DNA of 64,000 bases from the NCBI RefSeq assembly GCF_026410385.1, contig NZ_JAPMLT010000009.1:1-64000 (forward strand). The letters run 5' to 3'. Origin of the DNA: Tumebacillus lacus. GTDB lineage: Bacteria; Bacillota; Bacilli; Tumebacillales; Tumebacillaceae. The first letter of the stretch is position 1. Every line of letters starts with the position of its first letter. Below, piece after piece: positions 1 through 64,000 of this stretch. Both the position numbers and the translations under genes were made by a program. The notes beneath the pieces are model-generated. The model was not told where the DNA came from, made no database searches, and saw only the letters and a list, made by a program, of their open reading frames with translations.

Positions 1-1846
1 CTCCGGCGATCCGCTCCCATTCGCTGTCGAGACAGATCATTTCGGCGGTGTGGCCGGTGAGCAGTCCGCGCAGACGCTCTTGGGTGAGCAACACCGGGAA
101 CGCGGTGTCTTCCGCCACGTAGGTCAGACGGTCGACCGGGTAAGACGGGTCGAGCGGCACATAGGCCCCGCCCGCCTTCAAAATGCCGAGCAGCGAGACG
201 ACCATTTCGACAGATCGCTCCATCAGCACGCCGACCGCCACGTCAGCCCCGACGCCGCGTTCGCGAAGGACGCGGGCCAGTTGGTTCGAGCGGGCGTTGA
301 GTTCGCGGAACGTGACGGTTGCCCGGTCGTCTGAAACGGCGACCGCGTCCGGCGTGCGCGCTGCTTGTGCTTCGAACAGTTCGTGCAGCACCGCGTCCTG
401 CGGGTAGTCGGCGCGGGTGTCGTTCCATGCGCTGAGCACTTCGCTGCGCTCCGATGCTGTCAACAACGGCAACTCGCACAAACGCGTCTCCGGTCGTTTG
501 ACAATTTCTTGCAACAGAGTTTGGTAATGACCGAGGAACCGTTCCATCGTCGCTTCCTCAAACAGGTCGGCGCTGTAGGCGAGGCGCAATACCACACCCT
601 CTTCACGCTCGATCGCCATCAAGGTCAGGTCAAATTTGGCCGGTTCATCGTCCGACTCAAGGATCTCCATCGACAGACCGGACAGTTGGAGCGACGGCAA
701 AGGTGCATTTTGCAAGACGAACATGACTTGGAAGAAGGGCGAATCGTTGCGGCTCCGCTTCGGTTGCAGTTCCCGAACCAACACTTCGAACGGGATCTCT
801 TGGTGCGCGTAGGCGTCGAGCGTCGCAGTGCGCACATCATGCAGAAGTTCGAGGAAGGAAGTCTCCGGTTCAAACGTCGCACGCAAAGCCAGCGTGTTGA
901 CGAAAAATCCGATCAGCCCTTCCACCTCTTCTTGATTGCGCCCGGCAATCGGTGTGCCGATGGTGATGTCGGTCTGTCTGGAGTATCGGAAGAGCAAGGC
1001 GTAAAACGCGGCCAACATCGTCATGAACAGCGTGCTGCCCTCGCGGCGGCCGAGCTCTTGGACAGGTTTCATCCACTCTTTTGACAGGGCCAGCGTCTTC
1101 ACCGCTCCCTGATGTGTCGGTTGCGGTTTGCGCGGCCGGTCGGTCGGCAACTCCAGCACCGGCGGATCATCGCCCAAGCGTTGTCGCCAGTGAGCGAGTT
1201 GTTCGTCCAATACTTCCTCGCTCAGCCACTCCTGTTGCCATTCCGCGTAGTCCCCATATTGGATCGGCAGTTCCGGCAATTCCACCGGCCGCCCTTGCAC
1301 AAAGCCTTCATATAATACGGCGACCTCGCGCACCAACACCCCGGACGACCAACCGTCCGAGATGATGTGGTGCATCGTCAGGACCAGCAGGTGGTCCTGT
1401 TCACCGAGTTGTACCAGCAAGGTGCGCAGCAAGGGGCCCGCTTGCAAATCGAAAGGACGGGCTGCCTCCTCCGCCGCGATCTGCATCGCGGCCGCTTCCC
1501 GCTCTTCAGCGGGAAGATGCAGCAGATCAATCCGGTTGAGCGGCACGTCGAGGGCGGGAGCGATGAACTGCATGAGTTCATCCTCTTCCCGACCAAAGAC
1601 GGTACGCAGTGTCTCGTGTCGCCCGACGATCTCGGCAAAGCACGCGGCCAACGCCTCTGTGTTGAGGCTCCCGCGCATCCGTACCACTTTGGGAATGTTG
1701 TACAACGGGCTGCCGGGGTACAGTTCATCGAGCAGGTACATGCGCTGCTGCTGATGAGAAGCCGGGAACATATAATACTCGTGATCCGTTTGCTCGACTC
1801 GCTCCTGATCGTCATCCGACGAAGCGGTCCAGTTCGTTGAAGTCAA
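1..1846 (-). CDS. Non-ribosomal peptide synthetase, C-A module (5' part; runs off the left edge)
   Basis: Third protein of the assembly line, cut by the window edge. The visible 615 residues hold an LCL-type condensation domain (HHIISDGWS motif intact) and the first third of an adenylation domain (A1-A2 region, LKAGGAYVPLDPSYP). The residue-selecting part of the A domain lies outside the window, so its substrate cannot be read. The reading frame is closed upstream by a TGA, and the first usable start is TTG at 1846, with GAGAGG about 10 nt before it. An ATG at 1856 lies in another frame and stops after 14 codons. The gene sits 38 nt downstream of the preceding synthetase on the same strand. 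The C domain should accept the Asp-loaded chain from that protein. The start is tentative; the family call is secure. Confidence 0.93.
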   Translation of the reverse strand, partial: MTSTNWTASSDDDQERVEQTDHEYYMFPASHQQQRMYLLDELYPGSPLYNIPKVVRMRGSLNTEALAACFAEIVGRHETLRTVFGREEDELMQFIAPALDVPLNRIDLLHLPAEEREAAAMQIAAEEAARPFDLQAGPLLRTLLVQLGEQDHLLVLTMHHIISDGWSSGVLVREVAVLYEGFVQGRPVELPELPIQYGDYAEWQQEWLSEEVLDEQLAHWRQRLGDDPPVLELPTDRPRKPQPTHQGAVKTLALSKEWMKPVQELGRREGSTLFMTMLAAFYALLFRYSRQTDITIGTPIAGRNQEEVEGLIGFFVNTLALRATFEPETSFLELLHDVRTATLDAYAHQEIPFEVLVRELQPKRSRNDSPFFQVMFVLQNAPLPSLQLSGLSMEILESDDEPAKFDLTLMAIEREEGVVLRLAYSADLFEEATMERFLGHYQTLLQEIVKRPETRLCELPLLTASERSEVLSAWNDTRADYPQDAVLHELFEAQAARTPDAVAVSDDRATVTFRELNARSNQLARVLRERGVGADVAVGVLMERSVEMVVSLLGILKAGGAYVPLDPSYPVDRLTYVAEDTAFPVLLTQERLRGLLTGHTAEMICLDSEWERIAG

Positions 1847-1884
1847 TGCGTCTCATCCTCTCCCCAGAAATTTCGTAAAGGGAA

Positions 1885-4800
1885 TTATCGTCTTACCCGG
1901 CGATCCGCACGGGAGCGGGCCGCGATCTTCGGTGCGGCGGAGGAACCGCCGTCCTGCGACTGCGCTTTGACGATCACTTCAGCCAAGAAGGCGACCGTCG
2001 GCTGCTCAAACAGGCTGCGCAGCGGCACGCTGACTTGGAACTCTTGCCGAATGCGAGAGATCACCTGTGTGCCGAGCAACGAATGTCCCCCGAGGTCAAA
2101 GAAATTGTCGAGCACGCCGATGCGCTCCAGACGCAACACGTCTGCCCAGATCCGAACGAGACGCTCTTCGGTCTCGTTGCGCGGCGCGACATATTCGGTC
2201 GCCAGTTCGTCGCGGCCGCCTTCCGGTGCGGGCAGCGCACGGCGATCGACTTTGCCGTTCGAGGTGAGCGGCAAGACTTCGAGCGGAACGAAAGCGGAAG
2301 GCACCATGTAATCGGGCAATTGTTCCTTCAATTCGCGACGCAAGGCCTGCAAGTCAGGCTCCACCCCTTCAGCCGGTACGAAATAGGCCACCAATCGCTT
2401 GTCGCCAGGCGCATCTTCGCGCACCAGCATGGCCACCTCGCGCACAGCCGCGCTGTTGAGAATCACCGAAGCGATCTCGCCCAGTTCGACGCGGAAGCCG
2501 CGGATCTTCACTTGGTCATCGATCCGACCGATGTATTCCAACTTGCCGTCCGGCAAATAGCGAGCCAGATCGCCCGTCTTGTACAGGCGTTCACCCGGTG
2601 CAGCAGCCAACGGAGAGGCGATATATTTTTCAGAAGTCAACTCGTCTCGACGCAGATAGCCGCGGGTCACCTGTGCCCCGCCGACGTGCACCTCGCCCGC
2701 GATACCGGGCGGCAACGGTTGACCGTTCGGATCGAGCAGGTACACCTGCACGTTCGGAAGCGGACGTCCCAGCGGCACGGTCGCCGAGCGGCGCTCTGCA
2801 TCGAGCTCGACACGATGGGTCAGCACTCCGACCGTCGTCTCCGTCGGGCCGTAGTGGTTGTACACTGCCAGTTCCGGCGCGAGTTCACTGATCTGCTCGA
2901 CCAGTTGCCAAGACAAAGCTTCCCCGCCGAAGATCAGCCGCTGCTTGGGCAGCACGCGTTGCAGCGCAACACTCATCAGCGCGGCAAAATGGGACGGTAC
3001 GATCTTCAGGCAGTCAATCGGATGCCGCTCCATGTACTCCGCCATCGCATCGGCGTTCGACACGCGCTCTTGGGACAGCACATGCAGGGTGCTGCCTGTG
3101 CACAGTGCCGGGAAGATCGAAGTGTTTCCAAGGTCGGCTGCCAGCGTCGAGACGGTGGCATAGCTCGCCTTGGAAGGCAGATCGAGTGCGCCGATCACGC
3201 TCTGCACGTAGTTAAGCAAGTTGCGATGCTCGATCACAACCCCCTTCGGCTGCCCCGTGGAACCGGAGGTATAGATCACATAGGCAGCCTGTTGCGGCTC
3301 GACAGCGACTGTCGGTTCTGCTGCACTTTGTCCAGCCAGATCGTCGCCGTCGAGGAGCAGGATCTGTGCTTGGTGTGACGGCAGCGCGGCCAGAAGGCTC
3401 GATTGGGTCACGAACACCGGTGCAGCCGTGTCTGCCAACATGTAGGAGATCCGATCTTCCGGGAAGGACGGATCGAGCGACACGTAGGCAGCGCCCGCCT
3501 TCATGATGCCGAGCAGTCCGACGATCATGTCGCAGGAGCGTTCTACGCAGAGCGCGACGAGGTCTTCCGATCCGATCCCAAGCCCGATCAAACGGTGAGC
3601 CACTCGGTTCGCCTGCTCGTTCAGCTCGCGGTAGGTCAACTGCGCGTCTTCGTACACGACAGCGACCGCATCCGGCGTTGCCAGCGCCTGATTCGCGATC
3701 AGATGCGGGACCAACAGCTTTTGATCAAACGCACGCTCGGTGCGATTCCATTCACCCACCACCAGATGGCGCTCCGACTCGGTCAGCAACGAAAGCTGTC
3801 CGATCTCCGTCTCCGGCGCGTGCGCGACCTGCTCAAGCAGCAGCAAGAAATGCTCCGCCATCCGCTCGGCCGTCGCCGCATCAAACAAATCGGTGTTGTA
3901 TGTGACCATGCCGAGCACGCGGTCTTCGTCCTCGACCAAGCTCATCGTCAAGTCAAATTTGGACGTGCCGCCGTCCGCCCGCAGCAGTTCCAGAGACAAC
4001 CCCGGAACGTCCAGCCCGGCCAACGGATTTTTTTGCAGATCGAACATGACTTGGAACAAAGGCGTATAGCTCAAGTTGCGCTCCGGCTGCAATTCCTCAA
4101 CCAATTTTTCAAACGGCAGATCTTGATGATCGTACGCCTCCAACGTCCCGCGGCGCACGCGATCCAACAGATCGGTAAACTTCATCTCGCCTGTCACGCC
4201 TGTGCGCAAGACGAGGGTGTTGACGAAAAAGCCGATCATCCGCTCGATTTCACTGCGGTTGCGGTTGGCAACAGGCGTGCCGACGAGCAGATCTTCCTGT
4301 CCCGTGTAGCGATGCAGCAGTGCTTTAAAAGCGGCCAGCAACGTCATGTGCAGCGTCGCGCCTGCGCTGCGGCTCTGCTCGTGCAAACGCGCAGCCAGAG
4401 CCGGCTCGATTTCAAAACGATGCATCCGGCCCTGCGAGCCCAGCACTGCCGGACGGGGGCGGTCTGTCGGAAGTTGCAGCACCGGCAATTGGCCTCCGAG
4501 CTGCTGTTTCCAGTACCCAACCTGCTCTTCCAGCACCTCGCCTTGCAGCCAGCCGCGTTGCCAATGAGCAAAATCGGCGTACTGAACGGCGAGCTGCGGG
4601 AGCGTCGTCTCGCGGCCTGCTTCTGCCGCTTGGTACAGCGAGAGCATTTCCTGCACCAAGACGTTCAGCGACCAGCCGTCCGAAATGATGTGGTGCATGG
4701 TCAAGAGCAGCACGTGTTCCTGTTCCGACAGCCGGACCAGACCGGCGCGCAGCAGCGGGCCTGACGTGAGGTCAAACGGCTTTTGCGCCTCTTCCGCCAC

Positions 4801-6903
4801 CAGTCGACGCGCCTCCGTCTCCCGCTCCTCAGCCGCGAGGTCGATCAGGTCGACCACCGGCATCGCCAGCTCCAACTGCGGATGAATCACCTGCACCGGG
4901 TTCATGTTGAATTCGGTGAACGTGGTGCGCAGCGATTCATGACGGGCGACGACTTCGTTCAACCCGCGTTGCAGCAGATCGGTTCGCAGTGCGCCGCGCA
5001 GCACGACGGAGGTGGCGATGTTATAGGCCGGGTTGCCCGGCTCCAACTGATCGAGCAGCCACATCCGCTGTTGCGCGAAGGACAGCTCGCAGTTCGACCG
5101 ATCCAAAAGCACCGGAATGGTCTTTTGCACAGCCGCTTGCTTGTCTCCGGAGAGATTGTCCACATGTTGAGCCAAATCTTTCAGTTTTGGATTGGCGACC
5201 ATGTCCTGAATCTCTACCCGAATGCCGAGTTGCTCTCGAATGCGGGTCTGAACTTGGATCATGTTCAGCGAATCGCCGCCGAGATTGAAGAAATGACTCT
5301 GTGGTCGGACGTTGCGAGCGCCGATGACATCCCGCCAATAGCCTGCGATCACAAGTTCAGTCTCGGTCAGGTGTGCCGCTTCACCCGGATGATCCGCCTC
5401 GACCGGCATGACCTCGCTCGCGGCCGCCGTCTCCAACACGGCGCGGCTCATCGTGCGTTGCGTCTCGATCCAGTACGATCTGCGTTCAAACGGATAGGTC
5501 GGCACATGGACGCGCCGCCGTTTGAAATCAGCGTCAAACGCCCGCCAGTTCACATCGCCGCCCTGCGCCCAGTACGCGCCGAGATGCGCAAGGATCGATT
5601 GCCAGGCATCCTCGCCGCGGCGCAGCGAGCCGATGCACAACGCGCTGTCCGAAACCCCGTGATCGGCGAGCATCCGGCCGACGAGACGAGTCAAAACGGT
5701 GTGCTGCCCGATTTCAATATAGACGTTGACCCCTTGCTGCATCAGACGTTGCAATCCTTTTGCAAACCGCACCGGCTGACGGGCATGCTCGCACCAATAA
5801 TCGGCATCGAGCGCGCGCCCCTTGATCACATCGCCTGTCAGATTCGAAACCAGCGGAATCTGCGGCTCCTGCATGGACACCGCTTCCAGATGGGAGCGAA
5901 ACTCCTCCATCATCGGTTCGACCAGCGGGCAATGAGACGCCCGGGTACCGCCAACCCGTTTATGCACCACTTCCATCTGTTCCAACCGTTCGCACAACTG
6001 CTCGATGTGCTCTGGACGCCCTGAGACCACAACTTGATCGGATGCGTTGATGTTGGTGATCCACAGTTTCCCTTCAAAATCCCGCAGATAGCCTTGCACC
6101 GTCTCCTCATCGGCGAGCAGCGACACCATCACGCCCGGCTCACAGCGGTCATTCAGCAGATAGCCGCGGCGCATCACCAGCAGCAGCGCGTCATGCAACG
6201 ACATCGAACCCGCGATGCATGCAGCGGCGAACTCACCGAGACTGTGTCCGATCAGCACTTCGGGCTGCACACCCCACGACATCCAAAGCCGTGCCAGCGC
6301 GACTTGCAACATGAACTGCAACGGTTGCGCGATGTGCATTTCCTGCAGCGACTCTTCGTGGCGTTCGTCGAACAGATACTCCAAAAAAGGTACCGGATAG
6401 TGCGTCCGCAAGATCTCCGCGCACTCATCGAATGTATGGCGGACCAGGGTCGAGCTCTCATAGAGGCTGCGACCCATCCCGCTGTATTGAGCGATCTGCC
6501 CGGTGAACAAAAATGCGACTCTTGCTTGCCCCTGCCATCTCGCGTCACCTGCCGCAAGACCTGCGCTTTGCGTGCCGTCCCACGGCGACACCGCCGCCTC
6601 GGCGAGCAGTTCATGCAGTTCGGAGCGGCTGCCCGCAACGACCGCAAGGCGGTGATCAAAGGCACGCTGCCCGACATGGAGCGTATGAGCGAGATCGCCG
6701 AGCGGCTGCTCCGGCTCAAATCCGAGATGCCGCTGGAGGTTCCGCGCTGCCTGCCGCACCGCCCGATCACTCCGGGCGGTCAGCGTAAACAGGTGGTGCG
6801 AGCGCTCAGGCATCCGCACATGATGATCGACTTTCACAAAGGTTCCTCCTCCGTCTGTGGAAATTTCCGCTCTTGCTTGGCCTTGGCTGCGATCACTCGA
6901 CAT
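1885..6903 (-). CDS. Hybrid PKS/NRPS: AT-ACP-C-A(Asp)-PCP
   Basis: A 1672-residue assembly-line protein that starts inside a polyketide module. Residues ~30-110 are the KS-AT linker. An acyltransferase follows (GHSLGE 219-224, His324 in an atypical RASH motif), then an ACP (LGGDSL, Ser545), a condensation domain (HHIISDG 737-743), an adenylation domain (YTSGSTGQPKG 1211-1221) and a C-terminal PCP (LGGHSL). There is no KS, KR, DH or thioesterase. My manual ten-residue-code alignment reads D-L-T-K-I-G-H-V-G-(K), closest to known aspartate codes. GHSLGE (not GHSQGE) favours malonyl-CoA, so an unreduced beta-keto unit should be added before Asp. The ATG at 6903 overlaps the upstream gene by 11 nt. 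An in-frame GTG at 6837, 7 nt after GGAGGAGG, is an equally good or better start that would remove 22 unconserved-looking residues. Confidence 0.95.
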   Translation of the reverse strand: MSSDRSQGQARAEISTDGGGTFVKVDHHVRMPERSHHLFTLTARSDRAVRQAARNLQRHLGFEPEQPLGDLAHTLHVGQRAFDHRLAVVAGSRSELHELLAEAAVSPWDGTQSAGLAAGDARWQGQARVAFLFTGQIAQYSGMGRSLYESSTLVRHTFDECAEILRTHYPVPFLEYLFDERHEESLQEMHIAQPLQFMLQVALARLWMSWGVQPEVLIGHSLGEFAAACIAGSMSLHDALLLVMRRGYLLNDRCEPGVMVSLLADEETVQGYLRDFEGKLWITNINASDQVVVSGRPEHIEQLCERLEQMEVVHKRVGGTRASHCPLVEPMMEEFRSHLEAVSMQEPQIPLVSNLTGDVIKGRALDADYWCEHARQPVRFAKGLQRLMQQGVNVYIEIGQHTVLTRLVGRMLADHGVSDSALCIGSLRRGEDAWQSILAHLGAYWAQGGDVNWRAFDADFKRRRVHVPTYPFERRSYWIETQRTMSRAVLETAAASEVMPVEADHPGEAAHLTETELVIAGYWRDVIGARNVRPQSHFFNLGGDSLNMIQVQTRIREQLGIRVEIQDMVANPKLKDLAQHVDNLSGDKQAAVQKTIPVLLDRSNCELSFAQQRMWLLDQLEPGNPAYNIATSVVLRGALRTDLLQRGLNEVVARHESLRTTFTEFNMNPVQVIHPQLELAMPVVDLIDLAAEERETEARRLVAEEAQKPFDLTSGPLLRAGLVRLSEQEHVLLLTMHHIISDGWSLNVLVQEMLSLYQAAEAGRETTLPQLAVQYADFAHWQRGWLQGEVLEEQVGYWKQQLGGQLPVLQLPTDRPRPAVLGSQGRMHRFEIEPALAARLHEQSRSAGATLHMTLLAAFKALLHRYTGQEDLLVGTPVANRNRSEIERMIGFFVNTLVLRTGVTGEMKFTDLLDRVRRGTLEAYDHQDLPFEKLVEELQPERNLSYTPLFQVMFDLQKNPLAGLDVPGLSLELLRADGGTSKFDLTMSLVEDEDRVLGMVTYNTDLFDAATAERMAEHFLLLLEQVAHAPETEIGQLSLLTESERHLVVGEWNRTERAFDQKLLVPHLIANQALATPDAVAVVYEDAQLTYRELNEQANRVAHRLIGLGIGSEDLVALCVERSCDMIVGLLGIMKAGAAYVSLDPSFPEDRISYMLADTAAPVFVTQSSLLAALPSHQAQILLLDGDDLAGQSAAEPTVAVEPQQAAYVIYTSGSTGQPKGVVIEHRNLLNYVQSVIGALDLPSKASYATVSTLAADLGNTSIFPALCTGSTLHVLSQERVSNADAMAEYMERHPIDCLKIVPSHFAALMSVALQRVLPKQRLIFGGEALSWQLVEQISELAPELAVYNHYGPTETTVGVLTHRVELDAERRSATVPLGRPLPNVQVYLLDPNGQPLPPGIAGEVHVGGAQVTRGYLRRDELTSEKYIASPLAAAPGERLYKTGDLARYLPDGKLEYIGRIDDQVKIRGFRVELGEIASVILNSAAVREVAMLVREDAPGDKRLVAYFVPAEGVEPDLQALRRELKEQLPDYMVPSAFVPLEVLPLTSNGKVDRRALPAPEGGRDELATEYVAPRNETEERLVRIWADVLRLERIGVLDNFFDLGGHSLLGTQVISRIRQEFQVSVPLRSLFEQPTVAFLAEVIVKAQSQDGGSSAAPKIAARSRADRRVRR

Positions 6904-9900
6904 CGCGCGGTGCCTCCTCCAAGATCACATGCGCATTCGTGCCACCGATCCCAAACGAGCTGACCCCGGCCCGGCGCGGGTGCGCTTCTGTCTGCCACGG
7001 CGTTGTCGCCGTGTTGACATAGAACGGGCTGTTCTCCAGATCGAGCTTCGGATTCGGCTCGGTAAAGTTCAGGCTCGGCGGAATCTCCCCGTATTTCAAG
7101 GCCAGCGCGGCTTTGATCAGGCCGGCGACCCCGGCGGCCGCATCCAGATGCCCGATGTTCGTCTTGAGCGAACCGATCGCGCAATACTGTTTACGCTCCG
7201 TCTGTTGGCGGAACACCTGCGTGAGCGCCGCCACTTCGATCGGATCGCCCAAGTTCGTGCCTGTTCCGTGCGCCTCGATATACGTGATCGTATCCGGGTC
7301 GACGCCTGCTGCTGCCTGCGCCTCTGCGATCACATCGATCTGACCTTGGATGCTCGGCGCAGTGTAGCCGATCTTCATGTTGCCGTCGTTGTTGATCGCA
7401 GAACCCTTGATCACGGCGTAGATCGGGTCTCCGTCATGCTGTGCGTCCGACAGACGCTTGAGGAAGATCACACCTGCGCCGTTGCCGCTGACCGTCCCGG
7501 CAGCCGATGCGTCAAACGCCCGGCAATGGCCGTCCGGCGAGTAGATAAAGTTCGGTTCATAGAGATAGCCGGTCTTTTGCGGCACTTGCACGGTCACGCC
7601 GCCCGCCAGCGCATAATCGCTGCGACCGGAGAGCAAACTCTCGCAGGCCAAGTGAATCGCCACCAGAGAGGTGGAGCACGCCGTGTCCACCAACATCGCT
7701 TCTCCCCGCAAGTTCAATTTATAAGCGACGCGAGTTGCCATAAAGCGCGGTTGGGCTGCCATGTACGCTTGGTACATGTCGCCGATCGACGTGCCGAGCG
7801 CATCCGGCTGCAGGTAGGTGGCATATCCGCTGCCTCCATACACGCTCACCTTCTCCTCGATCTCGTCCACGTTGTAGCCCGCGTTCTGCACCGCTGCCCA
7901 GGCACATTCCAAGAAAATGCGCTGCTGCGGATCGAGCAGACGCGCTTCCCGCTCGGAGATATTGAAGAACTCCGCATCAAACTTGTCGATGTCGTCCAGG
8001 AACGCCCCGTAGCGCAACAACTTGTCTTGGTTGGCCGGGTCTTGATTAAAGAAGCTCGGCTCCAGCTCTTCCATCGGGAACTCGCGGATGCTCGCTTTCC
8101 CGTCGCGCAGGTTTTGCCAGAACTCGTACACGTCGTTCGCATCGGGCAAACGCAGGCCGATGCCGATGATCGCGATGTCACGATCCTCCTCCGACGATTT
8201 GCGGATCGGACGCGCCGTCCGCTCTTTTTCCGCTTGTGCGGCGGACGGATCAAACGCCTCTGCCAGCGATTTGACTGTCGGGTAGCGGAACAGTTCGGTG
8301 ATCGGAATGTCCAGACCGAGTTCCTTTTGCAGGGCGTCGCGCACCTTCATCACAAGGATCGAATGTCCACCGAGATCGAAGAAGTTGTCGTGCACCCCGA
8401 CTCGATCCAGTTTCAAAATACGGGCCCAGATCGCTGCGATCTGCTCTTGCAACGATGTTTTGGGGGCTTCGTACTCCACAGACGCTGTTTCGCGGTGATC
8501 GGCGGCGATGCGCTCCAACGCTTTGCGGTCGATCTTGCCGTTTGGCGAAAGCGGGATCTCATCGAGTCGCACCAGCGACGGCGGGATCATAAAGTCAGGC
8601 ATCGTGCGGGCGAGGAACTCTTTCAGCACGTTCGCCGTCACCGCTTGCTCTCCGGTGTAGAACCCGATCAGCGTCACGCCGCCATCAGGAGCTTTGCGGA
8701 CGAGCACGGCCGCATGATCGACTTGCGGATGCTCCAGCAAGCCGTTTTCAATTTCGCCCAGTTCGATGCGATAGCCGCGCACCTTCACCTGATGATCGAG
8801 ACGGCCGAGGTATTGCAGGCTTCCGTCCGGCAGGTAGCAGGCGAGGTCGCCCGTCTTGTAGAGGCGGCCGCCGGTTTGAACGAACGGATCGGCGAGGAAA
8901 CGCTCCTCCGTCAGCTCCGAACGGTTGTGATAGCCGCGCGCGACTTGAATCCCGCCGATATGCAACTCGCCCGGTGTCCCCATCGGGACCGGCCGCAGCC
9001 AGCGGTCGAGCACATGCATCTGCGTATTGGCCACCGCATAGCCGATCGGCACAAAGCCGAGCGCATGGCCTTGCTCGCACGCCCAATACGTGACGTCGAT
9101 GGCCGCTTCTGTCGGACCGTACAGATTGTGCAGTTCAACGTGCGGAAGTCGATCAAAGAAACGCTCTTGCAACTCGAACGGCAAGGCCTCGCCGCTGCAC
9201 ATCACGCGGCGCAGACTGCGGCATGCCTCCACCTCATCGTCCTCAAGGAACGCCTGCAGCATCGACGGAACGAAGTGCATCGTGGTGATCCCTTGCTCCT
9301 CGATCAGCCCGATCATGTAGCGGCTGTCTCGGTGCCCTTCCGGACGGGCCACCACCAACCGCGCACCGACGAGCAGCGGCCAGAAGAACTCCCAGACCGA
9401 CACGTCAAAGGAGAACGGCGTTTTCTGCAAGACGGCATCCTCCGCCGTCAGCCCATACTCATCCTGCATCCACAGCAGGCGGTTGACGATCCCGCGATGC
9501 TCGTTCATCGCCCCTTTCGGCAGGCCGGTCGAGCCGGACGTGTAGATCATGTACGCCAGATTCTCGGCCACCACGTCTGTCTGCGGGTTTTCCGCCGATT
9601 CCGATGCGAGCGACTCCTGCGCCGTGTCCAAGCAGATCGTCCGTCCTTGGTAAGCGGGCAGTCCGTCGATCAGATGCGACTGCGTCATCAGCACCGAAAC
9701 GCCGGAGTCTGCCAGCATAAACTCCACGCGATCTTGCGGATAGGTCGGGTCGATCGGCACGTAGGCAGCCCCTGCCTTCAACACGCCGTACAGGGCGACG
9801 ACCATCTCCGGCGAACGCTCCATGCAAACGCCGACAAACTGATCCGCACCGACGCCGTTTTTCAGCAGATGATGCGCGAGTCGGTTGGCCCGCTCGTTCA

Positions 9901-12900
9901 ACTCCCGGTAGGTCAGTTGCTCTTCGCCAAACACCACTGCCGTTGCGTCCGGAGTGCGTTCCACCTGCGCTTCGAACAGGCGATGCAGGCAGACGTCTGT
10001 CGGATACTCGCGATGCGTGCTGTTCCACGCGGCCAGTTCGGCCAACTCTTCAGCCGCCATCAGATCCACCGTCTGGTAATGTCCCTCCGGCTCAGCCGTC
10101 ATGCCGGCAAATGCCCGTTGGAAATACCCGGCCATCGCCTGCATTTGCATATCGTTAAATTCTGCAGCCATCCATTGCAGGCGCATTTGCACGTCGCCTG
10201 CGCCGTCGACGCTGAACTCGACTGCGAACGGGAAATCGGTGTAGATAAAATCGCGCTGGTTCAGCACTTCCAGATCGCTCATCTCACGCAGCGAATCGTA
10301 CACGTGGAAGTTGATGTAGTTGAACAGCGACTCAAAGAGAGCCTGTCCGCCGTGATCCTGTTGCATCTGCGCCATCGGATAGCGGCGATGCGGCAGCGCC
10401 TCCAGATCCTTTTCAAACACCTCGCGAATCAAATCGATCCACGTGCCGCCCGCCAATTCAAAGCGGTACGGCAACGAGTTGAGATGCAAGCCGATAACCC
10501 GCTCCCCGTCGGCCGTCTCCGGTCGACCGTTGGCGACCACGCCGGTTACGACGTCGGTCTGCCCGCTGACAAAGCTCATCACGCGCAGGTGAGCGGCCAG
10601 CAAGACATGCTTGAGCGGCACGCGAGCTGACTGCGCCAACTCCTGCAAACGGCGAGACACATCGGCTCCGAGCGGCACATCCAAGGTCAGCAATTGACCG
10701 TTCGCACCCTGTTGCTCGGCCGTCTGCGGCAAACGCGGCAGTTTCGTAAACGAGTACCCGGCCAGCCAGTCGCTCCAGTAGCGCTTCGATGCCTCCGACT
10801 GCAAAGCCGCTTGTTCCAAGTGGATGAAGTCACGGTACGACACGGTCGGCGCGTCGCCGATCGGCAACGCCTCCCCTTTTGCCAGCGCAAGATAGGCGCG
10901 GAAGAATTCGGTAAACAGGGACGCGATACTCCAACCGTCTGTGATCACATGATGTTCGGTGAATGCAAATTGGAACGTGTCCTCCGAGCGGCGATGAATG
11001 GTAAAGCGCTCCAGCGGTGCCTGACTCCAATCGAAATGGCGCTTGCACTCCGCATCGAACCACTCTTGCAAATAGATCTCCTGCTCTTCGTTCGACAGGT
11101 GTCGGATGTCTTCCACCACCAGCGGCAATTCAACCGACTCATGTACCAGTTGCAAAGACTGGCTGTAAGTCGTCAGATCGAACGAACTGCGCAGGTTCGG
11201 GTGACGGTCGATCACGAGCCGCACCGCCTCGGTCAGGGCTGTCTCGTCAAACGGCGCTTTCACTTGCACACTGATCACGTTGTGATAGACAGACGACTCC
11301 GGCGTCAGAGCGCTTTGGAACAACATCCCTTCCTGCAGTTTGGCGAGCGGGAACGCATCGACGATGCCGTCCGGCAACGCAGCGCGATCGGCCGGCAGCA
11401 ACAAATCAAACGGTTTGCTCATCGGCGCGGATGCCGCACCCTGCTCGAAAGGACGCACGACCTGTGTCAGCTCGCGAATCGTCTGGTGCTGGAACATGTC
11501 TTGCAACTCAAATGTCAGTCCGCGCTCCTGAGCCTTGGACAGGACCTGAATGCTGCGGATCGAGTCGCCGCCCAGTTCAAAATAGTTGTCATCGAGACCG
11601 ACGCGCTCCATCCCGAGCACCGACGCCCACACTTCGGCGAGCGAAGCCTCACGCTCATCGCGAGGCGCGACATACTCCACAGCCGCACGCTGGATCTCCG
11701 GTGCGGGCAGTGCCCGGCGTTCGACCTTGCCATTGGGCGAGAGCGGCATCTCCGGCAACGTCACGAAAGCGGACGGCACCATGTACTCCGGCAGAGTCGC
11801 GAGCAGATGTCGGCGCAGTTCGGACACCGGCACGTCGCAGCCCGGCGTGAACACCACGTAGCCGACGAGACGTTTGTGTCCCGATCCGTCGTCATACGCG
11901 GTGACGACCGACTGGAGCACCTCTTCATGCTGGTCGAGCACGGCCTCGATCTCGCCGAGTTCGATTCGGAAGCCGCGAATCTTCACTTGGAAGTCGAGAC
12001 GGCCGAGGTATTCGATGGAACCGTCAGGCAGATAGCGCACCAAGTCGCCCGTCTTGTACAGACGCCCGCCCGACACGCCGCCGAACGGATCGGCGATAAA
12101 CTTTTCAGCGGTCAGATCCGGACGGTTGTGGTACCCGCGCGCGACCTGAATCCCGCCGATGTGCAGTTCGCCTGCGACGCCGACCGGCACCGGTTCGAGG
12201 TGGCGGTCGAGCACATAGACCTGCGTGTTGGCCACCGGGCGGCCGATCGGCACCAGACGACGCTCATCCTCGCGGTCGCACGCCCAGTAGGTCACGTCGA
12301 CAGCAGCCTCCGTCGGGCCGTACAAGTTATGCAGTTCAACGCCGGACAGTCGCTCAAAGAACCGCTCCTGCAGATCGTACGGCAACGCCTCGCCGCTGCA
12401 CATGACGCGGCGCAGACTGGAGCAGCGCGTGATCGACGGCTCTTCGAGGAACACTTGCAGCATCGACGGTACGAAGTGCAGCGTCGTCACTTGCTCCGAT
12501 TCGATCAATCGCGCCAGATAAGCGGCATCCTTATGCCCTTCCGGACGGGCGATCACCAAGCGGGCTCCAGCCAGCAACGGCCAGAAGAACTCCCAGACCG
12601 ACACGTCAAAGGAGAACGGCGTTTTCTGCAAGACGGCATCCTCCGCCGTCAACCCGTACTCATCCTGCATCCACAGCAGGCGGTTGATGATCCCGCGATG
12701 CTCGTTCATCGCCCCTTTGGGACGGCCGGTCGAGCCGGACGTGTAGATCATGTAGGCCAAATGAGTCGGGAGCACACCGCTCGTCACATTCCCGTCTTCC
12801 TCGACGGCGATCTGCACCCAATCGGTATCCAGTTTCAACACGGTCGCTCCGTGCTCCGGCAGTCCGTCCGCCAGATGCGACTGCGTCAGAAGCATCGGCA

Positions 12901-15900
12901 CGCCGGAGTCCTCCAGCAGATAAGCGAGACGATCCTGCGGATACGTCGGGTCGATCGGCACGTAAGCCGCCCCCGCTTTCAAAATCCCGTACAGTGCCAC
13001 GACCATCTCCACGGAACGCTCCATGCAGACGCCGACCAGCACGTCAGGGCCGACTCCGCTCCGTTGCAGATGACGGGCCAATTTGTTAGCCCGGCTGTTC
13101 AATTCCCCGTAGGTGAGGCATTCCTCCCCAAAGACGAGCGCCGTCGCTTCCGGCGTGCGCGCCGCCTGCTGTTCGAAGAGTTGGTGCAAGCACACATCTC
13201 GCGGATACTCGCGAGCCGTGTCGTTCCAAACAGTCAGCAGATCTTGCCGCTCGACAGCGGTCACAAGCGGCAAACGATCCACCGTTTGCTCCGGATCGGC
13301 CGCGATCCCGGTCAACAGCGTGGCAAACCCCGTCGCCATCCGCTCGATGGTCGCCGCTTCAAACAGATCGGTGCTGTATTCGATCACACCGTGCAGTTCA
13401 CCGTCCGCCTCACCCATCAACAGCGTGAGATCAAGTTGCGAGTAGCGCGTGCTCAACGCCTCCGACGTCATGCTCAAACCGCCGAGGTCGACCGTCACAC
13501 CGGCATCGCCGAGCGCGAGCCGCGTCATGCGCTCATCCTCGCCCGCCTGTGCCCGTTGCATCGTAAACATCGCTTGGTACACAGGCGAGTGGCTCAAGTC
13601 GCGCTTGTTCTGCAATCTGTCAGCGAGCAGTCCAAACGGATACGCTTGATGCTCCATTGCCGCTAGTACCGTGCGCCGCACCTGATCGAGGAAGCGGCGG
13701 AACGGCAACGCTGCCGAGAGATCTCCCCGCAAAACGACCGGGTTGACAAAATATCCGACGACATCCGCTTCCTGCGCCCTGCTGCGACCGACGGTCGGGC
13801 TGCCGACAAGGATGTCATCCTGCCCGCTGTATCGATGCAACAACACTTGGAACGCGGCCAGCAGCGTCATGTACAGCGTCGAGCCGTTCTCCTTGGCAAG
13901 CTCCTTCAGAGCCGTTGTCAAAGACGGCGGCAGTTGGAAGCGATGCGCTGCCCCTCGATAACTCTGCACGGCCGCACGCGGACGGTCACTTGGCAAACTC
14001 AACACCGGCAGTGCTCCGCCGAGCTGTTCCCGCCAATAGTTCCACAGTCGCTCACCTTCCGAGCCGGCCAGCATCTCCGCTTGCCGCGCCGCATACTGCG
14101 CATATGAACCTGCCGCAGCCAGTTCCGGGGTCTCGCCGCGCTGCAACGCCTGATAGGCCGTCCCAAGGTCGCGGGCGAATACGCCGAACGACCAGAAGTC
14201 GGTGGCGATGTGGTGGACCGTCAACAACAACACCACGCCTTCAGAGCCGCGAAGATAGAGAGAAGCGCGCAGAGGTGTCTCCCGCTCCAAATCGAACGGA
14301 CGATTGGCCTCCTCATCGAGTTGCGCCCGCAACTCCGCCTCGTCCCACAATCCTGCATCCACCTCTTGCCAATTCAAAACTGCCGACTCTGACACGCGTT
14401 GCACCGCGCCGCCGTCTGCCGCATGGTAGGTCGCACGCAGCAACGGGTGACGGCGCACGACCGCCTGCATCGCTTCGCGCAACAACTCCCTGTCAACACC
14501 CGCGTCGAGCCGCACCGCCCGCGAGATGTTGTACGGTGCGCGATCCGGCGCCAAACGCTGCAGGAAGAACAGCGACTGTTGCCCGCTCGTCTGCGGGAAC
14601 TCACCCGGCTCGACCGTTTGAACCGCTTCGGTCACTTGCTGCTTCGAGACGGGGGTCTCCCCTGCCCGTGCGAGCACTTCCGCTGCTGCGCCCTTTAACG
14701 TCAGCCCGTCCAAAAACCGCGAAAGCGGCAGGTCAACGCCAAAGCGCTCTTCCAGATCATTTTTCAACTCCACCGCCATCAGCGAATCGATCCCAAGGGC
14801 GTACAACGGCTGCTCCAACAGCTCAGGAGCCGCTGCCATCCTCAACACTTCCGACGCCTTCGCCAGCAAATAACCGTCCAGCGCCGCCTCTCGATCCGAT
14901 TCAGGCATCGCCAGCAATTCCGCCTGCGTCAATTCCGCTGCGACCGCGACCGTCGCCTCAGCAGCCGAAGCGGCTTCTTGCACATACAGATCGGCCGCCT
15001 TTGCAGCCTCGCCTTGCACACTGCGGTACACCTCTTCCAGCGTGCCGTCCCCATACTTTGCTTTGCAGGCATGACGCTGGATCTTGCCGCTCGAAGTCTT
15101 GGGAATGCTCGTCGGACGAATCAGCACGATCGCATAGACCGGCAGTTGATGTTGCTCAGAGATCGCGCGGCGGATCGCCTGCACAACCTCCTCCAGATTG
15201 GCTTTGCGGAACGAACGCTCAATCTCATGGACGATCACCAGTTGCTCCTCGCCCTCCGCTTCCACAGAAAAGGCGGCGCCGTTGCTCGACGCGACGGCCG
15301 GGTGAGACTCCTGCACAGTGAACTCCAGATCCTGCGGGTAGAAGTTTCGCCCGCGGATGATGATCAGGTCCTTCAATCGACCTGTCACATACAGTTCGCC
15401 ATCCTGCAGGAATCCAAGGTCGCCCGTGCGCAGAAACGGACCTTCCCCGCTGTCTGCCAGATACGCGTGGAATGTGCTCTCCGTCTGCTCCACGCGCCGC
15501 CAGTACCCCTGCGCCACGCTGTCTCCCTTCACCCAGATCTCCCCGACCTGCTCTTCCGCGCAGGAAGTCAGCGACTCCGGATGCGCAATCACCACACGTT
15601 GCGGTGTCAAGGCCGGACGGCCGCTGCTGACCAGCGTCACAGCGTTCTCGCCTTCCGCCTCGGCCGCCACCGCACGGTGCAGTTCCAACTCATCCGCCGC
15701 AAAAGTGCGTTTGATCGGTTGTTCAGATGGCGAACCGCCGGAGACGAACAGCGTCCCTTCGGCCAGACCGTAGCAAGGGTAGAACGCCTCTTTGCGGAAT
15801 CCGTTGGCAGCAAACGTATCGGCAAACCGTTCCAACGTCTCCGCCCGCACCGGCTCAGCCCCGCTGAACGCACTCTGCCAGGAACTCAAATCGAGTGCCG

Positions 15901-16741
15901 CTCGTTGCTCCGGCGTGATTTTACGCAGGCACAGATCATACGCAAAGTTCGGACCGCCGCTGACCGTCGCCTTCGTACGAGAGATCGCTTCCAACCAACG
16001 AGACGGCTTTGTAATAAAATCGACAGGCGCCATCAAAGTGACCGGATATCCGTTATACAACGGCTGCAAAATCCCCCCGATCAAGCCCATGTCATGATAA
16101 GGCGGCAGCCAAATGACACCCCGGCTCTCCCGTGACGTGGCAAAGCTCGCCGTGATGATCTCCAAATTATGTAACAGGTTGCCGTGCGACAAGACGACCC
16201 CTTTCGGCAGCGAGGTCGAGCCGGACGTATATTGCAAAAAGGCGATCGAGTCACTGTCGAGCGCAGGCTCTTGCCACAAGTCCGCCCCTTCCTCAGCCAG
16301 TTCGTCGGTGTTCACCCAGTGAAGCCCGGCGAGCGCCTCCGAGTCGGCAAAGCGGCGCACGATGCTGGCATGAATCGCGCCAGTGGTCAACGCAAATCTC
16401 GCCTCGGCATCTGTCACCACCGCTTGCAGGCGGTTCAGATTGCCGTTTTGACGCGGTGGATACGCAGGAACCGCATACACGCCCGCATACAGACAACCAA
16501 AGAAAGCGACGATATAGTCGAGCCCCGGCTGATAGAGCAACAGCGCACGCTCTTGCAGACCGCCCAAGCCGGCCAACCGCACGGCCAACGCACGCGCTTT
16601 CGTGTCCAATTCGCCATAGGTGAGACTTTCTTCACCTCCGTCCTCCAGCAGGAACGTATAGGCCAAACGATTCGGCTCACAGAGAGCGCGCTCACGGAGC
16701 AGGGCAACCAAGGTCGGGAACTGCCTCATCATCTCGTTCAT
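6893..16741 (-). CDS. Lipopeptide synthetase: FAAL-ACP-C-A(Ser)-PCP-C-A(Ser)-PCP-KS
   Basis: First protein of the assembly line, 3282 residues. An N-terminal fatty acyl-AMP ligase (~1-600, YTSGSTSLPKG from 171) loads a fatty acid onto an ACP (GIDSL, Ser653). Next come a condensation domain (HHIATDF 843-849; Phe replaces the usual Gly), an A domain (A3 motif 1333-1343) and a PCP (Ser1727). The second C domain (HHVITDG 1930-1936) begins with an LQEGMLF motif, and is followed by an A domain (2400-2410), a PCP (Ser2794) and a C-terminal ketosynthase (DTACSTS, Cys3022; EAHGTGT; NIGHLD). Both A domains read D-V-W-H-M-S-L-(V/I)-D, the serine code, by manual alignment. The protein ends right after the KS, and its AT and ACP are on the next protein. 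The start is ATG with GGAGG 9 nt upstream. FAAL initiation makes a lipopeptide the expected product. Confidence 0.96.
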   Translation of the reverse strand: MNEMMRQFPTLVALLRERALCEPNRLAYTFLLEDGGEESLTYGELDTKARALAVRLAGLGGLQERALLLYQPGLDYIVAFFGCLYAGVYAVPAYPPRQNGNLNRLQAVVTDAEARFALTTGAIHASIVRRFADSEALAGLHWVNTDELAEEGADLWQEPALDSDSIAFLQYTSGSTSLPKGVVLSHGNLLHNLEIITASFATSRESRGVIWLPPYHDMGLIGGILQPLYNGYPVTLMAPVDFITKPSRWLEAISRTKATVSGGPNFAYDLCLRKITPEQRAALDLSSWQSAFSGAEPVRAETLERFADTFAANGFRKEAFYPCYGLAEGTLFVSGGSPSEQPIKRTFAADELELHRAVAAEAEGENAVTLVSSGRPALTPQRVVIAHPESLTSCAEEQVGEIWVKGDSVAQGYWRRVEQTESTFHAYLADSGEGPFLRTGDLGFLQDGELYVTGRLKDLIIIRGRNFYPQDLEFTVQESHPAVASSNGAAFSVEAEGEEQLVIVHEIERSFRKANLEEVVQAIRRAISEQHQLPVYAIVLIRPTSIPKTSSGKIQRHACKAKYGDGTLEEVYRSVQGEAAKAADLYVQEAASAAEATVAVAAELTQAELLAMPESDREAALDGYLLAKASEVLRMAAAPELLEQPLYALGIDSLMAVELKNDLEERFGVDLPLSRFLDGLTLKGAAAEVLARAGETPVSKQQVTEAVQTVEPGEFPQTSGQQSLFFLQRLAPDRAPYNISRAVRLDAGVDRELLREAMQAVVRRHPLLRATYHAADGGAVQRVSESAVLNWQEVDAGLWDEAELRAQLDEEANRPFDLERETPLRASLYLRGSEGVVLLLTVHHIATDFWSFGVFARDLGTAYQALQRGETPELAAAGSYAQYAARQAEMLAGSEGERLWNYWREQLGGALPVLSLPSDRPRAAVQSYRGAAHRFQLPPSLTTALKELAKENGSTLYMTLLAAFQVLLHRYSGQDDILVGSPTVGRSRAQEADVVGYFVNPVVLRGDLSAALPFRRFLDQVRRTVLAAMEHQAYPFGLLADRLQNKRDLSHSPVYQAMFTMQRAQAGEDERMTRLALGDAGVTVDLGGLSMTSEALSTRYSQLDLTLLMGEADGELHGVIEYSTDLFEAATIERMATGFATLLTGIAADPEQTVDRLPLVTAVERQDLLTVWNDTAREYPRDVCLHQLFEQQAARTPEATALVFGEECLTYGELNSRANKLARHLQRSGVGPDVLVGVCMERSVEMVVALYGILKAGAAYVPIDPTYPQDRLAYLLEDSGVPMLLTQSHLADGLPEHGATVLKLDTDWVQIAVEEDGNVTSGVLPTHLAYMIYTSGSTGRPKGAMNEHRGIINRLLWMQDEYGLTAEDAVLQKTPFSFDVSVWEFFWPLLAGARLVIARPEGHKDAAYLARLIESEQVTTLHFVPSMLQVFLEEPSITRCSSLRRVMCSGEALPYDLQERFFERLSGVELHNLYGPTEAAVDVTYWACDREDERRLVPIGRPVANTQVYVLDRHLEPVPVGVAGELHIGGIQVARGYHNRPDLTAEKFIADPFGGVSGGRLYKTGDLVRYLPDGSIEYLGRLDFQVKIRGFRIELGEIEAVLDQHEEVLQSVVTAYDDGSGHKRLVGYVVFTPGCDVPVSELRRHLLATLPEYMVPSAFVTLPEMPLSPNGKVERRALPAPEIQRAAVEYVAPRDEREASLAEVWASVLGMERVGLDDNYFELGGDSIRSIQVLSKAQERGLTFELQDMFQHQTIRELTQVVRPFEQGAASAPMSKPFDLLLPADRAALPDGIVDAFPLAKLQEGMLFQSALTPESSVYHNVISVQVKAPFDETALTEAVRLVIDRHPNLRSSFDLTTYSQSLQLVHESVELPLVVEDIRHLSNEEQEIYLQEWFDAECKRHFDWSQAPLERFTIHRRSEDTFQFAFTEHHVITDGWSIASLFTEFFRAYLALAKGEALPIGDAPTVSYRDFIHLEQAALQSEASKRYWSDWLAGYSFTKLPRLPQTAEQQGANGQLLTLDVPLGADVSRRLQELAQSARVPLKHVLLAAHLRVMSFVSGQTDVVTGVVANGRPETADGERVIGLHLNSLPYRFELAGGTWIDLIREVFEKDLEALPHRRYPMAQMQQDHGGQALFESLFNYINFHVYDSLREMSDLEVLNQRDFIYTDFPFAVEFSVDGAGDVQMRLQWMAAEFNDMQMQAMAGYFQRAFAGMTAEPEGHYQTVDLMAAEELAELAAWNSTHREYPTDVCLHRLFEAQVERTPDATAVVFGEEQLTYRELNERANRLAHHLLKNGVGADQFVGVCMERSPEMVVALYGVLKAGAAYVPIDPTYPQDRVEFMLADSGVSVLMTQSHLIDGLPAYQGRTICLDTAQESLASESAENPQTDVVAENLAYMIYTSGSTGLPKGAMNEHRGIVNRLLWMQDEYGLTAEDAVLQKTPFSFDVSVWEFFWPLLVGARLVVARPEGHRDSRYMIGLIEEQGITTMHFVPSMLQAFLEDDEVEACRSLRRVMCSGEALPFELQERFFDRLPHVELHNLYGPTEAAIDVTYWACEQGHALGFVPIGYAVANTQMHVLDRWLRPVPMGTPGELHIGGIQVARGYHNRSELTEERFLADPFVQTGGRLYKTGDLACYLPDGSLQYLGRLDHQVKVRGYRIELGEIENGLLEHPQVDHAAVLVRKAPDGGVTLIGFYTGEQAVTANVLKEFLARTMPDFMIPPSLVRLDEIPLSPNGKIDRKALERIAADHRETASVEYEAPKTSLQEQIAAIWARILKLDRVGVHDNFFDLGGHSILVMKVRDALQKELGLDIPITELFRYPTVKSLAEAFDPSAAQAEKERTARPIRKSSEEDRDIAIIGIGLRLPDANDVYEFWQNLRDGKASIREFPMEELEPSFFNQDPANQDKLLRYGAFLDDIDKFDAEFFNISEREARLLDPQQRIFLECAWAAVQNAGYNVDEIEEKVSVYGGSGYATYLQPDALGTSIGDMYQAYMAAQPRFMATRVAYKLNLRGEAMLVDTACSTSLVAIHLACESLLSGRSDYALAGGVTVQVPQKTGYLYEPNFIYSPDGHCRAFDASAAGTVSGNGAGVIFLKRLSDAQHDGDPIYAVIKGSAINNDGNMKIGYTAPSIQGQIDVIAEAQAAAGVDPDTITYIEAHGTGTNLGDPIEVAALTQVFRQQTERKQYCAIGSLKTNIGHLDAAAGVAGLIKAALALKYGEIPPSLNFTEPNPKLDLENSPFYVNTATTPWQTEAHPRRAGVSSFGIGGTNAHVILEEAPRDVE
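9379..9555 (-). repeat. Near-identical block in the second Ser adenylation domain (copy 1)
   Basis: This block and 12581-12757 are collinear without gaps (constant offset of 3202 bp) and differ at only a handful of positions. They encode the A3-A4 segment around SGSTG and the FDVSVWE substrate-pocket region. Neighbouring parts of the two domains differ much more, so this suggests recent gene conversion or a young duplication. Confidence 0.7.
12581..12757 (-). repeat. Near-identical block in the first Ser adenylation domain (copy 2)
   Basis: Partner of the block at 9379-9555; see there. Both copies specify the same pocket residues (D, V, W), in agreement with both modules being read as serine-activating. 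Confidence 0.7.
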
Positions 16742-16890
16742 TTACGAATCCCTCCATATCACATAAGACTTCTAATCAAAGAGAGTTTTGGAAAAGTAAG
16801 TAATATTCAGACTCGAGTTCATGAAAAGTAGAATCATCGATTCAACTCATTATATATTAATACTACTAGGAATTGAGTAATCCTTCTAGA

Positions 16891-16920
16891 ATTATAAAAC
16901 TTATTGTAAAATAACAATTC
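16891..16920 (-). promoter_or_regulatory. Candidate sigma-A promoter of the lipopeptide operon
   Basis: On the minus strand a perfect TATAAT (16891-16896) lies 18 nt downstream of GAATTG (16915-16920). A TTGTTA at 16912-16917 gives a 15-nt alternative. It sits in a strongly AT-rich 276-bp gap, unlike the GC-rich genes around it, about 150 nt before the synthetase ATG. No operator is obvious. The remainder of the 16742-17017 gap holds only the terminator at 16971. Confidence 0.35.
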
Positions 16921-16970
16921 ACCTACAAACATATTACATGAATATAAATAAATTTGCTTGAAAATACGAA

Positions 16971-17003
16971 AAACCCTGCAGAGTGCACTTTCCCTGCAGG
17001 GTT
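16971..17003 (-). terminator. Rho-independent terminator of rsgA
   Basis: An 11-bp stem AAACCCTGCAG / CTGCAGGGTTT with an 11-12 nt loop, followed by a T-rich tail on the minus strand, 15 nt after the rsgA stop. Confidence 0.85.
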
Positions 17004-17017
17004 TAGTAAATTTAATG

Positions 17018-18085
17018 TTATTTTCGGTGTTTCATCTTTCGTTGGCTTTGGTTGATCTTCTTCCATTTCTCTTTCTCCGCCAGTTGCAGCCGCTGATCTT
17101 CTTTTCGAGCGAGGTAAGCCGCTTCTTTTTGCAACTTGACATAGTTGTTCCAGCGGCCCTGATCGAGCGTTCCGTCTGCCAGTGCGCCGCGAACGGCGCA
17201 GTCGGGCTCCTTGGCATGGGTGCAGTCGCGGTAGTAGCAGCTTTCCGCCAGCTCCTCGATGTCCTTGAAGCTCTCTTCAAAGCTGTCCCCCGTCTCCCAC
17301 AGCTGCAGTTCGCGCATGCCGGGGGTGTCGATCAGGATGCCGCCTGCGGGCAGCAGGATCAACTCGCGGTGCGTGGTCGTATGGCGGCCGCGGTCGTCGT
17401 CTTCGCGGATCGAGCCGGTGTCCATGACCTCGTGGCCGTGGAGACGGTTGATCAGCGTCGATTTGCCGACGCCTGAGGAACCGAGCAAGGCGATGGTGCG
17501 GCCTTCGCCCAAGTACGGGCGCAGTTCGTCGACGCCGATGTTGTCCAGGGACGAAACGACGTGGATCGGCACACCGATGGCGACAGACTCCACCGCCCGC
17601 ACTTTCTCCTCGACGTCGTCGCACAGGTCCGCTTTGGACAGGATGATCACCGGGTTGGCCCCGGACTCCCACGCCATCAGCAGATATCGCTCAATCTTGC
17701 GGACGTTAAAATCGCGGTTGAGCGCGTTGACGAGAAAGACGGTGTCGACGTTGGTCGCGACGATCTGCTCTTCGGTGACGGTGCCAGCCACTTTGCGAGA
17801 GAATTTGCTTTTGCGCGGCAGGATCGCGTGGACGGTCGCCTTGCCTTCTTCGGGGCGGGCACTCACGACGACCCAGTCCCCGACAGCCGGATAGTCTTCG
17901 CGTCCGAGCGCGTTGTGACGCATCTTGCCGGCGATCTCGGCGAGCAGTTCGCCGTGTTCGCTGTAGACGCGATAGATGTGCTTATGTTCCAATGCGACGC
18001 GCCCCACCGTGTAAGCCGTGTCCGCAAATTGATGGGCAAAAGGTTCAGCAAAAAAAGAATTCCAACCAAGTGTTTCCAGTTTCAA
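17018..18085 (-). CDS. rsgA: Ribosome small-subunit-dependent GTPase RsgA (YjeQ family)
   Basis: A circularly permuted GTPase that checks late maturation of the 30S subunit. In order: an OB-fold N-terminus, G4 (SKADL, 150-154), then G1 (GSSGVGKST, 202-210) and G3 (DTPG), and a C-terminal zinc knuckle of the CxxxxxCxH...C type (CYYRDCTHAKEPDC). The G4-before-G1 order is diagnostic of the family. The 355-residue length matches the longer RsgA paralogue seen in Bacillota. I choose TTG 18085 because GGAGG lies 8-9 nt before it. A TTG at 18103 would place the ribosome binding site inside the gene. It is monocistronic with its own terminator. Confidence 0.93.
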   Translation of the reverse strand: MKLETLGWNSFFAEPFAHQFADTAYTVGRVALEHKHIYRVYSEHGELLAEIAGKMRHNALGREDYPAVGDWVVVSARPEEGKATVHAILPRKSKFSRKVAGTVTEEQIVATNVDTVFLVNALNRDFNVRKIERYLLMAWESGANPVIILSKADLCDDVEEKVRAVESVAIGVPIHVVSSLDNIGVDELRPYLGEGRTIALLGSSGVGKSTLINRLHGHEVMDTGSIREDDDRGRHTTTHRELILLPAGGILIDTPGMRELQLWETGDSFEESFKDIEELAESCYYRDCTHAKEPDCAVRGALADGTLDQGRWNNYVKLQKEAAYLARKEDQRLQLAEKEKWKKINQSQRKMKHRK

Positions 18086-18146
18086 CGCAGGATTCCTCCT
18101 CAAAATAGATGACCGGAAGAACCCCCGTTAAGAGGTGCCAATGTTC

Positions 18147-18215
18147 TTAAAGGAGGACTTCCTTGACTTTCCTTGCCAATATCTCGTACCGCACACTCTG
18201 CTTGTTGTTCACCAT
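18147..18215 (-). CDS. Possible 22-residue peptide upstream of rsgA
   Basis: A 22-codon frame starting ATG at 18215, 9 nt after AAAGGAG, and ending TAA at 18147. The product is basic and amphipathic (ends RKVKEVLL) with no signal peptide or cysteine. It lies in the 312-bp gap between rsgA and the ATP-grasp gene, 61 nt before rsgA, so it could be a leader peptide or an independent small protein. I do not recognise it. Only the ribosome binding site and composition support it. Confidence 0.33.
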   Translation of the reverse strand: MVNNKQSVRYEILARKVKEVLL

Positions 18216-18320
18216 ATTCCATCACTCCTTTAGAAAATAAAAACATGCATGGCATCCCTTATTTTACCACAAAACGAAGTGCGAGCACACGCCCAACTTT
18301 GTATTTCTTCGCCCAACGTA

Positions 18321-18349
18321 TTGACATGAGAACAGTTCTCACTTAATAT
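18321..18349 (+). promoter_or_regulatory. Consensus sigma-A promoter of the ATP-grasp gene
   Basis: TTGACA (18321-18326), exactly 17 nt, then TAATAT (18344-18349). The transcription start should fall near 18356, about 42 nt before the GTG start codon. The spacer is filled by a palindromic operator. Confidence 0.8.
18327..18341 (+). promoter_or_regulatory. Fur-family-like operator in the promoter spacer (7-1-7 palindrome)
   Basis: TGAGAACAGTTCTCA is a perfect 7-1-7 inverted repeat filling the spacer between -35 and -10. The 7-1-7 geometry is that of Fur/PerR/Zur boxes (Fur consensus TGATAATNATTATCA). Binding here would block RNA polymerase. Confidence 0.65.
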
Positions 18350-18362
18350 GTCTCTAGAAGCA

Positions 18363-18379
18363 GTGAGAACGATTCTCAC
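18363..18379 (+). promoter_or_regulatory. Second Fur-family-like operator downstream of the transcription start
   Basis: GTGAGAACGATTCTCAC repeats the same core (TGAGAAC-G-ATTCTCA), centred 37 nt from the first site and just downstream of the predicted start of transcription. Two matching boxes around one promoter make chance unlikely. Confidence 0.65.
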
Positions 18380-18397
18380 GATAGGGAGGCTGTCTCA

Positions 18398-19405
18398 GTG
18401 AAAAATTTACATAATAAGCTGATCGCCAAACGGGCGGCGGAGCTCGGGTATTCCTGCCGACCGCTGGTGGAAGGCGAAGAGGACTTTCTGGAGATCTCCA
18501 ACGGCGAAACGACTTTGATCATCAACAAAACCCGCTCGCACCGTCTGACGGTGGTCGCCGGGATGATCACCAAAAACAAGGCGGTCTGCTCCGCCCTGCT
18601 GTCCCGCGCTGGACTTCCGGTGCCGGAGGAGATCACCGTTTCGTCGCTCACTCCGGAGGCAGCCGCGTTTCTCCGGGAGCACGACGTGGTGGTGGTCAAG
18701 CCGAACGACACCAACCGAGGCGTCGGGATCACGATGGACATCCGCAGCGAGGCCGAACTGGCCGAGGCGATTGAGAACGGTCTGACCTACAGCAAAAACC
18801 TGCTCTTGCAACGTCAGGTCGAAGGCCGCGACTACCGTGTGCTGGTGATCGACGGCGAAGTGGTCGGCGTGCTGGAAAACTGCCCGCCCTGCGTGATCGG
18901 CGACGGCGAGTCGACGGTGGAGACGCTGATCCGCCGCCTCAACGCCGACCCGCGCCGCACGGCCGACAAAGATGAGTTTCTGCCGATGCTGCAGGTGCAG
19001 ATCGACGATGAAGTCCTGCGCATCCTGGCCCACCAAGGCTGCGAACTGGACAGCGTCCCGATGATCGACGAGGTCGTCTATCTGCGCAAAAACGGCAACG
19101 AGTACACCGGCGGCATGAACGTGGACCGCACCGACGAGATCTGCCCGGAAAACATCGAGATCGCACTGGCGACCGTAAAGGCGCTCGATCTCGACGTCGC
19201 AGGTCTGGACATCCGCACCGCCGACATCGCCGTGCCGATGTGCGAGACGCGGGGCGCGATCATCGAGGTCAACGTGCTGCCCGGCATGAACGGCCACATG
19301 GCCCCGGCTCTCGGCAAGCCGCGCGATTCGATCGGAAAGTATTTGCAGTATTTGTTTAAAGAGACCGTGACCCACGAGAAAAAGGCCTATGCGCAACACG
19401 CATAG
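18398..19405 (+). CDS. ATP-grasp ligase (cyanophycin synthetase/GshAB-like C-terminal type)
   Basis: A 335-residue stand-alone ATP-grasp protein. The glycine-rich ATP loop (VVKPNDTNRGVGI, about 99-111) and the Mg-binding IIEVNVLPG motif near the C-terminus are clear. The fold and motifs resemble the ATP-grasp half of cyanophycin synthetase and of bifunctional glutathione synthetase GshAB, enzymes that join a carboxylate to an amine through an acyl-phosphate. No Mur-ligase half is present, and the substrate is unknown. It starts with GTG 8 nt after GGGAGG. Transcription is from a consensus promoter bracketed by two Fur-like palindromes, so metal- or peroxide-responsive expression is inferred. 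The gene is monocistronic, and its last codons lie inside its terminator. Confidence 0.85.
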   Translation: MKNLHNKLIAKRAAELGYSCRPLVEGEEDFLEISNGETTLIINKTRSHRLTVVAGMITKNKAVCSALLSRAGLPVPEEITVSSLTPEAAAFLREHDVVVVKPNDTNRGVGITMDIRSEAELAEAIENGLTYSKNLLLQRQVEGRDYRVLVIDGEVVGVLENCPPCVIGDGESTVETLIRRLNADPRRTADKDEFLPMLQVQIDDEVLRILAHQGCELDSVPMIDEVVYLRKNGNEYTGGMNVDRTDEICPENIEIALATVKALDLDVAGLDIRTADIAVPMCETRGAIIEVNVLPGMNGHMAPALGKPRDSIGKYLQYLFKETVTHEKKAYAQHA

Positions 19406-19412
19406 GCCTTTT
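19381..19412. terminator. Bidirectional rho-independent terminator
   Basis: A perfect 13-bp stem AAAGGCCTATGCG / CGCATAGGCCTTT followed by T's. It overlaps the 3' end of the ATP-grasp gene. Read from the other strand it also follows the peroxiredoxin gene, with T's again after the stem. Confidence 0.88.
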
Positions 19413-19437
19413 TCTTTATCGCACCTCAAACCTCAAA

Positions 19438-19923
19438 CTAGGCGTTGATCGTTTTGAGGACATCGAACAACTCATCGTTATCCGGCTGCTCCCCAATCGG
19501 GTGCACGTCGATGAAGCGGATCTTGCCTTCCTTGTCGATGATGAACAAGGCGCGTTCCGACATGCCTTCATTGCGCAGAACGCCGTACGTTTCCGCTACG
19601 GCACCGTGGGGGTAGAAGTCCGAACACAGCGGATAGGTGATCCCGCCGACCGACTTCTGCCAAGCCTCATGACTGGGGATGCTGTCGACGCTGATACCCA
19701 GAACCTGGGTATTGTGCTCTTCGAAACGAGAAAGGTCATCCTCGTACGAAGGCATTTGCGCGCCTCAGACCGGGGTCCAGTCAAGAGGGTAGAACGCGAT
19801 AAAGACGTTCTTGCCGCGGTAGTCCGAGAGCTTGATCTCCCGGTCGCCGTGTGCTTTCAGGGTGAAATCAGGCGCCATGTCGCCGACTTTCAGCGTTTTG
19901 GTCTCCGTTGCACCTTTCGGCAT
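19438..19923 (-). CDS. Peroxiredoxin (AhpC/TSA family), probable selenoprotein with Sec53 encoded by TGA
   Basis: A peroxide-reducing thioredoxin-fold enzyme of 161 residues if the in-frame TGA at 19765-19767 is read through. Up to residue 52 the protein reads ...[12 protein letters not shown] is codon 53; the same frame then continues [11 protein letters not shown] and on to a complete C-terminus. In Cys homologues this motif is DWTPVC, so TGA replaces exactly the peroxidatic cysteine. Other Prx features are intact (DFTL, GISVDS, the RALFIID arginine, Cys100). The start is ATG 19923 with GGAGGG 8 nt upstream. A candidate SECIS hairpin follows the TGA. The gene lies directly downstream of a glutaredoxin-thioredoxin reductase fusion that could recycle it. 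The alternative, a nonsense mutation, is much less likely given a second gene with the same trait at 57890. Confidence 0.88.
19738..19755 (-). promoter_or_regulatory. Candidate bacterial SECIS element of the peroxiredoxin mRNA
   Basis: Immediately 3' of the TGA the mRNA can fold AU-[G bulge]-CCUU / GAGG-AU around the loop CGUAC. The loop begins 16 nt after the TGA and has G in its second position, within the published bacterial SECIS rules (loop 16-37 nt from UGA, a G in the first two loop bases). The stem is short and includes a G-U pair, so this is weaker than the hairpin at 58169. Confidence 0.5.
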
Positions 19924-19973
19924 AGCGTTTCCCTCCTTCCTTTCTTTCGTAACATGCATTGGTTGGTGAAACA

Positions 19974-20007
19974 ATCCCATCCACCAGTATGGCACGACGG
20001 ATGGGAT
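19974..20007 (-). other. Intergenic hairpin between trxB-like and peroxiredoxin genes
   Basis: A 9-bp stem ATCCCATCC / GGATGGGAT with a 16-nt loop, in the 110-nt gap. Only a weak T run follows on the minus strand (TGTTTC), so it may be an attenuator or an RNA-stability element rather than a full terminator. Confidence 0.4.
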
Positions 20008-20033
20008 GTCATACTTCGGACGGATCAGCCTTT

Positions 20034-21311
20034 TTAGCTGTATTGCGGGATCATCCGTTTGCGCTTGTTGACGTACTTATCCGCGCCCTGTGCCGCCACC
20101 GCGCCGTCTGCCGCTGCGATGACCGCCTGTTTGACGATGGTGCGTCGCGCATCGCCGCCGGCAAAGACGCCTTCGACGCTGGTCTGGAGCGCGTGGTCGA
20201 CCTCGATGTAGCCGTCTTCGTCGCGCTTGACCGCGTCGCCGATGAAGTCGGTTGCCGGTTTGTTGCCTGCGACGTAGAGGAACACGCCGTCGACATTGAA
20301 CGTCTTCTCCCCCTCGTCCGTCTGCACAAGCACGCCTTCCAGCTTGCCGTTCTCTTCCCCGACGATCTGCTTGGCCTTGTGCCCCATCAGCACTTCGATG
20401 TTGCCGTGCCCGTCGAGGTCGTCGAGGGAGGCCTGTCCGCTGAGTTTTTTGCCGGGGATGAGGAAGTAGACCGTTTTTGCAAATTGCGCCAGCGACGAGG
20501 CTTCCGAGACGGCTTCCTCGTTGTCACCGACGACGGCGATGTCCCGCCCTTCAAAGAACGCAGCGTCGCAAGTCGAGCAGTAGGACACCCCGCGCCCTGC
20601 AAACTCTTCCTCGTTTTTCAGCTTGTTCGTCCGGCCGCGAGCCCCGACGGCGATAAAGATCGTCTTGGCCTTGATCACGCCGTCCGGCAGTTCGACATGC
20701 TTGACTTCGCCGTCCAGTTTCAACCCTTGCACGTTGCCTTTGACGAACGTGGCGCCGTACTCCTTGGCCTGTCTGCGGATGCGGTCGACCAACTCCAGAC
20801 CGGTCAGCTCTTCGTGGACTCCGGGGTAGTTGGCGATCTTGTGCGTGATCGCCAAGGCGCCGCTGGCCGGGGCTTTGTCGACGACGAGCGTCTTGAGCTT
20901 GCCGCGTGCCGCGTACACGGCGGCCGATGCGCCTGCCGGGCCGGAGCCGATGCAGACAAGGTCGTATGTTTCGTCCAGCATCTCTTTGGACAGATCGGTG
21001 AAGATCTGTTCCTGCTCCTTGAGTTCCTCGGTGATCCCCGCTTTGTCTCCGCCTTCGACGTTCGAGCCTTTCAGTTTCTCCTCGTCGACGCCGAGGATCT
21101 GCTTCATTTTGTTCGGACGATAGCCGATGACCGCTTGGTCGTCGATAAACGTGACCGGCGTGGAATAGATGCCTTTCTCATGCAGGTCGTTGAAGTACTC
21201 TTTGTTCTCGATGACGTTGCGCTCTTCGTAGTCATAGCCCCATTGTTTGAGTTCCGCTTTGATCTTGGCGCAGTAGTTGCAGCCAGTCGATGTGTAGACG
21301 ACGATTTTCAA
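20034..21311 (-). CDS. Glutaredoxin-thioredoxin reductase fusion flavoprotein
   Basis: A 425-residue cytosolic disulfide reductase. Residues 1-80 form a glutaredoxin/NrdH-like domain with a CNYC active site (11-14). After a linker, residues ~115-425 are a thioredoxin reductase with an FAD-binding GSGPAG (122-127), a redox-active CSTC (245-248), a second nucleotide-binding region (VVGDNEEA) and the FAD C-terminal motif (GVFAGGDAR). Electrons from NAD(P)H should pass through FAD and CSTC to the fused glutaredoxin and then to a partner. The peroxiredoxin just downstream is the obvious one, echoing the Clostridium pasteurianum Cp34/Cp9/Cp20 set (recalled from the literature). The start is TTG, 8 nt after AAGGAGG. 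Confidence 0.93.
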
Positions 21312-21352
21312 TGAGATCGCCTCCTTGCAGAGTACGTTCTGATCTAGTATGG

Positions 21353-21383
21353 GTAAAAAAAAGACTGCTCATGAGAGCAGTCC
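21353..21383 (-). terminator. Rho-independent terminator of the SLH glycosidase gene
   Basis: Stem GACTGCTC / GAGCAGTC with a TCAT loop followed by eight T's on the minus strand. The stop codon of the gene lies inside the hairpin. Confidence 0.9.
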
Positions 21384-24185
21384 TGCGTATTTCAGCATGT
21401 TGTGGATCATGTATGCCGATTCGACGCGGGTGGCCGTCTTGACCGGACGCAGATAGCCGGTGCCGTCGCCGACCATCAGACCGGCTGCCGACAGCGCGTC
21501 GATCTCCGCTTTTGCCCAGGACGCGATGAGATCCGCATCCTTGAACGCCAGCGGGGTGCCGCCGGTCGGTGCCTTGCCTTGCGTCTTCAGCGCGTGGTAG
21601 ATCATTTTCGCCATCTGGTTGCGGTTGACCGGCTCGTGCGGGGCAAATTTGCCGTCGCCCACGCCGTTGGTGATGCCCGCCTTGACCGCTGCGCTGACGG
21701 TGGAGGCGTACCACGCGTCAGACGGCACGTCGGAGAAGGTCGTGCCGGTGTCGCTCGGCAGGTTCAGCGAGCGCACGATCAAAGTGACCGCTTCGGCGCG
21801 GGAGAGCCCGGCGTCCGGATCGAAGTGATCTTTGTCGCGGCCGTTGATGATGCCTTTCGTAGCAAGCGTTTCCACGACGGTCCGGCCCCAGTGGTTCGCG
21901 ATGTCCGGGAAGGTGACCACCGTCGGTTGCGGCACGACGACTTCTTTTTCTTTGTAGGTCGTCGGGTTGAAGAGCACCTGCAGGTCGCTGAAGTACAGCG
22001 TGCCTTTCACTTCGGCGGTCGGAGAGTCGACATACGCGTCGAGGTAGTCGAGCTTGACCGGGAACGGAGTGCCGGCCGGGATCTTGAAGGAGACAAATTT
22101 CCAGCCGCTCCAGGTGACAGCCGCCGTGTCTGTGCTGCGGACGAAGGTACCGTCCGGCTTTTCAAAGTTGGCGAACAGACGCACGCCGCTGTTGTTGCCG
22201 TACACCCACATGCCGATGCCGATCGGGTCGACAGCCGCCTTGTCGGTCGGATGCGGGATCGACATCGTCTCTTTCGGGTAGAAGACGAATTGCTTCAGCC
22301 CGCTGCCTGCCGCGAATCGGTAGTTCATCGTCAGGAACTGCGTCTTGTCGCCGATCTGAGCGGTCGTCGATGTGGTCAGCGTGCCGACATCGCCCCAGCG
22401 GTCGGTGCGCGTCCATTTGCCCGCGTCGGTGAGTTGGTCGAGCGTGTGGCGCACATAGCCGATGTCAACCGTCGCACCGACGCTCTTGCCGCCAAAGCTC
22501 GCCGTCACCGTGGTGCGTCCGGTCTTGTCACCGGAGACGGCGGTAAAGCGGCCGTTGCCCTCGACGGTGCCAAACGCGCGGTCTGCCGTCCAGTTCAGAT
22601 CGGCCGGATCGAGCGTGAAGCTCTGGCCGAGCACGTTGCCCTTGACGGTGAAAGTCACGCTCTCATCGTTGCCGATCATCGCGCTCGCCGGAGAGATCGT
22701 CAGCGAGTCAACGGTGGTGATGACGTTGACTGCGACCTCGCCTTTCGCGCCGTTTGCCGTCGTGGCGATGATCTTGCCCGCACCGCCGTTCACGCCTGCG
22801 GTGAAGACGCCGTTTGCGGTGATCGTCCCGAGCGTCGCCGGCTCGACCGTGTAAGTGACCGGTGCGCTCGGGAGCGGGTTGTAGTTTTGGTCGCGGATCG
22901 CAGGTGCGGCCAGCGTCACCGAGCGACCTTTAAAGACGGTCACGTTCTGACCGTCGTTGACGTGCACGTGCGTCGGCTGACCGGACGGCGAGGTGCTGTA
23001 GACAAACAGCCCGTTTGCCACGCGGCGTTCCCAGCCGTCGGACGGTTTGCTGATCACCTTCGCCTGCGTGTCACCGACATCGCGGATCACCATGTCGGAG
23101 GAGCCGCCGCCGTCGAACAGCATCGCGTCCGAAAGGTTGCGGTGGGCAAAATAGTTGGCCATCTGCCCATAGGTCAGGCCGATGCTCTCTTTGCTGCGGC
23201 CGTCGACGACGACCTGCATCATCCGCTTGCCGTCGGCGGTCACCCCGACGCCGGTCAGCGGCATGCGAGTGTTTTCCACGCCTTTAAGCGGCGGATTGGG
23301 ATCTTTGTAGGAGGACCCGCCTTTGAGCAGGATCGGGCCGCCGCCGATTGCGTATTTCAAGTGACTGGAGCTCGGGTTGGTGCCCCAGCCCAGTTTGATC
23401 GTATCGTCTTTTTTCACGTTGGCGGTGACATAATTGATCGCGTCCACGCCTTGTGCCAGCACTTTCAGGTACGGCTTGACCGGCGCTTCGACCACCGTCT
23501 GAGCCGGTTGGATGCCGATGACTTTGTAGGCGTCGCCTGAGACCGGCTCCAGCGTGACGACCGTTGCGTTGGCCGCCATCTCCCAGAAGCCGAGCTCCGG
23601 TGTCAACAGCACCATGCCGTTCGGGAAGGTCACCGGATGCCCGTTGACCGAGGTGATCGCGCTCGTCTGCCCGTTTGCCGTCATCTGTGCGGTCAGCGTG
23701 TAGTGCCCCATCACGATGCGGTTGGTGTAGTCGATGCCGAGCACCGCGGACGGAGACGGGCTGTGGATCAGCTTGCCGTTCTCAACGCCCATGCCGAGCG
23801 CCATGCCCGAGCCTTGCGATTCGAAGAAGTCGCCGTTGGTCCCGGCCACCGCTCCTGTGCGGCGTGCCATTTCGCTGACCGTCTCGTTTTTCTCGTTTTC
23901 CAGTTTGTCATGCGACAGGACAGCTTTTACTTCAACATTCGGATCATCGAGCTGCGTCCATGTCTCGTGAATGACAATCGGCCCGCTCGACGTCTGGAAG
24001 TTGAAACGCTGATAGGTCACACCCTTGGTCACGATGATCGGATCGGTCGCCGTTTTGGACAAGATCGTCGGCCAGCTGTAGATCTGCTCCGAGGAGGCTT
24101 TCGCTCCCAGCGGAGTGCTCCCAAAGACCATCGACAGGCTCAAAATCCAAGCCCCGGCAGCCTTCAGGCGTTTGCTTACTTTCAT
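21369..24185 (-). CDS. S-layer-anchored phosphodiester glycosidase (NAGPA family) with Ig-like and three SLH domains
   Basis: A secreted 938-residue surface protein. A signal peptide (about 1-30) precedes a phosphodiester-glycosidase domain of the NAGPA type (TNGDFFES, GGGPILLKGG, FDGGGSSDMV). A bacterial Ig-like Big_2 region and a beta-rich, carbohydrate-binding-like region follow. The C-terminus has three SLH repeats (FPDIANHWG..., FSDVPSDAWY..., the last ending at the C-terminus), which bind pyruvylated cell-wall polymer. Family members remove sugars from phosphodiester-linked glycans, so a role in wall or exopolysaccharide phosphoglycan trimming is inferred. ATG 24185 is chosen because AGGGG lies 8 nt before it and the signal peptide then starts cleanly; a longer frame from 24224 is unlikely. 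Confidence 0.88.
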   Translation of the reverse strand: MKVSKRLKAAGAWILSLSMVFGSTPLGAKASSEQIYSWPTILSKTATDPIIVTKGVTYQRFNFQTSSGPIVIHETWTQLDDPNVEVKAVLSHDKLENEKNETVSEMARRTGAVAGTNGDFFESQGSGMALGMGVENGKLIHSPSPSAVLGIDYTNRIVMGHYTLTAQMTANGQTSAITSVNGHPVTFPNGMVLLTPELGFWEMAANATVVTLEPVSGDAYKVIGIQPAQTVVEAPVKPYLKVLAQGVDAINYVTANVKKDDTIKLGWGTNPSSSHLKYAIGGGPILLKGGSSYKDPNPPLKGVENTRMPLTGVGVTADGKRMMQVVVDGRSKESIGLTYGQMANYFAHRNLSDAMLFDGGGSSDMVIRDVGDTQAKVISKPSDGWERRVANGLFVYSTSPSGQPTHVHVNDGQNVTVFKGRSVTLAAPAIRDQNYNPLPSAPVTYTVEPATLGTITANGVFTAGVNGGAGKIIATTANGAKGEVAVNVITTVDSLTISPASAMIGNDESVTFTVKGNVLGQSFTLDPADLNWTADRAFGTVEGNGRFTAVSGDKTGRTTVTASFGGKSVGATVDIGYVRHTLDQLTDAGKWTRTDRWGDVGTLTTSTTAQIGDKTQFLTMNYRFAAGSGLKQFVFYPKETMSIPHPTDKAAVDPIGIGMWVYGNNSGVRLFANFEKPDGTFVRSTDTAAVTWSGWKFVSFKIPAGTPFPVKLDYLDAYVDSPTAEVKGTLYFSDLQVLFNPTTYKEKEVVVPQPTVVTFPDIANHWGRTVVETLATKGIINGRDKDHFDPDAGLSRAEAVTLIVRSLNLPSDTGTTFSDVPSDAWYASTVSAAVKAGITNGVGDGKFAPHEPVNRNQMAKMIYHALKTQGKAPTGGTPLAFKDADLIASWAKAEIDALSAAGLMVGDGTGYLRPVKTATRVESAYMIHNMLKYAGLLS

Positions 24186-24297
24186 CCCGTCTTCCCCTCT
24201 CTTACTCCTAGTACAGTACTTCATAGGGTACTAGAATTTTACAGAGAAGACTATAGGGAGATGGTCATAAATGCGAACTTTGTCTGTTAACAAACGA

Positions 24298-25590
24298 TCA
24301 TTTCCTGGGAAATTCGACGTTTTGCTCTTGTGCCTTTTCCAGCTCTTCCAGATACTGAATCCGTTCAGAAATCGTCGGGTGCGTATAGCGGAAGAACTTG
24401 ACAATCGGCGACGGATTGGGGTTTGAGAGGGAGAGGCGCGACAGTTTCTGGAACGAACGGATGCCCGCTTCCGCATCGCCGGTGATCTGCACGGCATATC
24501 GATCGGCTGTCAGTTCGTGGTGACGCTGCACGTAGTTGTCGAACGGCGACGTGGCAAACGACAGCATCGACAGCAGCAGCAGCGCGGCCGGCAGGGCGGC
24601 CAGGTCGTCGATGGAACGGATGCCCCAGTGCGAGCCCATGAAGCGGATCACGCCGTTGGCAGACTTGGCCAGTACCCAGAGCAGGACGAACAGGGACAGC
24701 AGGGAACCTCCGAGGCCCCACAGGATGTGATTTTTCACGTAATGGCCCATCTCATGGCCCATGATGAACAGGATCTCGTCGTTCTGGAGCTTGCTCAGCG
24801 TCGTATCCCAGAGCACGATGCGGGCACTGGGGCCGAGGCCGTTGACGTAGGCGTTGAGGGCGTTTGTCTTTTTTGACATGTCCACTTCGTACACGTCGTC
24901 GCTCGGCACATCCGCTTTGTGCGCGAGATCGAGGATTTCCTGTTTCAGCTCCTGATTTTGCAGCGGCTTGAAGTCGTTGTAGAGCGGGTCGAGCACGATC
25001 GGCTGGATCACGACGAGGAACAGTAACAAGGGGATCGTCGCCGTCCAGAACCACAGCCACCAGCGTTGCGGGCTTTTGCGCACGATCAGCATCGCCAGCC
25101 AAATCACCGGGATCGTCATCAGCGTCGAGACGACAAAGTCGAGTCCGAGCTCGGAAAACCAATCGGATGCTGTCATCGTCGAGATGCCGTAGTTGACGTC
25201 GACCATGTGGCGGAACCACATCAGAGGCAGTTCGATCAGCGTGATCGCCAGTTGCAGGAGCGCGGTGTAGACGGCGACCTGACCGAACGAAGAACGCTTG
25301 AAAGCACGCACAGCCGTGTCCCGGAAGCGGGACGAAAGCCCTGCGGTCAGCAGAAACAGATAGATCACCCATTCAAACCCGACGGAAGCAAAATAGAGAG
25401 CGTCTTTCAATTTGGAATAGGCCACCGTGCGCTCCCATTCGCCCGCTGACATAAACGACAGCGGATGGGCCGGATCGCCTTTTGCGACCTGCGTCACTTG
25501 GCTGGTGTCGGTATAGACCATGTGCGCCATCCAAAAGCTCGCCAACAAGATCAGCGCGCAGATCGGCAGCGTCCAGTTGAGTTTTCTCAT
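24298..25590 (-). CDS. M48 family membrane zinc metalloprotease (Ste24/CAAX protease 1 type)
   Basis: A 430-residue membrane protease. Several hydrophobic segments occupy residues ~1-230. The zinc site HEMGH is at 279-283, followed by two more membrane segments and the downstream glutamate region (HHELTADRYA). The layout matches the Ste24/CAAX prenyl protease 1 branch of M48, which in bacteria degrades or matures membrane proteins rather than prenyl proteins. ATG 25590 is used because GGGGAGAAGG lies just upstream; in-frame codons back to 25761 look untranslated. The gene is transcribed divergently from the thioesterase gene. Confidence 0.9.
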   Translation of the reverse strand: MRKLNWTLPICALILLASFWMAHMVYTDTSQVTQVAKGDPAHPLSFMSAGEWERTVAYSKLKDALYFASVGFEWVIYLFLLTAGLSSRFRDTAVRAFKRSSFGQVAVYTALLQLAITLIELPLMWFRHMVDVNYGISTMTASDWFSELGLDFVVSTLMTIPVIWLAMLIVRKSPQRWWLWFWTATIPLLLFLVVIQPIVLDPLYNDFKPLQNQELKQEILDLAHKADVPSDDVYEVDMSKKTNALNAYVNGLGPSARIVLWDTTLSKLQNDEILFIMGHEMGHYVKNHILWGLGGSLLSLFVLLWVLAKSANGVIRFMGSHWGIRSIDDLAALPAALLLLSMLSFATSPFDNYVQRHHELTADRYAVQITGDAEAGIRSFQKLSRLSLSNPNPSPIVKFFRYTHPTISERIQYLEELEKAQEQNVEFPRK

Positions 25591-25687
25591 CGCACCCTTC
25601 TCCCCTTTCTCACTTGTCCACAGTTTCATGTCTATGTGGTAGGATAAGGGAAAGAGAACCGCAGATTTGAAGGAGGTTTTATCGGGA

Positions 25688-26095
25688 ATGGCAGGCAAAG
25701 AAATCGCGCTCGACATCATCGTTCGCTCCACCGAAATCGACGTCAACGGCCACGTCAACAACGCGAAATACCTCGAATACCTCGAATGGGGACGTGAGGA
25801 GTGGTACGAGCAGCATGACCTCCACTACGACAAGTTTGAAGCGATGGGCGTCAACACCGTGACGGTCAATATCAACATCAACTACAAGCACGAGTGCCTG
25901 CAAGGCGACAAGCTCACGATCAAGACCCGCCCGGAAAAGATCGGCCGGACCTCGTACGTGCTGAAGCAGGAGATCTGGAATCAAAACGGCGTGCTGTGCG
26001 CCGATGCGCTGGTGACCAGCGTGGCGATGGGGATCGAGACGAGGAAGAGCACGGAAGTGCCGGCGGAGCTGCGCGGGTTGTTCGGGGCGTACTAG
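25688..26095 (+). CDS. Acyl-CoA thioesterase, 4-hydroxybenzoyl-CoA thioesterase (hotdog) family
   Basis: A 135-residue single hotdog-fold protein. The family signature DVNGHVNNAKYLEYLEW starts at Asp18, the usual catalytic position, and a long central helix follows. It should hydrolyse an acyl-CoA or acyl-ACP thioester in the cytosol; the chain specificity cannot be read. The start is ATG 25688, 11 nt after AAGGAGG. It stands alone between the divergent M48 gene and the acetyltransferase gene. Confidence 0.88.
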   Translation: MAGKEIALDIIVRSTEIDVNGHVNNAKYLEYLEWGREEWYEQHDLHYDKFEAMGVNTVTVNININYKHECLQGDKLTIKTRPEKIGRTSYVLKQEIWNQNGVLCADALVTSVAMGIETRKSTEVPAELRGLFGAY

Positions 26096-26279
26096 CAGAC
26101 GCAAGACCCCTACGATATAAAAAGAGTCAACCAATGAGGGCTTGCCAGGTACAAACGTACAGGCAAGCCCTCTCTTCACGATCTTTGCTGGGAGACAAAG
26201 TCAAACCCTCAAAGGACTTCACTATCTGTGTAGCGAACATGATATACCAGATATTTCAAAAAGGAGCGACTATCCCCTC

Positions 26280-27551
26280 ATGACCACCTTCCAAATCACC
26301 CAACTCACCGAGGAGCATCTCCCTCGCTTGGTTTATCTGATGTCGAAAGCCTATCCCGGCCTGAAGATCATCACCGAAAAAGACCGCGAGTTTCGCGTGG
26401 AACTTCACCGCAACATGATGCGGAATGCGGATGATGTGCACTATTTCGGCTATTTCCGCGACGACGAGCTGCTCGGGGGCTATGCGCTGTTCGACTTCGT
26501 GATGACACTGTTCGATCAGCCGATCACCGTCGGCGGGATCGGCATGGTCTGCGTGGATCTGCTGCACAAAAAGGAGCAGATCGCCAAGGAGATGCTCTCC
26601 CATTATCTGCACCATTATCGCGAGCAAGGCGTGCAGATCGCCGCGCTCTATCCGTTCCGCCCGGACTTCTATAAAAAGATGGGCTTCGGCTACGGCACGA
26701 AAAACAACCAATACCGCATCAAACCGGCCAACCTGCCTAAAGGTCCGTCGAAGGCAAACGTTCGAGAGTTGAGCAAAGACCATCTCAGCGAGATCACAGA
26801 CTGCTACCACCGCTATGTCGAGAAGACACACGGGATGATGCGCAGAAACAAAGTCTCCGCTGAGAGCCTGTTTAAAATGGAGCAGCGCAACTTCATCGGC
26901 GTCTATCAGGACGGCGTGCTGCGCGGCTATCTGTGGTACGTGTTCGAAAACATCGACCCGACCCACAACACGATGCGCAACAACATCATCGTCGAACAGA
27001 TGATCTACGAAAATCCGGCCGCTCTCTCCGAGATGCTGACCTTCCTGCACAGCCAGGCCGATCAGATCGAGACGGTCGTCTTCTCCACGCAGGACGAGAA
27101 CTTCCACTATCTGCTCAGCGACCCGCGCGACGGCAGCGACAAACTGATTCCGTTCATCTCCCATCAGTCGAACACGGCAGGCGTCGGTCTGATGTACCGC
27201 GTGCTCGACATCAAAGGGCTGTTCGAGACCCTGTCCCGGCGCGGCCACGACTTTGGCGGCCAGACCCTGCGCGTGTTGTTGACGGTTCGCGACTCGTTCT
27301 TGCCGGAAAATGACGGACAGGTCACGCTCGATGTGCAGCAGGGTCAGGTTCAGGTCGCAGCTCAGGACAGCGAGTACGACGTGGAACTGCGCCTTGACAT
27401 CGCCGACCTCTCCTCGCTGGTGATGGGCGCGGTCGACCTGAAAAGCCTCGTCCGCCTCGGCGTGGCGAGTCTCTCCGACGACGCGCACCTCGGCGCGGTG
27501 CACAAGATGTTCCGCGTCGATCAAAAGCCGATGTGCCTCACCGCTTTTTAA
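26280..27551 (+). CDS. Eis-type GNAT N-acetyltransferase with C-terminal SCP2-like domain
   Basis: A 423-residue protein with the three-part layout of the Eis family: an N-terminal GNAT domain (acetyl-CoA pyrophosphate loop around VDLLHKKEQIAKEML, then YPFRPDFYKKMGF), a second degenerate GNAT domain in the middle, and a C-terminal sterol-carrier-protein-2-like domain. Eis proteins acetylate amines, including aminoglycosides in some species; the substrate here is unknown. ATG 26280 is preceded by AAAGGAG at a rather long 13-nt spacing, and no closer start is in frame. A terminator follows. Confidence 0.87.
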   Translation: MTTFQITQLTEEHLPRLVYLMSKAYPGLKIITEKDREFRVELHRNMMRNADDVHYFGYFRDDELLGGYALFDFVMTLFDQPITVGGIGMVCVDLLHKKEQIAKEMLSHYLHHYREQGVQIAALYPFRPDFYKKMGFGYGTKNNQYRIKPANLPKGPSKANVRELSKDHLSEITDCYHRYVEKTHGMMRRNKVSAESLFKMEQRNFIGVYQDGVLRGYLWYVFENIDPTHNTMRNNIIVEQMIYENPAALSEMLTFLHSQADQIETVVFSTQDENFHYLLSDPRDGSDKLIPFISHQSNTAGVGLMYRVLDIKGLFETLSRRGHDFGGQTLRVLLTVRDSFLPENDGQVTLDVQQGQVQVAAQDSEYDVELRLDIADLSSLVMGAVDLKSLVRLGVASLSDDAHLGAVHKMFRVDQKPMCLTAF

Positions 27552-27566
27552 TACTCACAATAAATC

Positions 27567-27597
27567 CCGGTTCCCGATCAGAGGAGCCGGTTTTTTT
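27567..27597 (+). terminator. Rho-independent terminator after the Eis-type gene
   Basis: Stem CCGGTTCC / GGAGCCGG (one G-T pair) with an 8-nt loop followed by seven T's. Confidence 0.88.
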
Positions 27598-27600
27598 GTC

Positions 27601-27629
27601 TTGACAGATCGTGGAGAGCATAGTAATTT
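27601..27629 (+). promoter_or_regulatory. Candidate promoter upstream of the sulfate importer operon
   Basis: TTGACA (27601-27606), 17 nt, then TAATTT (27624-27629). It would give a long leader of nearly 190 nt before cysT. No riboswitch fold was recognised in that leader. Confidence 0.3.
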
Positions 27630-27766
27630 CTTCTCATGGGTAAAACCGTGTATCCAAACCATATTACTCGGAATTATTTCTTCCGGCAAGCCGTCACCAC
27701 TCCCCATCTTTCGCAATATTGTAAGGTAGGGCTCGGGCGGATGCCTGCGGGCAAAAGATAACAAAA

Positions 27767-27794
27767 TCTTATAACGCCCATAAGAGTTTCTTAT
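27767..27794 (+). promoter_or_regulatory. Three-half-site operator-like array before cysT
   Basis: TCTTAT-(7 nt)-ATAAGA-(3 nt)-TCTTAT. Two overlapping palindromes share the middle half-site, and the outer half-sites are 22 nt apart, about two helical turns. It lies 30 nt before the cysT start. A sulfur-responsive regulator (CymR- or CysB-like) is the natural suspect, but the sequence does not match a consensus I can quote. Confidence 0.45.
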
Positions 27795-27823
27795 CATTAA
27801 GACAACACAAGGGAGGTCTCCGC

Positions 27824-28627
27824 ATGAATCAACGATTGCTGCAGGGCAGCCTGCGCAGTCTGGTTTTGCTCTATTTTGCCGTGTTGGTCGCCCTGCCGGT
27901 CTTTGCCGTGTACGGCAAGGGCTTGTCCCTCGGTTGGGAGCCTTTTTGGCAGAGCGTGACCCATCCGCTCGCACTTGACGCTCTCTGGCTGACGGTGCAG
28001 TTGGCCCTGCTGGCCGCGCTGATCAACGCCGCCCTCGGGACGCTGACCGCTTGGGTGCTGGTCCGTTACTGCTTCCCTGGACGCCGTTTTTTGAACAGCC
28101 TCGTCGACCTGCCGTTTGCGCTGCCGACAGCAGTAGGCGGGCTGATGATCCTGCTCTTGCTCGGGCCCAATTCGTGGCTCGGACAGACGCTGACCAGCAT
28201 CGGCTGGGAGATCGTCTACCGGCCGCCAGCGATCGTCATCGCGATGGTGTTTGTCACCTTCCCCTTCGTCGTCCGCAACTTGCAGCCGCTGCTGGAAGAG
28301 CTCGACCCCGCTGAAGAGGAAGCCTCCTACACGCTCGGCGCTTCCAAAGCGCTGACGTTCCGGCGAGTGATCCTTCCCGCGCTGCTGCCTGGTCTGTGCG
28401 GCGGCACGCTGCTCGCCTTTTCCCGCGCCCTCGCCGAGTTTGGCGCGGTGGTGCTGATCGCCGGCAATCTGCCCGGCCAGACGCTGGTCGCCTCCGTCTA
28501 TATCTTCGGCCAAGTCGAGAGCTACAACCCGCAGGCCGCTGCGGCTGTGTCGGTCGTGCTGCTGACGCTCTCATTCCTGCTCCTGTTCACGATGAACGCG
28601 CTGTTTGGAAGGAGAACCGCACGATGA
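27824..28627 (+). CDS. cysT: Sulfate/thiosulfate ABC transporter permease CysT
   Basis: A 267-residue inner-membrane permease with about six transmembrane helices and the EAA loop for the ATPase (LDPAEEEASYTLGASKALTFRR region). DLPFALPTAVGGL is typical of CysT/CysU. It is the first gene of a four-gene operon with overlapping ends (ATGA overlap with cysW). The start is ATG with GGGAGG 7-8 nt upstream. Together with CysW, CysA and the binding lipoprotein it imports sulfate or thiosulfate; the exact oxyanion is not decided by sequence. Confidence 0.92.
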   Translation: MNQRLLQGSLRSLVLLYFAVLVALPVFAVYGKGLSLGWEPFWQSVTHPLALDALWLTVQLALLAALINAALGTLTAWVLVRYCFPGRRFLNSLVDLPFALPTAVGGLMILLLLGPNSWLGQTLTSIGWEIVYRPPAIVIAMVFVTFPFVVRNLQPLLEELDPAEEEASYTLGASKALTFRRVILPALLPGLCGGTLLAFSRALAEFGAVVLIAGNLPGQTLVASVYIFGQVESYNPQAAAAVSVVLLTLSFLLLFTMNALFGRRTAR

Positions 28628-29436
28628 GGAAACTTTCGATCCTGCTCGTCTACCTGATCTTTTTCGTCCTGATCCTCGCCCCGCTCGGGCAGATGGCGCT
28701 CGGTGCGTGGGAAAACGGCTGGCAAGGGTTCGCCGACGTGTTCGCACGTACCGATGTCCAGCACGCCTTCTGGGTCTCCGGCGTGATCGTCGTGATCGTC
28801 ACCGCGCTCAACACGCTGTTCGGTGTCCTGCTCGCTCTCTTGCTGGTGCGCGGCACGTGGCTGGGTCGGCGAGTGCGGCAGTTTGCCAACGCGCTGGTCG
28901 ATCTCCCCTTCGCCGTGTCGCCTGTCATCGGCGGGCTGATGATCATCCTCCTGCTCGGGCCAAACACCGCGCTGGGCACCTTCTTTGAAAGCCACGGCAT
29001 CAAAATGGTGTTCGCCCTGCCCGGCATGGTGCTGGCGACGCTGTTCGTCACCTTTCCGCTGATGGTGCGCGAGGTCGCCCCGCTGCTGCAGGAGATCGGA
29101 ACGGAGCAAGAAGAGGCCGCCTACACGCTGGGAGCTGCGCCGTGGATGACGTTCTGGCAGGTGACATGGCCCTCGATTCGCTGGGGTGTGATCTATGGTG
29201 TGGTGCTGACGGTCGCCCGTTCGCTCGGCGAGTTTGGCGCTGTGCTGGTCGTCTCCGGCAACATCATCAACAAAACGCAGACGGCGACCACGCTCGTCTA
29301 TCAAGAAGTGGAAAATTTCAACTTTGTCGCAGCCAACGCGGTCGCGCTGGCTCTGGCTGGCTTGTCGGTTCTGATTCTACTCGGGCTGGAAACTGCCAAA
29401 CGGCGAAAGGAAGTGCGCAAACATGCATCATCTTGA
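28624..29436 (+). CDS. cysW: Sulfate/thiosulfate ABC transporter permease CysW
   Basis: A 270-residue permease paralogous to CysT, with the DLPFAVSPVIGGL motif and an EAA loop (EIGTEQEEAAYTLGAAPW). The start codon overlaps the cysT stop as ATGA, and its own stop lies 14 nt inside cysA, so the three genes are translationally coupled. It forms the heterodimeric membrane channel with CysT. Confidence 0.93.
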   Translation: MRKLSILLVYLIFFVLILAPLGQMALGAWENGWQGFADVFARTDVQHAFWVSGVIVVIVTALNTLFGVLLALLLVRGTWLGRRVRQFANALVDLPFAVSPVIGGLMIILLLGPNTALGTFFESHGIKMVFALPGMVLATLFVTFPLMVREVAPLLQEIGTEQEEAAYTLGAAPWMTFWQVTWPSIRWGVIYGVVLTVARSLGEFGAVLVVSGNIINKTQTATTLVYQEVENFNFVAANAVALALAGLSVLILLGLETAKRRKEVRKHASS

Positions 29437-30526
29437 AGTCCGCGATCTCAATAAAAAGTTTGGCTCCTTGCAGGCTGTTGAAGGGGTGAGCTTCTCGGTG
29501 GAACAAGGCCGCCTCATCGGTCTGCTCGGCCCGAGCGGCGGTGGCAAGACGACGCTGCTCCGCATGCTGGCCGGACTCGAACGCCCGGACGGCGGGGCGA
29601 TCTCCATCGGCGGCCGCAACGTGGACGCTCTGCCGCCGCAAGATCGGGGCATCGGATTTGTCTTTCAAAATTATGCGCTGTTCAAACACATGACGGTCGT
29701 GGAAAACATCGCGTTCGGCCTGAAAGTGAAAAAGTGGGAGCGAGCCCGCATCTACCAGCGCGTCGCCGAATTGCTGGCTCTGACCGGGTTGATCGGTCTG
29801 GAACGCCGCTACCCGCATCAACTGTCAGGCGGGCAACGCCAGCGCGTCGCCTTTGCACGCGCCCTCGCTCCGGAGCCGCAACTGCTGCTGCTCGACGAAC
29901 CGTTTGCTGCCATCGATGCGAAAGTTCGCAAAGAGCTGCGCACCTGGCTGAAAGAGATGATCTCCCGCGTCGGCGTGACCTCGCTGTTCGTCACACACGA
30001 CCAAGAGGAAGCGGTAGAGGTCGCCGATGAGATCTTGATCATGAGCCAAGGCCGCCTCGAACAAAAAGGGACGCCCTGGGAGATCTACCGCGCTCCGAAG
30101 ACACCTTTTATCGCCACTTTCATCGGCGAATCGACGGCGCTGCACGACCTGACCACGCTCGCTCCGTTTGCCGAAGCGGCCGTCTCCATCGCCAACAAAG
30201 CATCCCTCGAAGGCCACGACGAACTGCAAGCTTTCGTCCGCCCGGAGTCGATTGAGATCAGCCGCTCGCACGAACGCCAGCCGAGTTCCGCCGCGCTGCC
30301 GGGCGTGGTCAGCCACGTGCAGTTCCGGGGCGATGCGTGGCACGTCGAAGTCCAAGTCGGCGCACAACGCCTCACCGCCCGCCGTCCGCTCGCCTATGAG
30401 CCGCTTTCGCTCGGTGAAGAAGTCTCCGTGCTGGTGCACAGGCTCTATCTGTTCGCCGGTCAACAGAGCTGGATCGTGGAAAACCCATTCTTATCGCTGC
30501 AAAGAGAAAAGGAGCGAATCGTATGA
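29423..30526 (+). CDS. cysA: Sulfate/thiosulfate ABC transporter ATPase CysA
   Basis: A 367-residue ATPase. Walker A GPSGGGKTT (36-44), Q-loop (FQNYALF), signature LSGGQRQRV, Walker B LLLLDEPFAAID and the switch histidine (VTHDQEEA) are all intact. The C-terminal ~120 residues form a TOBE-type regulatory domain. It starts within the end of cysW and overlaps the binding-protein gene as ATGA. It powers the CysT-CysW channel. Confidence 0.94.
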   Translation: MHHLEVRDLNKKFGSLQAVEGVSFSVEQGRLIGLLGPSGGGKTTLLRMLAGLERPDGGAISIGGRNVDALPPQDRGIGFVFQNYALFKHMTVVENIAFGLKVKKWERARIYQRVAELLALTGLIGLERRYPHQLSGGQRQRVAFARALAPEPQLLLLDEPFAAIDAKVRKELRTWLKEMISRVGVTSLFVTHDQEEAVEVADEILIMSQGRLEQKGTPWEIYRAPKTPFIATFIGESTALHDLTTLAPFAEAAVSIANKASLEGHDELQAFVRPESIEISRSHERQPSSAALPGVVSHVQFRGDAWHVEVQVGAQRLTARRPLAYEPLSLGEEVSVLVHRLYLFAGQQSWIVENPFLSLQREKERIV

Positions 30527-31542
30527 AGAAACGAGTTCTGACCGCATCTGCACTCCTCCTCAGTCTATTCACGCTGACCGCTTGCGGTACTGATTCATCC
30601 GCCCCCGCGTCCGGCGAGAGCAAAAAGGAGATCACCCTGACCCTCGGGGCGTACACCGTTCCAAAAGAAGCATTTGCCAAGATCATCCCGGAGTTCCAAA
30701 AAGAATGGGAGAAAAAGACCGGGCAAAAGGTTAATTTCCAAGAGTCATACGAAGCGTCCGGCGCACAAGCACGGGCCATTGCAGGCGGATTTGAAGCGGA
30801 CATCGCCGCTCTCTCGCTGGAGGGCGACATCGACACGCTGACGGATGCGAAACTGATCACTCATGATTGGAAGAACAAACAGCACGGCGGCATGATCACC
30901 ACGTCGGTCGTCGCCCTCGGCACCCGCGAAGGCAATCCGAAAAACATCAAGGACTGGGAAGACCTGACCCGCCCCGGCATCTCCGTGCTCTACCCGAATC
31001 CGAAGACGTCTGGCGGCGCTCAGTGGGACATCAACGCGATCTACGGCGCCGGGCTCAAACGCTCGGACGAAGCAGGAGCCAAAGACCTGCTCGCCCGCAT
31101 CCATAAAAACGTCAAAACGATGGACAAAAGCGGCCGCGCTTCGATGACCACGTTTGAAAACGGCACCGGTGACGTCGTTGTCACCTATGAAAACGAGCTG
31201 CTCCTGCGCAACATCGAAGGAGCGAAATACAACGTCGTCGTCCCGAATGACACGATCAAGATCGAAAACCCCGTCGCCGTCGTGGACAAATATGTGGATA
31301 AGCACGGCACCCGCGAAGTGGCCGAAGCGTTTGTGGACTTCCTGTGGACAACAGAATCGCAGCGCGCCTTCGCCAAAACCGGATACCGCCCGGTCGACCC
31401 GCAGGTCGCCGAAGAGTTCAAAGATCAATACAAGACCCCGCCCGGCCAGTTCGACATCTCCTTCCTCGGCGGCTGGGACAAAGTCCGCAAAGACCTCTAC
31501 GCCGACGGCGCGATCTGGGACCGAGTGCTGATGGGCAAATAA
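30523..31542 (+). CDS. sbp: Sulfate/thiosulfate-binding lipoprotein of the ABC importer
   Basis: A 339-residue extracellular binding protein. The lipobox LTAC puts the lipidated cysteine at 21. The mature part is a type-2 periplasmic-binding fold with the Sbp/CysP signatures (FQESYEASGAQARA, YPNPKTSGGAQW, TFENGTGDVVVTYENE). It captures the oxyanion outside the membrane and hands it to CysTW. The gene is last in the operon, whereas many sulfate operons place the binding-protein gene first. It overlaps cysA by 4 nt and is followed by a strong terminator. Confidence 0.93.
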   Translation: MKKRVLTASALLLSLFTLTACGTDSSAPASGESKKEITLTLGAYTVPKEAFAKIIPEFQKEWEKKTGQKVNFQESYEASGAQARAIAGGFEADIAALSLEGDIDTLTDAKLITHDWKNKQHGGMITTSVVALGTREGNPKNIKDWEDLTRPGISVLYPNPKTSGGAQWDINAIYGAGLKRSDEAGAKDLLARIHKNVKTMDKSGRASMTTFENGTGDVVVTYENELLLRNIEGAKYNVVVPNDTIKIENPVAVVDKYVDKHGTREVAEAFVDFLWTTESQRAFAKTGYRPVDPQVAEEFKDQYKTPPGQFDISFLGGWDKVRKDLYADGAIWDRVLMGK

Positions 31543-31548
31543 AAACAA

Positions 31549-31581
31549 AAAAGCTGCCACCCATGACGGGTGGCAGCTTTT
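31549..31581. terminator. Bidirectional terminator between sbp and the M6 protease gene
   Basis: A perfect 14-bp stem AAAAGCTGCCACCC / GGGTGGCAGCTTTT with a 5-nt loop. A and T runs on both sides let it serve the converging genes on either strand. Confidence 0.92.
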
Positions 31582-31599
31582 CTTTCATTAAATTGATCC

Positions 31600-33981
31600 T
31601 TACTTGTGCAGCCAGACTGCGCCGGCGGAGTTGTCTTTCGACTCGCCGATGACTTCGAACTTCAGGCCGTAGTTCGGGATGTTGCGGCCTGCGTCCGGGA
31701 TGCGGGAGTCGAGGTACGACTTGGAGTCATCGAAGCCGCGAACGCCTTTGCTGCCCGGGGATGCGATCGAACCCCAGGAGGAGTGGGTGTAGTTCCATGC
31801 CGGAGCGTCATCGAAGGAGAACGCTGCGTCGGCGATTTGGTAACGGCTGGAGTTCGCCGTGGTCTTGGTGCCGTTTACGTCGAAGTACAGCACGTCGTTT
31901 ACGTGGGAGTCGACGACGCCGAAGAAGCCGTCGCCCGGGTGCACGCCTACCCAGTTGTCGTAGTAGGACTCATCCGCGTACCACACCAGCATGCCGGTGT
32001 TGTAGGTACCACCGCGAGCGTAGCGCAGTGCTTTGTCAGCGCCTGCGTAGTTGCGCCATTCGAGCATGTAGTAGTGGTTGTAGAAGTCGAAGCCGTTGGA
32101 AGTTTCGAAGCCGTCCAGCGTGACCTGAGCCGCGCCTTCTGCGCCGTCTTCAAACACGACTGCGCCGTCAACGGTGAGCTTCAGTTCATCCATTGCAAAG
32201 CCGTTCATCGCCAGGCCGCCGTCGGTGATGTAGGAGAAGCGAAGTTGGACTTTTTGACCGGCGAAGGAGGACAGGTCGTAGGACTTGTCAACCCATTGGC
32301 CGTTGGTGGAGTCGGAAGCGCCGCCATCTTGCGTTTCGTCGCCGAGGGTGTCCACAGCCGACCAGGTGTTGCCACCGTCGGTGGATGCTTCGACGTACAG
32401 GAAGTCATAGTCGTACTCGATTTGGTACAGGGTCTTGAAGTCGAAGGAAGCGGACGTTGCGGAGGTCAGATCGAACTCCGGCGTGGTCAGCGCGGTGTGC
32501 AGATCGTCGCCCTTCGTGGAGTAGTAGTACTGGGAACCAAACGCCGGCTCGATGCCTTTGACCGGCTTATCCGGCAGGTTGACGCGGACGATGCCCGGGT
32601 TGTTGGTCTTGGTCACCGATTGGTCGAGGACCGTTGCAAAGCCGGTTGCATCGATGTCAGCCTGGTCGACTTCTTTGATGTTCGCCCAGTTGCCGCCCAT
32701 GATGTTTTGGAAGAACTGCTTGTTTTGCGGAGAGAAGGAAGTCGGCTCGGTGCCTGCGATCTTGCCGGCCCAAGAGCCGCCGGACATGATCGACCAGACG
32801 CCGACCGGTTCGCCTTGGCCGGTGTACTGGGTGTCGTACTCATCCGGCAGACCGAGGTCGTGGCCGAATTCGTGCGCGAATACGCCGACAGCGCCGTCTT
32901 CCGGTTGGATCGTGTAGTCGAACGCCGCCATCTTGCCGCCCCAGTAGTCGACTTTCGCCGTGGTGTTCGGAACGGAGTAGACGCCACCGAGGGTCCAACG
33001 GTGCGACCAGATCGCGTCGTCGCCAAGGCGACCGCCGCCCGCTTCTTGACCGGAGCCTGCGTGGATGATCATCAGGTGGTCGACGAGGCCGTCCGGCTCG
33101 TTTTGGTCGCCGTCGCCGTCGAGGTCATACAGGTCAAACTCGTCGTATTCCGCCAGATCGATGCCGGAAGCCGCCGCTGCGTTCAGCGCGTCCTTGACGA
33201 GATCGCGCGGACCTTTCGGAGCGAGGTTGTCGTTGCCGCCGTTCGGGTTGTCGTCGCCGTACTCTTTCGCGGTGCCCGGAACGGTCAGCCACTGGGAGAC
33301 CGTGCCGTCAACGGAGTAAGAACCGCCCGACTGCTCTTCATAATATTGTTTGAACGTCTGCGTCATGGTGCCGTCGTACAGTTCGAACTCTTCGTCGCCA
33401 AACATGATGTCTTGATAATGTTGTTGGGAGAAGTCGTCTGCGTACATGTAGCCCTGACGCGGGTCGATGTTGTTGTGTTTGAAATCGGAGAATTCAGTCA
33501 GCAGAACGAGCACTTTGTCGGTGCGAACCGGGCCGTTGTAGTCAACAGCTTTCGCGTCCTTGACTTTGACGCCGTCCTTGCCGTCTTTTTTCAGCTTGTC
33601 ATTGCCCTTGCCGGTTTTGAGCATCTCTTTTTGCTGGGTCTTGATTCTCTTCGCTTGTTTCTCGATCTCGGTGAAGCGCTGTCCGCCCGGAGTGGTCAGT
33701 GCTTTGCCCTTGATCGATTTTTTCGCGAGGTAGTTTTGGTACGCAGCTTTCACTGCGGACTGCGAAGCGCCGGTAGGGATCACACCGCGCTCTTGGAGGC
33801 TTTTCGTCAGCAGTTCCTCCGGGATGGTGTGCGGGTCGATCGGATGCGACTCCAACACGGACGCATTCGTGTCCGTCTTCAACGCATCTGCCGCTTCAAC
33901 GCTCACAACCGGAAGCCCGAGCGTGCTTCCAGCCAGTGCCAGCGTCAGAGCGGAAGCCAAGATGGTCTTCTTGTTCTTCAC
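31600..33981 (-). CDS. Secreted M6 family metalloprotease (immune inhibitor A type), paralogue 1
   Basis: A 793-residue secreted zinc protease. A signal peptide (about 1-30) is followed by a propeptide and the catalytic domain with HEFGHDLGLPDE (370-381) and the Met-turn region (IMSGGSWAG). A beta-sandwich/MAM-like region and a C-terminal domain follow, as in Bacillus InhA. Asp-rich loops (DLYDLDGDGDQNEPDG) suggest calcium binding. The start is GTG 33981, 7 nt after AAGGGGG. InhA proteins cleave host or environmental proteins; here nutrient proteolysis is equally possible. A paralogue of the same architecture lies at 39781. Confidence 0.93.
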   Translation of the reverse strand: MKNKKTILASALTLALAGSTLGLPVVSVEAADALKTDTNASVLESHPIDPHTIPEELLTKSLQERGVIPTGASQSAVKAAYQNYLAKKSIKGKALTTPGGQRFTEIEKQAKRIKTQQKEMLKTGKGNDKLKKDGKDGVKVKDAKAVDYNGPVRTDKVLVLLTEFSDFKHNNIDPRQGYMYADDFSQQHYQDIMFGDEEFELYDGTMTQTFKQYYEEQSGGSYSVDGTVSQWLTVPGTAKEYGDDNPNGGNDNLAPKGPRDLVKDALNAAAASGIDLAEYDEFDLYDLDGDGDQNEPDGLVDHLMIIHAGSGQEAGGGRLGDDAIWSHRWTLGGVYSVPNTTAKVDYWGGKMAAFDYTIQPEDGAVGVFAHEFGHDLGLPDEYDTQYTGQGEPVGVWSIMSGGSWAGKIAGTEPTSFSPQNKQFFQNIMGGNWANIKEVDQADIDATGFATVLDQSVTKTNNPGIVRVNLPDKPVKGIEPAFGSQYYYSTKGDDLHTALTTPEFDLTSATSASFDFKTLYQIEYDYDFLYVEASTDGGNTWSAVDTLGDETQDGGASDSTNGQWVDKSYDLSSFAGQKVQLRFSYITDGGLAMNGFAMDELKLTVDGAVVFEDGAEGAAQVTLDGFETSNGFDFYNHYYMLEWRNYAGADKALRYARGGTYNTGMLVWYADESYYDNWVGVHPGDGFFGVVDSHVNDVLYFDVNGTKTTANSSRYQIADAAFSFDDAPAWNYTHSSWGSIASPGSKGVRGFDDSKSYLDSRIPDAGRNIPNYGLKFEVIGESKDNSAGAVWLHK

Positions 33982-34203
33982 TGTAAATCCCCCTTGCTAG
34001 TCTTTTTGAACTACATTTCAAGAATATTGCAAGTTGCTCAAAAACTCCAGTGATAAAAACCCCATTTTTACGACAAAATCCGATAATTTCACTCTTATTC
34101 ACACGAAATGCGATGTTTCTTAATCATAGAAAGTTGTAACTGTGCAGATACTGGTAACGACAAATAACGGTACTGACACAAAAGAAAGGAAGATGCGTTT
34201 TTC

Positions 34204-34776
34204 ATGCGGCTGTTGATCTCCTCCCTCGTTTTGCTGGCCTTGCTGATCGCCGTCCCGCGCGCGACGCCCGACCTGCTCCCGGAGTCCCGGGCAGGCGGTG
34301 TGCGTGACATATCCGTGACGGCGACAGGACTTGTGACCCCGCTTGGCGAGGGGCTGTATACCTACAAAAATGTCGAGACGAGACGCGGTCCCCAATGCGT
34401 CGACTATGCAGAACGATTTTATGTCACCCATTATCCAGGCACGTTTCCGCAATACAACTCCGGACCGGGCGCGTTTGATATCTGGGAAGGCATCGCCGAG
34501 GGCAAAGACGTCGGCGGCTGGGCGACGCACCGTCGGCATTTTGCCGCCCATGAAAACGGCACCGCTCTCCCCAAGCCGGACGACATGCTGCTCTATGACC
34601 GGACGCGCGGCGGGGGCTGGGGACATATCGCGATCATCACCGAGGTCTACCCGGACGCAGTCGTGATCCTCGAACAAAACAGCGGCTATGACACGCGCAG
34701 GGTCTTGTCACTGGAAGGCAACCGCATCCTCGACCACGGAGTCAAAGGCGTAATCCGGCTGAAAAAAAACGACTAA
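34204..34776 (+). CDS. Secreted CHAP-domain protein
   Basis: A 190-residue protein with an N-terminal hydrophobic signal/anchor (about 1-20) and a CHAP-type NlpC/P60-like fold. The expected catalytic cysteine is in GPQCVDYAERFY, the histidine in WGHIAII and a polar third residue in VILEQNSG. CHAP domains cleave peptidoglycan amide bonds or related amides. There is no separate wall-binding domain, so its target is open. The start ATG follows an AAGGAAG-like site. It is divergent from the M6 gene and followed by its own terminator. Confidence 0.82.
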   Translation: MRLLISSLVLLALLIAVPRATPDLLPESRAGGVRDISVTATGLVTPLGEGLYTYKNVETRRGPQCVDYAERFYVTHYPGTFPQYNSGPGAFDIWEGIAEGKDVGGWATHRRHFAAHENGTALPKPDDMLLYDRTRGGGWGHIAIITEVYPDAVVILEQNSGYDTRRVLSLEGNRILDHGVKGVIRLKKND

Positions 34777-34781
34777 GGCAC

Positions 34782-34817
34782 AAAGCGAGGAATGCGACGC
34801 ACACGCATTCCTTCTTT
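34782..34817 (+). terminator. Rho-independent terminator after the CHAP gene
   Basis: Stem around AGGAATGCG / CGCATTCCT with a 7-nt loop, extended by an A/T-rich base pairing into CTTTG. Confidence 0.75.
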
Positions 34818-34869
34818 GTCCCTGTTCCTAAGTAATAGACAAGCAAATTTTCACTGATTTTTAATATCT

Positions 34870-34902
34870 CGATCATGTTTAGTCTAAACTAACGATCATG
34901 TT
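34870..34902 (+). repeat. Direct repeats with a nested palindrome upstream of the pepF-like gene
   Basis: CGATCATGTT occurs at 34870-34879 and 34893-34902 (23 nt apart). Between and overlapping them is the palindrome GTTTAG-T-CTAAAC (34877-34889). The array is about 130 nt upstream of the start codon, in an AT-rich promoter region, and may be a regulator-binding site. Confidence 0.4.
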
Positions 34903-35028
34903 ATAAACCAGACTTTTCTGTTTTTTCATACTAGTTCTTTTTGTCGATCTATTGTAAGATAATGTTGGCTGGTTTGGTCGAACTTGCCATTCGACCGATT
35001 TTCTGGAAGAAGGGGAGATTTCGTTTTG

Positions 35029-37299
35029 ATGAAAAAGAAATTGCTCGTATCCGCGACTGCTGTTGCAATCGCACTGGCAGCACTGAACGCACCGTTCATC
35101 CCGCTGAACACCAACACCGTTCTGGCAGCGGCTGCTGAGACCGCTGCGGCTCCGAACTACACCAACCGCACCGAGATCCCGGCTGCGTACAAATGGAAGA
35201 CTGAAGATATCTATGCAAATAAAGCCGCTTTTGATGCGGACGTGAAGAAAGTGGCTGAGCTGGGCAAATCCTTCACCGCCGCCTACCAAGGCAAACTGGC
35301 CGATTCCGCTGCGACTTTGAAAGCAGCGCTTGATGCATATACCGAACTGAACCGCGTCGCGGACAAAGCTTACGTTTACGGCAACCTCGTGTTCGACGTC
35401 AACCAAAACAACTCCGAACTGCAAGCGATCTATGACGGCGCAAGCGACATGTACAACAAGCTCAGCGAAGAGACCTCTTGGTTCGCTCCGGAACTGAACG
35501 CGATCGAAGACGCAAAGCTGGCTTCCCTGCTGGCTGATCCGTCCCTCGCAACCTACAAACACTTCGTCGAGGACAAAGTCCGCACGAAGAAGCACACCCT
35601 GTCCAAAGAGTTGGAAGAAGTGCTGGCTCAAACCGGCCCGCTGCAATCCAACCCGGAAGACACCTTCAGCATGCTGCTCAAAGACATCAAGTTCCCGATG
35701 ATCAAAGGCGAAGACGGCAAAGATGTGCAACTGACCCGCGCCAACTTCATCTCCCTGATGGGCAGCAAAGATCGCAACGTTCGCAAAGCGGCGTTTGAAG
35801 CGTACTACAGCACGATCGGCAAGTTCCAAGACACCTTCTCCCAAACCCTCGGCGGCGAAGTGAAGGCCAACAACTTCAACGCGAAAGTCCGCAACTACGA
35901 CTCCGCGCTGGCAGCAGCTCTGACCCCGAACAACGTGCCGACCGAAGTGTATGACAACCTCGTCGACACCGTCAACGCCAACCTGCCGCTCCTGCACCGC
36001 TACATGGAGTTGAAGAAGAAGCTGCTCGGCGTGGACGAGTTCCACATGTATGACATGTACGTCTCCGTCGTCGAAGGCGACGAGTCCTACATCCCGTTCG
36101 AAGAAGCGAAGAAACAAGTCCTCGAAGGCCTCGCACCGCTCGGCAAAGAGTACCAATCCTTGCTGGAAAAATCGTACAACGAAGGCTGGATCGACACCTA
36201 CTCCACCGACGACAAGCGCGGCGGCGCGTACCAGTGGGGCTCCTATGACACCCATCCGTTCGTCCTGCTGAACTACCAAGGCACCTATGACGATGTGGCG
36301 ACCCTCGCGCACGAACTGGGCCATGCGATGCAGTCGTACTACACCAACAGCAACCAGCACTACATCAACTCCAACTACCCGATCTTCACCGCGGAAGTCG
36401 CTTCCACGATGAACGAGACCCTGATGTTCAAGAGCCAGTACGCGAAAGCTGACAAGAAGCAAAAGCTGTACCTGCTCAACCAATACCTTGAAAACTTCCG
36501 CGGCACGATGTTCCGCCAAACCCAGTTCGCTGAGTTTGAGCGCGCGATTCATGAAGCGGGCCAAAAAGGTGAGTCCTTGAACGCAGACGCGATCAAGAAG
36601 ATCTACCACGACATCAACAAGAAATACTACGGTCCGTCTGTTGTTTCTGACGACGGCATCGCGATGGAGTGGGCGCGCGTGCCGCACTTCTACTACGGCT
36701 ACTATGTGTACCAGTACGCGACGTCGTTCGCAGCGTCCGCCGCTCTGGCGCACCAAGTCCTCACCGAGGGTGAGCCGGCTGTGAAGCGCATCACCGACAA
36801 CTTCCTCAAAGCGGGCAACTCGGCAGCACCGATCGAGGTGCTGAAGGCAGCGGGCGTGGACATGTCCACCTCGAAGCCGATCGAGCAGGCGTTCGAAGTG
36901 TTTGAAGAGACCCTCGTCGAGATGGAAAAACTCGTTGCGGAACTCGAGAAAGAAAAGATCAAGATCAAAATCAACGGCACCGCTCAGACCTTCAAGCAAG
37001 CTCCGGTCAACATGAACGGCTCCGTGCTGATCCCGGCTCGCGGCGTGTTCGAAACCCTCGGCGCAACGGTCGGCTGGAACGAAGCGGCGCAACAAGTCAC
37101 CGTGACCAAAGGCGACAAGAAAGTCGTCCTGACGCTCGGCTCCGACGTGGCGACTGTCAACGGCCAGCAAGTCACCCTGCAACAAAAAGCACAACTGATC
37201 AACGGTTCGACGATGGTACCGGTTCGCTTCGTCTCCGAAGCGCTCGGCGCGAAAGTCGAATGGGATGCGGAAAACGCAACCGTCGTGATCACCCAGTAA
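35029..37299 (+). CDS. Exported oligoendopeptidase F-type M3 protease with copper-amine-oxidase-like stalk domain
   Basis: A 756-residue protein. The N-terminus (about 1-36) is a clear signal peptide ending near VLAAAAE. Residues ~45-630 are a complete PepF/M3B oligoendopeptidase with HELGH at 428-432 and the downstream glutamate region. The last ~110 residues are a 'copper amine oxidase N-terminal' (stalk) domain with the paired motifs VLIPARGVFETLGA and MVPVRFVSEALGA. PepF is normally a ~600-residue cytosolic peptidase, so export plus a surface-type stalk is unusual. ATG 35029 follows AAGGGGAGA and gives the clean signal peptide. It lies among two secreted M6 proteases and could finish peptide breakdown outside the cell. 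Confidence 0.9.
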   Translation: MKKKLLVSATAVAIALAALNAPFIPLNTNTVLAAAAETAAAPNYTNRTEIPAAYKWKTEDIYANKAAFDADVKKVAELGKSFTAAYQGKLADSAATLKAALDAYTELNRVADKAYVYGNLVFDVNQNNSELQAIYDGASDMYNKLSEETSWFAPELNAIEDAKLASLLADPSLATYKHFVEDKVRTKKHTLSKELEEVLAQTGPLQSNPEDTFSMLLKDIKFPMIKGEDGKDVQLTRANFISLMGSKDRNVRKAAFEAYYSTIGKFQDTFSQTLGGEVKANNFNAKVRNYDSALAAALTPNNVPTEVYDNLVDTVNANLPLLHRYMELKKKLLGVDEFHMYDMYVSVVEGDESYIPFEEAKKQVLEGLAPLGKEYQSLLEKSYNEGWIDTYSTDDKRGGAYQWGSYDTHPFVLLNYQGTYDDVATLAHELGHAMQSYYTNSNQHYINSNYPIFTAEVASTMNETLMFKSQYAKADKKQKLYLLNQYLENFRGTMFRQTQFAEFERAIHEAGQKGESLNADAIKKIYHDINKKYYGPSVVSDDGIAMEWARVPHFYYGYYVYQYATSFAASAALAHQVLTEGEPAVKRITDNFLKAGNSAAPIEVLKAAGVDMSTSKPIEQAFEVFEETLVEMEKLVAELEKEKIKIKINGTAQTFKQAPVNMNGSVLIPARGVFETLGATVGWNEAAQQVTVTKGDKKVVLTLGSDVATVNGQQVTLQQKAQLINGSTMVPVRFVSEALGAKVEWDAENATVVITQ

Positions 37300-37305
37300 C
37301 ACGCC

Positions 37306-37338
37306 AAAAAACCCTCGGCCATCGCCGGGGGTTTTTTT
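37306..37338. terminator. Terminator between the pepF-like and APH genes
   Basis: Stem ACCCTCGGC / GCCGGGGGT with a CATC loop, an A run before and seven T's after. It can act on both converging genes. Confidence 0.9.
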
Positions 37339-38281
37339 ATGCTTGCAACGAAAGCCAACACGCCCGTATCCAGCGCAGTTTGGTCTCGACGATGTGATCG
37401 ATCTCGTCTTTGCGGAGATAGCCGTTTTTGTATTTGCCGATCTCCCAACCGAGCATCATGATCGTGTTGTCGAGCAGGCTGGCGGAAAAACCGCGGCGAA
37501 ACGATGCGATGTCGAGCGACCAGCCCCGCCGTTCCAACTCCTGTCTGTACGTCTCCAGCACAAACGCATGCAACTCGTCGTCCAGCACGTCTTGCAACAA
37601 GATCGCCACATCGCGCTGCGGCAGGCCGAGCGACGCGTATTCCCAGTCGATCAGGCGCAACTGCCCCCGGTCGAGCAAGATGTTCTCCAGATGCGGGTCA
37701 CCGTGCGTGAACGTCCACCGCCCGGTGATCCACTCACGCAAACGCGGATAAAACGCCTCGGCGATGCCGCGCACCTCTTGCAGAGTCTTGGCCTCGACAT
37801 GTCCGGCCAGTTCCTGCAACGCCTCCGCCGCCCATGCTTCCGACGAGTGGAACGGATACTCGGTCGTCCGGCCCTCACGCAGCCACACCGCTCCCCGCTC
37901 TTCCAGCGACACGTGCATCTCCGCCAACAGCGATGCCGCCTTCGCCAGCACCAGTCGCTGCCCCTCACGATCCGCTCCTTGAAAATGCGCCTTCAACACC
38001 TCGCCTGCAGCCTCGATCAGCATCCCGCGCTCCTCCGGCTCTTCCACGACCGCATACAGAGCCGGCGCCCCCTGCGGCAACCAAGGCACCACCCGCTCAT
38101 ACAACGCCACTTCCTGATCGCGTCCGGGAGCGAATCGCTTGTACACCGCCCGTATCGGCTCTCCCTGCCCGTCCGACGCTTCCACCCGGTACAACTGAGC
38201 CGCATAGCCGCCCACGATCTCCTGACAGCTTGTGAGCGTCCAGCCGAGTCGCTCCAGCGCCTTGCAGAGTCCTGTCGTCAT
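37337..38281 (-). CDS. Aminoglycoside phosphotransferase-like (APH) kinase
   Basis: A 314-residue protein with the APH/choline kinase fold. The catalytic loop THGDPHLENILL (near 195) and the metal-binding IDWEYAS, equivalent to the DFG region, are intact. An N-lobe with a VYKRF-type lysine is visible. Such kinases phosphorylate small alcohols (choline, sugars, macrolides, aminoglycosides); the substrate is not predictable. ATG 38281 is chosen because GGGAGGG lies about 9 nt upstream. It is monocistronic between terminators. Confidence 0.82.
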   Translation of the reverse strand: MTTGLCKALERLGWTLTSCQEIVGGYAAQLYRVEASDGQGEPIRAVYKRFAPGRDQEVALYERVVPWLPQGAPALYAVVEEPEERGMLIEAAGEVLKAHFQGADREGQRLVLAKAASLLAEMHVSLEERGAVWLREGRTTEYPFHSSEAWAAEALQELAGHVEAKTLQEVRGIAEAFYPRLREWITGRWTFTHGDPHLENILLDRGQLRLIDWEYASLGLPQRDVAILLQDVLDDELHAFVLETYRQELERRGWSLDIASFRRGFSASLLDNTIMMLGWEIGKYKNGYLRKDEIDHIVETKLRWIRACWLSLQA

Positions 38282-38318
38282 GCTGCCGCCCTCCCTTCCT
38301 CTCTCCCCAGCATAAAAG

Positions 38319-38352
38319 AAAAGCCCTCCTGCCGCAATCGGGCAAGAAGGCT
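38319..38352 (-). terminator. Terminator after the small HTH gene
   Basis: On the minus strand AGCC...TGCC pairs with GGCA...GGCT (imperfect stem) and runs into TTTTCTTTTAT. Confidence 0.7.
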
Positions 38353-38369
38353 CTGTCAAACCGGATGTG

Positions 38370-38579
38370 CTATTCGTAATGGCGACGGTCGCCGCCCTGA
38401 TGGGACTCCGCCCATTGCAAGAAATCTTTGCCGTTCACAACTTCTGTATCATCGGTGTAATGGGAATCAAGCTGCCCCCGATGCACCAAGTCTTGCAGCT
38501 CTGCCACACGCAGGCCGGAACGGTCTGCCAGCTCAAACAAGGTGTAGGTTTTGTCGCGGTGAATACTGTTACGTTCCAT
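38370..38579 (-). CDS. Small winged-HTH (MerR/excisionase-like) DNA-binding protein
   Basis: A 69-residue protein. TYTLFELADRSGLRVAELQD has the spacing of a MerR/excisionase-type helix-turn-helix, followed by an acidic wing-like segment. It is too short for an effector domain. The start ATG 38579 is 9 nt after AAGGAG; in-frame codons further upstream would put that site inside the gene. It lies 97 nt downstream of the PfkB kinase gene on the same strand, and co-transcription is possible. The target is unknown. Confidence 0.6.
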   Translation of the reverse strand: MERNSIHRDKTYTLFELADRSGLRVAELQDLVHRGQLDSHYTDDTEVVNGKDFLQWAESHQGGDRRHYE

Positions 38580-38676
38580 CTTCGCCAAGCTCCTTCCGAG
38601 GATTTGTTGCCCTTGCCTCATCCTGTCTACGCTTAACATATCTAGATGGAGAACGTTTTATACCGAGATCCTGCCC

Positions 38677-39615
38677 TTACTTGCTGCCGACCGCCGGTGC
38701 AAAGTACGGCGAAGTCTTGACCCCTTCCGAGATCTGCGGGCAGACGTTATGTTTGGACGAGATCGTCCAGGCTGCCATCTGCGTGCCGCAACGAACCGCT
38801 TGGTCCAGATCGAAACCGGACGTCAGCCCGTACACCGTGCCGGAGAAGAACGAATCCCCCGCCCCGGTGGTATCCACGACGGTGACTTTTTCGCACGGCA
38901 CATGGCCGGAGGTCTGCGTGCGGCTGTCATAGTAGACGCTGCCGTGCTCGCCCATCGTCACCACGGCGATCTTCAGGCCGTTCGCCGTCAGTTCACGCGC
39001 CGCTTGCAGGCAGTCATCGGTGCCGTTCAACGGGCGTTTGAAGTATTCTTCCGCCTCGCCCTTGTTGCAAATGAACAGATCGAGTTGGTCGATCATCGAA
39101 CGGCGCTGCATCAAAATCTCCAAATTGCCGACGATGCCGTAGACCGGCTTGTTATATTGTTTCGCCCACGCCATCATCTTCGAGACGACCTCATCGCTGA
39201 GGTCAAACTCGATCACGATTGCGGACGACTGTTTGACAATGTCTTCCCCTTGCGTCAGGAGCATCGACTGAAGGCCGTTCAGATCGGGCTTTTGCGAAAC
39301 GGACGCGACCAGTTCGCCGCCGCCGTCCAGCACCGCCAGCCACATGCCCATGCCTTGGTTGCATTTGATCACACGGTCTGTCTTGACACCGATGTTTTGC
39401 AGGTCTTTGACCACAGCCGCCCCTTGCGCCGTCTCATCGACCGAAGAAAGAAATTCCACCGTGCCGCCCGCGCGGCCGATCGCTTCCGCCACGTTGCGGG
39501 CAACGCCGCCGTTGGCAAATTCGATCAACCCTACGTTTTTCGTTTCCGCGTTGATTTTGGCATTGCCGTAGCCCTTGATGTCCACGAAGACAGTCCCGAT
39601 CACTGCAATCGTCAT
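38677..39615 (-). CDS. PfkB/ribokinase family carbohydrate kinase
   Basis: A 312-residue sugar or nucleoside kinase. The N-terminal GG motif (FANGGVARNVAEAI) and C-terminal PfkB signature DTTGAGDSFFSG are intact, with catalytic Asp254 in GAGD. The family phosphorylates ribose, fructose derivatives, adenosine and similar substrates; the residues seen do not fix which. ATG 39615 follows GGGAG with about 6 nt spacing. Confidence 0.9.
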   Translation of the reverse strand: MTIAVIGTVFVDIKGYGNAKINAETKNVGLIEFANGGVARNVAEAIGRAGGTVEFLSSVDETAQGAAVVKDLQNIGVKTDRVIKCNQGMGMWLAVLDGGGELVASVSQKPDLNGLQSMLLTQGEDIVKQSSAIVIEFDLSDEVVSKMMAWAKQYNKPVYGIVGNLEILMQRRSMIDQLDLFICNKGEAEEYFKRPLNGTDDCLQAARELTANGLKIAVVTMGEHGSVYYDSRTQTSGHVPCEKVTVVDTTGAGDSFFSGTVYGLTSGFDLDQAVRCGTQMAAWTISSKHNVCPQISEGVKTSPYFAPAVGSK

Positions 39616-39742
39616 TGTACTCCCTCGCCTCCCGTAATTAGACCCAGATCCCAACTACCTCTATCGTTTGTCTACTCTTCATTATACTCGAAAATTGCAA
39701 CTCCCCAACCTTTTTTTACACGATGCTAAAAATAGGTCAATA

Positions 39743-39776
39743 AAAAGACCTCGTCCCATAAGGAACGAGGTCTTTT
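39743..39776 (-). terminator. Rho-independent terminator of M6 paralogue 2
   Basis: A 12-bp stem AAAAGACCTCGT / ACGAGGTCTTTT with a 10-nt loop, followed by T's on the minus strand, just after the stop codon. Confidence 0.9.
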
Positions 39777-39780
39777 GGTC

Positions 39781-42153
39781 TTATTTGTAGAGAACGACTG
39801 CGCCGACGGAGTTGTCTTTTGCCGCGCCGTTTACACGAACTTTCAGGCCGTAGGTGTCAAGCTTCTTACCTGCGTCCAGCAAGAACGGGTTGGTGTAGTC
39901 GCGGGAGTCGTCGAACAGGGAGACGCCTGCTGCCGACGGAGCGGTCAGTGCGCGGCCGTCCGGGTACAGGATGTCGAGGACGGAGGTCGGCTTGAGGCCG
40001 AACGCTGCGTCACGAACGTGGAAGCGGGTGTCCGCTTTCGCACCGTTGCTCCACACGAGGTCTGCATCGGTGTGCGCATCGACGACGCCGAGGAAGCCTT
40101 CGCCCGGATGCACGCCTACCCAGTTGTCGGTGTGGGTCGGGTCGACGTACCAAACGACGAGACCCGGATCGAAGCTCATGACCGAACCGCCGCGGTTGAT
40201 GTGGCCGAGGCCCGCATCGACACCCGCGTGGTTACGCCACTCGAGCAGGTAGTAATGATCTGCGTATTTGTTGCCGTCGAACTTCTCGAAGCCGTTCAGG
40301 GTGAACTTCGGCGTACCTTCCGCGCCGTCTTCGAACAGGGTTGCGCCGTCAGCGGTCACCTTCACGTTGTCCGCGAAGAAGCCGGTCAGCGTGGTGCCCC
40401 AGTCGGTTGCGTAGCGCATGCGCAGGTCGATCTTCTTGCCAGCGTATGCGGACAGGTCGAACGATTGAGCGGTCCAGCCGTTCGAGTTGCCGGTGAAGCC
40501 CGGCATCGAGTTCAGGATGGTCGGGTAGCCTTCCGGAACAACGTCGGAACGGGTGTTGCCGTTGCCGATCGAGGTCCAGGTAGCGCCGCCGTCTTCAGAG
40601 ACTTGTACGAATGCGAAGTCCCATTGCTCTTCGATGTCGTACCATGCGTCGAAGGTCAGCTCTGCGGAAGCTTTGCCGGTCAGGTCGAGGGAGACAGCCA
40701 TGTTGGTGTCGATCTCGTCTTGTTGGCCGGACCAGAACTCATAGGAGCCTGCTGCCGGAGTGTTGATCGGAACTTTCTTTTGCGGCAGGTTGACTTGGAG
40801 CGCTTTGTTGTTCTTGCCCAGCGGCGAGTTCGCTTGGTCAAGCAGGAACTGGGAGCCGTTTTTGGTGATGTCTTCCCACTTCACGACGGTCGGCTTGGTC
40901 CAGTTGCCGCCCATGACGGATTGGAAGTACGCTTTGCCCCACGGAGAGAAGCCGGTCGGCTCGGTGCCGCCAATCTTGCCCGCCCAGGAACCGGAGGACA
41001 TGATCGACCAGTAGGAGACCGGTTCGCCTTTGCCGGAGTAGACGGTGTCGTACTCGTCCGGCAGACCGAGGTCGTGGCCGTATTCGTGTGCGAAGACGCC
41101 AGTAGCGCCGTCTTCCGGCATCATGGTGTAGTCGTAGAAGCCCGGTTTGCCCGCGCCCAGACCGTCGAGGTCAACGAACTTCGCGGAACGGTGCGACCAG
41201 ATCGCATCGTCGCCGAGGGAACCGCCGCCCGCTTCTTGACCCACACCGGAGTGGATGATCATCAGGTGGTCGACGAGGCCGTCCGGCTCGCGGAGGTTGC
41301 CGTCGCCGTCAAGGTCGTGCACGTCTTCTTGGTCATACTCTTCCACCGGTACGCCGGCAGCCAGAGCTGCTTTGTACGCGTCGATGACGAGTTGCTTGGA
41401 GCCGCCCGGAGTCACGTTGTCGTGGCCGCCGGTCGAGCGGTCTGCGCCGTAGAACTTCGCGGTGCCCGGCATTTTCAGCCAGCCGTACGCTTTGCCCTCA
41501 ACGGTGTAGGAGCCGCCGGATTGCTCGAGGTAGTATTGCTTCATGGAGACGAAGTCTTCGCCGTTCGGGCCTACTACGCCGTCTTCACCGAAGATCATGT
41601 CTTCGAAGTGGTTCAGGTTGTAGTCCTCATAATAGTTATCGGTTTCATCCGAAGTGATGTTGTTGTGTGCAAAGTCGGAGAATTCAACGTTAAGTACGAG
41701 CACCTTGTCCTTGCGAACCGGGCCGGAGTAGGTCGATTCTTGAACCGGGTCCGGTTGACCCTTCAGGTGACCTTTCTTTTTGCCGTCGCCGTTGAGCAGG
41801 CCGTTGTTGAACTCTTTGAAGTTCTTTTGCTTATCTGCTGCTGCTGCCTTCACCTGAGCCGCGAACTGGTCGCTTTCTTTCGCGCCGTCGGACTTCCCTT
41901 TCAGGTTGAGATAGGTTTGCAGAATGCCTTTCTTTTGCGACTCGGTCGCGTTCGCCGGGATGACACCGCGTTTTTCCAGTGCGGTGATCAAACGGTCTTC
42001 GTTGATGATCGCGAGGTCGAGTCCCCCATGTGCATGATTGTGCTCGACTGCTGCGCCTTCAAGCGGTGCAGCAACTTGTGCGTTGGCGGTACCGAACAGC
42101 GTGCTCGCCAAGAGCGCGCCGGTGACGCCAGCTGCCAGAAACTTCTTTTTCAT
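39781..42153 (-). CDS. Secreted M6 family metalloprotease (immune inhibitor A type), paralogue 2
   Basis: A 790-residue secreted zinc protease, collinear over its whole length with the protein at 31600. It has a signal peptide (1-25), a propeptide, HEYGHDLGLPDE at 356-367, an IMSSGSWAG Met-turn region, a DLDGDGN-type calcium-like loop, a beta-sandwich region and an InhA-like C-terminus. A His-rich stretch (EHNHAHGG) directly follows the signal peptide. ATG 42153 is preceded by AAGGGGGA. The two paralogues clearly differ in sequence, so the duplication is old. It is monocistronic. Confidence 0.93.
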   Translation of the reverse strand: MKKKFLAAGVTGALLASTLFGTANAQVAAPLEGAAVEHNHAHGGLDLAIINEDRLITALEKRGVIPANATESQKKGILQTYLNLKGKSDGAKESDQFAAQVKAAAADKQKNFKEFNNGLLNGDGKKKGHLKGQPDPVQESTYSGPVRKDKVLVLNVEFSDFAHNNITSDETDNYYEDYNLNHFEDMIFGEDGVVGPNGEDFVSMKQYYLEQSGGSYTVEGKAYGWLKMPGTAKFYGADRSTGGHDNVTPGGSKQLVIDAYKAALAAGVPVEEYDQEDVHDLDGDGNLREPDGLVDHLMIIHSGVGQEAGGGSLGDDAIWSHRSAKFVDLDGLGAGKPGFYDYTMMPEDGATGVFAHEYGHDLGLPDEYDTVYSGKGEPVSYWSIMSSGSWAGKIGGTEPTGFSPWGKAYFQSVMGGNWTKPTVVKWEDITKNGSQFLLDQANSPLGKNNKALQVNLPQKKVPINTPAAGSYEFWSGQQDEIDTNMAVSLDLTGKASAELTFDAWYDIEEQWDFAFVQVSEDGGATWTSIGNGNTRSDVVPEGYPTILNSMPGFTGNSNGWTAQSFDLSAYAGKKIDLRMRYATDWGTTLTGFFADNVKVTADGATLFEDGAEGTPKFTLNGFEKFDGNKYADHYYLLEWRNHAGVDAGLGHINRGGSVMSFDPGLVVWYVDPTHTDNWVGVHPGEGFLGVVDAHTDADLVWSNGAKADTRFHVRDAAFGLKPTSVLDILYPDGRALTAPSAAGVSLFDDSRDYTNPFLLDAGKKLDTYGLKVRVNGAAKDNSVGAVVLYK

Positions 42154-42289
42154 AGCAGTAGATCCCCCTTTTGGTTTCTATCTCTCTCACATAATTCAGT
42201 ATAATTGACAGAAAGTTCGAATGTCAATCATTTTTCATTAGGTTCCCGAAACTTTGAAATAAACAACTAGGGATAATGAGCATAATAAA

Positions 42290-42320
42290 GAGCGCCTCCT
42301 CACTTAAGATGAAGGCGCCC
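42290..42320 (-). terminator. Terminator of the HupE/UreJ-like gene
   Basis: GCGCCT (42292) pairs with AGGCGC (42313) around a partly paired loop, then CTCTTTATTATG on the minus strand. Confidence 0.75.
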
Positions 42321-42335
42321 ATTTACAAAGTCTGC

Positions 42336-43436
42336 TCAAACAAGAAAAATTCGTTGAATGAGCCAGAACAATCCAAGCAGGAAGATCAGTCCGGATCCGA
42401 CCCGCACAAAGGCGGCGTGCCAGGAGCGACGGCTCAGATAAAACAGGATCGGCAACACGAGCAGGACGATCGCCAGTTGGCCGGCTTCGACCCCGAGATT
42501 GAACATCAGGAGCGACAGCACCATCCGCCCTTGCGGCAACGCTGTCTCCGCCAGTACCCCGGCAAAACCAAATCCGTGGATCAAACCGAAAGCAAACGTC
42601 AGCAACCAGCGGTATTTATAGTCCGATCTGAACAGATTTTCCGCCGCCACATAGCAGATCGATGCGGCGATCATCGCTTCGACAAACAGCGAGGGCAACG
42701 TGACCGCCCCGAACGCAGCCAGCAGCAGTGTGATCGAATGCGCCGCCGTGAACGAGGTGACGATGATCGCGATATCTTTGAAGCGTCGCACGACAAGCAG
42801 GAGCGCGAGCAGGAAAAGGAGATGATCATAGCCGGTCAGGATATGCTCCACGCCCAATTTCAGAAACTGCTTGACGATGGCACCGGCGGAAAAAACCTCC
42901 TCCGCCGTCTTCAGCTCACCGACCTCGCCGAGGCGAAACGTGCGCTCTTCCTCTTGGAAGATAAACGTGGTGGTCTTCTCCCCCATTCGGATATTGGCAA
43001 AGTTGGTGTGCGTGTGTTTGTTGTTGCGCACATACAGGTCGTTGGTGATCGCAATGCTTTTTATCGCGGACTCCGACGGGAACGCATAATCGAATTGGAC
43101 CAGCTCGACTCCGTTGCGGTTGGTCAATTTCAGCCCTTCCGGTTGCGGCTGCAGCCGGACGCCGTTCGCTTCGACGATCAGCTTGGCCGCGACGGCGGGC
43201 ACCATTTTCTCCTTGTGCTCCGCGAGATAGGCCTCGGTGAACGGATCGCCGTTCCACGGTGTTTTCGCCACGTCGAGCAGAAAGATCTGTTCGAGGAAGA
43301 CGGTCATCATCACGCGGTTCGGTTCGATCAGGATATCCGAATACCCTGGGCTGTTGTCATGTGCCGAAGCGGGCAAAGGAAGCAAGAGCGCAAGGCAAAC
43401 GAAAAGACACAGGAACATTCGAAATATTTGATTCAC
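42336..43436 (-). CDS. HupE/UreJ_2-family membrane protein
   Basis: A 366-residue protein with a signal peptide, a ~150-residue extracytoplasmic domain and about seven C-terminal transmembrane helices. The helices carry the HupE/UreJ_2 histidine motifs (GVEHILTGYDHLLFLL, TAAHSITLLLA, LIHGFGFAG, FNLGVEAGQ). Relatives are linked to nickel/cobalt handling for hydrogenase or urease, but no such enzyme is near. The mature N-terminus would start at His-Asp after PASA. GTG 43436 is chosen because GGGGA lies 9 nt before it and the signal peptide starts there; in-frame starts up to 43562 lack a ribosome binding site. Confidence 0.8.
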   Translation of the reverse strand: MNQIFRMFLCLFVCLALLLPLPASAHDNSPGYSDILIEPNRVMMTVFLEQIFLLDVAKTPWNGDPFTEAYLAEHKEKMVPAVAAKLIVEANGVRLQPQPEGLKLTNRNGVELVQFDYAFPSESAIKSIAITNDLYVRNNKHTHTNFANIRMGEKTTTFIFQEEERTFRLGEVGELKTAEEVFSAGAIVKQFLKLGVEHILTGYDHLLFLLALLLVVRRFKDIAIIVTSFTAAHSITLLLAAFGAVTLPSLFVEAMIAASICYVAAENLFRSDYKYRWLLTFAFGLIHGFGFAGVLAETALPQGRMVLSLLMFNLGVEAGQLAIVLLVLPILFYLSRRSWHAAFVRVGSGLIFLLGLFWLIQRIFLV

Positions 43437-43610
43437 AGTCAAATTCCCCTTCAGTCTAATTTTCCACCAACTAAACATGTACCACACTTGATTGATTTTT
43501 GACAAGGATTGTTTCTTCATTTTCGTGCGGTTTTTCTTGACGAATCGGGCTTGGCAGGGCAAAGTGAGAAGAGAGATTTAACGAACGTGCAGAAGGAGAT
43601 ATTTATTGAA

Positions 43611-45497
43611 ATGAAAAAAGCGCTGCTCGCTCTTCTGTTGGCCGCCGCACTCGCCGTACCAGTCCCCCATGACGCGCGCACCAACTCCTTCCCCAACCAT
43701 GACAAGCAACATGCGATGCTGCGACTCGAAGACGTCGGCCCTGGCGGATCCTACGAGACGCCGGACGACCTCGGCAAGCTGCGAGCGATTTTTGATTACT
43801 TATATGAAGCAAAAGTTCCTTATCACGTCACGGTGATCTCCCGTTCAAAACACCTGCAGGCGGACGGCACGTGGTATGACAAAGGGATCGACGATCCGAC
43901 TCCGGACGAAAACGTCCGGCAGTTTATCCGCCTGCTCCGGACAGCGGAGGGGCGTGGCGCGGTGCTCGGCATGCACGGCTACTCGCATCAGTACGGAGAT
44001 CGGGAGCGCAGCGATGCGAACCACATCACCGGCACGGGCAACGAGTTTAACATCGAAGACGCGCCTGAGACGCAGACGGCCGCCTATGCGTCCGACCGGA
44101 TCAACAAAAGCCTGCACGCGTTTCAAAAGGCAGGGTTTACTCCGGCGTTTTTTGAGGCGCCGCACTACCACGACACCCGCGAGCAGGAAGAGGTGTTCCG
44201 CTCGCACATCGGCATCCTCTATCAGCCGGACTTCCGCTCGTTGCGTGCGCTCAAGGACATCTCCGTCTACGAGACGATCAACGTCCACGGCCGCACCACG
44301 CTCGGCTCGGTATATGTGCCCGCTCCCTTGAAGTACATCGCCAACAACGACAGCGTCGCCAAGGTGCTGGATCGGCTGGACACGTACAAGGGGCTCGGGG
44401 CGATGTATTATCACCCGTTCCTGGAGTTCCATTTCCTCGAACCGGTGCTCGACGACAGCGGCCAGCCGGTGCTGCGCGACGGACTGCCGGAGTACCGGTA
44501 CAAAGCGGACACGCCTTCCGTCTTGCACACGCTCGTCGAAGGGTTTCGGGAGCACGGCTATGAGTGGAGGTCGCTCCACGACATCGTGCCGTTCACCCCG
44601 GCGCATCGCGTCGATCTGCCGCCCGGCTTGCAAGCGGATGATCTGCTGATCGGCGATGTGACCGGCAACGGCCATGATGATGTGGCGTTTCGCGATCAGA
44701 GCGGGCAGGTCTCGGTGATCTCCGGCTCTTACACCCTGCCGCGCAACCGCGCCCAACGTCCGGCGAAGGAATGGCTGCGACGGTCCTTTGATGACGTGTA
44801 CCGCCTCGCTCTCGCCGACAGCAACGGGGACGGCCGCGACGATCTGATCGCCTACCACCGGGACAGCGGCGAAGTGCAGGCGTTCGAGTCGGACGCGCTC
44901 TCCTTTGCGCCGAACGGCACGCTGCTCGGCTCGCTGCCCGCCGGGATCGACCGGCTCTATCCGGCGTCGATCAACGGTGATACCGAGATCGACCTGTACG
45001 CCCTGCGCGACCGGGACGTATACGCCACCTTGCTCCAGTCGGGCAAATGGGGCGGGTCGGAGAGGCTGTTCACCTTGCCGGACGATGCCACGCTGTTGAT
45101 CGGCGACATCGACGGGGACGGGGCTGCGGAGCCGTTCTACTACGCTCCGGATGATGAGTCGCTGCATCTCTTCCGCCGCGATGGCGACCGGTTCGTCAAA
45201 GCGGGCACGTTCCCGGTGCCAGATCCCCGCCACATCGGGCAGGTGCTGACGGGCGACACCAACGGCGACGGACGGGTCGACGTGATCCTCGGCGATCTGC
45301 GGGCCGGGATCTGGGAAGTGCTCGAAGGCCAGTCGGACCTCACATTCCGACCGCTCGCCAACCGCTACGGACCGTGGGCCAGCGGCGCAGAACGGGCTGC
45401 GATGACCGCCGATTTCGACGGAAACGGCAAAGCGGATCTGGCATCGTTCGATCCGGAGCACCGCTCGATCGATCTCTCTCTTTCCTTCCGCAAATGA
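43611..45497 (+). CDS. Secreted DUF2334 (polysaccharide-deacetylase-like) protein with C-terminal VCBS/FG-GAP repeats
   Basis: A 628-residue exported protein. After a signal peptide (about 1-20) comes a DUF2334 domain (RLEDVGPGG, GMHGYSHQYGD, FEAPHYHDT, MYYHPF), a metal-binding (beta/alpha) barrel related to polysaccharide deacetylases. From about residue 330 on there are six VCBS/FG-GAP-like blades, each with an Asp-rich loop (DVTGNGHDD, DSNGDGRDD, INGDTEID, DIDGDGAAE, DTNGDGRVD, DFDGNGKAD). These fit a calcium-bound six-bladed propeller for surface or glycan binding. The start ATG is 10 nt after AAGGAGA. It is divergent from the HupE-like gene. Confidence 0.85.
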   Translation: MKKALLALLLAAALAVPVPHDARTNSFPNHDKQHAMLRLEDVGPGGSYETPDDLGKLRAIFDYLYEAKVPYHVTVISRSKHLQADGTWYDKGIDDPTPDENVRQFIRLLRTAEGRGAVLGMHGYSHQYGDRERSDANHITGTGNEFNIEDAPETQTAAYASDRINKSLHAFQKAGFTPAFFEAPHYHDTREQEEVFRSHIGILYQPDFRSLRALKDISVYETINVHGRTTLGSVYVPAPLKYIANNDSVAKVLDRLDTYKGLGAMYYHPFLEFHFLEPVLDDSGQPVLRDGLPEYRYKADTPSVLHTLVEGFREHGYEWRSLHDIVPFTPAHRVDLPPGLQADDLLIGDVTGNGHDDVAFRDQSGQVSVISGSYTLPRNRAQRPAKEWLRRSFDDVYRLALADSNGDGRDDLIAYHRDSGEVQAFESDALSFAPNGTLLGSLPAGIDRLYPASINGDTEIDLYALRDRDVYATLLQSGKWGGSERLFTLPDDATLLIGDIDGDGAAEPFYYAPDDESLHLFRRDGDRFVKAGTFPVPDPRHIGQVLTGDTNGDGRVDVILGDLRAGIWEVLEGQSDLTFRPLANRYGPWASGAERAAMTADFDGNGKADLASFDPEHRSIDLSLSFRK

Positions 45498-45501
45498 TCG
45501 A

Positions 45502-45548
45502 CAACAGGCGATTCGAGGCGTCCCCTTCGGATCGCCTGTTGCTTTTTG
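45502..45548 (+). terminator. Rho-independent terminator of the DUF2334 gene
   Basis: An 11-bp stem CAACAGGCGAT / ATCGCCTGTTG with an 18-nt loop, followed by CTTTTTG. Confidence 0.87.
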
Positions 45549-45642
45549 CGTCCAAACGCATAAACAGTCGAAATAAGCAGGAAAAACGAGCCATTCAGCG
45601 GAAAAATCGCCTCTCCTTTCACTTGGAGATATTTAGGAGGTC

Positions 45643-45686
45643 TTGTATCTTTCTGGAGATCGCTCTACAATATGAGTAAGTACTCA
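45643..45686 (+). promoter_or_regulatory. Promoter and palindromic operator of the FAD monooxygenase gene
   Basis: TTGTAT (45643-45648), 17 nt, TACAAT (45666-45671), followed at once by the perfect palindrome TGAGTA-AG-TACTCA (45673-45686) over the predicted transcription start. The geometry suits a TetR/MarR-type repressor; no such regulator gene is visible beside it. Confidence 0.6.
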
Positions 45687-45705
45687 ATCTGTCGAGGTGA
45701 TCGGA

Positions 45706-46923
45706 ATGGAAACGGTACAAACGGACGTTTTGATCGCAGGCGGCGGCCCCGCCGGTATGGTGCTCGGATTGTTGCTTGCCAAACGCGGGATCGATGTCTT
45801 GGTGTTGGAACAGCAGGCCACTTTTGATCGGGAATACAGGGGCGAAGTGTTGCAGCCGCGCTTTGTCCAGATGATGCAACAATTGAATCTGCTCACTCAT
45901 TTGGAGCAATACCCGCACATGCGGTTGGAAGCGGCCGAGTCGTATCACAAAGACCGCCGGCTCGGCCATGTGGAGTTTCGCGATGTGTCGCCCGAGATCC
46001 CGTACGCGATCTGGATGCCGCAACCGATCCTGCTCCAAGCTCTGCGTGACAAGGCGCAGACGTTGCCTTCCTTCCGCCTCTGGTTCCATGCCTCGGCCAA
46101 ACGACTGGTGCAAGAGAACGACTCCACGGTCGGTCTCGTCGTGGAAAAAGACGGAGCGGAGATCGAAGTGCGCGCCAAAGTCACCGTCGGTGCTGACGGA
46201 CGTTTTTCCACCGTTCGACGGTTGGCGCAGATGGAGTTGGAATACGAGCATTATGAAAACGACCTGATCTGGTTCACTTCGCGACGCCCGCACGGAGAGC
46301 ACCCGACCTTACAGATCAAGCTGTCCGACCGCCACGCCTACATCGTGCTGCCAAAGTACCCGGACGCCGTTCAGGGCGGAATGTTCTTGAAAAAAGGCGA
46401 GTGGAAAAACCTCCAATCCTCCGGGCTGGAGCCGATTCGAGCGGAGTTTCTGGCAGCCAGCGAGGCGTTTGCCGAGTTTGCCGGGCGCGTGCAGAGCTTC
46501 CGGGAGTTTTTCCTGCTCCAAGCGCGGATCATGTACGCGAGGGAATGGGCCCAAAACGGGCTCCTGCTGATCGGAGACGCCGCCCATTGCGCGTCTCCTG
46601 CCGGTGCGGTCGGCGTATCCCTGTCGGTGGCCACCGCGATCCTCGCAGCCGATGTGATCTCGCGCGCACTGGCAGACGGCGATGTGTCAGCCGCTCGATT
46701 GCGGGAGGTGCAAGAGATGCGCTCACCCGAGATTCGCCGCGTGCACGCCCTGCAGATGCGAGCGGAAAAGGGGCTGATGACCCGCAACAAATGGGTCTAT
46801 CAGATTCGTCCTTACGTGATCCAATTCGCGATGAAGAGCGGCCTGTTCAAAGTTTTCGCTCGCCGCCTGCTCCTGAACGGCGCACCGTTGCCGATCTCGA
46901 AAGAATTTACATTTGAAACATGA
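45706..46923 (+). CDS. FAD-dependent monooxygenase (PHBH/UbiH-like family)
   Basis: A 405-residue flavoprotein hydroxylase. It shows the N-terminal FAD dinucleotide motif GGGPAG (12-17), the middle VGADGRFSTVRR (DG motif) and the C-terminal GDAAHCASPAG (from 290), in the order typical of group A aromatic monooxygenases. It should use NAD(P)H and oxygen to hydroxylate an aromatic or polyketide-like substrate, possibly a xenobiotic or antibiotic; the substrate is unknown. ATG 45706 is 5 nt after GAGGTGA, and a GTG at 45697 is a weaker alternative. Repressor-type control is suggested by the palindrome at its promoter. Confidence 0.88.
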   Translation: METVQTDVLIAGGGPAGMVLGLLLAKRGIDVLVLEQQATFDREYRGEVLQPRFVQMMQQLNLLTHLEQYPHMRLEAAESYHKDRRLGHVEFRDVSPEIPYAIWMPQPILLQALRDKAQTLPSFRLWFHASAKRLVQENDSTVGLVVEKDGAEIEVRAKVTVGADGRFSTVRRLAQMELEYEHYENDLIWFTSRRPHGEHPTLQIKLSDRHAYIVLPKYPDAVQGGMFLKKGEWKNLQSSGLEPIRAEFLAASEAFAEFAGRVQSFREFFLLQARIMYAREWAQNGLLLIGDAAHCASPAGAVGVSLSVATAILAADVISRALADGDVSAARLREVQEMRSPEIRRVHALQMRAEKGLMTRNKWVYQIRPYVIQFAMKSGLFKVFARRLLLNGAPLPISKEFTFET

Positions 46924-46931
46924 TCCATGCC

Positions 46932-46966
46932 AAAAAAGCCTGCGTCGAATCGACGCAGGCTTTTTC
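46932..46966. terminator. Strong bidirectional terminator
   Basis: A near-perfect long stem AAAAAGCCTGCGTCGA / TCGACGCAGGCTTTTT. It ends the monooxygenase gene on the plus strand and, read in reverse, the ROK-HNH operon on the minus strand. Confidence 0.92.
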
Positions 46967-46987
46967 TCGTTTCTTTGCTGTTACCGT

Positions 46988-47287
46988 TCAGCGATGCAAA
47001 ACGCCGGTGTAGTCTTCCCAGCCGGATGCGTCTTTCGCCGTTTGCCATTCCTGTTCGTCGAGGATGTCCCGCAGCGTGTACCAGCCGTCACCCAGATCGT
47101 CGAACGTCATCAGGTAGCCTTCCTGTTGCGGAGTCAGACGCAGAGCGAGAAGATACGCCCGCTCTTGGATGAAAAAGAGCTTTGCTCCCTCGTAATCAAA
47201 TACGCCGTGCCCTTCGATCTCCAAGTGCAATTGTTGACCGACCACGTTTTCCAGACAGTCTTCCATGAGTCCGATTTCGTTTCGCAT
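46988..47287 (-). CDS. Hypothetical 99-residue protein
   Basis: A small acidic cytosolic protein without membrane segments or cysteine motifs. Alternating aromatic and acidic residues (GHGVFDYEGAKLFFI, FDDLGDGWYTLRDIL) suggest a small beta-sheet fold; I do not recognise the family. It starts with ATG 7 nt after GGAGG, a strong site that supports translation. It lies 41 nt downstream of the HNH gene and is probably the last gene of the ROK-HNH operon, ending at the terminator at 46932. Confidence 0.75.
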   Translation of the reverse strand: MRNEIGLMEDCLENVVGQQLHLEIEGHGVFDYEGAKLFFIQERAYLLALRLTPQQEGYLMTFDDLGDGWYTLRDILDEQEWQTAKDASGWEDYTGVLHR

Positions 47288-47328
47288 CGAGACACCTCCG
47301 AATCTGTACCCTGCTTGGCACTAAGGTA

Positions 47329-47757
47329 TCAGATGGTGGAGGATGCGTCCAGAACCAGTCCGCACCCGGAGGCGCAACGTCCGTCCTGCAGCTCACCGCC
47401 GCACCGACAGAGTCGCCCGTTCTCCGGCAGCGGGTCGAGCCAGACATACTGCCCAGAATCGGTCAGCCCGTAGCGAGGCAGCAGCACGCGCTCCCGATAG
47501 CGGCGCAACGTCGCCTCCACCGTCTTGGATCGATGAGCCTGATGGTGACATTTCGGATCGAGGCAGACCCCGTTGTCTGCTGTGCCAAGGCCCCCTTGAC
47601 TGCGAGGGATGATGTGGTGCACCTCGCGACCCGGTCGGCCGCACAGCACGCACGATTCGCCGTCGCGGGCGCGGACATGTGCGCGGACGAGGGTGCTGAA
47701 ATCATTTCGCTTGCTCTCCGCCTGCCGCCGCTCCCACGTCTCGCGCCGTGTGCTCAT
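47329..47757 (-). CDS. HNH endonuclease-like protein with zinc sites
   Basis: A 142-residue protein. A first CxxC (36-39), the HNH core HHIIPRS (His47-His48), Asn62 and a CLDPKCHHQAH segment (65-75) make a complete HNH/zinc-binding motif. A second cysteine cluster near the C-terminus (CRCGGELQDGRCASGC) looks like a zinc ribbon. HNH proteins cut DNA or RNA; this one has no fused recognition domain and is not in a phage or intron context. The start ATG has GGGAGG 7 nt upstream. The gene is 14 nt after the ROK kinase gene. Confidence 0.85.
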   Translation of the reverse strand: MSTRRETWERRQAESKRNDFSTLVRAHVRARDGESCVLCGRPGREVHHIIPRSQGGLGTADNGVCLDPKCHHQAHRSKTVEATLRRYRERVLLPRYGLTDSGQYVWLDPLPENGRLCRCGGELQDGRCASGCGLVLDASSTI

Positions 47758-47771
47758 CCGCGTTCCTCCCT

Positions 47772-48713
47772 CTACTGCCCGATGTGCAGCAACGCCGCCC
47801 CGATCACGCCCGCATCATTGCCGAGCTCCGCCAAACGGATCGTCGTGCCCCGGTGGACGCGGGGGAGCGTATAGCGTTCAAACGCAGCTCGGAGCGGTTG
47901 CAGCAACGCATCGCCCGCTTTCGACACCCCGCCGCCGATGACGACGCAGTGCGGATTGATCGTGATGCACATGTTCGACAACGCAAATCCGAGGCGGTCG
48001 ACCGCATAGTCCAGCACCTCTTGCGCCAACGCATCGCCTTTGGCCGCGTGTTCAAACACATCCTTTGTCGACAGCACGCTCACCTCGCCGAGCGTCGTGT
48101 GATGCCCCGCCTCGATCCGGGATTCGGCCGCAGCGACGATGCCGGTCGCCGAAGAGATCGTCTCCAGACACCCCAGCCGTCCGCACGCGCACGGGCGTCC
48201 GTTCGACTCGATGGTGACATGCCCGATCTCCCCGGCCATGCCGTTCGAGCCGTGGACGATCTTGCGGTCGATCACCACCCCGCCGCCGACGCCGGTGCCG
48301 AGCGTGATCGCCAGCACGTCCGGGAAGCCCTTGCCGCCGCCCGCCCACGCTTCGCCGAGAGCGGCTGCGTTTGCGTCATTTTCCAGTGCGATCGGCAGGT
48401 CGCCCAGCCGCTTTTTCATCTCGTCCTGGAGCGGCACGTCCCGCCAGCCGAGGTTGACCGCCTGCTCGACCCGGCCCGTGCCAAAGTCGATAAATGCAGG
48501 CACGCCGATCCCGACGCCGCTGATCTCCTCCCACTGCCAGCCCGCCTCCGCCGCCACGTCGCGGCAGAGCTGCGCCATCGTGTCGAGCATGACCGCCGTG
48601 CCTCGCTCCGCCTGCGTCGGGCGCTCCGTTTTATACGCGATGGAGCCGTCCTCCCAGACGGCAGCCCCCTTGATCGTCGTGCCGCCCACATCTATGCCTA
48701 CCCACTTGCGCAT
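47772..48713 (-). CDS. ROK family sugar kinase (glucokinase type)
   Basis: A 313-residue cytosolic kinase. Its ATP-binding DVGGTTIKGA (8-17), catalytic ENDANAAALG (111-120) and zinc-binding GRPCACGRLGCLE (172-184) are all present, and there is no N-terminal HTH, so it is an enzyme rather than a repressor. Glucose is the likely substrate, fitting the glucoamylase and maltodextrin importer genes just upstream on the same strand. ATG 48713 follows AGGGG about 8 nt upstream; an ATG at 48740 is less supported. It leads an operon with the HNH gene and the 99-residue gene. Confidence 0.91.
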   Translation of the reverse strand: MRKWVGIDVGGTTIKGAAVWEDGSIAYKTERPTQAERGTAVMLDTMAQLCRDVAAEAGWQWEEISGVGIGVPAFIDFGTGRVEQAVNLGWRDVPLQDEMKKRLGDLPIALENDANAAALGEAWAGGGKGFPDVLAITLGTGVGGGVVIDRKIVHGSNGMAGEIGHVTIESNGRPCACGRLGCLETISSATGIVAAAESRIEAGHHTTLGEVSVLSTKDVFEHAAKGDALAQEVLDYAVDRLGFALSNMCITINPHCVVIGGGVSKAGDALLQPLRAAFERYTLPRVHRGTTIRLAELGNDAGVIGAALLHIGQ

Positions 48714-48774
48714 CTGTCGCTTCCCCTTTCTCCTCATCAAGCCTCGTCAATCTCATGAAAAACGCTCGCTATGG

Positions 48775-48805
48775 AAAACGCCACATGATCGCTCATGTGA
48801 CGTTT
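48775..48805 (-). terminator. Hairpin after the glucoamylase gene
   Basis: Inverted repeat CACATGA-TCGC-TCATGTG extended by AAACG / CGTTT. The T run on the minus strand is weak, so termination may be partial, leaving some readthrough into the ROK gene. Confidence 0.6.
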
Positions 48806-48819
48806 CCTCTTCTTCCTTA

Positions 48820-50751
48820 TTATGCACCGAAATGCTCCAAGATCGTCAAGACATACATCGCGTGCGACCACGTCAGCGGCACGACCCACACCGGGCCGCC
48901 GTTTTCCTTGTCGACCTGCTCCGGGAGCAGACCGGTCGCGCATTGATGCTTCAGCACCCATTCCAGCATCTCCTGCACCGTCTCGTTGTCACCGCGGCGG
49001 TTGGCATCCAACGCCAGCCACAGCGTGCCGAGCACCCACGGATTGCCCCCGACGTAGTGGTCGTCCTCGTAGCGGCGGATGCCGCCGACGCCCGGCTGCC
49101 AGCAGGACTCCCGCACCGCTTTCGCCGTGGCGACGACCTTCTCGTCGTTTGCATCGATCAGTTCAAACGGATAGGAAATGCCGAGCAGCGACACGTCGAC
49201 AATCGGATCATACGCTGCCACATAGCGGTCATAGCCGTGCTCATCCTGCTCGACCGATACTTGCTTGCCTTCCGCTTTCAGCCGTTCGTGTTGTTCGGCC
49301 GACACGCGCAGGTTCACGCCGCGATACCAACTCTGCTTCTCTTCATTGTACAGCCCGGCCACTTCGCCGAGGATCTTTTGCCCGGCCGCGCGGTACCCGG
49401 CCGCCTTGCCGTCGCCAAGGTGCTCCGCCGCATCGGCGACGGCCAGCAACGCCGCCGCCACCGCCGCCGAGGAATACGTGTGTTGGGCATAGCGCTCTTC
49501 CCACAGGTCCATGCTCGGGCGCGGGAACCGCTGCTCCCCGTCCAGCGTCGTCAGCAGGTGATCCGCGCCTTTTTCCATCGCGGTCCAGCAGACTTTCAGG
49601 AACGCCTCGTCCTTGGTGATCAGGAAATGTTGCCACATCCCCCACAGGATCGAAGCCGGTTCGTCCGCCTGATAGCCCCACGACGGCGCAAGGTCCCCGT
49701 TCATATAATGGCGGTGATCCCACGCGCCGTCCGGGTCTTGCGCCTTGATCGCCCACTCGTAAAACTTGCGGCCGATGTCGGTGTAGCCCGCTTTGTCGAT
49801 CGCCGTGGTGATGTACCCGGCATCGCGACCCCAGCAGTAGCCGTAGCCGCCGCAGCGGGTCCAGTGCGGATCAAACTCAGGAGCTGCGATCAGCCCGCCG
49901 TGTACCGCGTCCGCCATCAGGGAGAACACAAGCAGCGAGCGGCGGTACATCGTATCGAGCCGCGCATCGCCCGTCTGGATCTGCTTGCCGCGCGCAAGGA
50001 ATGCCCCTGCAGCTGCCTCCGCCTGTTTGCGCAGGGAGTCGGCCCCCGCCGCACGCGCCTCGGCCAGCACCGCGCTCGCCGCCTGACGAGACTCGCCAAA
50101 CGCGAGGTAGACCGGGAAGTGCGCCTCAGCACCCGCCGCCACCGTCGCCGTCCAGACTTGCGCCGCGTCCGCACCGAGCGACACGTCACCGCCGTTGAAC
50201 CGGCGCTGATGCAGGTGGTGCTGCACGCCGGTCACTTGGAAGCCGAACGGCGCGTCCTGCCCGCCGACCATCGCCCAGTAGGAGCGCTTGAAATGCGCGA
50301 TGGCGCTCGCGTCGCGGTCGTAGAGCACCGAGTTGTACAGCGCGTTTTCTTCCATGTGGAACTCGGTGAAGTAGAGGAAGTCAACCTCCACCGCTTCCTC
50401 GCTCCGGTTGATCACGCGATAGTGGCGCACGATCACATCCGCGTCCGGCGTGACAAAGTCGTACGAGGCGATGGCAAACGGCAGATGCGCGTGTTCGTAC
50501 GTCGTCTCGACGATGTTCGTGTCTTCGAGATAGCGGTGAGAATGCGTGAACTCCTCGCTGGAGAGGCGGTAGATGTGCCCGCTTTGACCGGGAACCCGCA
50601 CAGCCGCTTCCGTTTTGTGCACATGCTGCGCGTAGTCGATCGTCGGCCAGAAAGCACGGACGAGTTCACCGTTTGCGGTGAGGCAGGCCAAGATGCGGCC
50701 GTTGCCGATCACCGAGTCGATCAGATAGGGTTTGCCCATGTATTCCGTCAT
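48820..50751 (-). CDS. Glycoside hydrolase family 15 glucoamylase-type enzyme
   Basis: A 643-residue cytosolic enzyme without signal peptide. An N-terminal beta-sandwich (~1-260) precedes an (alpha/alpha)6 barrel. The catalytic acid lies in WEER (Glu418-419) and the catalytic base in LLPEQ (Glu611); the substrate loop WGRDAGY is present. GH15 enzymes release glucose from the ends of maltodextrin-like chains. The gene starts 4 nt after the malG stop and is the last gene of malE-malF-malG-GH15. Imported oligosaccharides would thus be cut inside the cell and the glucose phosphorylated by the nearby ROK kinase. Confidence 0.92.
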   Translation of the reverse strand: MTEYMGKPYLIDSVIGNGRILACLTANGELVRAFWPTIDYAQHVHKTEAAVRVPGQSGHIYRLSSEEFTHSHRYLEDTNIVETTYEHAHLPFAIASYDFVTPDADVIVRHYRVINRSEEAVEVDFLYFTEFHMEENALYNSVLYDRDASAIAHFKRSYWAMVGGQDAPFGFQVTGVQHHLHQRRFNGGDVSLGADAAQVWTATVAAGAEAHFPVYLAFGESRQAASAVLAEARAAGADSLRKQAEAAAGAFLARGKQIQTGDARLDTMYRRSLLVFSLMADAVHGGLIAAPEFDPHWTRCGGYGYCWGRDAGYITTAIDKAGYTDIGRKFYEWAIKAQDPDGAWDHRHYMNGDLAPSWGYQADEPASILWGMWQHFLITKDEAFLKVCWTAMEKGADHLLTTLDGEQRFPRPSMDLWEERYAQHTYSSAAVAAALLAVADAAEHLGDGKAAGYRAAGQKILGEVAGLYNEEKQSWYRGVNLRVSAEQHERLKAEGKQVSVEQDEHGYDRYVAAYDPIVDVSLLGISYPFELIDANDEKVVATAKAVRESCWQPGVGGIRRYEDDHYVGGNPWVLGTLWLALDANRRGDNETVQEMLEWVLKHQCATGLLPEQVDKENGGPVWVVPLTWSHAMYVLTILEHFGA

Positions 50752-50755
50752 GATA

Positions 50756-51598
50756 TCAACCTTTCGAGCCGCCCGCCGTCAGACCGGAAACCAGCCAACG
50801 CTGAGCGACAGCAAAGAATAAAAGCACAGGGATCGTGATCAGCACAGCACCGGCCGACATGTAGTGCCAATCGGTGCGGAACTGGAAGACAAACGTGCGC
50901 AGACCGACCGGGAGCGTGTAGGCCGACTGTTCGCTCATGAACGTCAAGGCGAACAAAAACTCATTCCACGCCGTGATGAATGCGAAAAATCCGGTCACCG
51001 CAAGCCCGGGAAGCGCCAGCGGCAACACGATGCGGTAAAACGTACCCCACGTGTTCAGCCCGTCGACCTTCGCCGCTTCTTCCAACTCGACCGGAATCGA
51101 ATCAAAATAGCTCTTCAACATCCACACGCAAAACGGCAGCGCCGTCGTCATGTACGCGAGGATCAGTCCGGTGTACGAATTGAGCAGTCCGAGATTTTTG
51201 ATCAGGTTATACAGCGGCACGATCAAGATCGCCGCCGGGAACATCTGGGTCAGCAGGAACGAGTACATCACGCCGCGCTTGCCGGGAAAATTGAAGCGGG
51301 AGAGCGCGTAGGCCGTCGTCGCCGACAGAAACACGGCCAGCACCGTCGTCAGCAACGCGACGAACACCGAGTTCCAGATCCATTTGAGAAATAGGTTATC
51401 CTTCATGGCAAATAAGTATTGGTAGTTTTCCCAAGTGAACGTCTCGGGTACCAGATGGATCTCCGAAGTGAAGATCTCCGCCGCCGGCTTGAACGAAGTG
51501 GACAACAACCACAGGAACGGGAAGACGGCGATCACAGCAAACAGGATCAGCACAGCGTGCACCAACACGCGCTCCGTCCAGGAGATGCGATTTATCAT
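50756..51598 (-). CDS. malG: Maltodextrin-type ABC transporter permease, MalG family
   Basis: A 280-residue permease with six predicted helices and the EAA loop for the ATPase (EEAAKVDGLNTWGTFYRIVLP). It pairs with the MalF-type protein encoded 16 nt upstream and is followed within 4 nt by the glucoamylase gene. By context it carries maltose or maltodextrins. The MalG name is by family and operon; sugar specificity is not proven. Confidence 0.9.
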   Translation of the reverse strand: MINRISWTERVLVHAVLILFAVIAVFPFLWLLSTSFKPAAEIFTSEIHLVPETFTWENYQYLFAMKDNLFLKWIWNSVFVALLTTVLAVFLSATTAYALSRFNFPGKRGVMYSFLLTQMFPAAILIVPLYNLIKNLGLLNSYTGLILAYMTTALPFCVWMLKSYFDSIPVELEEAAKVDGLNTWGTFYRIVLPLALPGLAVTGFFAFITAWNEFLFALTFMSEQSAYTLPVGLRTFVFQFRTDWHYMSAGAVLITIPVLLFFAVAQRWLVSGLTAGGSKG

Positions 51599-51614
51599 GA
51601 GTCGTACCCTCCTC

Positions 51615-52520
51615 CTATTTTTCCTCGGTCATCTTCAGCACCCGGCTGTAGAAGAAGCTGAACGCGATCAACAGCGACAGGATGATCACCCCGTACGTCG
51701 TCGCCTCGGCCAACTGCCAGTTGTTGAACGCCTTGACATAGGCAAATGTGACGAGGATCTGCGTCGAATTGTACGGCCCGCCCTCTGTGATCAAATAGAT
51801 GACGGCAAACAGATTGAACGTCCAGATCACGCCGAGCAGCGTCGCCGTAAAGATCGTCGACTTCATCTGCGGCAACGTGATGTGCAGGAACTGTTGGAAG
51901 CGGGAAGCGCCGTCCACATAGGCGGCTTCGTACAGATCGCGCGGGATCGACTGCAGTCCGCCAAGGAACGTGACCATCATAAACGGAAAGCCGAGCCAGA
52001 CGTTGGTGATGATCACCGCCGTCATCGCCCAGACCGGGTCGGACAGCCACGCCACCCCTTCAAAGCCCATCTTGCGAAGCACCATGTTGATAAAGCCAAA
52101 CTCACCGTTGAACATCCATCTCCACGCAAACGCCGAGATGAACGACGGCACCGCCCACGGGATCAACAGCAGCATGCGGTACAGCCCGCGCCCTTTGATG
52201 TGACGGTTGAGCAACAGGGCCAGACCAAAGCCGAGAATGAAGTGGAAGAACACGTTCGTAAACGTCCAGATCATCGTCTGTTTCAGCACCCCGAGAAACT
52301 CGGCAAGCCCCTCGCCGGCCAGCACCCGTTTGTAATTGGCCAGCCCGATCCATTCATAGCTCGCCTTGACGAACTTGTTGCCCATGTTGTACTGATCCAT
52401 GTTGGTGAAGGAATAATAAATCCCCTGCAACAGCGGAACGAACACGATCAGCAGCATCAGCAACAACGCAGGCAAAATGAACAGGTAGGCGGCCTTGTTG
52501 CGTCGGATCGCCCGAAGCAT
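51615..52520 (-). CDS. malF: Maltodextrin-type ABC transporter permease, MalF family
   Basis: A 301-residue permease with six helices and an EAA loop (YEAAYVDGASRFQQFLHITLP). It lacks the extra domains of enterobacterial MalF, as is usual in Bacillota. The start ATG has AGGAGG nearby. It is 72 nt downstream of malE; the gap contains an attenuator-like hairpin, which should make permeases less abundant than binding protein. Confidence 0.9.
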   Translation of the reverse strand: MLRAIRRNKAAYLFILPALLLMLLIVFVPLLQGIYYSFTNMDQYNMGNKFVKASYEWIGLANYKRVLAGEGLAEFLGVLKQTMIWTFTNVFFHFILGFGLALLLNRHIKGRGLYRMLLLIPWAVPSFISAFAWRWMFNGEFGFINMVLRKMGFEGVAWLSDPVWAMTAVIITNVWLGFPFMMVTFLGGLQSIPRDLYEAAYVDGASRFQQFLHITLPQMKSTIFTATLLGVIWTFNLFAVIYLITEGGPYNSTQILVTFAYVKAFNNWQLAEATTYGVIILSLLIAFSFFYSRVLKMTEEK

Positions 52521-52544
52521 GGCAGGACCTCCTCTTGCGGATAA

Positions 52545-52582
52545 AAGGAGGGGAAGGCCCGTAGAGCCTTCCCGTCTCCTCC
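52545..52582 (-). terminator. Attenuator-like hairpin between malE and malF
   Basis: On the minus strand GGAG..GGGAAGGC pairs with GCCTTCCC..CTCC around a short loop and runs into TTTTATCC. The operon continues with malF right after, so it probably acts as a leaky terminator or 3' stabiliser of malE mRNA. Confidence 0.7.
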
Positions 52583-52592
52583 ATATCGGCCG

Positions 52593-53864
52593 TTATTTTT
52601 TCAGCAGAGTCTTCCAAGCGGTTTCAACAGACTTGAGCGCCTCAACAGGCGTCTTTTCCCCTTTGACCGCCGCTTCCAGAGCCGGGGTGAAGGCGGTGAA
52701 CAGTTGGCCGCCTTCCGGGATCACCGGACGGTTGGTCGCTTTGTCGAGCTGTGCTTTGAAGCCTTGCAGGATCTTGTCGTCTTTCAGCGCCGCATCGTCA
52801 TACGCGGACTGACGGGTCGGGAGCAGTTTGTTCTCTTTGGCGAGCAAGACTTGGTTTTCTTTTTTGTTCAGGAACTCGATAAACTTGTACGCCTCATCCG
52901 CATGCTTGGTGCCTTTGTAGATGACGAGGTTGTGGCCGCCGACCGGCGAGCCTTGGCCCTTCGGACCTGCCGGGATCGGCGCGATGCCAAAGTTGTCCGG
53001 GTTGCTCTTGAACTCTTTGCCGCTGAGGATGTCAGCCGTCGCCCACGGACCGTTGATGATCATGCCGACCTTGCCTTCTTTGAAGTCGGTCATCTGGTTG
53101 TTGTATTGGTTCGGGAAGTCGAAGTTTGCCTGCGAGAGCTTGTCGTTTTTCAGCTTCAGCAGGAATTCGAGACCTTGAACCGACTCCGGCTTGGTGATTT
53201 GGATCTCTTTGGAGTCGGTGACGGTGCCGCCGCCAAACGCCCAGAGGAACGGCTGGAGGAAGTAAGAGTCGGCCGACACGTAGTAGCCGTATTGCCCTTT
53301 GTCCGGCTGGGTCAGCTTTTTCGCCGCATCGTAAAATTCATCCATCGTCTTCGGTGCGGTTGCGACGCCCGCCTCTTGGAGCATACGCTTGTTATAGAGC
53401 AAGGCCGGCGCATCGGTCACTTGCGGGATGCCGTACGTCTTGCCCTCGTAGATGTTGTAATTCATCGGCGCTTTCATGTAATCGGCTTTGTCGGCCGCCG
53501 AGATCTTGTCATCGATCGGGAGCAGGAAGCCGAGCGCCGCAAATTCCGGCGTCCAGGCGATCTCCGCCCGGATCACGTCCGGCGCGTCGCCGCCTTGAGC
53601 GGCCGTCTTAAATTTGTTCTGCGCGTCCGTGAAGGGAACCGGTTGCATCTCGATCTTGATGTTTTTGTTGGCCGCTTCGAACTCTTTGACGATCTTTTCG
53701 AGCGTCTTGGTCTCTTCGGGGTTCATCGTCTGCCAGAACTTGATCGTCACGTTGCCGTCCTTCGACTGCGCGTTTTCCTCTTGTGCGCCGCTGCCGGAAC
53801 AGCCCGCCAATGCTGTCATGGCGAGAATCGCGGCCATCGACAGCCCCAGTGCTTTTTTCTTCAT
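52593..53864 (-). CDS. malE: Maltodextrin-binding lipoprotein of the ABC importer (MalE/MsmE family)
   Basis: A 423-residue extracellular solute-binding protein. The lipobox LAGC places the lipid-modified cysteine at 22. The mature protein is a family 1 carbohydrate-binding protein (FWQTMNPEE, AQGGDAPDVIRAEIAWTPEFA, GKVGMIINGPWA). It leads the operon malE-malF-malG-GH15. No ATPase gene is in the operon; the MsmX-type ATPase encoded just upstream should serve it. The start ATG follows AAAGGGGGA at about 8 nt. Confidence 0.93.
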   Translation of the reverse strand: MKKKALGLSMAAILAMTALAGCSGSGAQEENAQSKDGNVTIKFWQTMNPEETKTLEKIVKEFEAANKNIKIEMQPVPFTDAQNKFKTAAQGGDAPDVIRAEIAWTPEFAALGFLLPIDDKISAADKADYMKAPMNYNIYEGKTYGIPQVTDAPALLYNKRMLQEAGVATAPKTMDEFYDAAKKLTQPDKGQYGYYVSADSYFLQPFLWAFGGGTVTDSKEIQITKPESVQGLEFLLKLKNDKLSQANFDFPNQYNNQMTDFKEGKVGMIINGPWATADILSGKEFKSNPDNFGIAPIPAGPKGQGSPVGGHNLVIYKGTKHADEAYKFIEFLNKKENQVLLAKENKLLPTRQSAYDDAALKDDKILQGFKAQLDKATNRPVIPEGGQLFTAFTPALEAAVKGEKTPVEALKSVETAWKTLLKK

Positions 53865-53947
53865 TTCTGTGATCCCCCTTTATATCGGTTGCGCTTACAT
53901 CTTGATCAAATCTTTCCAACTACACCAGATCTTCTGAATACGGCACT

Positions 53948-53985
53948 ATCATACATCCAAAACGAAATTTGTGCAACCGCTTGCA
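53948..53985 (-). promoter_or_regulatory. malE promoter with LacI/CcpA-type operator over the -35
   Basis: On the minus strand TTGCAC (53971-53976), 17 nt, TATGAT (53948-53953). The palindrome TGCAAGCGGTTGCA (53972-53985) covers the -35 and has the central CG and arm layout of LacI-family and cre sites. A second, partial match (TGTAAGCGCAACC) lies near 53890-53902, downstream of the start of transcription. Confidence 0.7.
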
Positions 53986-54007
53986 TGTCCATTTTTTTGA
54001 GAAAAAG

Positions 54008-54036
54008 AAAACGCCTCCCTGTGCGGGAGACGTTTC
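54008..54036 (-). terminator. Rho-independent terminator of msmX
   Basis: AACGTCTCCC pairs with GGGAGGCGTT (mismatches in the middle) around GCACA, then TTTCTTTTTCTC on the minus strand. It separates msmX transcription from malE. Confidence 0.8.
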
Positions 54037-54065
54037 TCTTTGCCGTATCGTATGCGGGTGAAGTG

Positions 54066-55175
54066 TTAGAAAATCGCTTGTTCCGTATCCGCGTGGAACA
54101 CGTGGATCTTGTTGATGTCGAGTGCCAAGGAAACTTTGGTCAGCGGTTTGATCTCCGAACGAGCTGCCACTCGCGCCACGAGCGACTGACCCGCCAGGTT
54201 CAAGTAGACATACGATTCAGCGCCGAGCAGTTCGACCACTTCGACGTCCGCTTGGACGGTGGAATCAGGGAATGTATCGAGCACCATCGGCTCGTCATGG
54301 ACGTTTTCCGGACGGATGCCGAGGATTACTTCTTTGCCGACGACGCCCGCTTCACGCAGCGCCGCGTAACGGCCTTCCGGGAGACGGACGTTTGCGCCTT
54401 CCGCGCGGAAGAACAGCGCGCCGCCTTCTTCGACGAGGTTGCCGCGCAGGAAGTTCATCGACGGGGAACCGATGAACGACGCGACAAACACGTTGTTCGG
54501 ATGGTTGTAGATCTCTTGCGGCGTGCCGACCTGCTGGATCAGGCCGTCCTTCATGACGACGATCCGGTCGCCCATCGTCATCGCTTCCGTCTGGTCATGG
54601 GTGACGTAGATGACGGTCGTTTGCAGGCGTTGGTGCAGCTTGGCGATCTCGGCGCGCATCTGCACGCGCAGTTTCGCGTCGAGGTTGGAGAGCGGCTCGT
54701 CCATCAGGAACACTTGCGGTTCGCGGACGATGGCGCGGCCGAGTGCGACGCGCTGGCGTTGACCGCCGGACAGCGCTTTCGGTTTGCGGTCGAGCAGGTG
54801 CTCGATGTCGAGGATCTTTGCCGCGTCGCGGACGCGCTTGTCGATCTCCGCTTTGCTGACTTTGCGCAGTTTCAGGCCGAACGCCATGTTTTCATAGATC
54901 GACATGTGCGGGTAGAGCGCGTAGTTTTGGAACACCATCGCGATGTCGCGGTCTTTCGGGTGCACGTCGTTGACCAGACGGTCGCCGATCAGCAGTTCCC
55001 CTTCCGTGATCTCCTCCAGACCCGCGATCATCCGCAGCGTGGTCGATTTCCCGCAGCCGGACGGACCGACCAACACGAGAAACTCGCGGTCTGCGATGTC
55101 GAGGTTGAAGTCTTTGACGGTCGCCACATCAGCGGTGTAACGCTTGTAGACATGCTTGAGTTGAACGCGTGCCAT
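54066..55175 (-). CDS. msmX: Multi-sugar ABC transporter ATPase, MsmX/UgpC type
   Basis: A 369-residue ATPase. Walker [10 protein letters not shown] (37-45), Q-loop, signature LSGGQRQRV, Walker [14 protein letters not shown] and the H-loop VTHDQTEA are intact, with a C-terminal MalK-like OB/TOBE region. MsmX energises several sugar importers in Bacillota, and the neighbouring malEFG lacks its own ATPase. The second ATG (55175) is chosen: it is 8 nt after AAGGGG, whereas the first ATG (55181) is only 2 nt away. It is a separate unit with its own terminator. Confidence 0.93.
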
Positions 55176-55274
55176 TGTCATATCCCCTTACCGAGTAGAT
55201 TTGCTCTTAGTATATCGTTCCTGCCCGCTTTCGACGATTGGACAGATTGAACAAAAGGTGCGGGGTGCGCTTGT

Positions 55275-56252
55275 TCAGAGTGACCGACAGAGCGTCAACG
55301 CCACCCACAGCGTCCAGCCCTGAATCGGCTTGCGAATGTCATAACCGGTCAGTTCCGTCACCCGGTCCAGCCGATAGAGCAACGTGTTGCGGTGGATATA
55401 CAGCGACCGAGCCGTATCGGCCACCTGTTGCCCGTGCTCCAAAAACGCAAAGATCGTCTCGCGAAGCTCGGCCGACAGCGACTCCAGCACCTGACCCGGC
55501 AGCACCTCCGCGAGAAAATCATCGCGCATCTCCGTCGGCAGTCCGTACAGCAGCCGGGCGATGCCCAGCCGGTCATAGCGATGCACCGACTCCCGGCTGC
55601 GGTACAGCCGTCCGGCAGCCAGCGCAAACTCCGCTTCATAGCAGGCCGGCGCCAGATCGCGCAGCCTCTTCACAGCCGACACGCCTGCCACCGCGGGCGC
55701 GTACAGCTCCGCCTCCAGCGTCCCCAACACCGCCCTCAGCCCGCCGTCCGCCTCCTCTTCGATCCGCTCCGGCGGCAGCAACAGCCGAATCGTCGACGAC
55801 CCCGACCGCACGAGCAGCCCCGCCTGCCCCTCGCCTTCCTCCTGCTCTTCATGCGCCAACAGTTCGCCGAGCAACGCCATCGCGTCGCCGAGCAACTCCT
55901 CCTCTGCATCGCCCCGCAGTTCCACCGCCACCACGACCGCCGCATCGCCCGGCCAGCCGATCTGAGGCAACACCTGAGCCAGCCGTTCCGCCGACACCTC
56001 GCCCTCGCCGCCGAGCCACGAGAGCACCTCCTGCCGCATATGCGCCGACTCTTGCTCGACGCTGCTGTACACATACAACTCCAGCAGTTGCGCCATCTCC
56101 GGCGGCATCGCCGCGACCGGCACGCGCAAACGGTTTCGCCCCCCCGCCGGTATCCACCACACTCCGTCTTCACACAGCGGCCGCGTCATCGCGCCTTCCT
56201 CCATCGTTCCGAACGAACGTAAAATCTCCGCCAGCCTCACCTGTTCGATCAT
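55275..56252 (-). CDS. PucR/CdaR-family transcriptional regulator
   Basis: A protein of about 325 residues. The C-terminal ~60 residues are the PucR-type HTH (VADTARSLYIHRNTLLYRL, then LTGYDIRKP), typical of CdaR/PucR activators. The N-terminal 250 residues form an acidic, GGDEF-like or unclassified sensory region rich in Glu, Ala and Leu. The start is uncertain: GTG 56264, ATG 56258 and ATG 56252 are in frame. The last has GAGG 6 nt before it and is used here. It lies 99 nt upstream of msmX on the same strand, so it may regulate sugar uptake. Confidence 0.82.
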   Translation of the reverse strand: MIEQVRLAEILRSFGTMEEGAMTRPLCEDGVWWIPAGGRNRLRVPVAAMPPEMAQLLELYVYSSVEQESAHMRQEVLSWLGGEGEVSAERLAQVLPQIGWPGDAAVVVAVELRGDAEEELLGDAMALLGELLAHEEQEEGEGQAGLLVRSGSSTIRLLLPPERIEEEADGGLRAVLGTLEAELYAPAVAGVSAVKRLRDLAPACYEAEFALAAGRLYRSRESVHRYDRLGIARLLYGLPTEMRDDFLAEVLPGQVLESLSAELRETIFAFLEHGQQVADTARSLYIHRNTLLYRLDRVTELTGYDIRKPIQGWTLWVALTLCRSL

Positions 56253-56360
56253 CTTCATCCTCACTTTTCCCGAGCGTCATGTGCTTCTACTGTACCCGAA
56301 AACGGCAAAAAGGAGCAACGCCGTCTCCCGCGCTGCCCCATCTGTCGTTTTTCCTGTCAA

Positions 56361-57719
56361 TCAAGCCTGTGCCGCTTCCGAACGCGGCTCCTTCGTCACA
56401 AAGCCCATCTTCTCCCAACGTCTGGAACGCCAGCGCCACAGCATCAGCAGACCGCGCAGCCACTCATCGCAGGCAAACGCGATCCACATCCCGGCGAGTC
56501 CGAGGCCGAAGTGAATGCCGAGAATGTAGCAGAGCGACACCGACACGCCCCACATCGAGAGGATGCCCATATACACCGGAAACTTCGCATCGCCCGCCGC
56601 CCTCAGCGACGAGATGATCACGAGATTGAACGTGCGTCCCGGCTCCAACAGGATCGTCAGCAGGATCAACGTCCCGCCGAGCGCGATGATCTCCGGATTG
56701 TCGGTGAAGATCGACAGCAACCGCTCGCGGAACAGCGAGAACAGCAACGCCATCAAAAGCGACACGACCAGTGACAATTTCAGTGATCGCATGCACGTCT
56801 GATACGCCGCCTCCTTGTCGCCCGCGCCGATCTGATGCCCGACGAGGATCTGCGTCGCCTGACCGACCGCGACCGAGAACAGGTAGATGAACATCATGAT
56901 GTTTTGCACATAGATCTTCGTCGTGATCGCTTCCGCCCCGAGCATCGCCACAAACGTGACCACCGCGATCTGCGAACCGTTGTACGACAAGACCTCCCCC
57001 GCCGCCGGCACGCCGATACGCAAAATGTTCTTCAGCACCTGCTTCGGATAGCCTGTCAGCAGATGCCACGGCAGTTGCATGTCAACGCGACGCACCAAGA
57101 TCCACATCAACACCGCCGCCCCGACGATCCGCGAGATCACCGTCGAACAGGCCACCCCGGCGACGCCTTCCACCGGCAGATCAAACGGCCCGAACAGCAC
57201 AAACCAGTTGCCGACCACGTTCAGGACGTTGACGCCCATCGTGACATACATCGCGTCCTTCGTATATCCGTACGAGCGCACCACCGTGCCGGCCGTCACC
57301 GAGATCGCCTCAAAGAAGAGCAGGCCGCCGACGATGGCGAGGAACATCCGTCCCGGCTCCATCAACTCGTCCGGCAACCCCATCGCCGAGAGCAGAAACG
57401 GTCCCAAGAAATACAGCACCGCCGCCAAGACGATGCCAAAAATCAAATTGACTGCCAGCGACACGACGACCACTTCGGCCGCCTTTTCCCGCTCTTTCGC
57501 GCCCAGATACTGCGATCCGACAATCCCGGCTCCGAGCGCGACAAATCCCAACATCACAATCGCAAATCCGATCAATTGATTCGCCACACCGACAGCTGCC
57601 ACCGCATGATCCGAATAGCCGCTGAGCATCAGCGTATCCGCGTTGCCCATCAGCATCCGCAGCGAGATCTCCACGAAAATCGGCCATGTCAGAGCAAAGA
57701 GCGTCAGTTTCTTATCCAT
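56361..57719 (-). CDS. MATE family efflux transporter (NorM/DinF type)
   Basis: A 452-residue membrane protein with twelve predicted helices in two MatE repeats. MATE pumps export cationic drugs or metabolites using sodium or proton gradients; the substrate is not predictable. ATG 57719 follows GGAG with 5 nt spacing and gives a start right before the first helix (LTLFALTWPIFVEISL). An in-frame extension back to 57860 looks non-coding. It is monocistronic. Confidence 0.9.
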   Translation of the reverse strand: MDKKLTLFALTWPIFVEISLRMLMGNADTLMLSGYSDHAVAAVGVANQLIGFAIVMLGFVALGAGIVGSQYLGAKEREKAAEVVVVSLAVNLIFGIVLAAVLYFLGPFLLSAMGLPDELMEPGRMFLAIVGGLLFFEAISVTAGTVVRSYGYTKDAMYVTMGVNVLNVVGNWFVLFGPFDLPVEGVAGVACSTVISRIVGAAVLMWILVRRVDMQLPWHLLTGYPKQVLKNILRIGVPAAGEVLSYNGSQIAVVTFVAMLGAEAITTKIYVQNIMMFIYLFSVAVGQATQILVGHQIGAGDKEAAYQTCMRSLKLSLVVSLLMALLFSLFRERLLSIFTDNPEIIALGGTLILLTILLEPGRTFNLVIISSLRAAGDAKFPVYMGILSMWGVSVSLCYILGIHFGLGLAGMWIAFACDEWLRGLLMLWRWRSRRWEKMGFVTKEPRSEAAQA

Positions 57720-57837
57720 CTGGTCTCCACTCATCTCTTCTCTAGAAATAAAAACAAAGCCTAGTATACCACTTGACGGACTGCCCTGACACCTGACGAC
57801 ATTTCCCTGAATTCCCCGGGAAATATCGACAGCCTCT

Positions 57838-57880
57838 GCAAAAAAGGCAACACTCCCCACACAGTATGGGAAGCATTGCC
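57838..57880 (-). terminator. Rho-independent terminator of the ArsC/Spx-like gene
   Basis: GGCAA..CT.CCC pairs with GGG.AG..TTGCC (interrupted stem) and is followed by TTTTTT on the minus strand, 10 nt after the stop codon. Confidence 0.85.
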
Positions 57881-57889
57881 TTCCTATTC

Positions 57890-58234
57890 TTATCGGATCA
57901 ACTCCGCGATCTTCTCTTCATCAAGCCCGACGACGATCCCTTTTTCCGTTTGAATGATCGGCCGCTTGATCAGAGTCGGCTCGCAGGCCATCACGTCGGC
58001 CAGATCCTGCTCCGTCATCGCCAGCAGCTCTTCCTTGCGCTCCTTGTATACCGGCGAGTTGGATCGTACCAGATCATGCACCCGCAGACCCATCGCCTGC
58101 GCGACCTCCAGGATCTCACCGGCATTCAACATGCTGTCCACCAGATTCCGTTCGACAACTTCCGCTCCCGAGAGAACCTCTCTCGTCTTTTTGGTCTTGC
58201 TTCAGGTCGGGTGATACATCATCGTGATCGACAT
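57890..58234 (-). CDS. ArsC/Spx/MgsR-family thioredoxin-fold protein, probable selenoprotein with Sec11 encoded by TGA
   Basis: A 114-residue protein if the in-frame TGA at 58202-58204 is read as selenocysteine. It begins MSITMMYHPT, TGA is codon 11, and the frame goes on SKTKKTREVL to a full ArsC/Spx-type domain (NLVD, ELLAMTEQDLADVM, LIKRPIIQTEKGIVVG). In Cys homologues this spot is the catalytic cysteine (HPTCSK). The length fits the ~115-residue family only when the TGA is included. ATG 58234 lies 9 nt after AAAGGAG; the short frame from 58141 has no ribosome binding site and lacks the active site. A near-ideal SECIS hairpin starts 13 nt after the TGA codon's end. Expected role: a thiol/selenol reductase; the RPI motif is shared with arsenate reductases. 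Confidence 0.92.
58169..58185 (-). promoter_or_regulatory. Bacterial SECIS element of the ArsC/Spx-like selenoprotein mRNA
   Basis: A perfect 7-bp stem CGAGAGA / UCUCUCG closing a GGU triloop (plus-strand CGAGAGAACCTCTCTCG). The loop starts 23 nt after the UGA, inside the 16-37 nt window, and has G in both first loop positions, meeting published bacterial SECIS rules. The codons still encode a family-like sequence (TREVLSG), so the hairpin is embedded in coding sequence, as expected for bacteria. Confidence 0.85.
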
Positions 58235-58353
58235 ACAGACCAACTCCTTTTTTCTTTTATTCTATCATTTCCACCGATCCTTTTGGTATATTTCCCCCGC
58301 TCCCGGAGTAGACTGCTACCATATCCCGCAGCCGCAAAAGGAGCGTATCTCTC

Positions 58354-58446
58354 ATGACCCCGACCAAACATCAGCGTCAACTCATCCTCGCCTTCATCCA
58401 AAAGAAAATCAGCGAAGACACCCTCCGCCAATCCTTGAAAAAATGA
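58354..58446 (+). CDS. Possible 30-residue basic protein
   Basis: A 30-codon frame with ATG 10 nt after AAAGGAG and a TGA stop followed by a strong hairpin. The product is basic with regular heptad-like Leu/Ile spacing (QLILAFIQKKISEDTLRQSL), suggesting one amphipathic helix. It is divergent from the selenoprotein gene. I do not recognise it; the ribosome binding site, helix-like composition and terminator are the only support. Confidence 0.5.
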   Translation: MTPTKHQRQLILAFIQKKISEDTLRQSLKK

Positions 58447-58476
58447 TCCCAGGCCCTTCCAAACAGACCTGCCGCC

Positions 58477-58533
58477 AAAAAGCGCCCCTCGAAAAGCACC
58501 GGAGACGCCGTGACTTTCCAAGAGGCGCTTTTT
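58477..58533. terminator. Long bidirectional terminator before gerAB
   Basis: AAAAAGCGCC (58477) pairs with GGCGCTTTTT (58524-58533), with further pairing inside (CTC.AAAAG / CTTT..GAG). It sits between the small plus-strand ORF and the end of the gerA operon on the minus strand. Confidence 0.82.
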
Positions 58534-58540
58534 CCGTCGC

Positions 58541-59683
58541 TCAACTCGACTTGCGCATCTGCGCCTGCTTCTCCTCCTCCGCCTCCTTGCGGGCTGCGGC
58601 GAGCTTCTTTTTCCTCAAAAAGCCGGCTGCAAAGACGAGCATCGGCACCCCGAACGCCACCGCGAGCGCGGCCGGCGGCCAGTAGTCGGACAACAGACGC
58701 ATCGCGCGGCCGTGATCGAGCACCACCCAATAGCCAAATCCGCCGAGCACCAGCGTTGTCGGCAGGATCACCGGGCGATAGTCTTTCAGACCGAGCACAT
58801 GCGAGACCGACATGCAGGCGCACATCAGGCTCATCATCGTCTGCACCAGCGCCGACGTCGCGAAAAAGGCGATCATGATCATCTCGTAGCGGTGGATAAA
58901 CTGCCCGATCTCCGCGCTGCGGGCGAGTTGCATGCAAGCGACGATGTACTGCCCCGTCATCTCCGGCGAGAGCACCCCCGCTTCCAAGATCGGCCACTGG
59001 AGGACAAACAGCCCGCCGTACACGATCGCCAGCGGCGCAGACTTTTTCCACGTCAGACGATCTCTCACCAGCGGCAAAATCAACGCCGTCATCAACGTGG
59101 CCATCGCCCAGTCGGTGTCATTGTGGCGAGACGCCTTGATCGTATTCACAAAGCCGTTTTGAAAGACCGGCAGCAGTTCGCGAATATCAAACTGATAGAT
59201 CGACCCGAACAACACCAGCACGTTCAGCGCAATGATCGAAAAACTACCGACCAGCGCCATCCGCGCGATCACCTCCAGCCCTTGATACACCGCGTAGACC
59301 GCAACCGCGCCTCCGACCAAGATGAACACGATCACCGGCACCTCAGGCAAAAAATAATCCATCAGATGATACACAAACGTGATCATCACCGTGCCAAACG
59401 CACCGAGGAAAAAGAGAAAGAGCAAGGCGGCGATCAACTTGCCGCCCCATTTCCCCAGCAACAGTGCCGCCTGCTCCACCATGTTCTTCTCCGGCAACCG
59501 CAGCATGACGATCACCGTGATCAGCATCACCGCCATCCCTTGCAGCGTCGATAAGATCGTCGCCATCCACATGTCACTGCCCGCCTCGCGGGCCATGATC
59601 CCTTGCGTTAGCCCAATCGCCTTGGCATAGACCATATTCACCACCAAGCCCATCAGCATCCCGTTGGTGATGCGCACCTTCAT
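58541..59683 (-). CDS. gerAB: Spore germination receptor subunit B (GerAB/APC superfamily)
   Basis: A 380-residue membrane protein with ten predicted helices of the GerAB/Spore_permease family (PF03845 type). In the spore inner membrane it is the likely nutrient-binding subunit of the A-B-C receptor. The start ATG is 4 nt after GGAAGTGA-type sequence, 4 nt downstream of the gerAC stop. It is the third gene of the operon. The germinant cannot be predicted. Confidence 0.9.
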   Translation of the reverse strand: MKVRITNGMLMGLVVNMVYAKAIGLTQGIMAREAGSDMWMATILSTLQGMAVMLITVIVMLRLPEKNMVEQAALLLGKWGGKLIAALLFLFFLGAFGTVMITFVYHLMDYFLPEVPVIVFILVGGAVAVYAVYQGLEVIARMALVGSFSIIALNVLVLFGSIYQFDIRELLPVFQNGFVNTIKASRHNDTDWAMATLMTALILPLVRDRLTWKKSAPLAIVYGGLFVLQWPILEAGVLSPEMTGQYIVACMQLARSAEIGQFIHRYEMIMIAFFATSALVQTMMSLMCACMSVSHVLGLKDYRPVILPTTLVLGGFGYWVVLDHGRAMRLLSDYWPPAALAVAFGVPMLVFAAGFLRKKKLAAARKEAEEEKQAQMRKSS

Positions 59684-59687
59684 GAGA

Positions 59688-60902
59688 TCACTTCCTTGAT
59701 TTTGTCGCCTTGTGCAGCAAAACCGGGCTGTTGATATTGGCTTCCACCGTCACCCGCACCTGCGCCTTTTCAAACGCATCGTCCCAGCTCTGCGCCATCT
59801 GCCGCCACTCGGCCGGGTAGTGATTTTCAAACACCTTGCCGAGCTCCAGAAAATCCACGTGATAGCGCTTCTGAGCGGCTTCCAGCACACTCTCGATCTC
59901 CCCGCGCAGAAGATCGGCCGCCTCCTTCTCCGCTTGCTGCATCCACACATACTGATCCTCGACATCGGGGCACCCGAGTTCCACCAGATCGATCATGGCC
60001 TTCACCCGCACGTCGAACTCGACCTTCCCCTTCTCATACACCGGCTTCACCTGAAATTTCGCGTTCTTCATCTCCAGCGTCGAACTGCGCTCCCGTTGAC
60101 CTGCGCAAGGCAATGTGATCACTCGTGATTCCACATGTTCGACGAACCAGAGCAGCCCGTGACTCTCCTTGGTCGACAGCCAGCCGACCATCTTGTCCCG
60201 GTTAAACACCGCCGTCCCGGACAGTTCCACCTGCGGATTGGACCCAAACTCCCCGTTCGCCTTGGCGGAGATCTGTCGGTTCTTCGGCGATACGCGAGCC
60301 AGCACCGGATGCGTCGTGCGGCTGAGATAGGCGGCTTGCAACGTTCTCATATCGGTGCGCGGCGCTTCCGCCACGATCTCGCTGTAGCGAAACAGTTTGT
60401 CCATCGACACGCCGGGGATCACCTCAAGACCGGTCTTTGTCGTGATCAAGTGACTGGCCTCATCCTCCGTCACCACCACCCAGGTGCGCATCCGCAACTC
60501 ATGATTGCGCGAAAAAAAGTCGATGATCTCGCTCACCCCTTCGCGAGCCACCTCCTCGTTGATCACGATCACCTGATTGTGAGCCCAAAACACCCGCCTT
60601 GACGAATAGCGAGCCAGATTGCGAATCGCCTCAAAGATCGACCGCCCCTCCGCGCTCGCCGTCCAGATCGGCTGCCCCGTCCCGGCTGTCGGCGCTCCGG
60701 TCTGGCCGCGCACATCGCCGGGACGGGCGATCTGCGCCGTCACCTTGATCGTGCCCGGCTCCTTGCCTTTGTCGAGCCCGACCGCCATCACCATCGCCAA
60801 ATCATCGATCTCACGCGACCCCAGACACCCCGTCATCAGCAGCGATGAGATCACCAGCCACAGAACCAGCGTCGTTCCCTTTACGACTTTCCGCTTCTCC
60901 AC
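59688..60902 (-). CDS. gerAC: Spore germination receptor subunit C lipoprotein (GerAC family)
   Basis: A 404-residue lipoprotein. The lipobox MTGC gives the lipidated cysteine at 26, followed by LGSREIDDLAMVMAVGLD, a hallmark of the family, and a C-terminal Spore_GerAC domain. It anchors to the outer face of the spore inner membrane. Its start overlaps the end of gerAA by 22 nt, indicating translational coupling. Confidence 0.92.
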   Translation of the reverse strand: MEKRKVVKGTTLVLWLVISSLLMTGCLGSREIDDLAMVMAVGLDKGKEPGTIKVTAQIARPGDVRGQTGAPTAGTGQPIWTASAEGRSIFEAIRNLARYSSRRVFWAHNQVIVINEEVAREGVSEIIDFFSRNHELRMRTWVVVTEDEASHLITTKTGLEVIPGVSMDKLFRYSEIVAEAPRTDMRTLQAAYLSRTTHPVLARVSPKNRQISAKANGEFGSNPQVELSGTAVFNRDKMVGWLSTKESHGLLWFVEHVESRVITLPCAGQRERSSTLEMKNAKFQVKPVYEKGKVEFDVRVKAMIDLVELGCPDVEDQYVWMQQAEKEAADLLRGEIESVLEAAQKRYHVDFLELGKVFENHYPAEWRQMAQSWDDAFEKAQVRVTVEANINSPVLLHKATKSRK

Positions 60903-62551
60903 GGCCGACTCCCCTTTCGCTTCCCTTTGCCAGCGTTTGGCGCCTCCTCCTCATCCGCCATCCGCGATTCCGCACTCTCGTCTCCCTCCCCCTCCTCATC
61001 GGGGGGAGCCGGCATCTGATTCGGGCCCATCCTCGTATCATCCGCCCCCGCGACCGCCGGCCGTCGATTCATCATCCAGATCGGCATCCGCAGCACCAGA
61101 TCCTGTTGCTCGGACGGTTGAAACGGCGCCGCGGGCGACAGGTAGGACTGTCCGAACGAGCGCAAGGACAGCGCATGCAACACCAACAGCGAAAACACCG
61201 CCGCAAATCCGAGCAGCCCCAGCGCCCCCGACGCCAGCAACAGCGGAAAGCGCAACACCCGGATCGAAAACGACGCCGCATAATTGGGGATCGCAAACGA
61301 CGAGATCCCCGTGATCGCCACCACGATCACCATCGTCGGCGACACCAGCCCGGCCTGCACCGCCGCCTGCCCGACGACCAGCGACCCGACAATCGACACC
61401 GCCTGCCCGACCGGACGCGGCATGCGCAGCCCCGCCTCACGCATCAGCTCAAACGCCACCTCCATCACCATTGCTTCGAGAAGAGCCGGAAACGGCACAG
61501 ACTCGCGCCCGGCCGCAATCGACAAGGCAAGTGCCGTCGGGATCATCTCTTGATGAAACGACACCAGCATCACATACATCGACGGAAACGTCAGCGAGAT
61601 AAAAAACGCGATAAACCGAACCAACCGAAAAAACGACCCGGCCCAATACCGCGAATAAAAATCATCGCTCGCCTGCAAAAACTGCCAAAACGTTGTCGGC
61701 AAGATCAGCACAAACGGCGTATTGTCCACAAAGATCGCGACGCGCCCTTCCAGCAGCGACGACGCCACCTTATCCGGTCGCTCCGTACTTTGGATCGTCG
61801 TAAACGGCGACAGCGGTGCATCCTCGATCAACTCTTCGATATACCCGCTCTCCAAAATCCCGTCGATCCGAATGCTCTGCAGCCGCTTGTAAACCTCCTC
61901 CACCAGACCTTCCCGCACGACGCCTTTGATATAGGCCACATTGATATCCGTGCGCGTCCGATCCCCGATCTGGAGACCCTCGATCTGCAGATTCGCATCC
62001 CTGATCCGCCGGCGCATCAGGGCCGTATTCGTCCGGATATTCTCCGTAAACCCGTCGCGCGGCCCGCGGACGACCGGTTCCGTGGTCGGCTCATCGATCG
62101 AGCGGGCCTCCCACCCCCTCGTCGAGATGAGAAACCCCTCTCCGCAGCCTTCCAAAAACAGCACCGTATCCCCCGACAACAGCCCGTTGATCGCTGTATC
62201 TATCTTGTCAAACAACAGAATTCCCGTATTGGTCAACACATGCTTCTTTATCTCTTCTGCAAACTGCGGCCCGAGATGCGCATGCTGAAACCGCTCCAAC
62301 TCCGCCGTATGCATCGTCAACGGACGCATGATGCTGTGGTCGATCTCCTTGGGACTCACCAAGCCATCCACAAAAAACACGATCCCGGTCAAATTCCGCT
62401 GCTCGTGATACACAAACTCGCGCTTGATCAAATCGGCGTTCCCGCCCAACACATCCTCGACACAGCAGACATTGTCGGCCAGATCAGTCGACACGCGTTC
62501 CTTGAGAAGTTCCCCAACATCCCGCATCCCAAACCAACCCTCTTTTTCCAT
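60881..62551 (-). CDS. gerAA: Spore germination receptor subunit A (GerAA family)
   Basis: A 556-residue subunit. The N-terminal soluble GerA domain (LIKREF, TNTGILLFD, REARSIDEPTTEPVVRGPRDGF-like stretch) is followed by about five helices (PVGQAVSIVGSLVVGQAAV) and a Pro/Glu-rich hydrophilic tail. The VVRGPRDGF motif is diagnostic. The start is uncertain: ATG 62566, 62551 and 62527 are all in frame. 62527 has GAGGG 10 nt upstream; 62551 is a compromise. It is first in the A-C-B operon, divergent from two plus-strand genes. Confidence 0.9.
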   Translation of the reverse strand: MEKEGWFGMRDVGELLKERVSTDLADNVCCVEDVLGGNADLIKREFVYHEQRNLTGIVFFVDGLVSPKEIDHSIMRPLTMHTAELERFQHAHLGPQFAEEIKKHVLTNTGILLFDKIDTAINGLLSGDTVLFLEGCGEGFLISTRGWEARSIDEPTTEPVVRGPRDGFTENIRTNTALMRRRIRDANLQIEGLQIGDRTRTDINVAYIKGVVREGLVEEVYKRLQSIRIDGILESGYIEELIEDAPLSPFTTIQSTERPDKVASSLLEGRVAIFVDNTPFVLILPTTFWQFLQASDDFYSRYWAGSFFRLVRFIAFFISLTFPSMYVMLVSFHQEMIPTALALSIAAGRESVPFPALLEAMVMEVAFELMREAGLRMPRPVGQAVSIVGSLVVGQAAVQAGLVSPTMVIVVAITGISSFAIPNYAASFSIRVLRFPLLLASGALGLLGFAAVFSLLVLHALSLRSFGQSYLSPAAPFQPSEQQDLVLRMPIWMMNRRPAVAGADDTRMGPNQMPAPPDEEGEGDESAESRMADEEEAPNAGKGKRKGSRPWRSGKS

Positions 62552-62617
62552 CGTTTTGCTTATCATTCCAAAAACAGGGCAACTTAATCCAAATACTGCG
62601 TATCCGGAGGAACGCCA

Positions 62618-62785
62618 ATGGATCTCTATCACAACTGGGTCTACGTCCACGTCCTGAACACCCCTTGGTTTGTCTGGGGCATCGTCCTCATCGTCCTCAC
62701 CTTCAACCTCCTCTCCCCGGTGATCCTCTGGATCACCTTCAGCGGCCGCAAGATCCGCTGGCAAAGCATCAAAAAACAACTCTGA
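62618..62785 (+). CDS. Small single-helix membrane protein (55 residues)
   Basis: A 55-codon frame starting ATG 7 nt after GGAGG, with a TGA stop. One long hydrophobic helix (PWFVWGIVLIVLTFNLLSPV) is followed by a basic tail (SGRKIRWQSIKKQL), predicting a single-pass inner-membrane protein with its C-terminus inside. It lies 22 nt before the hydrolase-like gene on the same strand and is divergent from gerAA, so it is probably co-transcribed with the hydrolase gene. Family unknown. Confidence 0.72.
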   Translation: MDLYHNWVYVHVLNTPWFVWGIVLIVLTFNLLSPVILWITFSGRKIRWQSIKKQL

Positions 62786-62807
62786 ACTGCGAAAGGAGAC
62801 CTTCCTC

Positions 62808-63944
62808 ATGAACCAAGCATTCAAATTCCGCGACCGCACCCGCTACATCATCAACACCGACCGGGACGGCCAGCCGTCCCAAAGCGGCCAAGTCCACAGC
62901 AGCCCCGAACAACTCCAATCGGTCATCGCCAACATCCTCGACTTCTTTGCCCATCAAGACAACCAAAACACCCCGCCGCGCCTGCTCTTCTACTGCCACG
63001 GCGGCCTCGTCGACGAAGCCCGCGCCCTCCAGATCATGCAGCGCCAATACCGCAACTACCTGCAAAACAACATCTACCCCGTCTTCTTCATCTGGGAATC
63101 CGGGTTCTTTGACATCCTCGAAGACGTCGGCAACTCCCTCGTCAGCGAAATCTTCGACCCCGTCGCGCCCCAACACACCCGTTTCTTCTCCCACATCTTC
63201 CGAGGCGAAGGCCCCCTCGACGAGACCATCGAAGAGCTCGCCAAAGGCTTCTCCGGCGGGTGGTCGGCTTGCAAAGAGCGTGCAAGCCGCGTCTTTGGCG
63301 ACGGCGGTTTCGGTTGGCAGTTTCTCACCCAACTCCTCACCGCCCTCCGCTCCCGCAACCTCCATCCCGAGTTCCACGTCGTCGGCCACAGCGCGGGCGC
63401 GCTCGTCCTCGGCGAGTTGCTGCGCAACCTGCGCACCCACCGGATCGACCTCCCGATCCGCACCTGTTCCCTCTACGCCCCAGCGTGCTCCCTCGCCTAC
63501 TTCGACGACACCTACATCCCGGAGATCACCGCCCCCACCCAGCGCATCGCCGAATTCTACCTCTACACCTTGACCGACGACGAAGAAAAAGCGGACGCCT
63601 GCATCCCCGTCCGCTTCTATCGCTACACCCTCTTTTCCATCTACCGCAAATCCCTGCTCTACCTCATCTCCCGCGGCCTCGAAGGAGCGGCAGAAGACGT
63701 GCCGCTCCTCGGCATGGAGCGCTACGCCGTCGAATCGGCCAACCTCGCCCACATCTGGGCGGCAGCCCGAGGTGCCCATGTCACCTCCGGCACGGATGTC
63801 ACCTGCACCTCCGCCGTCGACGCCTGCACCTTGCATCTCTCCTTCAGCCAGCACACCCACGGCGGCTTCGGCGAGACCGCACAGGTTCTGAGCAGCACCT
63901 TAAAGACCATCCGCCGCGAGGACGCCCTCACCTACCCATTTTGA
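62808..63944 (+). CDS. Alpha/beta-hydrolase-like protein of unknown function
   Basis: A 378-residue protein without signal peptide. A GHSAG nucleophile elbow (193-197, Ser195) and an upstream YCHGG (62-66), placed like an oxyanion-hole motif, indicate an alpha/beta-hydrolase fold. A later Asp (for example in YFDDTYIPE) and His (HTHGGFGE near the C-terminus) could complete a triad. The spacing around the elbow is unlike the common lipase or esterase families, and I cannot assign a subfamily. AAAGGAG lies about 9 nt before the ATG. It is probably in an operon with the 55-residue membrane protein. Confidence 0.75.
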   Translation: MNQAFKFRDRTRYIINTDRDGQPSQSGQVHSSPEQLQSVIANILDFFAHQDNQNTPPRLLFYCHGGLVDEARALQIMQRQYRNYLQNNIYPVFFIWESGFFDILEDVGNSLVSEIFDPVAPQHTRFFSHIFRGEGPLDETIEELAKGFSGGWSACKERASRVFGDGGFGWQFLTQLLTALRSRNLHPEFHVVGHSAGALVLGELLRNLRTHRIDLPIRTCSLYAPACSLAYFDDTYIPEITAPTQRIAEFYLYTLTDDEEKADACIPVRFYRYTLFSIYRKSLLYLISRGLEGAAEDVPLLGMERYAVESANLAHIWAAARGAHVTSGTDVTCTSAVDACTLHLSFSQHTHGGFGETAQVLSSTLKTIRREDALTYPF

Positions 63945-64000
63945 CAAAATCCGCGCCCAACCGACAAAAAACGCGCCACACCTCCGAACCATCTCGATGG

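Follow-up and report, generated by a model that had tools for sequence, protein, structure and literature searches.

In a 64,000-nucleotide stretch of Tumebacillus lacus DNA (the window), one minus-strand gene is best explained as encoding a selenoprotein, namely an ArsC-fold protein with selenocysteine (Sec) in place of the catalytic cysteine, a reading to which we assign a probability of roughly 0.9. That the gene encodes a selenoprotein is nearly certain from sequence comparison, from which we infer the actual insertion of Sec. The initial annotation of the window had proposed a selenoprotein at this position, and the proposal is supported by a complete set of Sec machinery in the genome and by four more genomes that carry the same TGA.

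With the TGA counted as a residue, the gene forms a single open frame of 114 amino acids that begins MSITMMYHPT-U-SKTKK (Table 1). The initial annotation had described a frame that runs from an ATG and is interrupted by TGA at codon 11 alone, which is borne out, the minus strand being added here. It had also anticipated that standard gene calling would yield a shortened fragment that starts near 58141 and lacks the active site, and the 83-residue frame beginning with GTG is confirmed. An Rfam scan of the window returned no match at gathering level, and a permissive Rfam scan of the 3.3-kb locus returned seven matches, every one under its gathering score.

Table 1. Positions in the window of the probable selenoprotein gene and of the features associated with it.
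Feature	Position	Strand	Basis or extent
Probable selenoprotein gene, ArsC family PF03960, Sec at residue 11	57890..58234	-	114 codons plus TAA
ATG start	58234-58232	-	Sequence
In-frame TGA, codon 11, probably read as selenocysteine	58204-58202	-	Orthologue alignment, TGA 5/9, TGT/TGC 4/9
TAA stop	57892-57890	-	Sequence
Ribosome-binding site AAAGGAG, nine bases before ATG	58250-58244	-	Sequence
SECIS-type hairpin, 7-bp stem, GGU loop	58169..58185	-	Folding and published model limits
Standard-code reading, GTG-started 83-residue fragment without active site	57890..58141	-	Sequence

TGA and cysteine codons among relatives

In a class-level survey of 398 Bacilli genomes, with subfamily membership set at E <= 1e-20, the subfamily is present in nine. 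Codon 11 is TGA in five of these, namely T. lacus itself (G000), T. avium (G005), G006, G011, which belongs to another family of the order, and G032, which is taken from its coordinates to be the MAG L042. It is TGT or TGC in the other four, G001 to G004, of which G002 is taken to be T. flagellatus and G003 to be T. permanentifrigoris. The initial annotation had placed the TGA at the catalytic-cysteine codon of the family and had suggested aligning homologues for Cys or Sec; the orthologues with TGT or TGC align at exactly this codon. An in-frame UGA aligned with Cys in homologues, the pattern by which bacterial selenoproteins are recognized, is thus what the subfamily presents. Judged from this alignment, the occurrence of TGA at the catalytic-cysteine codon is far beyond chance, and it is on this apparent Sec/Cys conservation that the case for a selenoprotein rests.

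The alignment of the nine members has no internal gap between residue 14 and the C-terminal end compared. Every family genome examined (7/7) holds one orthologue and one distant paralogue at E <= 0.001. A scan with two peptide patterns found four named loci, three of them from Tumebacillus and one from a MAG called Bacillaceae, and a survey of 398 genomes drawn from the phylum returned, besides the T. lacus gene, a single weak match (G402, 59.1 bits).

The residues that follow position 11 vary among the members. Specifically, the site reads U-S-K-T/N in the three Sec forms of the Tumebacillus family, U-R-K-T in the MAG, U-G-K-N in G011, and C-S-K-S in all four Cys forms, and the codon right after the TGA is AGC, AGG, or GGG depending on lineage. 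Although only one base separates TGA from a Cys codon, a sequencing or assembly error for TGC or TGT appears very unlikely, to the point of being negligible. The same TGA is found in four other genomes, two of which (G011 and the MAG) fall outside the family of T. lacus, and, since lineages differ in the codon that follows it, the TGA records are not copies of one erroneous record.

The alternative that the TGA is a true stop, leaving either a pseudogene or a 10-residue leader followed by a restarted 83-residue fragment, draws on the GTG at 58141, which can start such a frame, and on the downstream hairpin, which by itself is not unusual. This alternative is nevertheless highly improbable. Five genomes retain TGA at this codon, and dN/dS for the whole frame is 0.08–0.21 in eight of ten pairs (undefined in the other two, with dS mostly above 1), including 0.19 for T. 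lacus versus T. avium and 0.08 for T. avium versus G006. Over codons 2–30, a short and noisy stretch that spans the TGA, dN/dS is 0–0.67 across the ten pairs and 0.33 for T. lacus versus T. avium. Furthermore, the YHPT-x-SK sequence around the TGA agrees with that of the intact Cys orthologues, and a restart would cost the protein strand 1 and the active site of its compact predicted fold. From these substitution ratios, the constrained frame evidently continues past the TGA.

Sec machinery and the hairpin after the TGA

The T. lacus genome (4.18 Mb in 26 contigs, completeness 95.74) holds selA, selB, tRNA-Sec, and selD together. In particular, we found a tRNA-Sec with anticodon TCA (65.8 bits), SelB (389.4 bits against a cut-off of 242.25), SelA (614.3 bits), and SelD (414.4 bits). 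The initial annotation had proposed these four components as a check and had named absence of the pathway as the outcome that would overturn its reading; with all four in the genome, that objection falls away. SelD adjoins SelA, directly after it, and contains one in-frame TGA, at KAG-U-GCKIGP. Because of this in-frame TGA, and because Table 1 of PMC13188914 counts SelD, with UxxK, among the verified selenoproteins, the SelD of T. lacus is itself taken to be a selenoprotein. Its TGA lies near the start of the gene (L092 7794-8723; G000:C21:167793-168722), and the longest standard-code frame begins past the TGA.

Every TGA genome (5/5) and three of the four Cys genomes have a SelB that scores above the cut-off. 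In G002, G003, and G004, SelB is present although the ArsC-like gene is in the Cys form. A SelB search of G001, a Cys-form genome of the same genus with a completeness of 100, found none above the cut-off, and G001 looks to have lost Sec use. Since a search of 15 genomes, with or without the TGA gene, found SelB above the cut-off in 14, having SelB makes Sec possible without pointing to the ArsC-like gene in particular.

The stem of the hairpin pairs 58185-58179 with 58175-58169 around a loop at 58178-58176, and the hairpin spans nt 17–33 downstream of the UGA, with the loop starting 23 nt after it. The geometry given by the initial annotation is therefore exact. According to PMC13188914, a bSECIS element has a loop of 3–9 nt with G in its first two positions, a stem of 4–16 bp, a distance of 16–37 nt from the UGA, and an MFE <= -7.5; the T. 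lacus hairpin falls within these limits, with a predicted energy of -9.5 kcal/mol (RNAfold). When nt 10–42 after the UGA are folded by RNAfold, all five TGA genes form a 3-nt loop that begins with G and lies 23 or 24 nt after the UGA, with MFE values of -7.9 to -10.7 kcal/mol, again within the limits. Four of the five share the 7-bp stem, in which the MAG replaces the bottom C-G pair with U-A. In G011 the same folding gives a shifted stem with one bulge; this gene breaks three pairs in the register of the T. lacus stem, and RNAfold gives it another fold when a 45-nt stretch including the TGA is used.

By itself, the hairpin is weak evidence and not beyond chance. Its z-score is -0.72, 22.6% of 1000 dinucleotide shuffles are at least as stable, and 125 of the 1927 TGAs in the window pass a strict unbulged version of the bSECIS limits (6.5%, both strands), so the hairpin that the initial annotation had called "ideal" carries little weight alone. 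The Cys orthologue of G004 also passes the hairpin limits (-11.9), and with the strict unbulged version the hairpins of the MAG (-7.1) and G011 (-2.7) do not reach -7.5. Covariation is confined to one compensated pair of seven, a level reached by 206 of 500 shuffles.

Codons 18–23 cover most of the hairpin, and codon choice there is better conserved between genes than at other same-residue codons (hypergeometric test, 36 pairs computed, p-values uncorrected). Between T. lacus and T. avium, codons 18–23 are identical at 6/6 positions versus 37/69 elsewhere (p 0.03). The corresponding counts for T. lacus are 6/6 versus 39/67 with G006 (p 0.05), 5/6 versus 23/54 with the MAG (p 0.07), and 3/6 versus 18/53 with G011 (p 0.36). 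Across seven window genes, AGA makes up 2.9% of 174 Arg codons and GTT 7.1% of 269 Val codons; both occur in this stretch, GTT in all five TGA genes and AGA in four of them.

Fold, family, and predicted chemistry

The protein matches Pfam ArsC (PF03960) at 57.8 bits against a cut-off of 24, which places it in this superfamily. Its AlphaFold model has a mean pLDDT of 93.3 (13 rows), and the predicted fold is that of ArsC: the structural matches ranked 1–19 are all ArsC/Spx/YffB-type proteins, with Z-scores of 14.0–16.6 over 111–114 residues. Top matches include the ArsC-related 3gkx (Z 16.6), Spx 1z3e (16.2), YffB 1rw1 (15.9), and E. coli ArsC (14.2). The "ArsC/Spx-family" label of the initial annotation stands at the Pfam level; among NCBIfam profiles, neither an ArsC nor a Spx cut-off is reached, nor is that of a nitrogenase-associated relative. 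A search of plasmids returned 1842 records, all below 60% identity, and among the 20 matches listed, 17 are annotated spxA or arsC and three are unannotated; these records served solely for comparison.

It seems doubtful that Sec simply replaces Cys12 in what would otherwise be a classical glutaredoxin-linked arsenate reductase. The Cys orthologues carry a CxxS-type site, and, in an alignment to a Citrobacter plasmid ArsC, Arg57 and Arg91 correspond to ArsC Arg60 and Arg94 and are invariant in all nine members, as such a function would predict. However, the score against TIGR00014, the profile of this reductase, is 48.5 bits with a cut-off of 106.05, and in the nine members Leu, Val, or Phe stands where ArsC has its third arginine (Arg107), leaving two of the three residues of the 60/94/107 triad described as essential for ArsC function (PMC3169414). 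Moreover, no ars gene is found among the eight window frames checked around the Sec gene, which comprise spore-germination, MATE, PucR-type regulator, and ABC ATPase frames and two that are unmatched. Arsenate is a possible substrate, though unlikely to be the main one.

The selenoprotein is unlikely to be a non-enzymatic, Spx-like protein that senses redox state in partnership with RNA polymerase. The closest NCBIfam profile by E-value is Spx NF002459 and Spx chains are among the top structural matches, but the scores lie under the cut-offs of both Spx profiles, at 52.4 versus 123 bits for NF002459 and 45.2 versus 75.05 bits for TIGR01617 (Spx/MgsR). In the alignment of nine members, the CxxC redox switch of Spx is replaced by UxxT/N or CxxS. 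Furthermore, the position of Spx Gly52, a residue on which contact with the alpha subunit of RNA polymerase depends (PMC2801614), is Arg51 in T. lacus and Arg, Lys, or Thr in 9/9 members, and never Gly.

We favor a one-selenol oxidoreductase that works with an external thiol, because no other Cys is conserved in the alignment of members; such an activity is reasonably likely for this protein. In the mechanism that we propose, a ribosome at UGA codon 11 would receive Sec-tRNA(Sec) from SelB, guided by the downstream hairpin, and Sec would replace the catalytic Cys of a one-domain ArsC-fold (thioredoxin-like) protein. Sec11, aided by Arg57 and Arg91, would attack an oxidized substrate, potentially an oxyanion or a disulfide. 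The resulting selenium adduct would then be resolved by a thiol from outside the protein, for instance a low-molecular-weight thiol or a redoxin, since the family conserves no second Cys.

Neighborhood, Sec history, and known relatives

Downstream of the Sec gene, the window carries in turn genes for a MATE protein, a PucR-type regulator, and an ABC ATPase. Compared by eye in two genomes, T. avium (Sec form) and T. permanentifrigoris (Cys form), the downstream frames begin or end alike and lie in the same order, and Sec and Cys forms within Tumebacillus adjoin the same MATE-type neighbor. The gerA-type genes upstream in the window have similar frames in T. avium and none in T. permanentifrigoris, and the MAG and G011 copies have other neighbors. 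These upstream spore germination genes (GerA, GerAC, spore permease) occupy 58541-62839 on the minus strand.

Two further frames of the window lie on the plus strand. A 30-residue frame, MTPTKHQ...LKK, at 58354-58446, stands behind AAAGGAG and is divergent from the Sec gene. Similar peptides occur close to two Cys orthologues, that of T. permanentifrigoris (L040/L021, 68% over 31) and that of G004 (L024, 50% over 32); among the loci compared, T. avium included, there is no further good match, and a Pfam search gave none. The second, a 378-residue frame at 62808-63944, has no Pfam match at E <= 0.001.

In the SelB tree, T. lacus groups with G002 and G003, apart from G004–G006 (100/100). The ArsC-gene tree (nine rows) supports only the Cys clade G001–G003 and, within it, G001 with G002; the T. 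lacus Sec gene joins this Cys clade weakly (60/78), and a single clade of all Sec genes is not rejected (p-AU 0.313). By parsimony, Sec would be ancestral and two changes to Cys would have followed, a history that is a parsimony reading only, because the gene tree is weak and the all-Sec clade is not rejected.

Bacteria often have formate dehydrogenase as their only selenoprotein (PMC13188914). Formate dehydrogenase matches without an in-frame stop number three in T. lacus (E <= 1e-60), one in T. avium, and one in G006; G011 has one match, below the cut-off and without a stop, and the MAG has one match with TGA and one without. When the Sec/Cys site of formate dehydrogenase was sought by motif, no clear site emerged. 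Because the matches carry no in-frame stop, formate dehydrogenase is probably not a Sec client in the Tumebacillus family. Since this holds in the three family genomes with the Sec form, a tentative suggestion is that Tumebacillus keeps the whole Sec pathway for one small ArsC-fold enzyme and SelD, with Sec changed to Cys at least twice and, in one lineage, together with loss of SelB. If true, the Tumebacillus group would offer a compact natural experiment on the reasons for keeping Sec. Sec and Cys orthologues occur here in close relatives, with the same neighbors where compared and with one lineage that has no SelB above the cut-off. These orthologues, of about 114 residues, are closely matched, and the gain from Sec over Cys therefore becomes testable.

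Sec-containing relatives of ArsC have been reported before. The Sargasso Sea study of 2005 describes a Sec-containing arsenate reductase (COG1393/TIGR00014, UxxS, 14 sequences; PMC1088965), the GOS study of 2008 lists ArsC 1 and, with a UxxC site, "Arsenate reductase 2" (cd03032) (PMC2398784), and an ArsC-like selenoprotein is reported in deltaproteobacteria (PMC1794560). Table 1 of the 2026 inventory contains only UxxS and UxxC forms of arsenate reductase, with NF041106 as the UxxC form (PMC13188914); the same paper gives MBT3519430.1 and MDE3003982.1 as accessions of marine Sec-ArsC proteins. In listings of the open-licence literature on selenocysteine in Tumebacillus, Alicyclobacillaceae, and Spx and on Sec-ArsC proteins, we found no report of this protein, and the main text of the deep-Sep paper makes no mention of ArsC, arsenate, Tumebacillus, Bacilli, or Spx. 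The present gene thus adds a selenoprotein that is shortened by standard-code reading, in a part of the Bacilli for which the same literature listings yielded no selenoprotein report.

The predicted fold of the Tumebacillus protein is shared with B. subtilis Spx (1z3e, 3gfk, 7f75; Z 15.1–16.2, about 27% identity), except that the Tumebacillus protein has neither CxxC nor an equivalent of Gly52 and scores below the curated cut-offs. It is likewise shared with E. coli ArsC (1i9d, 1s3c, 1jzw; Z 14.2), of which the equivalents of Arg60 and Arg94 are kept, whereas the Tumebacillus protein has no Arg107 equivalent, a shorter C-terminus, and no adjoining ars gene. With the UxxC form (NF041106/cd03032) it has in common being an ArsC-like selenoprotein; its own site is UxxT/N, and it has no match to NF041106 at E <= 0.001, nor has any of the seven members scanned at E <= 0.01. 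With the marine Sec-ArsC proteins, compared here by their published descriptions (PMC1088965, PMC2398784), it shares the superfamily, Sec in the arsenate reductase active-site motif, and a SECIS element just downstream, and it differs from the UxxS form in its UxxT/UxxN site, its occurrence in Bacilli, and a score less than half the TIGR00014 cut-off. Sec-ArsC is a kind of protein already known, and what is new here is a Tumebacillus member with the variant site UxxT/N.
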